Origin: a virus
IMG/VR virus record: IMGVR_UViG_3300040811_001609
Span: 1 to 36,544 of that record
DNA length: 36,544 nt
Strand: one strand, 5' to 3'
The position numbers were made by a program, and so were the translations under genes. Positions 1-36,544 of the stretch are shown here, one piece after another. The notes below the pieces were generated by a model that was given only the letters and a program-made list of their open reading frames with translations, made no database searches and was not told the origin of the DNA. Each line of letters begins with the position of its first letter. The first letter of the stretch is position 1.

Positions 1-2
1 AG

Positions 3-1136
3 CAAGGTATCGCTGGTCCCAGGGGACCGAAAGGGGAAAAAAGTGCACCTGGACCGCAAGGATTAAAAGGTGATCAAGGTATACAAGGTATACAAGGTAT
101 ACAAGGTCCTATTGGTCCCCAGGGAGAGCAGGGCAAACAAGGTGTAAAAGGGGATAAAGGAGATCGCGGTGAAACCGGTTTACAGGGTATACCAGGTCTA
201 AAGGGTGATAAAGGAGATATTGGTCCCCGAGGCCCTCAAGGTGTAAAAGGTGATCCAGGTAGAGACGGTGAATCGCCAGATATTGAACCATACCTAAAAA
301 AGGTATCAGAAGAAACTAGAAAATTCCAAGATAATATTAGAAGAACAATAACAAGAGCTTCTCTAGGTGGCAGCTCATCCGGTGGTGGTGAAGTACGTTT
401 AGAGTTTTTAGATGATGTAGATAGAGACTCTGTTAAGCAAAACGGTAAAGTATTACAATATAATTCTTCTACTGGTAAATTTGTTGGTGCCACTATTTCT
501 GGTGTGAGTAGTAGCACCGGGGATGTATCTAATACATATCTCCAAGCAACATTTGTAAGCAACACAGCTTTTCAATCATTTATTGCAAATACGAATCCTA
601 GATTCGATCAATATTTGCAAGTATCTAATAATAAAACAATTCTTGCCGGCAACAATATCACACTTACTCAAAACGCTTCTTCTATTACTATTGCATCAAC
701 AGCAGCAGGCGGTGGAAGTACAGATTTAACTTCAGTTACTACAAGCATTGTTCCTGTTTCAAACAATAATCTTGATCTTGGTACAGCCAATCTTAGATGG
801 AGAGATATATATCTTTCTGGTACAACGATTAATCTGGGCGGCGCTACTATTTCATCAGATGGTACAGGTCAAATTGCTATATCTGGTACAGGCGCCGTAC
901 TTCCCGCAAACTCAAGAGTGGAAGTAGTAGGTCGACAAAAAACAATTGCAACCATTGGTGAATCAGGATCTGCAGAAAGATTAGTACCACTATTTACTCA
1001 AGCTAGCGGTTTAAAAGTTCCAGCAATTACCTTTGCGTTCCGCACAGAAACAAACGTAAAAGTGTTTACAAATTTCTTCCTAAATAGTGGTAATCAAATT
1101 GATAGAGAATCTGCAGCAGCCCAATTTTTATTTTAA
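3..1136 (+). CDS. Collagen-like tail fibre / virion surface protein (5' partial)
   Basis: The reading frame is already open at the window start and runs to a TAA, so the N-terminus is missing. The first ~92 codons are almost unbroken Gly-X-Y triplets (collagen-like), including a [10 protein letters not shown] run. A charged helical stretch, a Ser/Gly linker and a Ser/Thr/Asn-rich beta-type region follow. The segment [17 protein letters not shown] resembles modules common in marine phage fibres. Collagen-like trimers are known in phage fibres, so a distal receptor-binding or decorating role is inferred. Only the part after codon 168 follows an ATG, but there is no stop or ribosome site to suggest a start there, and the collagen part is in the same frame. 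The exact fibre gene is not identified. Confidence 0.8.
78..104 (+). repeat. Three tandem 9-bp repeats in collagen-like region
   Basis: GGTATACAA occurs three times head to tail, coding for (GIQ)3 in frame. Copy-number change by slippage would lengthen or shorten the collagen rod without breaking the frame. Confidence 0.85.
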
Positions 1137-1145
1137 GGTTTAGAT

Positions 1146-1946
1146 ATGGCAATTAAAGTACCTATTAGAACAGTTTATGATAATTCAAACAACGCTATTG
1201 GTTTGTCTGAATTTCAATCAGGCGACGCTGTTGGATACCAACATGGTGGTACAGGATTAATTACACTTGGAACAGCAAATCAAGTTTTAAAAGTAAACGA
1301 TGCTGGAACCGCTATCGAGTGGGCAAACGAAGATGCTCTTGCTGCAACCGGTGTAGCTACGGGAACGTTTGGTTCTGCTTCGTTAATTCCTATTATTACT
1401 GTAGGCGCCGATGGCCGAATTACAAATATTTCAAACACTGCTGTAGCTGGTGTAGCTAACTTTACATGGACATCAGCAAACAGCACTCTTAGGATATCAA
1501 CTTCAGCTGGCACAAATTTTGATGCTGTAATTAATAATTTTAATAATTTAGCTTCAACAGGTGTCCCTACTGGAACTTTTGGTTCAGCATCTCAAGTTCC
1601 TGTTATTACAGTTGGTGCCGATGGTCGAATTACAAATATTTCAAACACTGCTGTAGCTGGTGTTCAGTCAGTTACGTATAATACATCTAATAGTTTATTA
1701 ACCATAAATACCTCCGATGGTGGAAGTCAAACAACTAATATTACACTAGAACCTTTTGACACAGACGATCTAGTTGAGGGTGGAACTAATTTATATTTTA
1801 CTACAGCTCGAGCGAGAAGTTCGTTTACAGCTGGTTCAGGTATTAATATTACGAGCGGGGTTATATCCCAAGCAACAGAGATAGATTATGGCTTGATTAC
1901 TGGAGCAGTAGGAGCAAATACAATTGATTACGGGAGTATAGGATAA
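1146..1946 (+). CDS. Putative tail fibre / virion structural protein
   Basis: A 266-residue protein of low complexity, rich in Thr, Ser, Asn, Gly and Ala with few charged residues, as in phage fibre shafts. It holds two copies of a 35-residue module (TGTFGSAS...ITVGADGRITNISNT) that recurs in the next gene. A segment VEGGTNLYFTTARARSSF is a motif common in marine phage fibre proteins. It lies 9 nt after the collagen-like gene and 1 nt before the long fibre gene, so the three are probably co-transcribed and co-assembled. The precise role is not known. Confidence 0.7.
   Translation: MAIKVPIRTVYDNSNNAIGLSEFQSGDAVGYQHGGTGLITLGTANQVLKVNDAGTAIEWANEDALAATGVATGTFGSASLIPIITVGADGRITNISNTAVAGVANFTWTSANSTLRISTSAGTNFDAVINNFNNLASTGVPTGTFGSASQVPVITVGADGRITNISNTAVAGVQSVTYNTSNSLLTINTSDGGSQTTNITLEPFDTDDLVEGGTNLYFTTARARSSFTAGSGINITSGVISQATEIDYGLITGAVGANTIDYGSIG
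1350..1454 (+). repeat. Fibre module, copy 1 of 3 (105 bp)
   Basis: First of three equal-length 35-codon modules, reading GVATGTFGSAS at the start and NISNTAVAGV at the end. The other copies are at 1560-1664 in the same gene and 2647-2751 in the next gene. Confidence 0.85.
1560..1664 (+). repeat. Fibre module, copy 2 of 3 (105 bp)
   Basis: Starts GVPTGTFGSAS and ends NISNTAVAGV. Its 3' half is nearly identical in DNA to copy 1 (tacaaatatttcaaacactg is shared exactly). Confidence 0.85.
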
Positions 1947-1947
1947 G

Positions 1948-4900
1948 ATGGCAACTCAGATTCAACTTAGACGAGGTACCGCCACACAACACGCAACGTT
2001 TACAGGTGCTGTGTCAGAAATTACCTTTGATACATCTAATAATACCGTTCGTGTACATGATGGGAGTACAGCTGGTGGTTATAAACTAGCAACAGAAGAT
2101 AGAGTAAATATATTAGTTAACGATAGAATGCAAGTAGCTAATGTCACAGCAGCAGTTACAGCAGCAGTTAATAACCTGGTAGAGGCAGCTCCAGGTGCAT
2201 TAGATACTTTAAACGAACTAGCAGCAGCTATCAACGATGATGCTAATTTTGCAACCACTATTAATAATAGTTTAGCAACCAAAGCTTCTAACAGTTATGT
2301 AAATTCTACCTTCTCTACATTAAACCAATTAGGCAATACTAACTCATACATTGCTAATGAATCAGTAAGAATAGATGTAGTTAATAATAATTTAACCAAT
2401 ACCAATACAGCAATACGTACATTAGTATCTGATAGACTTCAAGTATCAAATGCTAATATTACCTTTGTTACTAAAGCAAATGCAGTTTCATCTAATAACG
2501 CTATTAATGCAAGAATTAATGCAACAAATGCTAATGTTGATCAAAAATTAGGTGCAACAGCATCAGTTACTTTAACAGGTGATATAACAGGTTCAGCTTC
2601 ATTTAGTTCAAACTCTGTATCTATTGCTACTGATATTGCATCATCAGGTACCCCAACTGGTACATTTGGTTCAGCTTCAAAAGTACCTATTATTACTGTT
2701 GGCGCTGATGGTCGTATTACAAATATTTCAAACACCAATGTGGCCGGTGTTACTGATTTTTCATATGCTGCTGCTAATAATACATTTACTATCTCTACAG
2801 CAGATGGCGGCTCATTTGATGCTACTATTTCTGAATTAAATGATTATGCATTAACATCAACCGTTAATGCTACATTCTCTACACTTACTCAATTAGGTAA
2901 TACAAACTCTTATATTGCCGCTACTCAAAGTAATTTAGATACTCAAACAGCAAGAATTAACTTGTTGAATAATAATCTTACAAATACTAATACGGCGATC
3001 AGAAGTTTAATATCGGCTACTAATGCAAATGTAGATCAAAAACTTGGCGCTACTGCAGCTGTTGCGTTAACAGGTGCAGTTACTGGGTCAGCAAACTTTA
3101 GTGGAAATAGTGTTTCCATTACTACTACAGCTACATCAGATCCAACTATTACGCTAGGTGGAGATTTAACAGGGTCAGTAACATTAACCAATCTTGGAAA
3201 TGGTACACTAACAGCTGCTGTAGTAGATGATTCTCATAATCATTCAAGCTCATCTGGTGCGTTTAATGTAGGTACAGATCTAACAGTCTCTGGTGGGGAT
3301 ATTATTCTTTCTGGTACAGGTCGTATTCAAGGTATTGATACTGTATCAGCTGGTACTGACGCTACTAATAAAACATACGTAGATAACGCGGTTGCTGGGG
3401 TGGTAGATTCAGCTCCGGAAGCTCTTAATACTCTTAATGAATTAGCAGCAGCATTAGGTGATGATTCAAACTTTGCAGCTACTACAGCTACCACTCTCGG
3501 TACTAAAGCTTCAAACACATATGTTAATTCAACATTCTCTACTCTAACGCAGCTCGGTAATACCAATTCATACATTGCTACTAAAGCAGATACAACTACT
3601 CAAGTAATTGCTGGTAATGGTTTGACAGGTGGCGGGACATTAGCTGCTAACCGTACTTTAGATATCGGTGAAGGTACTGGTATTACAGTAAGTGCTGATG
3701 CAATTGCTACCAATGATAGTGAGATTGTTCACAATAACTTGAGTGGCTTTGTTGCTAATGAGCACATTGATCACTCAGGTGTTACTTTAACTGCTGGTGA
3801 TGGTTTGACAGGCGGTGGTACAATAGCAGCTTCTAGAACATTTGCTGTAGGTGCTGGTACTCTTATTGATGTAACCGCAGATGCTGTCAACGTCGATTTG
3901 TCAGAACTTTCAACATCAACAACGAACGGTGATGGTGATTATTTTGTTGTTGTAGATACTGCTAATGCTCAGAAAAAGCTAACTAAAGCTAATATTAATA
4001 TTTCTGGCTTTAATAATGATGCAGGATACTCAACTACTACAGGTACTGTTACATCTGTAGGTGTTACAGCAGGCACAGGTCTTTCAGGTGGTGGTACAGT
4101 TACAACATCTGGTTCAGTCACACTTAATGTTGATTTATCTGAATTAACAGATATGACTGCAGGTATGGTTGGTACTGATGAATTTATTGTTCTTGACGGT
4201 GGTGCTGATCGTAGAAAAGCAGCTAATGAAATTGGATTAAGTATCTTTAACAATGATGCAGGTTTCTCTACTACTACAGGTACAGTAACATCAGTAGCTA
4301 CAGGTGGTGGTTTAACTGGTGGTACTATTACTGGTTCTGGTACTATTAGCCATGCGGATACATCTTCGCAATCATCAGTTAACAATTCGGGTGCAACTGT
4401 AATTCAAGACGTTACATTAGATACGTATGGCCACGTTACAGCGCTTGCATCAAAAACTATGTCTTATTCTGATGTGGGTGCTCCTTCAACAACAGGAACA
4501 AATGCTTCTGGTACATGGGGCATTAGTATTACTGGCAGCGCTGCTAGTGCGACATCAGCAACAAGTGCAACGAGCGCTACGGACGCAACAAACGCTACAA
4601 ATTTCAATGTTGCTGCAGATAACTCGACTAACGCTACTCACTATCCTATCTTCACCGGTGGTGCAACTGGTAATCAAAGACCAAACAGTGATACAGGATT
4701 GACATATAATCCTAGCACCGGTATCCTTGCATCTGTAGATTTTAACTCAACATCTGATGAAAGATTAAAAGAAAATATTCAAACACTAGAAAATGCTTCT
4801 GAAAAAGTAAATCAACTTAGAGGTGTTTCATTTGACTGGAAAGAATCAGGTTTATCTTCTATAGGCTTAATTGCGCAAGAAGTAGAAAAAATTATACCTG

Positions 4901-5028
4901 AAGTAGTTGCAGAAACTAATGGGACCAAATCTATTAGTTATGGCTCATTAGTTGGTCTGCTAATTGAAGCAGTTAAAGATCAACAAAAGCAAATTGATGA
5001 ATTAAAGCAAATTATAAATAATGTATAA
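1948..5028 (+). CDS. Long tail fibre protein with C-terminal S74 intramolecular chaperone domain
   Basis: A 1026-residue protein. Most of it is Thr/Ser/Asn/Gly-rich repeat with recurring units such as STFSTLTQLGNTNSYIA, GNGLTGGGT and NNDAGYSTTTGTVTSV. The last ~91 residues, from SDERLKENI near residue 936 to a terminal helix, match the Peptidase_S74 family. In that family the domain trimerises the fibre and cuts itself off at the Ser of the S-D-E-R-L-K site. This suggests a homotrimeric fibre that matures by self-cleavage. The start ATG lies 1 nt after the previous stop. The window does not show whether it is a side fibre, a distal fibre or a head fibre. Confidence 0.87.
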   Translation: MATQIQLRRGTATQHATFTGAVSEITFDTSNNTVRVHDGSTAGGYKLATEDRVNILVNDRMQVANVTAAVTAAVNNLVEAAPGALDTLNELAAAINDDANFATTINNSLATKASNSYVNSTFSTLNQLGNTNSYIANESVRIDVVNNNLTNTNTAIRTLVSDRLQVSNANITFVTKANAVSSNNAINARINATNANVDQKLGATASVTLTGDITGSASFSSNSVSIATDIASSGTPTGTFGSASKVPIITVGADGRITNISNTNVAGVTDFSYAAANNTFTISTADGGSFDATISELNDYALTSTVNATFSTLTQLGNTNSYIAATQSNLDTQTARINLLNNNLTNTNTAIRSLISATNANVDQKLGATAAVALTGAVTGSANFSGNSVSITTTATSDPTITLGGDLTGSVTLTNLGNGTLTAAVVDDSHNHSSSSGAFNVGTDLTVSGGDIILSGTGRIQGIDTVSAGTDATNKTYVDNAVAGVVDSAPEALNTLNELAAALGDDSNFAATTATTLGTKASNTYVNSTFSTLTQLGNTNSYIATKADTTTQVIAGNGLTGGGTLAANRTLDIGEGTGITVSADAIATNDSEIVHNNLSGFVANEHIDHSGVTLTAGDGLTGGGTIAASRTFAVGAGTLIDVTADAVNVDLSELSTSTTNGDGDYFVVVDTANAQKKLTKANINISGFNNDAGYSTTTGTVTSVGVTAGTGLSGGGTVTTSGSVTLNVDLSELTDMTAGMVGTDEFIVLDGGADRRKAANEIGLSIFNNDAGFSTTTGTVTSVATGGGLTGGTITGSGTISHADTSSQSSVNNSGATVIQDVTLDTYGHVTALASKTMSYSDVGAPSTTGTNASGTWGISITGSAASATSATSATSATDATNATNFNVAADNSTNATHYPIFTGGATGNQRPNSDTGLTYNPSTGILASVDFNSTSDERLKENIQTLENASEKVNQLRGVSFDWKESGLSSIGLIAQEVEKIIPEVVAETNGTKSISYGSLVGLLIEAVKDQQKQIDELKQIINNV
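2185..2355 (+). repeat. Internal fibre duplication, copy A (57 codons)
   Basis: Encodes AAPGALDTLNELAAA followed, after a linker, by VNSTFSTLNQLGNTNSYIA. Copy B at 3409-3579 has the same length. Confidence 0.8.
2647..2751 (+). repeat. Fibre module, copy 3 of 3 (105 bp)
   Basis: Same 35-codon module as at 1350 and 1560 but in the neighbouring gene. It starts GTPTGTFGSAS and ends NISNTNVAGV, so the module has moved or been copied across a gene boundary. Confidence 0.85.
3409..3579 (+). repeat. Internal fibre duplication, copy B (57 codons)
   Basis: Encodes SAPEALNTLNELAAA and ends VNSTFSTLTQLGNTNSYIA. It is colinear with copy A at 2185-2355, without any insertion or deletion. Confidence 0.8.
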
Positions 5029-5031
5029 ATA
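5013..5031 (+). promoter_or_regulatory. Two tandem T4-type late promoters
   Basis: The octamer TATAAATA, the T4 late -10 consensus read by gp55 holoenzyme with the gp45 clamp, occurs at 5013-5020 and again at 5024-5031. They sit just before the prohead core gene; the first overlaps the end of the fibre gene. Confidence 0.7.
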
Positions 5032-5049
5032 TATGAATAGGAGAATATT

Positions 5050-5274
5050 ATGGATTATGAAGTAGCAGACGCAGTACAAGCTGTTTCAAATGATAACACA
5101 TCAGTATTTCAAGATGCTATTAATAGCATCCTTGCTGATAAGTTGCGTGAGCGTATCGGTGTAGAAAAAATTGCTGTTGCTCAAACAATGTTTAATGAGC
5201 CAGAGTTCGACACAGACACTCCAGAAGAAGAATTTGAAACAGAAATTGACGGAGAATCAGATGAAGACTTTTAA
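5050..5274 (+). CDS. 67: Prohead core protein, gp67-like
   Basis: A 74-residue protein with a helical first half (AINSILADKLRERIGVEKIAVAQ) and a very acidic tail (TPEEEFETEIDGESDEDF). T4 gp67 has the same size, an alpha-helical N-terminus with a similar EKIA(I/V)A segment, an acidic C-terminus, and a position upstream of gene 21. In T4 it is an abundant internal core protein cleaved by the gp21 protease. The assignment rests on composition, a short motif and synteny. Translation starts 9 nt after an AGGAG site. Confidence 0.65.
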   Translation: MDYEVADAVQAVSNDNTSVFQDAINSILADKLRERIGVEKIAVAQTMFNEPEFDTDTPEEEFETEIDGESDEDF

Positions 5275-5593
5275 GGAAATTATGGAAGCTCCGGGCTCAC
5301 CAGCACAAGATAATAAGCGCGTAAAAGATGATGAGTCAGAAGTAAAAGGTTATAAGCCTCGTTCAAAAGGTGAGGAAGATTTTGCAGCAGCTCATAATTA
5401 TGAAACTGGAGATCATCCTGTAGCTACTAAAGCTCAATTTAAAGGTATGAACGATGGTGGTGATCCAGAGAAAACACATCGTGGTGGAAAGAAGCATGCA
5501 GCTGGAGAAACACAACCGGTAATGCAGGGTACATCTAAGATGAGAGAGAGCTTTTCAGCTTGGGTAAAGGTTGACGAACATGGCGACGATTAA
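5261..5593 (+). CDS. Conserved phage protein of unknown function in head gene block
   Basis: The chosen start, ATG after GGAG, gives 110 residues beginning MKTFKEIMEAPGS and overlaps the gp67-like gene by 14 nt. A longer in-frame ATG at 5171 lies deep inside that gene and has no ribosome site. The protein is hydrophilic, rich in Lys, Gly, Glu and Asp, and probably largely disordered (KGYKPRSKGEEDFAAAHNY). Its place between gp67 and the gp21 protease suggests a head-core or head-assembly role, but no family is recognised. Confidence 0.7.
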   Translation: MKTFKEIMEAPGSPAQDNKRVKDDESEVKGYKPRSKGEEDFAAAHNYETGDHPVATKAQFKGMNDGGDPEKTHRGGKKHAAGETQPVMQGTSKMRESFSAWVKVDEHGDD

Positions 5594-5843
5594 AGTATTA
5601 GGTAATTCTGGAAGTTTAGGTGTTGCTAATAACATAGGCAACGCTACATTTGTACGTTTAGTTAATACTGCTGCAGCCGAAGTAACAGTTACTATAGCTA
5701 ATACTGTAGGTCCAGAAAACGGCGGTGGTACATCAGGCACTTTTGTTTTAGAAGCTGGTCAATCTGAAATCGTTCTTAAAGAGCCAACAGATACAATTGT
5801 TGCTACTGCTGATGTTAAAGCAACTAAAGTAGCGAGATACTAA
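5580..5843 (+). CDS. Small beta-rich protein of unknown function upstream of gp21
   Basis: An 87-residue protein beginning MATIKVLGNSGSLGV, starting 14 nt inside the previous gene. It is made of alternating hydrophobic and Thr/Val residues with a flexible GPENGGGTSG loop, which suggests a small all-beta fold. An in-frame TTG at 5571 is a less likely start. Position in the late head operon suggests a virion or head-assembly part. No catalytic motif is visible. Confidence 0.7.
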   Translation: MATIKVLGNSGSLGVANNIGNATFVRLVNTAAAEVTVTIANTVGPENGGGTSGTFVLEAGQSEIVLKEPTDTIVATADVKATKVARY

Positions 5844-5844
5844 T

Positions 5845-6489
5845 ATGAAACTTATATGCGAAATTAACGAAGAATTAGAATACATCGCAGAAGAAGCTGG
5901 TGAGGGTAAAACTCACAAGATTAAAGGTATCTTCATGCAAGGTAATATTACGAACCGTAATGGTCGTAGATACCCTATGGATGTTCTAGTTAACGAAGTA
6001 AAGCGTTATCAAAAAGAATATATTGATAAAAAGCGCGCTTTTGGTGAACTAGGTCACCCAGCTGGTCCTACGATTAACTTAGATCGTGTTTCGCATATGA
6101 TTACATCTCTAACCCCAGACGGAGATAATATTATTGGTGAAGCTAAAATTCTAGATACACCAATGGGTAACATTGTTAAGAATCTAATGAACGAAGGTGC
6201 TACTATTGGTGTTTCATCTCGTGGTATGGGTTCACTAAAAGAGAAAAACGGTATTGCAGAAGTACAAAAAGATTTCTATCTTGCTACTGCAGCTGATATT
6301 GTTGCAGATCCATCTGCACCTAATGCTTTCGTTGAAGGTATTATGGAAGGTAAAGAATGGGTTTGGGAAAACGGTATTCTTCGCGAGAAGACTATTGCTG
6401 ATTATGAACAAGCAATTAAAAAGACCTCATCTAAAGACTTAGCTGAAATGAAAATGCGAGTCTTTGAGGACTTCATCTCAAAACTTTAA
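5845..6489 (+). CDS. 21: Prohead core protease gp21
   Basis: A 214-residue protein matching the T4 gp21 / herpesvirus-protease-like prohead proteases. The segment FGELGHPAGP holds the predicted catalytic His (about residue 71) and GVSSRGMGSL holds the predicted catalytic Ser (about residue 124 or 125). The family cleaves scaffold and capsid proteins during prohead maturation. It lies directly upstream of scaffold and capsid genes, as in T4. Its start follows the previous stop by 1 nt, so translation is probably coupled. Confidence 0.93.
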   Translation: MKLICEINEELEYIAEEAGEGKTHKIKGIFMQGNITNRNGRRYPMDVLVNEVKRYQKEYIDKKRAFGELGHPAGPTINLDRVSHMITSLTPDGDNIIGEAKILDTPMGNIVKNLMNEGATIGVSSRGMGSLKEKNGIAEVQKDFYLATAADIVADPSAPNAFVEGIMEGKEWVWENGILREKTIADYEQAIKKTSSKDLAEMKMRVFEDFISKL

Positions 6490-6492
6490 TAT

Positions 6493-6500
6493 TATAAATA
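6493..6500 (+). promoter_or_regulatory. T4-type late promoter of gene 22
   Basis: Exact TATAAATA in the intergenic gap 31 bp before the gp22 start codon, with a strong AAAGGAG ribosome site downstream. Confidence 0.75.
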
Positions 6501-6530
6501 ATAAGAGAATCCACTAAAGGAGAAATAACG

Positions 6531-7697
6531 ATGTCTGATCAAGATCAAAAAATGAGAGAAGAAGACCTCGTCGTTGCCGAAGATACGCAATTAGATGAGT
6601 TCAAAGCTTCCATGGGTGATCCATCTGAGGTACCTGAGCCAGTTGCTAAGACAGCAAAAGCCCCGGGTAAGTCTAAAAAACAAGAAGACGATCCTCAAGA
6701 TAGTCCAACTGCTGTAAAGCCAACCAAGCCAGCTGAAGCAACAGCTGGTAAAGGTAAAACAGCTAAACTGCCAATGGGTGAATCAAAAATGTCAATGATT
6801 CAAGCTATGGTAGAACGTATGAACAGTATGAAGAGAACAGACCTTGCAGGTGTGTTTGAAGACATGCTTGCAGCTGCTGAAGCAAAAGAAATTTCAGAAG
6901 AAGAAGTTTCAGAAGAAGCAGTAGAAGTAGTAAGAGCAGGTCATAAGATTTCAGCTGAAGATATCGATATTAAAGAGCATATCGACGCTGTATTCGCTAA
7001 TGATGAAGAACTATCTGAAGAGTTTAAAGATGCAGCTACAACAATCTTTGAAGCTGCTGTAGTTTCTAAAGTAAATGAGCAACTAGAGAAATATGTAGTT
7101 GACATTGAATCAGAACTCAACGAAGAAAAAGCTCGTCTTGAAGAAGAAATGTCAACAAAGCTAGACCAGTATCTTGACTATGTCGTAGAAAACTGGATGG
7201 AAGAGAATTCACTAGCAGTTGAAAAAGGTATCAAGTCCGAGTTAGTTGATGACTTTATTAATGGACTAAAAGATCTGTTTAACGAGCACTATATTGAAAT
7301 TCCTGACGACAAAGTTGACGTTGTTGAAGAATTAGCTGCTCGTGCAGAAGATCTCGAAAATCGTTTAGACGAAGAGATCAAAAAGAATGCTTCTTTTAAG
7401 GCTGAAATTGCTGAGCACATGAAAGCCGATTTGTTCGCAGAAGCATGCGAATCTTTAACTGAGACTCAAAAAGAAAAGTTCAAGTCTCTAGCTGAAGGAA
7501 TTGAATTTGTTAATGAAGACAAGTACGTTGAGAAACTTAACACTCTAAAGAAAAGCTATTTTAGCGAATCCGCAGAGACTACTTCAGTGAGTGATTTTGA
7601 CGACGCTGAGCCATTAGAGGAAGAAGTTACTTCACCTCGTGTTGACCCAGAAATGTCACAGTATGTCAATGCCATTTCAAGAACATTGAAAAGATAA
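6531..7697 (+). CDS. 22: Prohead scaffolding core protein gp22
   Basis: A 388-residue, highly acidic, strongly helical protein with long coiled-coil-like stretches (NEEKARLEEEMSTKLDQYLD and DLENRLDEEIKKNASF). T4 gp22 is the main internal scaffold, 269 residues long. This one is longer because of an N-terminal, Pro/Lys-rich, probably disordered ~90 residues. Location between the protease and the capsid gene and the composition fix the call. The scaffold is expected to be degraded by gp21. It has its own late promoter and an AAAGGAG ribosome site. Confidence 0.88.
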   Translation: MSDQDQKMREEDLVVAEDTQLDEFKASMGDPSEVPEPVAKTAKAPGKSKKQEDDPQDSPTAVKPTKPAEATAGKGKTAKLPMGESKMSMIQAMVERMNSMKRTDLAGVFEDMLAAAEAKEISEEEVSEEAVEVVRAGHKISAEDIDIKEHIDAVFANDEELSEEFKDAATTIFEAAVVSKVNEQLEKYVVDIESELNEEKARLEEEMSTKLDQYLDYVVENWMEENSLAVEKGIKSELVDDFINGLKDLFNEHYIEIPDDKVDVVEELAARAEDLENRLDEEIKKNASFKAEIAEHMKADLFAEACESLTETQKEKFKSLAEGIEFVNEDKYVEKLNTLKKSYFSESAETTSVSDFDDAEPLEEEVTSPRVDPEMSQYVNAISRTLKR

Positions 7698-7701
7698 AAA
7701 T

Positions 7702-7709
7702 TATAAATA
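7702..7709 (+). promoter_or_regulatory. T4-type late promoter of gene 23
   Basis: Exact TATAAATA in the gap 37 bp before the capsid start codon. Its downstream leader CTAAAGGAGAAAT resembles that of gene 22. Confidence 0.78.
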
Positions 7710-7745
7710 ATATTAGATTTTGGAAAACCCTAAAGGAGAAATCAA

Positions 7746-9143
7746 ATGCAATATGTATCTGAAGAACTAATGCAGAAGTGGCAGCCAGTTCTAGAGCATT
7801 CTGATCTACCAGAGATCAAAGATGCTCATCGTCGCTCTGTCACAGCTACACTTCTAGAAAACCAGACCCGTGCTTCACGTGAAGCAGCTCAGGGTTCTGG
7901 TGGCTACTCAATGCCATCGCTACTAGGCGAAGCTGCACCAACAAACGCAATGGGTGCTTCTTCTTCCGTAGCTGGTGACGGTGCAGTAGACATTTTCGAC
8001 CCAGTACTAATTTCACTAGTACGTCGTTCAATGCCAAACCTTATCGCTTATGATATTGCTGGTGTTCAGCCAATGACTGGACCAACTGGTCTTATCTTCG
8101 CGATGCGCGCACGTTACAGTAATCAAAGCTCTGGTGCAGAAGCGCTATACAACGAAGCAGACACAGACTTCTCGAAGTCAGCTGCTGGTAACACACTATC
8201 AGGTTTCGCAATTGACGAATCAACTGGTGACGCAGTTACAACAGGTCAGACAGGTTCTGATCCAACTGCCCGCGCTTCTGCAAACGGCTACACAGTTGCA
8301 ACTGGTATGTCAACAGCACAAGCTGAAGCTCTAGGTGATGCAACAAACAATGCATTCCAAGAGATGGCATTCTCAATCGAGAAAGTTTCAGTAACTGCAG
8401 TTTCACGTGCTCTAAAAGCTGAGTACACAATGGAACTAGCACAGGATCTACGCGCTGTACACGGCCTAGATGCTGAAACTGAGCTAGCCAACATTCTTTC
8501 AGCTGAAATTCTTGCAGAAATTAACCGTGAAGTTGTTCGTACAATCAACTACACAGCTACTGCAGGTGCTCAGGACAACACAGCAACAGCTGGTACATTT
8601 AACCTAGACGTTGACTCAAACGGCCGTTGGTCAGTAGAGCGTTTCAAAGGTATGATCTTCCAAATCGAGCGTGAAGCGAATCAAATCGCAAAAGACACTC
8701 GTAGAGGGAAGGGTAACATCCTAATCTGTTCATCAGACGTTGCGTCTGCTCTACAGATGGCAGGTGTTCTAGATTATACTCCAGCTCTATCAGCTAACCT
8801 AAACGTTGATGACACAGGCAACACATTCGCAGGTATCCTAAATGGTCGTATCCGCGTTTACATTGACCCATACTTCTCATCAGCATCTGGTAACCAGTAC
8901 ATGACAGTTGGCTACAAAGGTTCTTCAGCCTTTGACGCAGGTCTATTCTACTGCCCATACGTACCACTACAGATGGTTCGTGCGGTTGGTGAGAACACCT
9001 TCCAGCCAAAAATTGGCTTCAAGACTCGCTACGGCATGGTCGCGAATCCATTTGCTAAAGGTGCAACTGCTGGTAACGGTTCTATCGCATTCGCTGATAA
9101 GAACGTTTACTACAGACTAGTTGGTGTTTCCAACCTAATGTAA
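7746..9143 (+). CDS. 23: Major capsid protein gp23
   Basis: A 465-residue protein with clear T4 gp23 family features: SVTATLLENQTRASREAA near the N-terminus, IFDPVLISLVRRSMPNLIAYDIAGVQPMTGPTG split around residues 80-110, and an HK97-like fold region ending in FKTRYGMVANPFA. T4 gp23 is cleaved after an N-terminal propeptide; here SLLGEAAPT near residue 60 could be the site (inferred). Codon use differs from its neighbours: Leu is often CTA and many codons end in C, as expected of a very highly expressed gene. No gp24-like vertex gene follows it in the window. Confidence 0.96.
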   Translation: MQYVSEELMQKWQPVLEHSDLPEIKDAHRRSVTATLLENQTRASREAAQGSGGYSMPSLLGEAAPTNAMGASSSVAGDGAVDIFDPVLISLVRRSMPNLIAYDIAGVQPMTGPTGLIFAMRARYSNQSSGAEALYNEADTDFSKSAAGNTLSGFAIDESTGDAVTTGQTGSDPTARASANGYTVATGMSTAQAEALGDATNNAFQEMAFSIEKVSVTAVSRALKAEYTMELAQDLRAVHGLDAETELANILSAEILAEINREVVRTINYTATAGAQDNTATAGTFNLDVDSNGRWSVERFKGMIFQIEREANQIAKDTRRGKGNILICSSDVASALQMAGVLDYTPALSANLNVDDTGNTFAGILNGRIRVYIDPYFSSASGNQYMTVGYKGSSAFDAGLFYCPYVPLQMVRAVGENTFQPKIGFKTRYGMVANPFAKGATAGNGSIAFADKNVYYRLVGVSNLM

Positions 9144-9174
9144 TAATAAAAAGAGAAGGGTTAACCTTCCACTT

Positions 9175-9202
9175 AAAGGGCTCCTCACGGGGCCCTTTTT
9201 TT
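9175..9202 (+). terminator. Intrinsic terminator after the capsid gene
   Basis: A 10-bp stem (AAAGGGCTCC with GGGGCCCTTT, one G-T pair) around a TCAC loop, running into seven T residues. It closes the late head operon. Confidence 0.93.
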
Positions 9203-9213
9203 ATGCCTAAATA

Positions 9214-9221
9214 TATAAAAA
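9214..9221 (+). promoter_or_regulatory. Possible late promoter (variant octamer)
   Basis: TATAAAAA, one base off the late consensus, lies just after the capsid terminator and before the next gene. A fresh promoter is needed here if the terminator is efficient. Confidence 0.4.
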
Positions 9222-9237
9222 TAATCAGGATAATACT

Positions 9238-9762
9238 ATGAGTGCTTTAAATACACAACCAGAAAATAAAAATATGTTATCCCCAACAGGTTTTCGATTT
9301 GTATTGAATCGAACACCTAATGTTAACTATTTTACATATAGTGTGCCTATCCCTACTCTCAGCCTTGGAGAGATTGACACTGAGAACCCAAACGTAAGAT
9401 TACCATTTCCAGGTGATAAACTACGTTATGAACCATTATCAATTAGATTTAGAGTTGATGAAGATTTACAAAACTATCTAGAAATTCATAACTGGTTAGT
9501 TAGTCTTGGTTATCCAGAAGATATTTTAAATCAGTCTAGTTATGCTAGAGGTGCATACAATACAAGTGGTGCAGTTTACTCAGATGCAAGTCTATTAGTG
9601 TTAACAAGTAATATGAATGTAAATCTTCGTATTAACTTTAAAAACTTATTTCCTATTTCACTTACAGAATTAAACTTTGATGCATCTTTAACTGATATCG
9701 AGTACCTTGAAGCTACAGCTACATTTAGATACTCTACATATGAGATAGAAAGAGTTACATAA
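9238..9762 (+). CDS. Tail structural protein, candidate gp3-like tail completion protein
   Basis: A 174-residue protein beginning with a short disordered lead and then SPTGFRFVLNRTPNVNYF, with alternating beta-type stretches to the end (ATFRYSTYEIERVT). Similar proteins that follow gp23 and precede uvsY/uvsW in marine T4-like phages are often listed as gp3, the tail completion and sheath stabiliser; T4 gp3 has about the same length (from memory, not a search). A tail-tube-like fold is also possible. The position between the capsid terminator and uvsY supports a virion role, but the exact identity is unproven. Confidence 0.55.
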   Translation: MSALNTQPENKNMLSPTGFRFVLNRTPNVNYFTYSVPIPTLSLGEIDTENPNVRLPFPGDKLRYEPLSIRFRVDEDLQNYLEIHNWLVSLGYPEDILNQSSYARGAYNTSGAVYSDASLLVLTSNMNVNLRINFKNLFPISLTELNFDASLTDIEYLEATATFRYSTYEIERVT

Positions 9763-9767
9763 AACAG

Positions 9768-9796
9768 TTGCACTGACTGGTGTTTAATATTATAAT
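9768..9796 (+). promoter_or_regulatory. Sigma70-like promoter upstream of uvsY
   Basis: -35 TTGCAC at 9768-9773 and -10 TATAAT at 9791-9796, spacer 17 bp. It belongs to a recurring AGTTGCACT promoter family in this window and lies just after the tail gene stop. Confidence 0.8.
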
Positions 9797-9833
9797 GAAC
9801 GTGTAGTGTTTTTAAGACTGGATATATATTATA

Positions 9834-10274
9834 ATGAATATTGAAGATATTATGGATATGTGGACTCAAGATGCAAAGATCGATGATGTTGATCTTGATC
9901 GTGAAAGCCTTGGAGTACCTAATCTCCATGCAAAGTATCTTAAGATACTATACCAGCAAAAACTTAAGCTGCGTAAACTAACCATTCAAAGAAAAACGTT
10001 AGTGAAGGTACTTACAGAGTACTACAAGGGAGATCTAAATCACCCTGAGGATCTTAAGGAGATCCAGCGAGAACCATGGTCTCGTACCATTCTCAAGCAA
10101 GATATAAATAGTTATGTAGATAGTGATGATGAAATGATTAAGCTCCTCACAAAGATTGCTTACCAAGAGGAGGTGGTGTTGTTATTGGAAGATATAATGA
10201 AAAATATAAACAATAGGACCTTCCATATTAAAAATGCAATCGAGTGGAGAAAGCTTACCAACTTCGGTATATAG
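9834..10274 (+). CDS. uvsY: Recombination mediator UvsY
   Basis: A 146-residue, charged helical protein. The pattern LHAKYLKILYQQKLKLRKL followed by KTLVKVLTEYYKGD matches T4 UvsY (137 residues: a KWLNKHS..K..L..EA..K..LKA.LDYY.G core). UvsY loads UvsX recombinase on gp32-coated single-stranded DNA. Adjacent uvsW supports the call, and uvsX lies further right. The ribosome site is weak and the start region is AT-rich (TATATTATAATG), close to the recurring motif found at genes 45 and 44. Confidence 0.85.
   Translation: MNIEDIMDMWTQDAKIDDVDLDRESLGVPNLHAKYLKILYQQKLKLRKLTIQRKTLVKVLTEYYKGDLNHPEDLKEIQREPWSRTILKQDINSYVDSDDEMIKLLTKIAYQEEVVLLLEDIMKNINNRTFHIKNAIEWRKLTNFGI
10103..10110 (+). promoter_or_regulatory. 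Possible internal late promoter for uvsW
   Basis: Exact TATAAATA inside the uvsY coding region, about 125 bp before the uvsW start. UvsW is a late protein in T4, which makes an internal late promoter plausible. The octamer is also expected a few times by chance in DNA this AT-rich. Confidence 0.35.
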
Positions 10275-11724
10275 AGAATTGATTACATTATCCAAGGTGA
10301 ATGAAACATACTTAAGAGTTGATGGCTCTGGAGGCGTACGACGTGAATTGAATGAGTTCTTTTCTTTCTATGCTCCAGGGTATAAATTTATGCCCGCTTA
10401 TCGTAATAAGTTTTGGGATGGAAAGATTCGTCTATTTGACGGAAATAAAAATACTATTTACCTTGGACTGCTTCCATATGTAAAAGCATTCTGTAAAGAT
10501 AGAGATTACGATTTAGAGTTTGATGACTCTTTAGAATTATCCAATGAATGTTCTTTATCTGAAGTAGAAGATTTTGCAAATACTTTAAACCTTCCTTTCG
10601 AACCAAGAGACTATCAAACTGAAGCTGTTGCTCATTGTATACGTGAAAACAGAGCAATGATTTTATCTCCTACTGCTTCAGGCAAATCTCTTATTATATA
10701 TCTACTTACACAATTTTATCAAGAACATAAAACATTAATTATTGTACCTACTGTATCTCTCGTTACACAGATGTATGGTGATTTCAAAGATTATAGTTAT
10801 AAAGGCGATTGTAAGTTAATTACAGCAGGTGTAGATAAACATAATATTGACGAACGTATCACAGTAACTACCTGGCAATCTATCTATAAGATGCCTAAAG
10901 CTTGGTTTGATCAATTTGATGTTGTTATTGGAGATGAAGCTCATTTATTTAAAGCTAAGTCACTTACATCTATTATGACTAAATTAACTGATTGTAAATA
11001 TCGTTTCGGTTTTACTGGTACATTAGATGGTACTGAGACGCATAAGTTAGTATTAGAAGGTTTATTTGGTGCTGTAAAAAGTTTTGTAAAAACAAAAGAT
11101 CTTATTGAATCCGGAACTGTTGCAGATTTAAAAATTAAAATTTTAGTCTTGAAATATGCTGAAGAAACAGCTAAACTTAATAAAGATAATAAATTTCAAG
11201 ATGAAATGGACTTTATAGTTCGAAACGAAAAACGTAATAAATTTATAACTAATCTTGCTAAGTCATTAAACGGTAATACTCTTATTCTATTTCAATATGT
11301 AGAAAAGCACGGTAAAGAATTATATACTCAGATCAAACAATCCCTAAATATTAAAAGAAAGGTATTCTTTGTATTTGGTGGTGTTGATGCAGAAACACGA
11401 GAAAGTGTTAGACAAATCGCAGAACGTGAAAACGATGCAGTCATTATTGCATCTTATGGAACGTTTAGTACCGGCGTCAATATTAAAAATTTACATAATG
11501 TTATATTTGCCTCCCCGTCCAAATCTCGTATCAGAAATTTACAATCCATCGGGCGCGGTCTTAGAAAAAGTGATACAAAAGAAGCAATGACATTATATGA
11601 TATTGCAGATGATTTACAGTATAAAAAGAAAGTAAATTATACTCTGCGACATCTATATGAGCGAGTTAAAATATATAACGAAGAGCAATTCCAATATAAA
11701 ATATATAAAATTAAGTTGGAGTAA
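10234..11724 (+). CDS. uvsW: UvsW-type DNA/RNA helicase
   Basis: A 496-residue superfamily 2 helicase. The N-terminal UvsW domain has FFSFYAPGYKFMP and the WDGKIRLFD signature. Motif I is SPTASGKS (145-152), motif II GDEAHLF (233-239), motif III-type GFTGTLDG, and motif VI SIGRGLRKSD. The T4 enzyme unwinds branched DNA and R-loops and moves replication from origin-dependent to recombination-dependent mode. The start used overlaps uvsY by 41 nt without a clear ribosome site. In-frame TTG (10279) or GTG (10297) would give a length closer to T4 UvsW, so the exact N-terminus is uncertain. Confidence 0.93.
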   Translation: MQSSGESLPTSVYRELITLSKVNETYLRVDGSGGVRRELNEFFSFYAPGYKFMPAYRNKFWDGKIRLFDGNKNTIYLGLLPYVKAFCKDRDYDLEFDDSLELSNECSLSEVEDFANTLNLPFEPRDYQTEAVAHCIRENRAMILSPTASGKSLIIYLLTQFYQEHKTLIIVPTVSLVTQMYGDFKDYSYKGDCKLITAGVDKHNIDERITVTTWQSIYKMPKAWFDQFDVVIGDEAHLFKAKSLTSIMTKLTDCKYRFGFTGTLDGTETHKLVLEGLFGAVKSFVKTKDLIESGTVADLKIKILVLKYAEETAKLNKDNKFQDEMDFIVRNEKRNKFITNLAKSLNGNTLILFQYVEKHGKELYTQIKQSLNIKRKVFFVFGGVDAETRESVRQIAERENDAVIIASYGTFSTGVNIKNLHNVIFASPSKSRIRNLQSIGRGLRKSDTKEAMTLYDIADDLQYKKKVNYTLRHLYERVKIYNEEQFQYKIYKIKLE

Positions 11725-11727
11725 TAA

Positions 11728-12054
11728 ATGCAAGCAAGTATCAAAGTAATTAAACTAACTTCAGGTGATACTATAGTTGCATCATTAACACAGGACGAAA
11801 AAACCTCACAAGTACAAATTGATAATCCGGTACAATTTACTATGATGTATAGAGGTGGTGGTGAAGGCTCATTAGTAGCACAACAATGGTTAGAGACTGA
11901 TGAAACATCATTTGTTATTCATAAGATGCAGATAGTAGCTGTAGCTGAACCTAACGATATGTTAAAAGACTATTACTTTTCTAGTCTAGAAGAGATAAAT
12001 TCAGAATATGAAGATAATGTATTTGCTGATTTTGAAGGTGGATTCTTACATTAA
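11728..12054 (+). CDS. Putative Sm-like (LSm-fold) protein, paralogue of the 28905 gene
   Basis: A 108-residue protein opening with ASIKVIKLTSGDTIVASL, the pattern of a bent beta-strand pair in Sm-like proteins (K-V/L-I-K-L-x-S-G-D/E-x-I/V-V-A). A structure of an Sm-like protein of suspected cyanophage origin is known, and small proteins of this type recur near T4-like replication genes (family knowledge). The gene at 28905 shares the opening pattern. The tail is acidic. It starts 3 nt after uvsW. RNA binding is inferred, not shown. Confidence 0.55.
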   Translation: MQASIKVIKLTSGDTIVASLTQDEKTSQVQIDNPVQFTMMYRGGGEGSLVAQQWLETDETSFVIHKMQIVAVAEPNDMLKDYYFSSLEEINSEYEDNVFADFEGGFLH

Positions 12055-12057
12055 CAG

Positions 12058-12086
12058 TTGCACTTTATAGCAATCTATACTATAAT
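12058..12086 (+). promoter_or_regulatory. Sigma70-like promoter upstream of gene 55
   Basis: -35 TTGCAC at 12058-12063 and -10 TATAAT at 12081-12086, spacer 17 bp, preceded by AG as in the uvsY promoter. It fits early or middle expression of the late sigma factor. Confidence 0.82.
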
Positions 12087-12115
12087 ATAATTGTTTATTC
12101 TAACAAGGTATTACT

Positions 12116-12679
12116 ATGGCTAAACGCAAAAGAAATGAATATGTAAATAATAAAGACTTCTTAGCCGCCTTAATTAAGTATCGTGATGATGTAAGAGTAG
12201 CTGAAGCAGAAGGTAAACCTCGACCGAGAGTTCCTAATTATATCGGTGAATGTATTATGAAGATTGCAACACATCTTGCACGTAAGCCGAACTTTATTAA
12301 CTATACATTTAAAGATGATATGATTTCAGATGGTATTGAAAACTGTCTGCAATATATTGATAATTTTAATCCAGATAAATCTAATAATCCATTTGCTTAT
12401 TTTACGCAGATTATTTGGTTTGCTTTTCTCAGACGTATTCAAAAAGAAAAGAAACTGCTTTATGTAAAATATAAAATGACAGAAAATGTTAATGTTATGA
12501 ATATGACGTCAGAACGTCAAGGACATGATATTGGTAGTAATTTTGATGATAGTATAAAGATGAGTGAATGGTCATCTGATTATATGAGCAACTTTATTAA
12601 AGACTTTGAAGAAACCAAACGTCGCAAAGTAAAGAAACGTGATGAGAAAAAAATAGATGAAGATAGCGCTAGTAACTGA
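12116..12679 (+). CDS. 55: Late-transcription sigma factor gp55
   Basis: A 187-residue protein with the sigma region 2-like core seen in T4 gp55 (185 residues): YIGECIMKIATHLARKPNF, then DDMISDGIENCLQYIDNF, then NPFAYFTQIIWFAFLRRIQ. In T4 gp55 directs host core polymerase to TATAAATA promoters and contacts the gp45 clamp with its C-terminal tail. The tail here is basic and acidic mixed (KRRKVKKRDEKKIDED). TATAAATA sites before genes 67, 22 and 23 are its expected targets. It overlaps gene 47 by 23 nt. Confidence 0.95.
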   Translation: MAKRKRNEYVNNKDFLAALIKYRDDVRVAEAEGKPRPRVPNYIGECIMKIATHLARKPNFINYTFKDDMISDGIENCLQYIDNFNPDKSNNPFAYFTQIIWFAFLRRIQKEKKLLYVKYKMTENVNVMNMTSERQGHDIGSNFDDSIKMSEWSSDYMSNFIKDFEETKRRKVKKRDEKKIDEDSASN

Positions 12680-13727
12680 TACGCACTTTGGTGCACGTAA
12701 TGATAATGTAGCGTTTGCAGACTATTTCGGAAAATTTTATACAGATATTTTCTTCCCATATCTAAAAGAGAATAATATTGATACTATTATTCATCTTGGT
12801 GATATTGTAGATAGACGCAAATATATTAATTACCAAACTCAAGCTCATATGCAAAAAGTTTTCATTGATCCTATCATTGAGAACGATTATAATATGCATG
12901 TAATAATTGGTAATCATGATACGTATTATAAAAATACTAATGAAATTAACTCTATGCAACAGTTGTATGGAACAACTGGGTATGAGAAGATTAAATGGTA
13001 TGATAATAAACCTGCGGTATTAAACTTTGATGGTTGCGATATAATGCTACTACCATGGTTGTGTAGCAGTAATATTGAACCGTTTATGAAAGAAGTAGAT
13101 AAAACTACTGCTCAAGTATTATTTGGACATCTTGAGCTAAAAGGTTTTGAGATGTATAGAGGTGCAATTAATGATCACGGTTTTGACAGTTCTCTTTTCA
13201 ATAAGTTTGATATTGTATGTTCTGGACATTTTCACCATAAAAGTACAGTCGGTAACATTAACTATCTCGGATCTCCTTACGAGATTACTTGGTCGGACTT
13301 TGATGATCCTCGCGGTTTTCATATTTTTGATACTGATAGTAGGACAATAGAGTTTGTTAAAAACCCTTATACTATGTTTAATAAAATATTCTATGATGAT
13401 GAAAATCAAACTATGGAATATGTTGTTAATCAAAACTATGAACGCTTAGCAGGTAGTTATGTTAAGGTAGTTATTAAGAATAAAACTAACCCATACTGGT
13501 TTGATATGTTTATGGAGAGACTAGAAAAAGTAAATCCTATTCATATTCAAGTAGTAGAAGATCATTTGAATCTCGATTTAGAATCAGATGATGATATCGT
13601 AAGTGAAGCAGAAGATACAATGACTATTCTGCACAAATATATTGATAATCTAGAAGTAAATGTAAATAAAACACAACTAGAGACAACAATAAAAGATTTA
13701 TATTCTGAAGCATTATCGGTGAGTTAA
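12657..13727 (+). CDS. 47: Recombination endonuclease subunit gp47 (Mre11-like)
   Basis: A 356-residue calcineurin-type metallophosphatase. Metal-binding motifs are in order: DTHFG (D8, H10), GDIVDRR (48-54), GNHD (85-88), GHLE, and GHFHHKS. With gp46 it forms the T4 counterpart of the Mre11-Rad50 complex that resects DNA ends to feed UvsX recombination. It starts inside gene 55 and its stop shares one base with the start of gene 46 (TAATG), so the three are translationally coupled. Confidence 0.96.
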   Translation: MKIALVTDTHFGARNDNVAFADYFGKFYTDIFFPYLKENNIDTIIHLGDIVDRRKYINYQTQAHMQKVFIDPIIENDYNMHVIIGNHDTYYKNTNEINSMQQLYGTTGYEKIKWYDNKPAVLNFDGCDIMLLPWLCSSNIEPFMKEVDKTTAQVLFGHLELKGFEMYRGAINDHGFDSSLFNKFDIVCSGHFHHKSTVGNINYLGSPYEITWSDFDDPRGFHIFDTDSRTIEFVKNPYTMFNKIFYDDENQTMEYVVNQNYERLAGSYVKVVIKNKTNPYWFDMFMERLEKVNPIHIQVVEDHLNLDLESDDDIVSEAEDTMTILHKYIDNLEVNVNKTQLETTIKDLYSEALSVS

Positions 13728-15442
13728 TGATCTATTTTAAATATCTACGTTGGAAGAATTTCCTTTCAACTGGAAATGTGTTTACTGAATTAAAGTTAGA
13801 TAAAGCTAAATCTACTCTTGTAGTAGGTGAGAATGGTGCTGGAAAAAGTACTATGCTCGATGCTTTGTCTTTTGCTTTATATGGTAAGCCGTTTCGTAAA
13901 ATTAATAAACCTCAGCTCATGAACACTATAAACCAAAAAGGTTTAGAAGTGCAAGTTGAGTTTAAAATTGGTAAAAAAGAATATATGATTGTTCGAGGTG
14001 TCAAACCTAATAAGTTTGAGATCTACGAAAACGATAAAATTATTAATCAAGATGCAGCTGCTAGAGATTATCAAGAAGTATTAGAAAAGAATATTCTAAA
14101 GCTTAATCATAAATCGTTTAGTCAGATTGTTGTACTAGGTAGTAGTACGTTTGTTCCTTTTATGCAACTACCTTCTATGCATCGTAGAGAAGTTATTGAG
14201 GACTTGCTCGATATTCAAATCTTCTCTACGATGAACACTCTTCTTAAAGAGAAGGTAAATACAAACAAGTCTGAAATTTTAGATAACGATTATAATATTA
14301 ATCTTGCTGAAGAAAAAATTAAAATGCAGAATCAGTATATCGCTGACTTAAAGCAGAATACTGAAAAGCGTGTTAATGAAGCTAAAGTAAAAATTGCTAA
14401 AGCAGAAAAAGAAAAGCAAGACTATAATACTCTTATCGAAGATTTACAAACAGAAGTAAACGAATTACAAGAGAGTGTTTCTGATTTTGAATCTCTTACT
14501 AAAAAGAAAACTAAAGTAGAGCAGTTAGAATATAAGCTTCAAGAGAAGATTAAAAAGCTTGAGCATGATATTGAGTTCTATCAAGATCATGATAACTGCC
14601 CTGTGTGTAAACAAGATATTGAAGAAGATTTTAAAGATCAAACTATTGAAGAGAAAGAAGCTTCTTTAAAAGAAACTACAGAAGGTTTTAATCAATTACA
14701 AGAAGAATGGAAATCTATTAATACTCGCATTAAAGAGATTATGACTATTCAAGCTGATATCTCTTCGAAGCAATCTGATATTAGTAATAATAATTCTCAT
14801 ATCAATGCGTTAAATAAAATTATTGATAGTATTAATGAAGATATTTCTAAGATTGATAATACTGATAAGTCAGATGAAACTGATAAAAAGAAACTAGATA
14901 CATTACAGAAAGCACTGGTAAAGCTTGAGTCGTATAAAGAAGAATTAATTAATGAGCGTTCAGTGTTAGATATTGCTTCTATGATTCTTAAAGATTCTGG
15001 TATTAAGACTCGTATTATTAAACAGTATATTCCTGTAATGAATAAGCTTATTAATAAGTATCTTGCTGCTATGGACTTCTTTGTTGACTTTCAGCTCGAT
15101 GAAAATTTTAACGAAACTATTAAGAGTCGTTTTCGTGATGTATTCTCTTACGCTTCATTCTCAGAAGGTGAGAAGATGCGTATTGACTTAGCGTTATTAT
15201 TTACTTGGAGAGCTGTATCTAAACTTCGTAACTCAGTGAGTACTAATCTTCTTATTATGGATGAAGTGTTTGATTCATCTCTCGATAATACTGGTACAGA
15301 AGAGTTTTTAAAGATACTAAATGACTTGACTTCTGACACAAATGTGTTTATAATAAGTGATAAAGGTGATCAACTGTATGATAAATTTCACAGCGTGATT
15401 CGTTTTGAGAAACATAAAAACTTTAGTAGAATTGCAGCTTAA
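13727..15442 (+). CDS. 46: Recombination endonuclease subunit gp46 (Rad50-like)
   Basis: A 571-residue SMC-type ATPase. Walker A GENGAGKS is at 34-41. Two long coiled-coil arms flank a zinc hook CPVC at 291-294. The ABC signature is SFSEGEKMRIDLAL and Walker B is NLLIMDEVFD. It partners gp47. Length and layout match T4 gp46 (560 residues). No frameshift or inserted domain is seen. Confidence 0.97.
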   Translation: MIYFKYLRWKNFLSTGNVFTELKLDKAKSTLVVGENGAGKSTMLDALSFALYGKPFRKINKPQLMNTINQKGLEVQVEFKIGKKEYMIVRGVKPNKFEIYENDKIINQDAAARDYQEVLEKNILKLNHKSFSQIVVLGSSTFVPFMQLPSMHRREVIEDLLDIQIFSTMNTLLKEKVNTNKSEILDNDYNINLAEEKIKMQNQYIADLKQNTEKRVNEAKVKIAKAEKEKQDYNTLIEDLQTEVNELQESVSDFESLTKKKTKVEQLEYKLQEKIKKLEHDIEFYQDHDNCPVCKQDIEEDFKDQTIEEKEASLKETTEGFNQLQEEWKSINTRIKEIMTIQADISSKQSDISNNNSHINALNKIIDSINEDISKIDNTDKSDETDKKKLDTLQKALVKLESYKEELINERSVLDIASMILKDSGIKTRIIKQYIPVMNKLINKYLAAMDFFVDFQLDENFNETIKSRFRDVFSYASFSEGEKMRIDLALLFTWRAVSKLRNSVSTNLLIMDEVFDSSLDNTGTEEFLKILNDLTSDTNVFIISDKGDQLYDKFHSVIRFEKHKNFSRIAA

Positions 15443-15444
15443 AA

Positions 15445-16089
15445 ATGAAACAAATTATTTTTGGAAATCCAGTTTGGATAGAAAAAGTTGATCCTCTATT
15501 ATATGATAAACAAGAATTAATATCTGTTATTAACTATAATTATAATAAAGCACCAACAAGAAATAATTGGAAAGGTGATAATCTAAGTAGCTTACATCAT
15601 ATGTATGATGATTGGGATAATAAAGAATTTATAAAACCTGATTTTGAATCTCTTAGACCATTATATGAAAAACATGTAAGTAATTTTTTTAGAGAAACTA
15701 ATGTAAAACCATGTGAGTACTCAATTGATATTGTAAATTATACAGTTATTAATAAAGACCAATATATGTCTGCTCATGAACATATAGCTGATAATACTTT
15801 TGCTTTTGTTCATTACATTAGTTTTGATAGAGAGAGTCATTACCCTCTTGTATTTCATAATGACTTTATAGGTCGTAAATTTATAAAAAATAATAACTTT
15901 GCAGATAAATTTGAAAAAAACAATGAAAATTTTATGATATTTCTTGAAAAATGGGTGCCTTATTTTAATGAAGATGATATAATAATCTTTCCTGCATGGT
16001 TAAGTCATAGTGTAGAAAATTTATTTAATATTAATAAAAATACAGATAAAAATAGAATATGTATAGTTGGTAATGTAACGGTGTATTAA
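15445..16089 (+). CDS. Putative 2OG-Fe(II) oxygenase-like protein
   Basis: A 214-residue protein. Candidate iron ligands are in YMSAHEHIADNTF (H111 with E112/H113) and FPAWLSHSV (H188), with a possible 2-oxoglutarate-binding Arg in RICIVGNV (R204). The spacing fits the 2OG-FeII_Oxy_5 type common in marine phages. The substrate is unknown. Codon use is odd: Arg is AGA in six codons and CGT in one, while gp43 and gp41 mainly use CGT, and the gene is visibly more AT-rich. It is wedged between gene 46 and the deformylase gene with 2 nt before it, which suggests later insertion. Confidence 0.62.
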   Translation: MKQIIFGNPVWIEKVDPLLYDKQELISVINYNYNKAPTRNNWKGDNLSSLHHMYDDWDNKEFIKPDFESLRPLYEKHVSNFFRETNVKPCEYSIDIVNYTVINKDQYMSAHEHIADNTFAFVHYISFDRESHYPLVFHNDFIGRKFIKNNNFADKFEKNNENFMIFLEKWVPYFNEDDIIIFPAWLSHSVENLFNINKNTDKNRICIVGNVTVY

Positions 16090-16625
16090 TGATCTTAGAT
16101 TTAGTAAAACAAGACGATCCTATCCTGAAGCAGAAATGTGAACTGTTTGATTTTGACAATCCTCAAGTCGATCCAGAAAAGCTCGCTCGTGATTTAAAAG
16201 AATCAATGATTCATTATAAAGGTATTGGTCTATCCGCCTGTCAGGTAGGTTTACCATACAGAGTGTTTGTTGTTGGCGATCCAGGTGATCCAGACAATAT
16301 TAAAGTATTTTTTAATCCTCGTATCGTAGATACATCAGAAGAAGACGTATTAATTGAAGAAGGGTGTTTATCCTTTCCAGGTTTGTTTATGAAGGTAAAG
16401 CGACCAGCTAATTGTCGTATACGTTTTGCTGATCCTAGAGGTATTATTGATACACAAGTATATGATGATATTCCTGCTACAGCTATTCTACATGAGTATG
16501 ATCATATGGACGGTATTCTGTTCCATCGCCGTGCTAATCCTTATCATAAAGAGCAAGCAAAAAAACAGAAGAAAAAGTTAGATAAGCTACGTGCTGCTAA
16601 CAAAAAGAAGCTAAGTAAAGTATAA
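16089..16625 (+). CDS. def: Peptide deformylase
   Basis: A 178-residue protein with all three deformylase motifs: GIGLSACQ (45-52), EGCLS (91-95) and HEYDH (135-139). The metal ligands are Cys93, His135 and His139. It removes the N-formyl group from new proteins. Deformylase genes are known in marine T4-like phages, where they are thought to help host or phage protein turnover. The C-terminus has a Lys-rich extension. Its start overlaps the previous stop by one base. The next genes build and probably formylate preQ1, but no evidence links this enzyme to that. Confidence 0.95.
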   Translation: MILDLVKQDDPILKQKCELFDFDNPQVDPEKLARDLKESMIHYKGIGLSACQVGLPYRVFVVGDPGDPDNIKVFFNPRIVDTSEEDVLIEEGCLSFPGLFMKVKRPANCRIRFADPRGIIDTQVYDDIPATAILHEYDHMDGILFHRRANPYHKEQAKKQKKKLDKLRAANKKKLSKV

Positions 16626-16627
16626 TC

Positions 16628-16663
16628 AGTAGTGCCCTTCCACTGCTTAACCAAAACTAGGAG
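16628..16663 (+). promoter_or_regulatory. Leader hairpin with possible pseudoknot over the queE ribosome site
   Basis: AGTAGTG (16628-16634) pairs with CACTGCT (16641-16647) over 7 bp with one G-U. An A-rich tail (TTAACCAAAAC) follows. Loop bases CCU (16636-16638) can pair with AGG (16659-16661) of the AGGAG ribosome site. Stem, A-rich tail and pseudoknot onto the ribosome site recall a preQ1-I riboswitch. The loop is only 6 nt and lacks the family's conserved loop bases, so this is a weak candidate. Confidence 0.3.
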
Positions 16664-16669
16664 TTCTAA

Positions 16670-17563
16670 ATGTCCCCTAAAGAATACGCTTATTCTGAAA
16701 TCTTTTACTCTATGCAGGGTGAAGGAAAATATACAGGTGAACCAACAGCATGGCTAAGGTTCTTTCTCTGTAACTTACAGTGTGATGGTTTTGGACAAAA
16801 AGATCCAACCGACCCATCTACTTACAAACTTCCATATCAAGATGTAAATGTAGAAGACTACGATAAGATCGAAAAGCTTCCTGTGTTCGCATATGGATGT
16901 GATTCATCATATTCGTGGTCTAAAAAGTTTAGACATCTGCAAAATAAAGCAACATCAGATGTAATTGCTGAACGTATTTTAGACTCACTTCCTAACCGTA
17001 CATTTGATAATAATATTCATATGTGCTTTACAGGTGGTGAGCCTTTGATGCGTCATGCTCAGTTAGCTGTAGTTGAAATTATGAAGTACTATGCGGATAA
17101 AGAAATTATCCCATCTATTACTTTTGAAACTAACGGTACTCAAAAACTTACAGAAGAGTTTTACGATTATTGGGAGCTTAAACAAAAACTTTCTGGTACT
17201 GAGCTGTTCTTTTCAGTAAGTCCAAAACTATGGTCTGTTGCAGGTGAGAAACGAACTAAAGCAATTAAACCACAAATAGTAGCGCAGTACCGCCGTCTAT
17301 CTCCTAACGGTCAGCTTAAATTTGTATGTAATGGTACAAAAGAAAGCTGGAACGAGATAGAAGAAGTTATTACAATGTTTAGAGAACAAGGAGTAGATTA
17401 TCCTATCTGGATCATGCCTCTTGGTGGAACTGTAGAAGGTCAGAAAGGTGAGATTGATGGTCATATTCCAGCTCACGTAATTGCTGACGAAACGTTACAG
17501 CGTGGCTATCGAGTAGCAGCTCGAGTTCATGCTTATCTCTGGGAAAATATTATTGGGAAATAA
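16670..17563 (+). CDS. queE: 7-carboxy-7-deazaguanine synthase QueE (radical SAM)
   Basis: A 297-residue protein starting with the QueE pattern EIFYSMQGEGKYTGEPTAWLRF. It converts 6-carboxytetrahydropterin to 7-carboxy-7-deazaguanine using an iron-sulfur cluster and SAM. Cluster cysteines are C34 and C38 in LCNLQC and C77 in YGCDSSYSW. The latter matches the usual CDTxxxW, but 38 residues lie between C38 and C77 where most QueE have two. TGGEP is the SAM-binding motif, and SVSPKLW matches the family. It heads a tight gene cluster for deazaguanine DNA modification. The AGGAG ribosome site lies in a possible regulatory hairpin. Confidence 0.93.
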   Translation: MSPKEYAYSEIFYSMQGEGKYTGEPTAWLRFFLCNLQCDGFGQKDPTDPSTYKLPYQDVNVEDYDKIEKLPVFAYGCDSSYSWSKKFRHLQNKATSDVIAERILDSLPNRTFDNNIHMCFTGGEPLMRHAQLAVVEIMKYYADKEIIPSITFETNGTQKLTEEFYDYWELKQKLSGTELFFSVSPKLWSVAGEKRTKAIKPQIVAQYRRLSPNGQLKFVCNGTKESWNEIEEVITMFREQGVDYPIWIMPLGGTVEGQKGEIDGHIPAHVIADETLQRGYRVAARVHAYLWENIIGK

Positions 17564-17564
17564 A

Positions 17565-18014
17565 ATGGCAAAATATTATAGTACAAAACATTACGGGCAT
17601 AATATTGGCTTATCAGCTGTCTTCCGTCAACCTAATGCTGATCATTCTCACTGTCATCTATTACACGGTTATAGTCTAGCGTTCACATTTACCTTTGGTT
17701 GTGATGAACTAGACAATAAAAACTGGGCTGTAGACTTTGGAGGACTAAAACCTTTAAAAGCTTGGCTCGAAGATAGTTTTGATCATAAAGTAGCTGTAGA
17801 TAAAGCAGATCCTTTTCTAGAAGAGTTGCAAAAACTAGAAGCGTTAGGTCTAGCCGAACTTAGAATCTTTGATGGTGTTGGTGCAGAAAAATTTGCAGAG
17901 CACGCATTTAGATTTGCAGATATGCTTGTGCGTGATATTACAGACAATCGTTGTTATTGTGTGCGGTGTGAGTGTGCTGAGCACGGTGCTAACTCAGCAA
18001 TCTATGAGGAGTAA
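17565..18014 (+). CDS. queD: 6-carboxytetrahydropterin synthase QueD (divergent metal site)
   Basis: A 149-residue protein from the ATG 1 nt after the queE stop; an upstream ATG at 17529 lies inside queE and is disfavoured. It is expected to convert dihydroneopterin triphosphate to 6-carboxytetrahydropterin. The catalytic Cys region is HCHLLHGYS (C30, H34), FDHKVAV supplies the Asp-His pair, and AEHGANSAIYE the C-terminal Glu. Compared with E. coli QueD, two of three zinc histidines are replaced (F20 and Y36 in place of AAH and HGH). Nearby H12, H27, H29 and H31 could substitute. Similar variants may exist in alphaproteobacteria (from memory). Confidence 0.87.
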   Translation: MAKYYSTKHYGHNIGLSAVFRQPNADHSHCHLLHGYSLAFTFTFGCDELDNKNWAVDFGGLKPLKAWLEDSFDHKVAVDKADPFLEELQKLEALGLAELRIFDGVGAEKFAEHAFRFADMLVRDITDNRCYCVRCECAEHGANSAIYEE

Positions 18015-18016
18015 TT

Positions 18017-18700
18017 ATGAGTTTTAGTGAAGTAATTAAAGCGCGTCTAGATGACGCTAATATTCGTTATTGGGCAGGAGATAATATCTCTGAAGTATTA
18101 CAAGCTGGTGATAAAGAAAAAATTATCGATGATGCAGCTGAGCAGTTTGAAAAAGTGCTTGACTCTCTATTAATAGACCGCTATAATGATCCTAATAGTA
18201 TGGGAACGGCGAGACGTCTAGCTAAAATGTATGTAAACGAAATTATGTCAGGTCGTTATGATCCAGCGCCTAATGCTACTGCATTTCCTAATGAAGGTGA
18301 AGATCGTTATACAGGTATGCTTGTAGTACGTTCTGAACTTAAGTCTATGTGTTCTCACCATCACCAACCAGTAACTGGTGTTGCTTATATTGGTATTATT
18401 CCTGGTAATAAAGTTATTGGTTTATCTAAGTATACTCGTATTGCGCAATGGTGTGCTCGTCGAGGTACTCTACAAGAAGAACTTTGCAACGATATTGCTC
18501 GTGAGATTCGTAAAGCAACTGATAGTGAAGATGTAGCGGTTTATATTCAAGCTACTCATGGTTGTTGTGAGAATAGAGGTATTAGTGCTCATAGTTCCCT
18601 TACTCAAACTACTGTACTACATGGTGAGTTTAATAATGGTGATGTTAAGAAGGAGTTTTTTGATAATGTTAAATTGCAACAGGAGTTTGCGCCACGATGA
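18017..18700 (+). CDS. folE: GTP cyclohydrolase I FolE
   Basis: A 227-residue protein of the standard FolE length. It opens GTP to 7,8-dihydroneopterin triphosphate, the first step of the deazaguanine pathway. Zinc ligands are C112 and H115 in SMCSHHHQPV and C183 in THGCCENRG, and IGLSKYTRIAQWCARR is the family signature. Placement between queD and dpdA indicates use for base modification rather than folate. It starts 2 nt after queD, and its stop overlaps the next start (ATGA). Confidence 0.96.
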   Translation: MSFSEVIKARLDDANIRYWAGDNISEVLQAGDKEKIIDDAAEQFEKVLDSLLIDRYNDPNSMGTARRLAKMYVNEIMSGRYDPAPNATAFPNEGEDRYTGMLVVRSELKSMCSHHHQPVTGVAYIGIIPGNKVIGLSKYTRIAQWCARRGTLQEELCNDIAREIRKATDSEDVAVYIQATHGCCENRGISAHSSLTQTTVLHGEFNNGDVKKEFFDNVKLQQEFAPR

Positions 18701-19479
18701 AAATTGCACATGAAGCACCGCTGAGTATCTTTGATCAAGTACAAGAGTTAACCGATTATGATTATGCTCTGGTGCATCTGTTTGAAGAGAATGAAGAGTA
18801 TTATAATAAATTTGTAGAAGCTCGTGATAAAGGTAGAGAAATTATTCTAGATAATTCTATCTTTGAACTCGGTACAGCTTGGGATAGTGATCGTTTTGCT
18901 TATTGGGTAGAGAAACTGAAACCTACTTGGTATATTGTACCAGATGTTTTAGATAATAAAAATGGTACTATTGATAGCTTTGATGCTTTTGTAGAGAAAT
19001 ACCCTGGTTTACCTGGAAAGCGTATTGCTGTAGCTCAAGGTTCAACATATGAAGAGTTGGTTGAATGTTATGAGTATTTGGCATATCATCATAAAGTAGA
19101 TAAAGTTGCTCTATCGTTTAACCATCCATTCTTTCAAGATATTGGATCAAAGAACAGATACTTTAATATGATGAATGGACGTCAATATACACTTGCTAAG
19201 ATGTTAGAAGAGAACGTTATCAATAAAAATAAGCCTCATCACTTATTAGGTTGTGGTCTACCTCAAGAGTTTCATCATTATAAAGGTTATAACTGGATTG
19301 ATTCTCTCGATACATCTAATCCTGTAATGCATGGCATTAAAAATATTCGTTATTTAGATTATGGTTTGGATAATAAAGAATCATTAAAAATGTTTACTAT
19401 TATGGATGATAATGTTCTTGCATCTTGGGATGATATAGCTTATAATATAGAGAAGTTTAAGGAGTTCTGTCGTGTCTAG
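18697..19479 (+). CDS. dpdA: DpdA-type DNA-guanine transglycosylase (7-deazaguanine insertion)
   Basis: A 260-residue TGT-like protein. DpdA enzymes swap guanine in DNA for a 7-deazaguanine base. Residues matching the TGT fold: LDNSIFELG (D52, general acid/base position), VPDVLDN (82-87), AVAQGSTYEE, HLLGCGLPQEF (the GGLxxGE-like loop), and IDSLDTSNP, where D205 aligns with the TGT nucleophile. No CxCxxC zinc motif is present, and it is shorter than tRNA-TGTs. Size and motifs suggest one of the phage subfamilies, but which one needs a search. The ATGA overlap with folE indicates coupled translation. Confidence 0.85.
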   Translation: MKIAHEAPLSIFDQVQELTDYDYALVHLFEENEEYYNKFVEARDKGREIILDNSIFELGTAWDSDRFAYWVEKLKPTWYIVPDVLDNKNGTIDSFDAFVEKYPGLPGKRIAVAQGSTYEELVECYEYLAYHHKVDKVALSFNHPFFQDIGSKNRYFNMMNGRQYTLAKMLEENVINKNKPHHLLGCGLPQEFHHYKGYNWIDSLDTSNPVMHGIKNIRYLDYGLDNKESLKMFTIMDDNVLASWDDIAYNIEKFKEFCRV

Positions 19480-20002
19480 ATGGGTTGCGTTGTTTTCGCA
19501 AACTGGATCAGAGATTGTTGAGATAGCTGAGCATCTAGGTGTTTGGCCTTCTCATATATTAACTAATAATAGTAATATAGATAAAATTAATCCTAAACTT
19601 CATAATAAAATTACTGTAATGTCTCATAACGGCATTGAAGAGACATTAGAGTATATGAATGAATATTCAGGTAATACTTTTGTTACTTTACATGGTTATT
19701 TACGTATATTAAGTCCTAAAGTGTGTAATACAGGTTTACAAATCTATAACGGTCACCCAGCATACATCTCAGAATATCCTGAACTTAAAGGAAAAGATCC
19801 TCAAGAAAGAACTTGGGAAAATATTGAAAAGTATCCTTTAATTGGCTCTACAGTGCATAAAGTTGTAGCTGAAGTTGATTCTGGGGCATTAGAGAGAGAA
19901 TGGATTGTAGAAAATACTTGCACTTCGAAGGAAGAAGTATATAATACATTAAGGAAGACATCTTTAGAAGCATGGCTTTATTTCTTGAAAGGTAAATTAT
20001 GA
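19472..20002 (+). CDS. dpdN: Formyltransferase, DpdN-like (predicted dPreQ1 formyltransferase)
   Basis: A 176-residue GART/PurN-type formyltransferase. The N-H-D catalytic set is visible: N93 and H95 in IYNGHPAYISEYPELKG and D136 in STVHKVVAEVDSGAL. FVTLHGYLRILSP matches the family's core strand. Among phage deazaguanine genes, a formyltransferase named DpdN is predicted to formylate preQ1 in DNA, and location directly after dpdA supports this. A purN-like purine role is the alternative but fits the neighbours less well. The start is a GTG 8 nt inside dpdA, and the stop overlaps the next ATG. Confidence 0.82.
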   Translation: MSRWVALFSQTGSEIVEIAEHLGVWPSHILTNNSNIDKINPKLHNKITVMSHNGIEETLEYMNEYSGNTFVTLHGYLRILSPKVCNTGLQIYNGHPAYISEYPELKGKDPQERTWENIEKYPLIGSTVHKVVAEVDSGALEREWIVENTCTSKEEVYNTLRKTSLEAWLYFLKGKL

Positions 20003-20361
20003 GCAAAAAAGATAAAACGTTTTTCGAAACTTTGTCTATTGACGAGTCAACAGGTGATGTTGGGTCTTTAACTATAGATCTATCTGATACACAGACTATC
20101 AATATCGGTGAGATTGAAGAGACGGGTGAGTCTAGACCTAATCATTACAGTCAAGATCCAAACTCTGTAGAATGTATCACTGTTATTAAGCAGCTTTGTA
20201 AAGAACATCAAAACGATCCTTTTACAGATTATAATCGTTATCAAGCGTTTAAGTATTTGTGGCGTCTAGGTAAGAAAGATGATGTATTGTTTGATTTAAA
20301 TAAAGCAATTACTTTTTTAGAGTTTGCACGGGACGCATTGGAGGAAGAACGAAATGGATGA
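19999..20361 (+). CDS. DUF3310 family protein
   Basis: A 120-residue protein. The C-terminal ~65 residues match DUF3310: RPNHYSQDPNSVECITVI, then RYQAFKYLWRLGKKDD and DLNKAITFLEFA. This small family is widespread in phages, often loosely called a nucleotide kinase, but its function is unsettled. The N-terminal ~50 residues are an acidic extension. It overlaps dpdN by 4 nt and queF by 8 nt, so it sits inside the translationally coupled deazaguanine cluster, which hints at a linked job. Confidence 0.82.
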   Translation: MSKKDKTFFETLSIDESTGDVGSLTIDLSDTQTINIGEIEETGESRPNHYSQDPNSVECITVIKQLCKEHQNDPFTDYNRYQAFKYLWRLGKKDDVLFDLNKAITFLEFARDALEEERNG

Positions 20362-21286
20362 AATTGAAAAGATTGCTAGTAAGGTACTAGGTAAAACATC
20401 AGACGGTAAGACGATGATGCGTTATGAAACGCCTGATGAAGTAGATTCGGATCAACTTGTAGGAGTTCCACGTCATCTTAACCGTACACAATATGGTATT
20501 AGTAATGATGGTACAGAGCTATTTAATGGTATCGATACTTGGAATGGTTATGAGTTTAGTTGTCTTTTAGATAATGGTTTTCCTGTATCAGGTCTAATTC
20601 GTTGGTCTTATCCTTCTGAATCAGAATGTATTGTTGAATCTAAGTCAGCAAAATTATATCTAAACTCTTATAATATGGCTAAGATGGGTGCTACTGTTGA
20701 AGAAGTAATTGCTAATGTTGAAGAGCAAGTACAAAAAGATATGGCTCCTATTCTCGGTCTTCGATATGATGATCAATTAATAGTTTGTCTTCATATGAAT
20801 GAAGAGTATACAGCTCGTCCTGTAACAGGTACTTTTATGCCACTAGAAGAAATCGTAGATGTAACTTCTATTGAGTTTGATCACTACAATGAAGATCCTG
20901 ATATCTTAAAACTTGTTGTTAACGATACAGGTCGTCCAGTTAAATATCAATCTAAATCTCTTCGCTCTAATTGTCGAGTAACTAATCAACCTGATTGGGG
21001 CGATATCTATATTCATATCGAAGGTGATAAAGTACCAACACCTGAATCGCTATTACAGTATATTGTAAGTATGCGTAAAGAGAATCACTTCCACGAAGAG
21101 ATTTGTGAATGCGTGTATAAACGTTTACATGACAAGTTTGGTCCTGATGAACTAATGGTTACCTGTTTGTATACACGTCGTGGTGGTATCGATATTAATC
21201 CTGTACGTGCAAGTAGTCCTCAACTATTGCATGCACAACCGATTACTGATGCATATAACTTAACTGATAAAACTATGCGTCAATAA
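20354..21286 (+). CDS. queF: preQ0 reductase QueF (two-domain type)
   Basis: A 310-residue NADPH-dependent 7-cyano-7-deazaguanine reductase making preQ1 from preQ0. It is the long, two-domain type like E. coli QueF. Seen: VPRHLNRTQYGI, ESKSAKLYLNS (95-105, substrate binding), C207 in RSNCRVTNQPDWG (thioimide-forming Cys) with D214, HFHEE (H247, E248), and YTRRGGIDINP near the end. The start chosen follows GGAGG by 9 nt; an in-frame ATG at 20324 would add ten residues. QueF shows that the pathway goes past preQ0 to preQ1. Confidence 0.96.
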   Translation: MDEIEKIASKVLGKTSDGKTMMRYETPDEVDSDQLVGVPRHLNRTQYGISNDGTELFNGIDTWNGYEFSCLLDNGFPVSGLIRWSYPSESECIVESKSAKLYLNSYNMAKMGATVEEVIANVEEQVQKDMAPILGLRYDDQLIVCLHMNEEYTARPVTGTFMPLEEIVDVTSIEFDHYNEDPDILKLVVNDTGRPVKYQSKSLRSNCRVTNQPDWGDIYIHIEGDKVPTPESLLQYIVSMRKENHFHEEICECVYKRLHDKFGPDELMVTCLYTRRGGIDINPVRASSPQLLHAQPITDAYNLTDKTMRQ

Positions 21287-21323
21287 GTGGTTCATGAAAG
21301 CTAACCACTCTAAAAAACATACC
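21286..21323 (+). promoter_or_regulatory. Candidate preQ1-I riboswitch in front of queC-yhhQ
   Basis: AGTGG (21286-21290) pairs with CCACT (21305-21309). The loop begins TTC, then ATG (21294-21296), and the tail is CTAAAAAACAT. ATG can pair with CAT (21318-21320), forming the H-type pseudoknot of preQ1-I aptamers. The B. subtilis aptamer has AGAGG/CCUCU, loop UUCUAG and tail AUAAAAAACUA; here the pseudoknot bases differ but still pair, which is covariation-like. It begins on the last base of the queF stop. Type assignment is by eye. Confidence 0.72.
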
Positions 21324-21346
21324 GCTTTCAATCTTGGAGTACTAAA

Positions 21347-22162
21347 ATGAAAAATATTGTTGTTTCTCTTTCCGGAGGAATGGATTCCTCTACTTTACTT
21401 CTTCGCTCTATTGCGGAGGTCGGTGCAGAAAATGTTACTGCTCTTTCTATGAATTATGGTCAAAAACATGTATGTGAACTAGAACGTGCACAACAATTAG
21501 TTGACTATTTGGCTGAAAGAGGCCATAATATTAGATATCAAGTAATCAAGCTTGATGGTATTACTGAGCTGTTATCATCAGCTCTAGTAAGCGGAGGTGA
21601 TGATGTTCCAGAAGGACATTATGCCGAAGATAATATGAAGCAAACTGTTGTACCTAACCGTAATAAGATCTTTGCTTCGTTAGTGCAAGCTGTAGCTCTT
21701 TCTGTAGTAAAAAATACTGATGAAGAAACTGCAATTGCATTAGGCATTCACGCTGGTGACCATGCAATCTATCCTGATTGTCGTCAAGAGTTCCGTGATG
21801 CTGATGATGAAGCATTCCGTATTGGTAATTGGGATGCAGATAAAGTAACTTACTTTACACCTTATCTAGAAGGTGATAAGTTTGATATTCTAAAAGATGG
21901 TGAAGTACTTTGCGAGCAGCTAGGTCTAGACTTCGATGATGTTTATATCCGTACAAACACCTCATATAAGCCGTTGCAAATTGACGGTGTATGGTTCTCT
22001 GATTATAAGAGTTCCTCTTCTGTTGAACGTATTGAAGCGTTCATTAAACTAGGACGGCCAGACCCTGTTGCTTATGCTGATGAGACTGGACCGGTTAATT
22101 ATGATACAGCTCGAGTACATGCTGAACAGGTACTCAAGGAGTATCAAAGTAACGCAGCATGA
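21347..22162 (+). CDS. queC: preQ0 synthase QueC (lacking zinc cysteines)
   Basis: A 271-residue PP-loop ATPase that turns 7-carboxy-7-deazaguanine into preQ0. The ATP loop is SGGMDSS (9-15), followed by ALSMNYGQKH and VVPNRN, both typical. Usual QueC carries four zinc-binding Cys near the C-terminus (SCY...CGxCxxC). The corresponding segment here reads TSYKPL and later FSDYKSSSSVERIEAF, with Ser or other residues in place of all four. Surrounding residues (VERxEAF, GRPDPVAY) are conserved, so this looks like substitution rather than truncation. The gene follows the candidate preQ1 riboswitch and a GGAG site. Confidence 0.92.
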   Translation: MKNIVVSLSGGMDSSTLLLRSIAEVGAENVTALSMNYGQKHVCELERAQQLVDYLAERGHNIRYQVIKLDGITELLSSALVSGGDDVPEGHYAEDNMKQTVVPNRNKIFASLVQAVALSVVKNTDEETAIALGIHAGDHAIYPDCRQEFRDADDEAFRIGNWDADKVTYFTPYLEGDKFDILKDGEVLCEQLGLDFDDVYIRTNTSYKPLQIDGVWFSDYKSSSSVERIEAFIKLGRPDPVAYADETGPVNYDTARVHAEQVLKEYQSNAA

Positions 22163-22173
22163 AAGGGAAATAA

Positions 22174-22782
22174 ATGCTGAAACAAATGTTTGACTTTAGT
22201 AGAATGGATAAGTCTCTGATGTGGAAACTTGTCCTTCTACATCTTTTCATTATTGGTTTGTCCAACTGGGCAGTTCAGTTTGGTGGTACTCTACCATTTA
22301 CTGATCTACAATTTACCTGGGGTATGTTTACCTTTCCATTTATTGTAGTTGCAACTGACTTAACAGTACGACTATCTAACAAATATAATGCACGCGGTGT
22401 TGTAGCAATTGCGTTTATTCCTGCAATTATTATCAGCTCTTATATTGCAACTCCTATGATTGGTTTTGCTAGTGCATTTGCTTATTTGTTAGGTCAACTA
22501 TTGGATGTATCTATCTTCCAACGTATTCGCGAAAAGATGACTGAGGTGTGGTGGGTAGCACCTGCTATCTCTACAGTCTTCGCTAATATTCTAGATACGT
22601 ATGCATTCTTCTGGGCAGCCTTTGCATATAGTGATGATCCGTTTATGAGTGTACATTGGCTTGAAATTGCTTCTGTAGATGTTGTATTTAAGATTATTAC
22701 TTCATTTGTATTGTTCTTGCCTGTTTATGGTGTACTACTAGCATGGCTTCGTAAGCGTGTAGATGTAGGTACTGGTGCTTAA
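22174..22782 (+). CDS. yhhQ: Queuosine-precursor transporter, YhhQ family
   Basis: A 202-residue membrane protein with about six hydrophobic segments. Family features are FTFPFIVVATDLTVRLSNKY, YLLGQLLDVSIFQRIREK, and PAISTVFANILDTYAFF. YhhQ proteins import preQ0 or preQ1 through the inner membrane. Here it could supplement phage synthesis with base salvaged by the cell. It lies 11 nt after queC, behind an AAGGG site, and is probably under the same riboswitch. Confidence 0.92.
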   Translation: MLKQMFDFSRMDKSLMWKLVLLHLFIIGLSNWAVQFGGTLPFTDLQFTWGMFTFPFIVVATDLTVRLSNKYNARGVVAIAFIPAIIISSYIATPMIGFASAFAYLLGQLLDVSIFQRIREKMTEVWWVAPAISTVFANILDTYAFFWAAFAYSDDPFMSVHWLEIASVDVVFKIITSFVLFLPVYGVLLAWLRKRVDVGTGA

Positions 22783-22792
22783 CGGAGGCTTT

Positions 22793-23155
22793 ATGAGCAC
22801 AAATTTTGAGCGTATTAAAGAGTGGTCGGACGAACGTCTGATCACTCAACAAGAACCAGATCGCAATGGTTTTGTATCGATGATTGTAGAAGAGCTTGGT
22901 GAGTTTCTAGAATCAAAAGATGATGACAGTCGTATTGATGCAATGGCAGATATTATTGTATTTGCTTATGGTGAGATGGCTAAGTATGGTTATCATGGTG
23001 ATAAAGTAATGGATGAAGTTATTAAAGAGATTAGTTCTCGTGTCGGTGCATATGATCCGGAAACCAAGAAGTGGCAGAAAGATCGTTCACCTGAAGCACA
23101 AGCTAATTGGTATACGGCAAACTTTACTGATTGTAAATTAGATAATGAGGATTAA
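22793..23155 (+). CDS. MazG-like nucleotide pyrophosphohydrolase
   Basis: A 120-residue protein from the ATG 4 nt after GGAGG; an in-frame ATG at 22775 inside yhhQ is less likely. The metal site is EELGE (E33, E34, E37) followed by DAMAD (D49, D53), fitting the all-alpha NTP pyrophosphatase pattern. The family hydrolyses NTPs, dNTPs or alarmones; the substrate here is unknown. Short MazG genes are common in marine T4-like phages. It follows the deazaguanine cluster, so removing unmodified or damaged nucleotides is possible but unproven. Confidence 0.83.
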   Translation: MSTNFERIKEWSDERLITQQEPDRNGFVSMIVEELGEFLESKDDDSRIDAMADIIVFAYGEMAKYGYHGDKVMDEVIKEISSRVGAYDPETKKWQKDRSPEAQANWYTANFTDCKLDNED

Positions 23156-23157
23156 TA

Positions 23158-24006
23158 ATGGCTAAAGTAGAAATTAGTATCTCTACAGAAGAGCTACGTA
23201 AACGTAAAATTATGGTAGCTACTCCTATGTATGGAGGTCAAGCTACAGGTATTTACACTAAAGCATGTACAGACTTAGTTAAGGTTTGCGCTAGTTATGG
23301 TGTAGAGATTAATTTCTTTTACTTGTTTAACGAGTCGTTAATCACTAGAGCACGAAATTATTTAGTAGATGAATTTATGCGTTCTGATCATACGCATTTA
23401 GTTTTTATTGATAGTGACATTGGTTTTGACCCTACTGATGTTTTAGCTCTTGTCGCTTTAGCTGACGAAAAGGAAGATCGTGAGATTGTTTGCGGCCCTT
23501 ATCCAAAAAAAGCTATTTCGTGGGAAAAAATCAAACGTGCAGTTGATAAAGGTTTTGCTGATGAAAATCCCAACGTTCTCGAAAGATTTGTTGGTGATTA
23601 TGTATTCAACCCGGCGAGTGGTGGAAACGAGATTCGTTTAGACCAACCTGTAGAAGTGCTTGAAGGTGGAACAGGATTCATGTGTATCACACGAAGTGCT
23701 TTTGAAAAGTATACAAAAGCATATCCAGAATTTATGTATAAACCAGATCATGTACGTACTAAGCATTTTGATGGCACGCGTGAGATTATGGCTTTCTTTG
23801 ATTGTATTATTGACCCAGAGAGTAAACGATATCTTTCAGAAGATTATATGTTCTGTCAATGGTCACGTAAAGCAGGTATTAAGGTTTGGCTGTGTCCATG
23901 GATGAAAACAACACATATGGGATCATATATGTTTAGTGGCAGTCTTGCTGATCTTGCTCAAGTAGGTGCATCAGCTACTGTTGGTAATGACTTTAAATTG
24001 AAATAA
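23158..24006 (+). CDS. Putative GT-A fold glycosyltransferase
   Basis: A 282-residue protein. KIMVATPMYGGQ opens a nucleotide-sugar-binding fold; NESLITRARNYLVDEF precedes HLVFIDSDIGF, where D85-S-D87 is the probable metal-binding DxD. GGTGFMCITRSAF and YLSEDYMFCQWSRKAG fit the acceptor and catalytic part of GT2-like enzymes, and a late His (KTTHMG) could be a metal ligand. The donor and acceptor are unknown: virion protein, host surface, or DNA. It sits 2 nt after the mazG-like gene at the end of the modification region, so DNA-base glycosylation is only a possibility. Confidence 0.75.
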   Translation: MAKVEISISTEELRKRKIMVATPMYGGQATGIYTKACTDLVKVCASYGVEINFFYLFNESLITRARNYLVDEFMRSDHTHLVFIDSDIGFDPTDVLALVALADEKEDREIVCGPYPKKAISWEKIKRAVDKGFADENPNVLERFVGDYVFNPASGGNEIRLDQPVEVLEGGTGFMCITRSAFEKYTKAYPEFMYKPDHVRTKHFDGTREIMAFFDCIIDPESKRYLSEDYMFCQWSRKAGIKVWLCPWMKTTHMGSYMFSGSLADLAQVGASATVGNDFKLK

Positions 24007-24016
24007 ATGGATATTC

Positions 24017-24025
24017 TATATTATG
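24017..24025 (+). promoter_or_regulatory. AT-rich start-codon motif of gene 45, possible RegA operator
   Basis: TATATTATG with its ATG as the start codon. The same 9-mer marks the starts at 24707, 27039 and 34083. T4 RegA represses gene 45 by binding at its start region. Confidence 0.5.
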
Positions 24026-24691
24026 AAATTAACTGCGAAAACCTTTCAAGTTCTAAAGAACTTTTCTTCTATTAACCAGTCTATTTACTTTACTCAGGGT
24101 AATAAGATTCGTACTATCTCGCCTATGAAAACTATCATGGCTGAAGCTGAAGTGCAAGAGATGTTTCCTCGTGAGTTTGGTATCTATGACCTCAATCAGT
24201 TTCTCGGAGTGCTTAGTCTCTTCGAAGAACCTGATCTAGACTTTGACACATCTTATCTAACTATTAACAGTGAAGATAAAGCGCAGAGTGATTACTTCTA
24301 TGCTGATAAGTCTATGATCGTTGTACCTCCAGAAAAACAACTTGAACTACCTGATACACCTATCAGCTTTACTATTAGCGATAGTGTATTAAAAAGAGTA
24401 CAGCAAGCTGCTAATGTACTTCAACTACCTGAAGTGGTTGTACGAGGTGATGGCGAAGAGATTTCATTCCGTGCAATGAATACTAAAAACTCTTCTTCTA
24501 ACTCTTTTCATTATAAAGTAGGTGTAACTGATAAAGTATTTTCTATGGTATTTAAAGTAGAAAATCTTAAGTTGCTTCTTGGCTCATATGATGTTACTAT
24601 TAGCAGTAAAGGTATCTCTCAGTTTAAATCTACTGACGGTAATCTAAATTATACTATTGTGAATGAAGCTTCGTCATCGTACGAAGGTTAA
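24023..24691 (+). CDS. 45: Sliding clamp gp45
   Basis: A 222-residue protein matching T4 gp45 (228 residues) in length and pattern: KNFSSINQSIYFTQGN near the N-terminus, MAEAEVQEMFPREFGIYDL, and a C-terminal KSTDGNLNYTIVNEA. The trimeric ring tethers gp43 polymerase to DNA and activates late transcription with gp55. It begins the clamp and clamp-loader block. No strong ribosome site is seen; the start lies in an AT-rich motif shared with gene 44. Confidence 0.95.
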   Translation: MKLTAKTFQVLKNFSSINQSIYFTQGNKIRTISPMKTIMAEAEVQEMFPREFGIYDLNQFLGVLSLFEEPDLDFDTSYLTINSEDKAQSDYFYADKSMIVVPPEKQLELPDTPISFTISDSVLKRVQQAANVLQLPEVVVRGDGEEISFRAMNTKNSSSNSFHYKVGVTDKVFSMVFKVENLKLLLGSYDVTISSKGISQFKSTDGNLNYTIVNEASSSYEG

Positions 24692-24700
24692 TGTGAGGTT

Positions 24701-24709
24701 TATATTATG
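24701..24709 (+). promoter_or_regulatory. AT-rich start-codon motif of gene 44, possible RegA operator
   Basis: TATATTATG overlapping the gp44 start and preceded by a GAGG ribosome site. In T4, gene 44 is a RegA target. Confidence 0.5.
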
Positions 24710-25642
24710 GAAGAGTTTCTCTGGGTAGAAAAATACCGTCCGAAAACTATTAAAGATTGTATTTTACCAGACAATCTTAAACAAACGTTTCAAGAGTTTG
24801 TAAATCAAGATAACATTCCTAATCTACTTCTAACTGGCGGACCTGGTGTAGGTAAGACTACAGTGGCAAAAGCTATGTTAGAAGAGATTAGAGCTGATTA
24901 TATCGTTATTAACGGTAGTATGAATGGTAATATTGATACGTTGCGTAACGAGATTAAAGACTTTGCTTCTACAATGTCATTTACATCTGGACGTAAATAT
25001 GTTATTCTTGACGAAGCTGATTATCTAAATCCTCAATCTACTCAACCTGCTCTTCGTAACTTTATGGAAGAGTTTAGTAAGAACTGTGGATTTATTCTTA
25101 CTTGCAACTTTAAGAATCGTATCATTGAACCATTACATTCTCGCTGCAGCGTAGTAGAGTTTAATATTCCTAAAGTAGAAAAGCAGCAAATGGCTGCTGA
25201 CTTCTTTACTCGCTGTAGAGATATTCTTGATATTGAAAAGATAGAATATGATAAGAGAGTATTAGCTGAAGTTGTAAAAAATCATTTTCCTGATTTTCGT
25301 AGAGTGTTAAATGAACTTCAACGCTATAGTGCTACTGGTAAAATTGATACAGGTATATTGGCTAACACTGGCGAGTCTTCTATTGAAGAGTTAGTAAGTC
25401 ACTTAAAAGCTAAATCATTTAGCGAAATGCGTAAATGGACAGCCCAGAATAGTGATATAGATACAGCTTCTACATTACGCAAATTATATGATGTGGCTAA
25501 TGAAAAAATGAAGCCCCATTCAGTTGCTCAACTAGTATTAATTCTTGCAGATTATCAATATAAAGCAGCGTTTGTTGCTGACCAAGAAATTAATTTAGTA
25601 GCTTGTATGACTGAAATAATGGCAAACTGTGAGTTTGATTAA
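24707..25642 (+). CDS. 44: Clamp loader large subunit gp44
   Basis: A 311-residue AAA+ ATPase. LWVEKYRPKTIKDCILP is the family start. Walker A is GGPGVGKT (44-51), Walker B ILDEADYL (100-107), sensor TCNFKNRIIEPLHSRC with the SRC arginine finger. T4 gp44 has 319 residues. With gp62 it opens and loads the gp45 clamp. Its stop overlaps the next start by one base (TAATG). In T4 gene 62 follows directly; here an oxygenase gene separates them. Confidence 0.97.
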   Translation: MEEFLWVEKYRPKTIKDCILPDNLKQTFQEFVNQDNIPNLLLTGGPGVGKTTVAKAMLEEIRADYIVINGSMNGNIDTLRNEIKDFASTMSFTSGRKYVILDEADYLNPQSTQPALRNFMEEFSKNCGFILTCNFKNRIIEPLHSRCSVVEFNIPKVEKQQMAADFFTRCRDILDIEKIEYDKRVLAEVVKNHFPDFRRVLNELQRYSATGKIDTGILANTGESSIEELVSHLKAKSFSEMRKWTAQNSDIDTASTLRKLYDVANEKMKPHSVAQLVLILADYQYKAAFVADQEINLVACMTEIMANCEFD

Positions 25643-26235
25643 TGTACAAATTATATCCAGATAATTTTAACGGTTATTGGTATTTTACAATTAAGAATTG
25701 TTTTTCTGATCAACAACTAGAAGATATTGAAAAATTAATAAAACAATCTTCTCCTGAAGAAAAAGGTACATTGTCTAAAGGTGACGATACTCTAATTAGA
25801 ACATCGACTATTAGATGGGTTCACGCAAATAATCAATCACTATCAGAATTATATCAAACATTAATAGAGTTAATACATAGAGCAAATAATACTCATTTTA
25901 AATTTAGTTTAACTCATCTTGAACCTCTTCAGTATACTGAGTATTACGGTCGTGACAATGGTCATTATGATTTTCATGTAGACGATACTATAATGCTTAC
26001 ACATAATAATGAAAGCAGAAAGCTATCATTTACTCTTTTATTAAATGATCCTGAAACAGACTATGAAGGTGGTGATTTTTTATTTAGAAGAGGTGGTGGT
26101 GAAATAGAAAAAGCAGATATATCAAAAGGCGATATTATGTTTTTTGCATCACCAGTACCACATAAAGTAGATATAGTAACTAAAGGTACTCGTAAATCTT
26201 TAGTTGGATGGGTCCGTGGCCCATGTTGGAAATAA
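25642..26235 (+). CDS. Putative 2OG-Fe(II) oxygenase (PKHD/prolyl-hydroxylase-like)
   Basis: A 197-residue protein with the full facial triad: H112 and D114 in GHYDFHVDDT, H174 in SPVPHKVDIV, and 2-oxoglutarate-binding R184 in KGTRKSLVGWVRGP. EGGDFLF is the usual strand before the last His. It probably hydroxylates an unknown protein or base. Arg is mostly AGA, unlike the replication genes. It is inserted exactly between genes 44 and 62, joined to 44 by TAATG. Confidence 0.85.
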   Translation: MYKLYPDNFNGYWYFTIKNCFSDQQLEDIEKLIKQSSPEEKGTLSKGDDTLIRTSTIRWVHANNQSLSELYQTLIELIHRANNTHFKFSLTHLEPLQYTEYYGRDNGHYDFHVDDTIMLTHNNESRKLSFTLLLNDPETDYEGGDFLFRRGGGEIEKADISKGDIMFFASPVPHKVDIVTKGTRKSLVGWVRGPCWK

Positions 26236-26239
26236 AAAA

Positions 26240-26635
26240 ATGAATCCATTTGATTATGTTAACGATATTAATTATAATAAAAAAAATATAATTAAAAATT
26301 CAGACAATCCTGAGTTAGCAGAAAAATTATATACACCGTATCTGGTAAACAAAGCTTTATCTCAATTTTCAGACACAGTGCGTATAGTAAACGAGATGAA
26401 TATCCACCATCAACTTGACAAAAAGCTCCAGTTTGACTTTCTTATAAATATTATTCGAAGTAAGAAGCGATTTAGCAAATGGGCTAAAAAGCAAGATGAT
26501 GAGACACTTGAACTTGTAATGCAACATTATGGCTATAGCTATGAAAAAGCTAAACAAGTTCTACCTCTACTTAGTAATGATCAAATTATAACAATAAAGA
26601 AAAAAAGATTTGAAGGTGGATTAAATGGCAATTGA
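26240..26635 (+). CDS. 62: Clamp loader small subunit gp62
   Basis: A 131-residue protein from the ATG 4 nt after the oxygenase stop; an in-frame ATG at 26204 inside that gene is rejected. The core VNKALSQFSDTVRIVNEMN and the later RFSKWAKK match T4 gp62 (KFMVENALSQFPE..., RYGKWAKL). T4 gp62 is 187 residues, so this form lacks much of the C-terminus, as in other marine T4-like phages. It works as one subunit per four gp44 in the clamp loader. It overlaps regA by 11 nt. Confidence 0.88.
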   Translation: MNPFDYVNDINYNKKNIIKNSDNPELAEKLYTPYLVNKALSQFSDTVRIVNEMNIHHQLDKKLQFDFLINIIRSKKRFSKWAKKQDDETLELVMQHYGYSYEKAKQVLPLLSNDQIITIKKKRFEGGLNGN

Positions 26636-27023
26636 CATTAACTCGATGGTAGAAGTTGAGCTGAATAATGAAGATGATTTTCTCAAAGTAAGAGAAACAT
26701 TAACACGTATTGGTATCGCTTCTCGTAAAGACATGACATTGTATCAATCATGTCATATTCTTCATAAGCAAGGCAAGTATTATATCGTACATTTTAAAGA
26801 GTTGTTTGCTCTAGATGGCAAACCTACTAATTTTGCTGATACAGATATTTCTAGACGCAACACTATTGCTAATCTTATTGCTGAATGGGGTTTAATTAAG
26901 CTTGTAAATGCAGATAAAACAGCTGAGCCGGTTTCCCCGTTAAGTCAAATTAAAGTATTACCGTACAAAGACAAAGATGAGTGGAATCTGGTAGCGAAGT
27001 ATAATATAGGACGTAAAAAATAA
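26625..27023 (+). CDS. regA: Translational repressor RegA
   Basis: A 132-residue protein very close in pattern to T4 RegA (122 residues): DDFLKVRETLTRIGIASRKD, LYQSCHILHKQGKYYIVHFK, and a final EWNLVAKYNIGR. RegA binds AT-rich start regions of early mRNAs, including 44 and 45 in T4, and blocks initiation. Repeated TATATTATG start motifs in this window are likely targets. It lies between 62 and 43 as in T4, but separated from 43 by an insert of seven genes. Confidence 0.96.
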   Translation: MAIDINSMVEVELNNEDDFLKVRETLTRIGIASRKDMTLYQSCHILHKQGKYYIVHFKELFALDGKPTNFADTDISRRNTIANLIAEWGLIKLVNADKTAEPVSPLSQIKVLPYKDKDEWNLVAKYNIGRKK

Positions 27024-27032
27024 GGGTGGAAA

Positions 27033-27041
27033 TATATTATG
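27033..27041 (+). promoter_or_regulatory. AT-rich start-codon motif of an oxygenase gene, possible RegA operator
   Basis: TATATTATG with its ATG as the start, directly after regA. A GGTGGA ribosome site precedes it. Confidence 0.45.
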
Positions 27042-27599
27042 TTTTCTAAAAGTTTAGATGATTATATTGTAGTTGTTGAAAACGTTATTTCAAAAGAACT
27101 TAGAGAAAGTATTGTAACAGATTTAAAAAATAGTAGTTTTGTAACGCACAAATATAATGACGCTACTAATAATATAAAATATAATAATTTAAATAATCCA
27201 GAGTTTGAAATAAAATTTGATTACACAAATAAAGAATATGAAGATTTAGTATATAAATGTGTTGATGTTTATAGTAATAATATTTCGTCATTAGAAGGTG
27301 CATACTTAAGTAAAATAAGTAAACCTCGTTATAACAAATATAACAAAAATAATAATATGGAAATGCATGTAGATCATATCCATTCTCTTTTCGATGGTGA
27401 AAGAAAAGGTATACCTGCTCTCTCTATTTTAGGATTATTGAATGATGATTTTGATGGTGGTGAATTTGTAATGTGGGACGAAGATATGAAACTAAACGCT
27501 GGTGATATTATTATCTTTCCGTCTAATTTTTTATACCCACATAAAGTAAATACTATAACTAACGGTGAAAGATATTCTGTAATTAACTGGGCATGGTAA
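27039..27599 (+). CDS. Putative 2OG-Fe(II) oxygenase
   Basis: A 186-residue protein with H110 and D112 in EMHVDHIHSLF, H168 in LYPHKVNTI and R178 in NGERYSVINWAW, the complete 2OG-dioxygenase set. DDFDGGEFVMW is the typical strand. It is AT-rich and Arg is mainly AGA. The substrate is unknown. It lies between regA and the hsp20 island and has the same start motif as genes 45 and 44, so it may be under RegA control. Confidence 0.82.
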   Translation: MFSKSLDDYIVVVENVISKELRESIVTDLKNSSFVTHKYNDATNNIKYNNLNNPEFEIKFDYTNKEYEDLVYKCVDVYSNNISSLEGAYLSKISKPRYNKYNKNNNMEMHVDHIHSLFDGERKGIPALSILGLLNDDFDGGEFVMWDEDMKLNAGDIIIFPSNFLYPHKVNTITNGERYSVINWAW

Positions 27600-27608
27600 A
27601 AAAAATAG

Positions 27609-27637
27609 TTGCACTTAGCGTAAAAAAGCACTATATT
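27609..27637 (+). promoter_or_regulatory. Sigma70-like promoter of the hsp20 island
   Basis: -35 TTGCAC at 27609-27614 and -10 TATATT at 27632-27637, spacer 17 bp, preceded by AG. A late octamer overlaps immediately downstream. Confidence 0.75.
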
Positions 27638-27638
27638 A

Positions 27639-27646
27639 TATAAATA
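27639..27646 (+). promoter_or_regulatory. T4-type late promoter of the hsp20 island
   Basis: Exact TATAAATA next to the sigma70-like -10, in a non-coding gap. The gene may be read both early and late. Confidence 0.65.
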
Positions 27647-27650
27647 GAGT

Positions 27651-27676
27651 TGTGAGTGCGGATAGTCCGGCTCACA
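27651..27676 (+). ncRNA. 5' leader hairpin of hsp20 mRNA
   Basis: TGTGAG pairs with CTCACA (6 bp) and, across a small internal loop, CGGA pairs with TCCG around TAG. It begins at the expected transcript start, so it may protect the 5' end. It is followed by mixed pyrimidines, not a T run, so it is unlike a terminator. The ribosome site lies outside it, so it is not an obvious RNA thermometer. Confidence 0.5.
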
Positions 27677-27708
27677 TTCTTTCTTGCTTGTAATAAAAGG
27701 AGAAAACT

Positions 27709-28182
27709 ATGACAGGCATAAATACACTATTCCCACGTTCATCATTCGTAGGTTTTGATCACTTATTCAATGAGTTAGAGCACGTTGCTCGTCACGCTAA
27801 TGATCATTATCCACCTCATAATATTCTAAAAACAGGTGATACAGATTATTTAATCGAATTAGCTGTGGCTGGTTTCTCTAGAGATGAACTAAACATTGAA
27901 GTAAAAGATCGTACATTAGTAATTACTGGTGAACATCTAAGTAAGGGTCGCGAGTATATTCATCGTGGTATTTCTACGAAGAAATTCAAACGCACTTTTA
28001 GGCTGTCTGAACACGTTCATGTAAACGGAGCGGATCTAGTGGACGGGGTATTGTCAGTAGAGCTGAAATATGTCGTACCCGAAGAACTGCGTCCTCGTAA
28101 AATCAACATTGGTCATTACGAGGGATTATCAAATGACACAACACATACTGACAATCAACAACTACTTACAGAATCCGATTGA
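27709..28182 (+). CDS. hsp20: Small heat-shock protein, Hsp20/IbpA type
   Basis: A 157-residue protein with an N-terminal FDHLFNELEHVARH segment and an alpha-crystallin domain: YLIELAVAGFSRDELNIEVKD, LVITGEHL, then FKRTFRLSEHVHVNGADLVDGVL. The usual C-terminal I-x-I anchor appears as INI. It is an ATP-independent holdase. Hsp20 genes are a hallmark of marine T4-like phages. It has a strong AAAGGAG site and two promoter types upstream. Confidence 0.93.
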   Translation: MTGINTLFPRSSFVGFDHLFNELEHVARHANDHYPPHNILKTGDTDYLIELAVAGFSRDELNIEVKDRTLVITGEHLSKGREYIHRGISTKKFKRTFRLSEHVHVNGADLVDGVLSVELKYVVPEELRPRKINIGHYEGLSNDTTHTDNQQLLTESD

Positions 28183-28363
28183 GGGCCTTGTAAGTTATAT
28201 TAAATCTGTACGTAAATCTTATGTATGGGCAAAACAAGTTAGACAAACAATTAAAGAACTTAATCAATTGTCTAATAAAGAGCTTCAGGATATTGGTATC
28301 TCACGTGGAGATATCTATGCAGTAGCAACAGGCGATCCATCTCTGAAAAGAGGAGTCAACTAA
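28133..28363 (+). CDS. DUF1127 (YjiS-like) small protein
   Basis: A 76-residue protein from the ATG 8 nt after GAGGG, within the end of hsp20. A basic middle (VRKSYVWAKQVRQT) precedes the DUF1127 signature IKELNQLSNKELQDIGISRGDI. Such proteins are common in alpha- and gammaproteobacteria, bind RNA in some cases, and affect stress or phosphate responses. Its source may be the host. A longer in-frame start at 28070 lies deep inside hsp20 and is disfavoured. Confidence 0.82.
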   Translation: MTQHILTINNYLQNPIEGLVSYIKSVRKSYVWAKQVRQTIKELNQLSNKELQDIGISRGDIYAVATGDPSLKRGVN

Positions 28364-28536
28364 TGACTGCGATTGCAATGAACTATGTAGTAAATCCTTT
28401 CGCTAACTTTGGTCGTGCATTTATGCGATCATGCGAAATCATTGGTTACTCTAGAGCTGCCGCCGCCTTGGCAAATCAGGGGTTACATGAAGAAGCTAAA
28501 AAGTGTATGCTAGAAATAGCTAAACTTAAAAAGTAA
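28363..28536 (+). CDS. Small DUF1127-like companion protein
   Basis: A 57-residue protein, starting on the last base of the previous stop and preceded by GAGGAG. The central FGRAFMRSCEIIGYSRAAAALANQG resembles, in two pieces, the R-A-A-x-x-L-A pattern of DUF1127-like proteins, followed by LHEEAKKCMLEIAKL, a helix. It is likely a second small regulator of the same type. Function is unknown. Confidence 0.65.
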   Translation: MTAIAMNYVVNPFANFGRAFMRSCEIIGYSRAAAALANQGLHEEAKKCMLEIAKLKK

Positions 28537-28540
28537 GGGT

Positions 28541-28581
28541 CACTACTTAATAAGTGCGCGGGAGGCCACGGTAAGCCCCCC
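28541..28581 (+). promoter_or_regulatory. Two adjacent leader hairpins, GC-rich second stem
   Basis: CACT/AGTG forms a short stem at 28541-28556. GGGAGGC (28560-28566) pairs with GCCCCCC (28575-28581) with one A-C mismatch around an 8-nt loop. There is no T run, so an RNA processing or stability element is more likely than a terminator. The remaining gap to the next gene holds only its AAGGAG ribosome site. Confidence 0.4.
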
Positions 28582-28613
28582 AACCTATACAACACACACA
28601 TAAGGAGACTATT

Positions 28614-28835
28614 ATGTCTAATAAGAACCCATTCGAAATTCGTGCCGAGATGGTACAACTTGCAAAAGAATATATGGATAAGCAGCAAGAGATTAGCGTC
28701 CAGTTTGCTAAAGATATGTTTGAGCAAGGTAAGATGCAAACAGAGCAGTTTCAACAAGCTTGTCAAATGTACTCAGTAGAAGACATGATGAAAAAAGCTC
28801 AAGAAATGTATTCATTTGTATCTAAAAAAGATTGA
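28614..28835 (+). CDS. Small helical protein of unknown function
   Basis: A 73-residue protein, nearly all helix by composition: NPFEIRAEMVQLAKEYMDKQ, then FAKDMFEQGKMQTEQFQQA, then SVEDMMKKAQEMYSFV. Similar small proteins occur near gp43 in marine T4-like phages (from memory). Met and Gln are unusually common. It has an AAGGAG ribosome site. Its stop codon overlaps the -35 box of the next promoter. Function is not known. Confidence 0.7.
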   Translation: MSNKNPFEIRAEMVQLAKEYMDKQQEISVQFAKDMFEQGKMQTEQFQQACQMYSVEDMMKKAQEMYSFVSKKD

Positions 28836-28860
28836 CTTCACTAACGAAGTATACTATACT
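28832..28860 (+). promoter_or_regulatory. Sigma70-like promoter before the Sm-like gene and gp43
   Basis: -35 TTGACT at 28832-28837 and -10 TATACT at 28855-28860, spacer 17 bp. The expected start falls inside a terminator-like hairpin. Confidence 0.85.
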
Positions 28861-28886
28861 AAGAGAGTCTTTCGGGGCTCTCTTTT
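28861..28886 (+). terminator. Intrinsic terminator overlapping a promoter start
   Basis: AAGAGAG (28861-28867) pairs with CTCTCTT (28878-28884), extended inward by a T-G, a C-G and a second T-G pair to a TTCG tetraloop, then TT. The T run is short (four T including stem bases). It should stop upstream readthrough, whereas transcripts begun at the overlapping promoter would lack part of the left arm. Confidence 0.75.
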
Positions 28887-28904
28887 CATTTAAGAAGGTT
28901 TATT

Positions 28905-29195
28905 ATGGCTGAAGTAAAACTAATTCGTATGCAATCAGGTGAAGATGTGGTTGCTGAAATCGTCAAGTCGGACGATACTACAACAACGGTAAAGAATGCT
29001 ATTGTTGCTATTCCAACTGGTCAAGGTCAACTAGGCTTTGCTCCTTGGACTCCTATTCTAGATAAAACTAAAAACGAAGTCGATGTTAAAAATACATTTA
29101 TTGTGTTTATTGCTGATGTAGATAATGATGTCGCTAACCAGCATAAACAGATGTATGGCGGTGTAGTAACTGCTCCAACTAAACTAATCGTATAA
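28905..29195 (+). CDS. Putative Sm-like protein, paralogue of the 11728 gene
   Basis: A 96-residue protein starting MAEVKLIRMQSGEDVVAEIV, the same pattern as the 11728 gene (K-x-I-K/R-x-x-S-G-D/E-x-x-V-A). A Gly/Pro loop and a strand-rich second half follow. It resembles phage Sm-like proteins known from marine metagenomes. It is directly upstream of the DNA polymerase, behind a strong promoter and an AGAAGG ribosome site, so it is likely made early. RNA binding is inferred. Confidence 0.58.
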   Translation: MAEVKLIRMQSGEDVVAEIVKSDDTTTTVKNAIVAIPTGQGQLGFAPWTPILDKTKNEVDVKNTFIVFIADVDNDVANQHKQMYGGVVTAPTKLIV

Positions 29196-29202
29196 GGTTT
29201 AA

Positions 29203-31713
29203 ATGGCTACTTTTTATACATGTGTAGATCGTTATAGTAACGATATACTATTCCGTGGTTATAAAGACGGGGAACCTATCCGGGAACGTATTCAGTATAA
29301 ACCTACTATGTACATTCCTGGTAGAGGTGACTCTCCTTATAAAACTCTTGAGGGTCGTCCTGTAGAGCCTGTTAACCCAGGTACTATGCGTGAGACTCGT
29401 AATTTTATTGATGAGTATAAAGATGTAGGCAACTTTAAGATATACGGTAATACTAACTATATTCACCAGTTTATCTCTGATGCGTTTCTTAAACGTGGCG
29501 TAGAGTTTGAACGTGATAAGATTAACGTTACTACTATCGATATCGAGGTTCAGTCTGATCAAGGCTTCCCTACTCCTGACGAAGCTAGATTTCCTATTAC
29601 TGCTATTACTGTAAAGAATAATATCGATAATAAGTTCTATGTATGGGGTCTAGGTGAATGGAATGATCATAAGTCTGAGCTTAAAAAAGAGCTCGTTGAT
29701 AGAGTAGTATACGTTCAATGCGATAAAGAAGCTGGTCTTCTTATGAAGTTCTTGAATCATTGGTCTAAGAATTATCCTGATGTATTGACTGGATGGAACT
29801 CTCGTCTCTTTGATACTACGTATATTGTTAATCGTATTGCGATGATCCTTGGCGAGGATATGAAGAAGAAGCTCTCGCCCTGGGGTATCATTAACGAGCG
29901 TAATATTGATATTGCTGGTCGTAAACACCAAGCGTTTGATGTGTACGGTATTCAGCAGCTTGACTATATGGACTGCTTTAAGAAATTTGGGTATACGTAT
30001 GGTACTCTTGAATCATATAAGTTAGATCATGTAGCATGGGTTGTACTGGGAGAACGTAAGCTCTCCTACGATGAGTATGGTTCTCTCCATGCTTTGTATC
30101 AACAGAACCATCAAAAGTTTATCGACTATAATATTCGAGATGTTGATATCGTTGATCGTCTTGAAGATAAGATGGGATTGATTACGCTAACGATGACTGT
30201 TGCGTATAAAGGTCTCGTTAACTACGCTGATGCGTTTGGTTCTGTTGGTGTATGGGATGCCCTTCTATATAATGAGTTGCGTAAAAGAGGTATTGTAGTT
30301 CCTCCTAAACGTAATATTGTTAAAGAACGTAAGATTGAAGGTGCTTACGTTAAAGATCCTCAGAACGGTGCTCATGAATGGGTGATGTCGTTTGACCTGA
30401 ACTCTCTATACCCTCATATCATTATGCAATATAATATGTCTCCTGAGACAGTTATTGATGATATGCAGTATGAAGCTAATGTAGATGATCTTCTGAAACG
30501 TACTAAGTATGATATTCCTAAAGACTATTGTATGACTGGTACTGGTCAATACTTTGATAAGACTAAAAAGGGTATTGTTCCTGAGATCATTCAAGGATTA
30601 TATGATGAACGTACTGTCTTTAAACGTAAGATGCTTGATACTCAGCAAAGAGCTCAAGATGAAGGTGAGACATATGAGACTGAACGAGAGATTGTAACTC
30701 TTAATAATCAGCAGATGGCTGTAAAGATTCTTATGAACTCTCTTTATGGCGCTCTATCTAATGAATACTTTAGATACTATGATATGCGTGTTGCTGAGTC
30801 TATTACTGTCTCTGGCCAGCTGACTATTCGTTGGGCTGAAGATACTATCAATAACTATATGAATAAGATTCTCAAGACTGAGAATGAAGACTATGTTATT
30901 GCTATTGATACTGACTCTTTGTATATCCGAATGGGTAAACTAATCGAGCAAGTTGATCCTAAAGACCCTATTAAGTTCCTTGATAAGGTTGGTCAGGAGA
31001 AACTAGAACCTTTACTTGCAAAAGCGTATGATGAACTCTATGAGTATATGAATGCGTATGAGCAGAAGATGGTTATGGCTCGTGAAGTTATTGCTGATAA
31101 AGGTATCTGGACTGGTAAGAAGCATTATGCGTTAAACGTATATAATAATGAAGGTGTTCAATATAAGGAACCTAAGTTAAAGATTATGGGTATTGAGGTT
31201 GTACGCTCTTCTACACCTCAACCTTGCCGTGATATGCTTCGTGAGACTATTAAAGTTATTATGAATCAAGATGAAGAAGCTACTCAAAAGTTTATTGAAG
31301 AGTGTCGTACTAAGTTCATGAGTCTTCCTGCTGAAGATATTGCTTTCCCTCGAGGTGTAAGTGATGCTAATAAATGGAAAGATAGAGCTTCTATCTATAA
31401 GAAGGGTACTCCTATTCATGTAAGAGGTGCTCTCCTATACAACCATCACCTAAATAAAAATGGACTAGTACAAAAGTATGAAAGCATTTTCTCTGGAGAG
31501 AAGATTAAGTTCTGCTACTTGAAGATGCCTAATTATATACAGGAAAACGTAATCGCTTTCAATAGTGTTATACCTGATGAGTTTAATATACGAGAGTTCG
31601 TTGATTATGATAAGCAGTTTGATAAAGCTTATATTGAACCTCTCAAGAATATCTTAGACGTTATTGGGTGGAGTACAGAGAAGCGAATGACCTTGGAGGA
31701 CTTTTTTGCATGA
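29203..31713 (+). CDS. 43: DNA polymerase gp43 (family B)
   Basis: An 836-residue polymerase with proofreading. Exo I is TTIDIEV (near 110-116), exo II TGWNSRLFDTTYIV, exo III YNIRDVDIVDR. Polymerase motif A is FDLNSLYPHIIM (DxxSLYP near 398), motif B KILMNSLYG (from 508), motif C AIDTDSLYI (DTDS near 569), and GKKHYAL is the KxxY-type motif. T4 gp43 is 898 residues. All catalytic acids are present, and no intein or intron is seen. Its stop overlaps the next start (ATGA). Confidence 0.98.
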   Translation: MATFYTCVDRYSNDILFRGYKDGEPIRERIQYKPTMYIPGRGDSPYKTLEGRPVEPVNPGTMRETRNFIDEYKDVGNFKIYGNTNYIHQFISDAFLKRGVEFERDKINVTTIDIEVQSDQGFPTPDEARFPITAITVKNNIDNKFYVWGLGEWNDHKSELKKELVDRVVYVQCDKEAGLLMKFLNHWSKNYPDVLTGWNSRLFDTTYIVNRIAMILGEDMKKKLSPWGIINERNIDIAGRKHQAFDVYGIQQLDYMDCFKKFGYTYGTLESYKLDHVAWVVLGERKLSYDEYGSLHALYQQNHQKFIDYNIRDVDIVDRLEDKMGLITLTMTVAYKGLVNYADAFGSVGVWDALLYNELRKRGIVVPPKRNIVKERKIEGAYVKDPQNGAHEWVMSFDLNSLYPHIIMQYNMSPETVIDDMQYEANVDDLLKRTKYDIPKDYCMTGTGQYFDKTKKGIVPEIIQGLYDERTVFKRKMLDTQQRAQDEGETYETEREIVTLNNQQMAVKILMNSLYGALSNEYFRYYDMRVAESITVSGQLTIRWAEDTINNYMNKILKTENEDYVIAIDTDSLYIRMGKLIEQVDPKDPIKFLDKVGQEKLEPLLAKAYDELYEYMNAYEQKMVMAREVIADKGIWTGKKHYALNVYNNEGVQYKEPKLKIMGIEVVRSSTPQPCRDMLRETIKVIMNQDEEATQKFIEECRTKFMSLPAEDIAFPRGVSDANKWKDRASIYKKGTPIHVRGALLYNHHLNKNGLVQKYESIFSGEKIKFCYLKMPNYIQENVIAFNSVIPDEFNIREFVDYDKQFDKAYIEPLKNILDVIGWSTEKRMTLEDFFA

Positions 31714-32138
31714 GTAACTGGGTAGACGATTTTGGCTTTGCAGCCGTAGACGAGATGCCTCAACAGCAACCACTGCAGATAGATACATCACCTATTGCAG
31801 AAGATGTTGAAGGTATTAATGATAATGTATTGCGTATTGAGAAGTCAGTAATGGCTTTTCAAACACTATTAAATCAATTAAACCAAAAGCTTGATAGTAT
31901 TATTACTACCGATGAAGAGAATGAAGAAGTAGTTAAACAGCGTAAATTTTATATGGACGCCTTAGCTGATCAAAAAGTAAAAGCTATGGCTGATATTCTT
32001 GGACCGCTTCTTTCAAGTTTATATCGAACACAAAATCAAGCTTATATTCACTGGCCGAATAGAGGACCTGTTATACAAGAACAAATGGATAAGATGAAAG
32101 CAATTCTTGACGGTTCAGCATTCGAAGGAGAAAGTTAA
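31710..32138 (+). CDS. Conserved protein of unknown function coupled to gp43
   Basis: A 142-residue protein, from the ATG overlapping the gp43 stop; an in-frame ATG at 31668 within gp43 is rejected. It starts MSNWVDDFGFAAVDE. The middle is a coiled-coil-like helix (VLRIEKSVMAFQTLLNQLNQKL), and the C-terminal part has YIHWPNRGPVIQEQMDKMKA. Similar genes sit between 43 and uvsX in other marine T4-like phages (from memory). A replication-associated role is inferred only from place. Confidence 0.72.
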   Translation: MSNWVDDFGFAAVDEMPQQQPLQIDTSPIAEDVEGINDNVLRIEKSVMAFQTLLNQLNQKLDSIITTDEENEEVVKQRKFYMDALADQKVKAMADILGPLLSSLYRTQNQAYIHWPNRGPVIQEQMDKMKAILDGSAFEGES

Positions 32139-32302
32139 TGAAAAACTGGATTATTAAACGACTAGGTGAACGCACTACTTTGGATGGTGCTGTATTAGTA
32201 GGTGCTGGTGTAGCATTTTTAATCTTTAAACCTATTGCATCTCTTGTAGCATATGGTGCGATTGCTTATGGTGCATGGACTATTTGGAAAAAAGAAGCTT
32301 GA
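32138..32302 (+). CDS. Small membrane protein of unknown function
   Basis: A 54-residue protein: short basic head (MKNWIIKRLGERT), two hydrophobic stretches (AVLVGAGVAFLIF and ASLVAYGAIAYGAW), and a tail WKKEA. A two-segment membrane hairpin is predicted. It starts on the last base of the preceding stop, with GGAG upstream. Its stop overlaps the -35 of the uvsX promoter. Small membrane proteins like this occur at this place in related marine phages (from memory). Confidence 0.75.
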   Translation: MKNWIIKRLGERTTLDGAVLVGAGVAFLIFKPIASLVAYGAIAYGAWTIWKKEA

Positions 32303-32327
32303 CTTCTGGATTAATTCCATCTATAAT
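32299..32327 (+). promoter_or_regulatory. Sigma70-like promoter of uvsX
   Basis: -35 TTGACT at 32299-32304 and -10 TATAAT at 32322-32327, spacer 17 bp, in the gap before uvsX. Confidence 0.88.
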
Positions 32328-32356
32328 ATAATTATATTTTAAACTATGAGGTGATT

Positions 32357-33448
32357 ATGTCCGACTTTTTCCGTACTATGGTTAAAGACCTGAATGATGA
32401 AAATACTAGTATTGCTGAAGACGGGCTTAATAGCTCTGAGTTTTCTGGTACTGTAGATACTGGTTGTTATATTTTAAATGCCGCTCTTAGCGGTTCTTTG
32501 TATGGCGGTGTTCCTAATAATAAGATTACTGCTTTTGCTGGCGAGTCAGCTACTGGTAAAACGTTCTTTGTTATGGGTGTTGTTAAGCAGTTTCTTAATG
32601 ATAATCCTGATGCTGCTGTATTCTATTTTGATACCGAAGCTGCTGTTACTAAAGAGATGATGAAGTCTCGAGGTATAGATACTAATCGAGTTATTATTTC
32701 TGAGCCTGAAACTATTCAGAAGTTCCGTCATACTGCATTGCAGATTATTGATAACTACTCTAAGACTCCAGAGAAGCAACGTCCTCCTATGATGATGGTT
32801 CTCGATTCTCTTGGTCAGCTGTCTACTACTAAAGAAGTAGAAGATACTGCTTCAGGCTCTGAGACACGTGATATGACTAAAGCTGCTGTATTGAAGGCTA
32901 CGTTCCGTGTACTTAATCTTAAACTTGCTAAAGTAAATGTACCGTTGCTAGTAACTAATCACGTTTATGATGTTGTTGGTTCTTATATTCCTATGAAAGA
33001 GATGTCTGGCGGTTCTGGTCTTAAGTATACTGCTTCTCAGATTGTATTCTTAGGTAAGAAGAAAGAGAAAGACGGTCAAGAAGTAATCGGTAATATCATT
33101 AAAGTTAATATGATGAAGTCTCGATTTACTAAAGAGAATAAAAAGATTGAAGTACTTCTTACATATGATAAAGGTCTTGATCGCTACTATGGTCTCTTGC
33201 AATTAGCTGAGAAGTATAATATTATTAAGAAGGTATCCACTCGATACGAGCTACCTGATGGTTCTAAAGTATTTGGTAAAGCTATTAATAAGAATCCAGA
33301 GAAATATTTTACAGAAGATATTATGGCTCAACTAGAAGAAGCTGCTAAGAAAGAGTTTATGTATGGCGCTGGTAATGAGTCAGAAACTGAAGGCTATGAT
33401 TTGAGTGAGTATGAAGATGAACCTATTCTTTCCAACAACAGTGATTGA
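32357..33448 (+). CDS. uvsX: Recombinase UvsX (RecA-like)
   Basis: A 363-residue RecA-family strand-exchange protein. Walker A is GESATGKT (62-69), Walker B MMMVLDSLGQL, and MSGGSGLKYTASQIVFLG matches the conserved T4 UvsX core. The start ATG follows GAGG; a GTG 6 nt upstream is possible but lies in the ribosome site. Length is close to T4 UvsX (391), with a shorter, acidic C-terminal tail. Partners UvsY, UvsW and 46/47 are all in this window. Confidence 0.96.
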   Translation: MSDFFRTMVKDLNDENTSIAEDGLNSSEFSGTVDTGCYILNAALSGSLYGGVPNNKITAFAGESATGKTFFVMGVVKQFLNDNPDAAVFYFDTEAAVTKEMMKSRGIDTNRVIISEPETIQKFRHTALQIIDNYSKTPEKQRPPMMMVLDSLGQLSTTKEVEDTASGSETRDMTKAAVLKATFRVLNLKLAKVNVPLLVTNHVYDVVGSYIPMKEMSGGSGLKYTASQIVFLGKKKEKDGQEVIGNIIKVNMMKSRFTKENKKIEVLLTYDKGLDRYYGLLQLAEKYNIIKKVSTRYELPDGSKVFGKAINKNPEKYFTEDIMAQLEEAAKKEFMYGAGNESETEGYDLSEYEDEPILSNNSD

Positions 33449-34073
33449 TAATGTTTTTGAAGCACCTGCTAGTATCAGAGAGTTTGCTTTAAAACAAGAA
33501 TATCAAACTGATCCGAATGGAATGTACCCAGGTAAAAGAACAGAAATGTTAAATACATTATTACCTGAAGTACATCATACTATTACTACAGCTGTGCTAT
33601 CTTTGTTCTATGATCTACAAAACACTAAGATAGATTTAAACGCAAGAAGTTATTTTCAATTGATTGACTCTACATACGGCGACGGCTTTGTACATCAAGA
33701 TGAAACAGTTGTATCAAGCATTATCTATTTAAATAACGATCTTCCTAGCGGTTTTGGTACGTCTGTTTATGATAAAGCTACCCAAGCTGTTGATCCAAGT
33801 TATATTAAAAAAAGAGTGGATAAATGGAAAACTGAAACTATAGATAATGAACACTCTTATAATAGAGAAAAAAATAATTCTCAATATAAAGAATCTATAA
33901 GAGTAGAAAATAAGTATAATAGAATGATTTCATTTGACGGTCACTTATCTCATAAAGGTAATGGTATTGAAGGTAATTATCCACCAAGATTAACTATAGT
34001 TCATCTTATTGATAGAGTGTATGTATCAGAAAGCCCGGTACAGAGAATGCATAGATTAGCAGCGCGATTGTAA
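33417..34073 (+). CDS. Putative 2OG-Fe(II) oxygenase (DUF6445-like)
   Basis: A 218-residue protein from MNLFFPTTVIDNVF; in-frame GTG (33405) or ATG (33411) would add 2-4 residues. It overlaps uvsX by 32 nt. Candidate iron ligands are H93 and D95 in GFVHQDETVV and H176 or H179 in FDGHLSHKG, with R191 in PPRLTIVHLID. The layout fits the DUF6445-type oxygenases. Arg codons are almost all AGA, with no CGT, a sharp contrast with uvsX before it and gp41 after it. This supports recent acquisition. Confidence 0.7.
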   Translation: MNLFFPTTVIDNVFEAPASIREFALKQEYQTDPNGMYPGKRTEMLNTLLPEVHHTITTAVLSLFYDLQNTKIDLNARSYFQLIDSTYGDGFVHQDETVVSSIIYLNNDLPSGFGTSVYDKATQAVDPSYIKKRVDKWKTETIDNEHSYNREKNNSQYKESIRVENKYNRMISFDGHLSHKGNGIEGNYPPRLTIVHLIDRVYVSESPVQRMHRLAARL

Positions 34074-34076
34074 GGA

Positions 34077-34085
34077 TATATTATG
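34077..34085 (+). promoter_or_regulatory. AT-rich start-codon motif, possible RegA operator
   Basis: TATATTATG with its ATG as the start of the gene before gp41, identical to the motif at genes 45 and 44. Confidence 0.45.
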
Positions 34086-34415
34086 GAAAATGATGTAACA
34101 GATATCTATGAAATAGCTTTCGACGAAGCTAATCATAATACTGCTCCTATTAGAATCTTAAAAGGTAAGTTTAAAGATTTTGTATATAAGTATGGTACTA
34201 TTCAAGTAGGCAACTTCGATGAAGAAGATGAAAACGTACCTCTTAAATATGATTATGAATTACTTGAAGCACCTGAGAGCTATGACGTAGAAGATGAAGA
34301 AACTGAACAACAAGAATTTGAACAGTTGATCGGTGACGTACTTTATGATATAATTGTGAATTCAGATACAGTAAAAGAAGCAACAGATGGCAATAGAAAC
34401 AACGATACTGAGTAG
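34083..34415 (+). CDS. Conserved T4-like protein of unknown function before gp41
   Basis: A 110-residue acidic protein: IYEIAFDEANHNTAPIRILK, KGKFKDFVYKYGTIQVGN, then LKYDYELLEAPESYDVEDEE and EFEQLIGDVLYDIIV. The pattern, a beta-rich front and a helix at the end, recurs in proteins placed between uvsX and gp41 in cyanophage-type genomes (from memory). It overlaps gp41 by 29 nt. A replication accessory role is inferred from position only. Confidence 0.7.
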   Translation: MENDVTDIYEIAFDEANHNTAPIRILKGKFKDFVYKYGTIQVGNFDEEDENVPLKYDYELLEAPESYDVEDEETEQQEFEQLIGDVLYDIIVNSDTVKEATDGNRNNDTE

Positions 34416-35784
34416 TATTGTAAAAGATGAGCAATATGCTCGTAAAGTTATTCCTTTTCTTAAGGAAGAATATTTTCAAAATGTAGCTGAACGAATTGTA
34501 CTCAAGAAGATTAACGAGTATATGGATAGCTATAACAAAGCTCCTACATCAGATACTCTACTAATCGAACTTGGTAACGATACTTCGTTAGTAGAGTCTG
34601 ATTATACTACTAGTATTACGCTAGTAAAAACTTTCTCTGAATATAGTGAAGATCATGATAGAGACTGGCTTGTAGATAAGACTGAGCAGTTCTGTCAAGA
34701 GAAAGCCGTTTATAATGCTATTATGGAATCTATCCATATTATCGATGGTAAAGCTGTAAATAAAGCTAAAGACGCTATTCCGTCTATTCTGTCAGACGCT
34801 CTTAGTGTAGCGTTTGATAATAATATTGGTCACGACTTTCTAGAAGACTGGATGACTCGTTATGATTTCTATCATACTGTAGAAGAGAAAGTACCTTTCG
34901 ATATCGACTACCTGAATAAGATTACTAAAGGTGGTGTATCACGTAAGTCGTTGAATATTATTCTTGCTGGTACTGGTGTTGGTAAGTCTCTTGCGATGTG
35001 TCATTTCGCTGCTAATAATCTGATGGAAGGTAAGAACGTACTCTATATTACTATGGAGATGGCTGAAGAGAAGATTGCTGAGCGTATCGATGCTAATCTC
35101 TTAAACGTTACTATGGATGAACTAGAGACTCTACCTAAGATGATGTACGATAAGAAGATTGCAAAGCTTCGTGAACGTACTACTGGTAAGCTTATTGTAA
35201 AAGAGTTTCCTACTGCATCAGCTCATGCTGGCCACTTTAGACATCTAGTTAATGAATTAAAGATTAAAAAAGGCTTTGAACCTGATATTATCTATATTGA
35301 CTATCTAAATATCTGTGCCTCATCTCGTATGAAAGGTGTAGGTGGATCTGTTAATACATATAGTTATATTAAATCTATTGCTGAAGAATTAAGAGGACTA
35401 GCAGTTGAAAAAGACGTACCGATCTTCTCTGCAACGCAGACGACGCGCTCTGGCTATACTAACTCGGATGTTGGGCTTGAAGATACGTCCGAGTCTTTTG
35501 GACTACCCGCTACCGCGGACTTAATGTTTGCTATTATCAGTACTGAAGAGTTAGAAGCTCTTAATCAAGTAATGGTAAAGCAGCTTAAGAATCGTTATAA
35601 TGATCCTACTCAGAATAAACGCTTTGTTGTAGGTATTGATAGAGCTCGTATGCGACTATATGATGCTGAAGAATCTGCTCAACATGATGTTATGGACGGT
35701 CCTGCTGTTACTGCAGACGTACCTGTCTTTGATAAAGGTATAAATAAGTTTGAACAGAAAGACTTTAAAGCGTTATTCACATGA
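34387..35784 (+). CDS. 41: Replicative DNA helicase gp41 (DnaB-like)
   Basis: A 465-residue hexameric helicase. The N-terminal domain begins ETTILSSIVKDEQYARKVIPF. Walker A is AGTGVGKS (near 194), followed by VLYITMEMAEEKIAERID (DnaB H1a-type), Walker B IIYIDYLNICASSR, and SATQTTRSGY. Length is close to T4 gp41 (475). It unwinds the fork ahead of gp43 and recruits primase gp61, which is not in this window. The stop overlaps the next start by 4 nt. Confidence 0.97.
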   Translation: MAIETTILSSIVKDEQYARKVIPFLKEEYFQNVAERIVLKKINEYMDSYNKAPTSDTLLIELGNDTSLVESDYTTSITLVKTFSEYSEDHDRDWLVDKTEQFCQEKAVYNAIMESIHIIDGKAVNKAKDAIPSILSDALSVAFDNNIGHDFLEDWMTRYDFYHTVEEKVPFDIDYLNKITKGGVSRKSLNIILAGTGVGKSLAMCHFAANNLMEGKNVLYITMEMAEEKIAERIDANLLNVTMDELETLPKMMYDKKIAKLRERTTGKLIVKEFPTASAHAGHFRHLVNELKIKKGFEPDIIYIDYLNICASSRMKGVGGSVNTYSYIKSIAEELRGLAVEKDVPIFSATQTTRSGYTNSDVGLEDTSESFGLPATADLMFAIISTEELEALNQVMVKQLKNRYNDPTQNKRFVVGIDRARMRLYDAEESAQHDVMDGPAVTADVPVFDKGINKFEQKDFKALFT

Positions 35785-35996
35785 GTCAATTGCATGGCGG
35801 TAAAGGAAGTAAGATGAGACCAGTATCTGATCGTAATAAATTTAATGATAACTGGGATAGAATCTTCGGTAAGAAAGAACCTATCGTAGATGAAGATGGT
35901 ACCGTACACGATAAGTGCGGTACCCCTGACTGCTGTAGTAAATGCGCCGCCGCTGGTGAACATTTACATAAAGAAATAAAAGTTCCAGAAAAGTAA
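35781..35996 (+). CDS. Small conserved phage protein with Cys cluster
   Basis: A 71-residue protein beginning MSQLHGGKGSKMRPVSD, then FNDNWDRIFGKKEP. The GGKGS-R-P...N-x-D-x-IFGK pattern is shared by small proteins in many phages, but the role is unknown. The C-terminal half has CGTPDCCSKC followed by GEHLH, which could bind zinc. It is translationally coupled to gp41 (ATGA). Confidence 0.75.
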   Translation: MSQLHGGKGSKMRPVSDRNKFNDNWDRIFGKKEPIVDEDGTVHDKCGTPDCCSKCAAAGEHLHKEIKVPEK

Positions 35997-36005
35997 AAAA
36001 AGTAG

Positions 36006-36034
36006 TTGCATGTTATCTCGTTATTTGCTATAAT
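36006..36034 (+). promoter_or_regulatory. Sigma70-like promoter
   Basis: -35 TTGCAT at 36006-36011 and -10 TATAAT at 36029-36034, spacer 17 bp, preceded by AG. It reads into the gene at 36061. Confidence 0.82.
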
Positions 36035-36060
36035 TAATATAAGAAATGAGGAGATATACA

Positions 36061-36360
36061 ATGACAAAGTTCAATAAATCAGATTTTTCTTACCATGGCG
36101 GATATCTAATGTATCGCGGAGATTACGCAAACCGCCCAGTATACGAAGCTGGTAAAAACGTTCATCCTTCAAACGTTGGTCGCGGTATTGATCTCTTTAT
36201 TGCTCGCTTTAAGTATCGTGGTAGTCCTATTAAAATGGGAGCTTTTAAAAAGTTTCTCATTAATAACTTTACAGTAGAAGAGTATGTTGAAGCTCGTAGT
36301 AAAGACGGTCTAGACAGTTCACCGCTACGTATCTTAGAAAGCAAAGGATTCACAGTATGA
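36061..36360 (+). CDS. Conserved phage protein of unknown function
   Basis: A 99-residue protein from the ATG after GAGGAG; an upstream ATG at 36046 overlaps that site and is rejected. It is basic and aromatic-rich: YHGGYLMYRGDYANRPVYEA, then GRGIDLFIARFKYRG and FKKFLINNFTVEEYVEA. No catalytic motif is recognised. It has its own promoter, which suggests early expression. Confidence 0.75.
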   Translation: MTKFNKSDFSYHGGYLMYRGDYANRPVYEAGKNVHPSNVGRGIDLFIARFKYRGSPIKMGAFKKFLINNFTVEEYVEARSKDGLDSSPLRILESKGFTV

Positions 36361-36461
36361 TAGAAGTATCAGTAATTGAAATAGAATATGATGGAATGGA
36401 AGCTCCTCAAGGGTTTTCTGATCCTATAACTGATCTGGATTACGAATCAGAACAACCATAA
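36357..36461 (+). CDS. Very small acidic protein
   Basis: A 34-residue ORF, MIEVSVIEIEYDGME and so on, ending in DLDYESEQP. It starts in ATGA overlap with the previous stop, the usual coupling in this genome. It has 11 acidic residues and no basic ones. Function is unknown. Confidence 0.55.
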   Translation: MIEVSVIEIEYDGMEAPQGFSDPITDLDYESEQP

Positions 36462-36478
36462 AAAGTTGCAATAAGTAG

Positions 36479-36507
36479 TTGCACTCTTGGTAAATAGGCA
36501 TTATATT
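36479..36507 (+). promoter_or_regulatory. Sigma70-like promoter
   Basis: -35 TTGCAC at 36479-36484 and -10 TATATT at 36502-36507, spacer 17 bp, preceded by AG. It reads into the gene cut by the window end. Confidence 0.75.
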
Positions 36508-36532
36508 ATAGATATGAATGAGGAGATACATC

Positions 36533-36544
36533 ATGTTTAAAGTA
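36533..36544 (+). CDS. Start of a gene cut by the window end
   Basis: ATG TTT AAA GTA, preceded by GAGGAG at a good distance and by a promoter. Only four codons are visible. Confidence 0.6.

Follow-up and report, generated by a model that had tools for sequence, protein, structure and literature searches.

The window (the whole stretch of DNA analysed here) is a 36.5-kb IMG/VR viral record that carries T4-type genes for Gp23, a gp22-like scaffold, UvsY, UvsW, SbcC/D-like proteins, clamp and clamp-loader parts and polymerase B. It also carries a full 7-deazaguanine cluster on the plus strand, which consists of queE, queD and folE of the same pathway (16670–18700), a gene for a DpdA-like DNA guanine transglycosylase (18697–19479), a gene for a formyltransferase-like protein (19472–20002), queF (20324–21286; Pfam QueF_N/QueF), queC, which encodes 7-cyano-7-deazaguanine synthase (21347–22162; Pfam QueC, 1e-33), and a gene for a yhhQ-type preQ0/preQ1 importer (22174–22782; Pfam Vut_1). 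The protein encoded at 18697–19479 has no Pfam match and is 52% identical to the annotated DpdA of Flavobacterium phage immuto; the formyltransferase-like protein matches Pfam Formyl_trans_N and is 45% identical to its immuto homologue. This formyltransferase-fold protein lies between the DpdA-like gene and queF, and it could modify preQ1 further. Elsewhere the window encodes three 2OG-Fe(II) oxygenase-like proteins (15445–16089, 25642–26235 and 27039–27599), a peptide deformylase (16089–16625) and an HSP20 protein (27709–28182).

Between queF and queC lies an element that the original prediction, made from the window alone, took for a candidate preQ1-I riboswitch at 21286–21323. Its description of the locus was accurate: the stem AGTGG/CCACT, a loop that starts with TTC and an A-rich tail (TAAAAAACAT) are all present, and queF ends at 21286, queC starts at 21347 and yhhQ follows. 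Searches of IMG/VR with queF and queC found phages with the same intergenic element, and an alignment of 23 distinct versions supports an H-type pseudoknot on the plus strand with a 7-bp helix P1, a 6-bp helix P2 and an L3 of 14–15 nt. In the window the P1 5′ strand AGUGGUU (21286–21292), whose first base is shared with the queF stop codon, pairs with AACCACU (21303–21309), and the P2 5′ strand GAAAGC (21296–21301) pairs with GCUUUC (21324–21329), a strand outside the range first proposed. L1 (21293–21295) is variable and 1–3 nt long in the aligned relatives, L2 is a single U (21302) that is unchanged in all 23 sequences, and L3 (21310–21323; CUAAAAAACAUACC) crosses P1 and follows the pattern nWAA...AYACn, with A27, A28, A34, A36 and C37 (element numbering) invariant. 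The invariant bases group at the P1/P2 junction.

Both helices covary. In the tool's alignment P1 and P2 together are paired in 96% of cells, compared with at most 55% when the strands are slid by 1–3 columns, and none of 500 shuffles was as good; in a register set by hand to correct three members whose L3 has 15 nt, the figure is 99% for each helix, with double changes at four of the six P2 pairs. There are at least 10 different P2 pairings among the relatives, including GAAAGC/GCUUUC, GAAUGC/GCAUUC, AAACUC/GAGUUU, AGAGAC/GUCUUU, GAUAAC/GUUAUC, AAUAGC/GCUAUU and UAGAAC/GUUCUA, and P1 has compensated variants AGAGGUU/AACCUCU (L107), AGUGGAU/AUCCACU (L370) and AGUGAUU/AAUCACU (L398). GU pairs are in use, and RNA is therefore indicated. 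A covariance model built from the other 23 sequences recovered the left-out members L370 at 37.8 bits (E 7e-9) and L398 at 34.3 bits (E 9e-8). That the queC leader contains a conserved RNA pseudoknot is thus almost certain. We refer to this type as class A, defined by a 7-bp P1, a 6-bp P2 and an L3 of the form nWAA...AYAC directly 5′ of queC, all of which the window element has.

The occurrence of class A was surveyed by pattern scans of IMG/VR that were blind to genes, followed by a structure filter. Of the 92 structured viral matches, 91 have queC downstream, the remaining one being cut by the end of its contig, and about 53 class A contigs were counted. The gene before the element is mostly queF, although queF is not adjacent in L161, L095 and L096, and yhhQ is often missing beside queC; since both of these neighbours vary, queC is the constant partner of class A. 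Among 84,980 species genomes scanned, the pattern matched 50 times, and no match had a convincing P1 and P2 next to queC; one bacterial match (L299) passed a loose structure filter, has no queC downstream and was taken as a chance match. Chance matches were likewise all that a search of cultured phages with the class A element returned. Two contigs (L093 and L094) encode QueC proteins about 85% identical to that of the window, have no class A element before queC, and carry a different gene directly upstream.

When an alignment of diverse QueC proteins was used as the query, more distant queC phages were found, and their queC leaders contain a second conserved pseudoknot, class B. Like class A it is of the H-type, lies before queC, has a P2 5′ strand that ends in C and is followed by UA(A/U), and has a P2 3′ strand that starts with G and directly follows AYAC. 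It differs from class A in its 5-bp P1 (AGCGU/ACGCU, AACGU/ACGUU, AGGAU/AUCCU or AGUGU/ACACU), its 3-bp P2 (RCC/GGY), its L2 of UAU and its L3 of 8–12 nt, which ends in AUACCU. A common origin of the two classes is only suggested by these shared features, because the class A covariance model gave no detection on class B loci. In a gene-blind scan all 116 distinct P1-forming copies of class B precede queC, while none of seven unstructured matches does. Class B loci occur in AT-rich phages, among them L386 (2937–2980), L321 (3936–3982; 18551–18597 of MW353176, the cultured Flavobacterium phage immuto) and L343–L397. The immuto genome has class B once, before a queC that is isolated, at a distance of 10 kb from the queD/queE/folE/dpdA/queF cluster. 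Class B has no Rfam match and was not found in 395 genomes of the phylum to which an Empedobacter genome belongs.

The position of both classes relative to the queC start codon points to translation. In the window the Shine-Dalgarno-like GGAG of queC (21336–21339, plus strand) begins 6 nt after P2, with similar spacing in the relatives; throughout class A such a sequence lies 3–10 nt downstream of P2, and the distance from the end of P2 to the start codon is 13–23 nt in nearly all copies. In class B this distance is mostly 18–25 nt, and no Shine-Dalgarno-like sequence was found in 105 distinct leaders. The near-constant distance in the two classes indicates control of 30S docking, and we consider it quite probable that the element controls queC translation. 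Several specific modes of control were considered and rejected. A nested fold of −12.4 kcal/mol, in which the P1 5′ strand pairs with the Shine-Dalgarno region of queC, is predicted for 21286–21343 and would make a switch in the group of the window; the pairing is not conserved in the relatives. There is no U-run after P1, as an intrinsic terminator would have. Readthrough of the queF stop codon or frameshifting is disfavoured because QueF here ends in RQ, like that of E. coli, and because the element is still present where queF is not adjacent.

The pathway context (folE, queD, queE, queF, queC, yhhQ and the DpdA-like gene) suggests preQ1, preQ0 or a relation of these as a ligand. H-type riboswitches hold their ligand at the helix junction. 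We propose that T4-like phages with 7-deazaguanine DNA modification genes carry, in the leader of queC, a cis-acting H-type pseudoknot whose conserved junction bases would form a pocket for preQ1, preQ0 or a close derivative, and that binding of the ligand would stabilise the pseudoknot against the ribosome-binding site. The stabilised pseudoknot would then set QueC translation and so match the supply of the base to DNA modification; as to the sign of control, our default guess is that it turns translation off by occluding 30S docking. The chances are about even that this is a cis-regulatory queC-leader pseudoknot, so far undescribed and absent from Rfam, through which QueC translation is set in response to a 7-deazaguanine, and the sensing step by itself we would put at even or slightly under. 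Three findings count against the proposal: the Shine-Dalgarno sequence lies outside the class A pseudoknot, the nested fold that would hide it is not general, and every copy is before queC and none before another gene of the pathway.

The preQ1-I identity originally suggested for the element finds no support. PreQ1 (RF00522) is indeed the best Rfam match in the window as well as in L107 and L222, the B. subtilis aptamer has stretches similar to GNGGUUC and UAAAAAAC, and class A shares with preQ1-I a small H-type pseudoknot, an A-rich L3 and a place before queuosine-pathway genes. However, the Rfam 15 match in the window (21281–21326) scores 21.1 bits (E 4.6 for all families over the window and 0.0011 for the PreQ1 family alone) and those in L107 and L222 score 27.2 and 23.3 bits, all below the gathering score of 39 bits and so not significant; most of the scanned relatives have no reported match, and 14 of 14 control genomes also give some PreQ1 match at the same loose threshold. 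Quite apart from the score, membership fails on a defining feature. In preQ1-I riboswitches a UC or AC dinucleotide stands before the 3′ strand of P1, and its C reads and pairs with preQ1 (PMC11625349), whereas all class A members have A or U in place of this specificity C, the dinucleotide being AA in the window (A at 21304 in a 5-bp register) and AU in L370. The pseudoknot pairing first proposed, ATG (21294–21296) with CAT (21318–21320), is complementary as claimed but does not behave as a working helix: its three pairs are formed in only 64% of cells among the 23 distinct relatives, with a single double change, and a different helix covaries. Loss of this pairing in related phages had been named in advance as grounds for abandoning the idea, as had an insignificant covariance-model score combined with no binding of preQ1; the pairing is lost there, and the score is indeed insignificant. 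The A-rich 3′ tail, another preQ1-I feature, is present in the window, but L095 and L096 are examples of relatives that lack the A-run, and the preQ1-I-type P2 (L1-adjacent loop bases with the 3′ tail, across an A-rich L3 of about 8 nt), which ATG with CAT would form, is not conserved among the relatives. The extended 7-bp P1 of class A takes in the UU left unpaired in preQ1-I, the 6-bp P2 lies further 3′, L3 is 14–15 nt, and the Shine-Dalgarno sequence is not in the pseudoknot. It is therefore very improbable that the element is a true, if degenerate, member of RF00522. In the preQ1-II class a hairpin of some 7 bp, with a loop that pairs to sequence downstream, stands before a preQ1 transporter gene (PMC11625349); class A differs from it in its L1 of 1–3 nt, its lack of an extra P4 hairpin, its other conserved bases and its place before queC instead of queT, and neither preQ1-II, preQ1-III nor any other Rfam 15 riboswitch family gave a match at the element at E up to 10. 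What stands of the original prediction is a structured RNA with a regulatory role, placed before queC in a phage DNA-modification operon; covariation and the queC-only synteny support this well, and the RNA may still sense preQ1 or a related base.

The main rival is a QueC-specific protein operator, since a metabolite sensor might be expected to be reused before other genes of its pathway and only queC placement is seen. In this reading QueC or another phage protein would bind the pseudoknot and repress queC translation, much as gp32 of T4 does on the leader pseudoknot of its own gene. The tie to queC alone, which holds even for the isolated queC of phage immuto, fits such an operator, and T4-type phages offer precedents in gp32, whose target is a pseudoknot lying 67 nt before its start codon, and gp43, which binds a hairpin operator (PMC3014915). 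The T4/T2 gene 32 leader resembles class A in being a T4-type leader pseudoknot that controls translation of the next gene (PMC3014915), but class A lies mostly 13–23 nt from its start codon, precedes another gene and has no protein known to bind it. On the other side, a ligand pocket more typically gives the pattern seen here, namely two classes that diverge in sequence but keep small invariant cores at the junction, and we found no known RNA-binding role of QueC; we consider a protein operator rather unlikely, though it deserves to be taken seriously. An element that acts constitutively on translation or mRNA stability without sensing anything, as a ribosome standby site, a post-queF insulator or a nuclease block, would fit a position directly after queF in most members and directly before the ribosome-binding site. 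It would not explain why the element stays upstream of queC where queF lies elsewhere, the invariant unpaired junction bases exceed what stability needs, and the missing U-run argues against an intrinsic terminator, so that we consider this reading improbable. Finally, RNA conservation might be the by-product of an overlapping leader peptide (MKANHxKxHTAF...). In the window the open frame MKANHSKKHTAFNLGVLK (21294–21350) starts in the loop of the element and ends on the queC start, the frame is open in about half of the class A leaders, and some variable sites are third codon positions. Such a peptide is disfavoured by loss of the frame in the other half: the start is missing, the frame is another one or the frame is truncated in L024, L025, L041, L058, L095, L096, L102, L107, L161, L176, L198, L222, L370 and L398. 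P1 and P2 covary in these leaders too, and the peptide can be given next to no weight.

We thus return to a 7-deazaguanine-sensing pseudoknot as the preferred reading. In its widest form, which we put forward more tentatively and as rather less than an even prospect, classes A and B would be two subtypes of a new riboswitch class in T4-like phages of several host groups, one that senses a 7-deazaguanine, sets QueC translation, and was born and kept in viruses. A 2010 review of post-transcriptional control in T4 stated that T4 had yielded no functionally characterised riboswitch (PMC3014915), and riboswitches go unmentioned in the main paper on 7-deazaguanine DNA of phages (PMC6884629). A family of pseudoknots confined to queC would show RNA-level regulation by phages of a pathway that armours their DNA; if the widest reading is true, this would be a metabolite riboswitch that was not borrowed from a host and that matches DNA hypermodification to demand. 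The elements are compact RNAs suited to ligand-binding tests, and the presence of one subtype in a cultured phage makes the idea testable.

Other structured RNAs were seen on two of the contigs. The class A contig L161 has a strong match (about 87 bits) to the alphaproteobacterial permuted tmRNA at 9623–9881, which hints at its host group. On L386, near queC, a tRNA match at 3797–3938 is interrupted in the region of the anticodon loop by 73 inserted nt, a possible intron.
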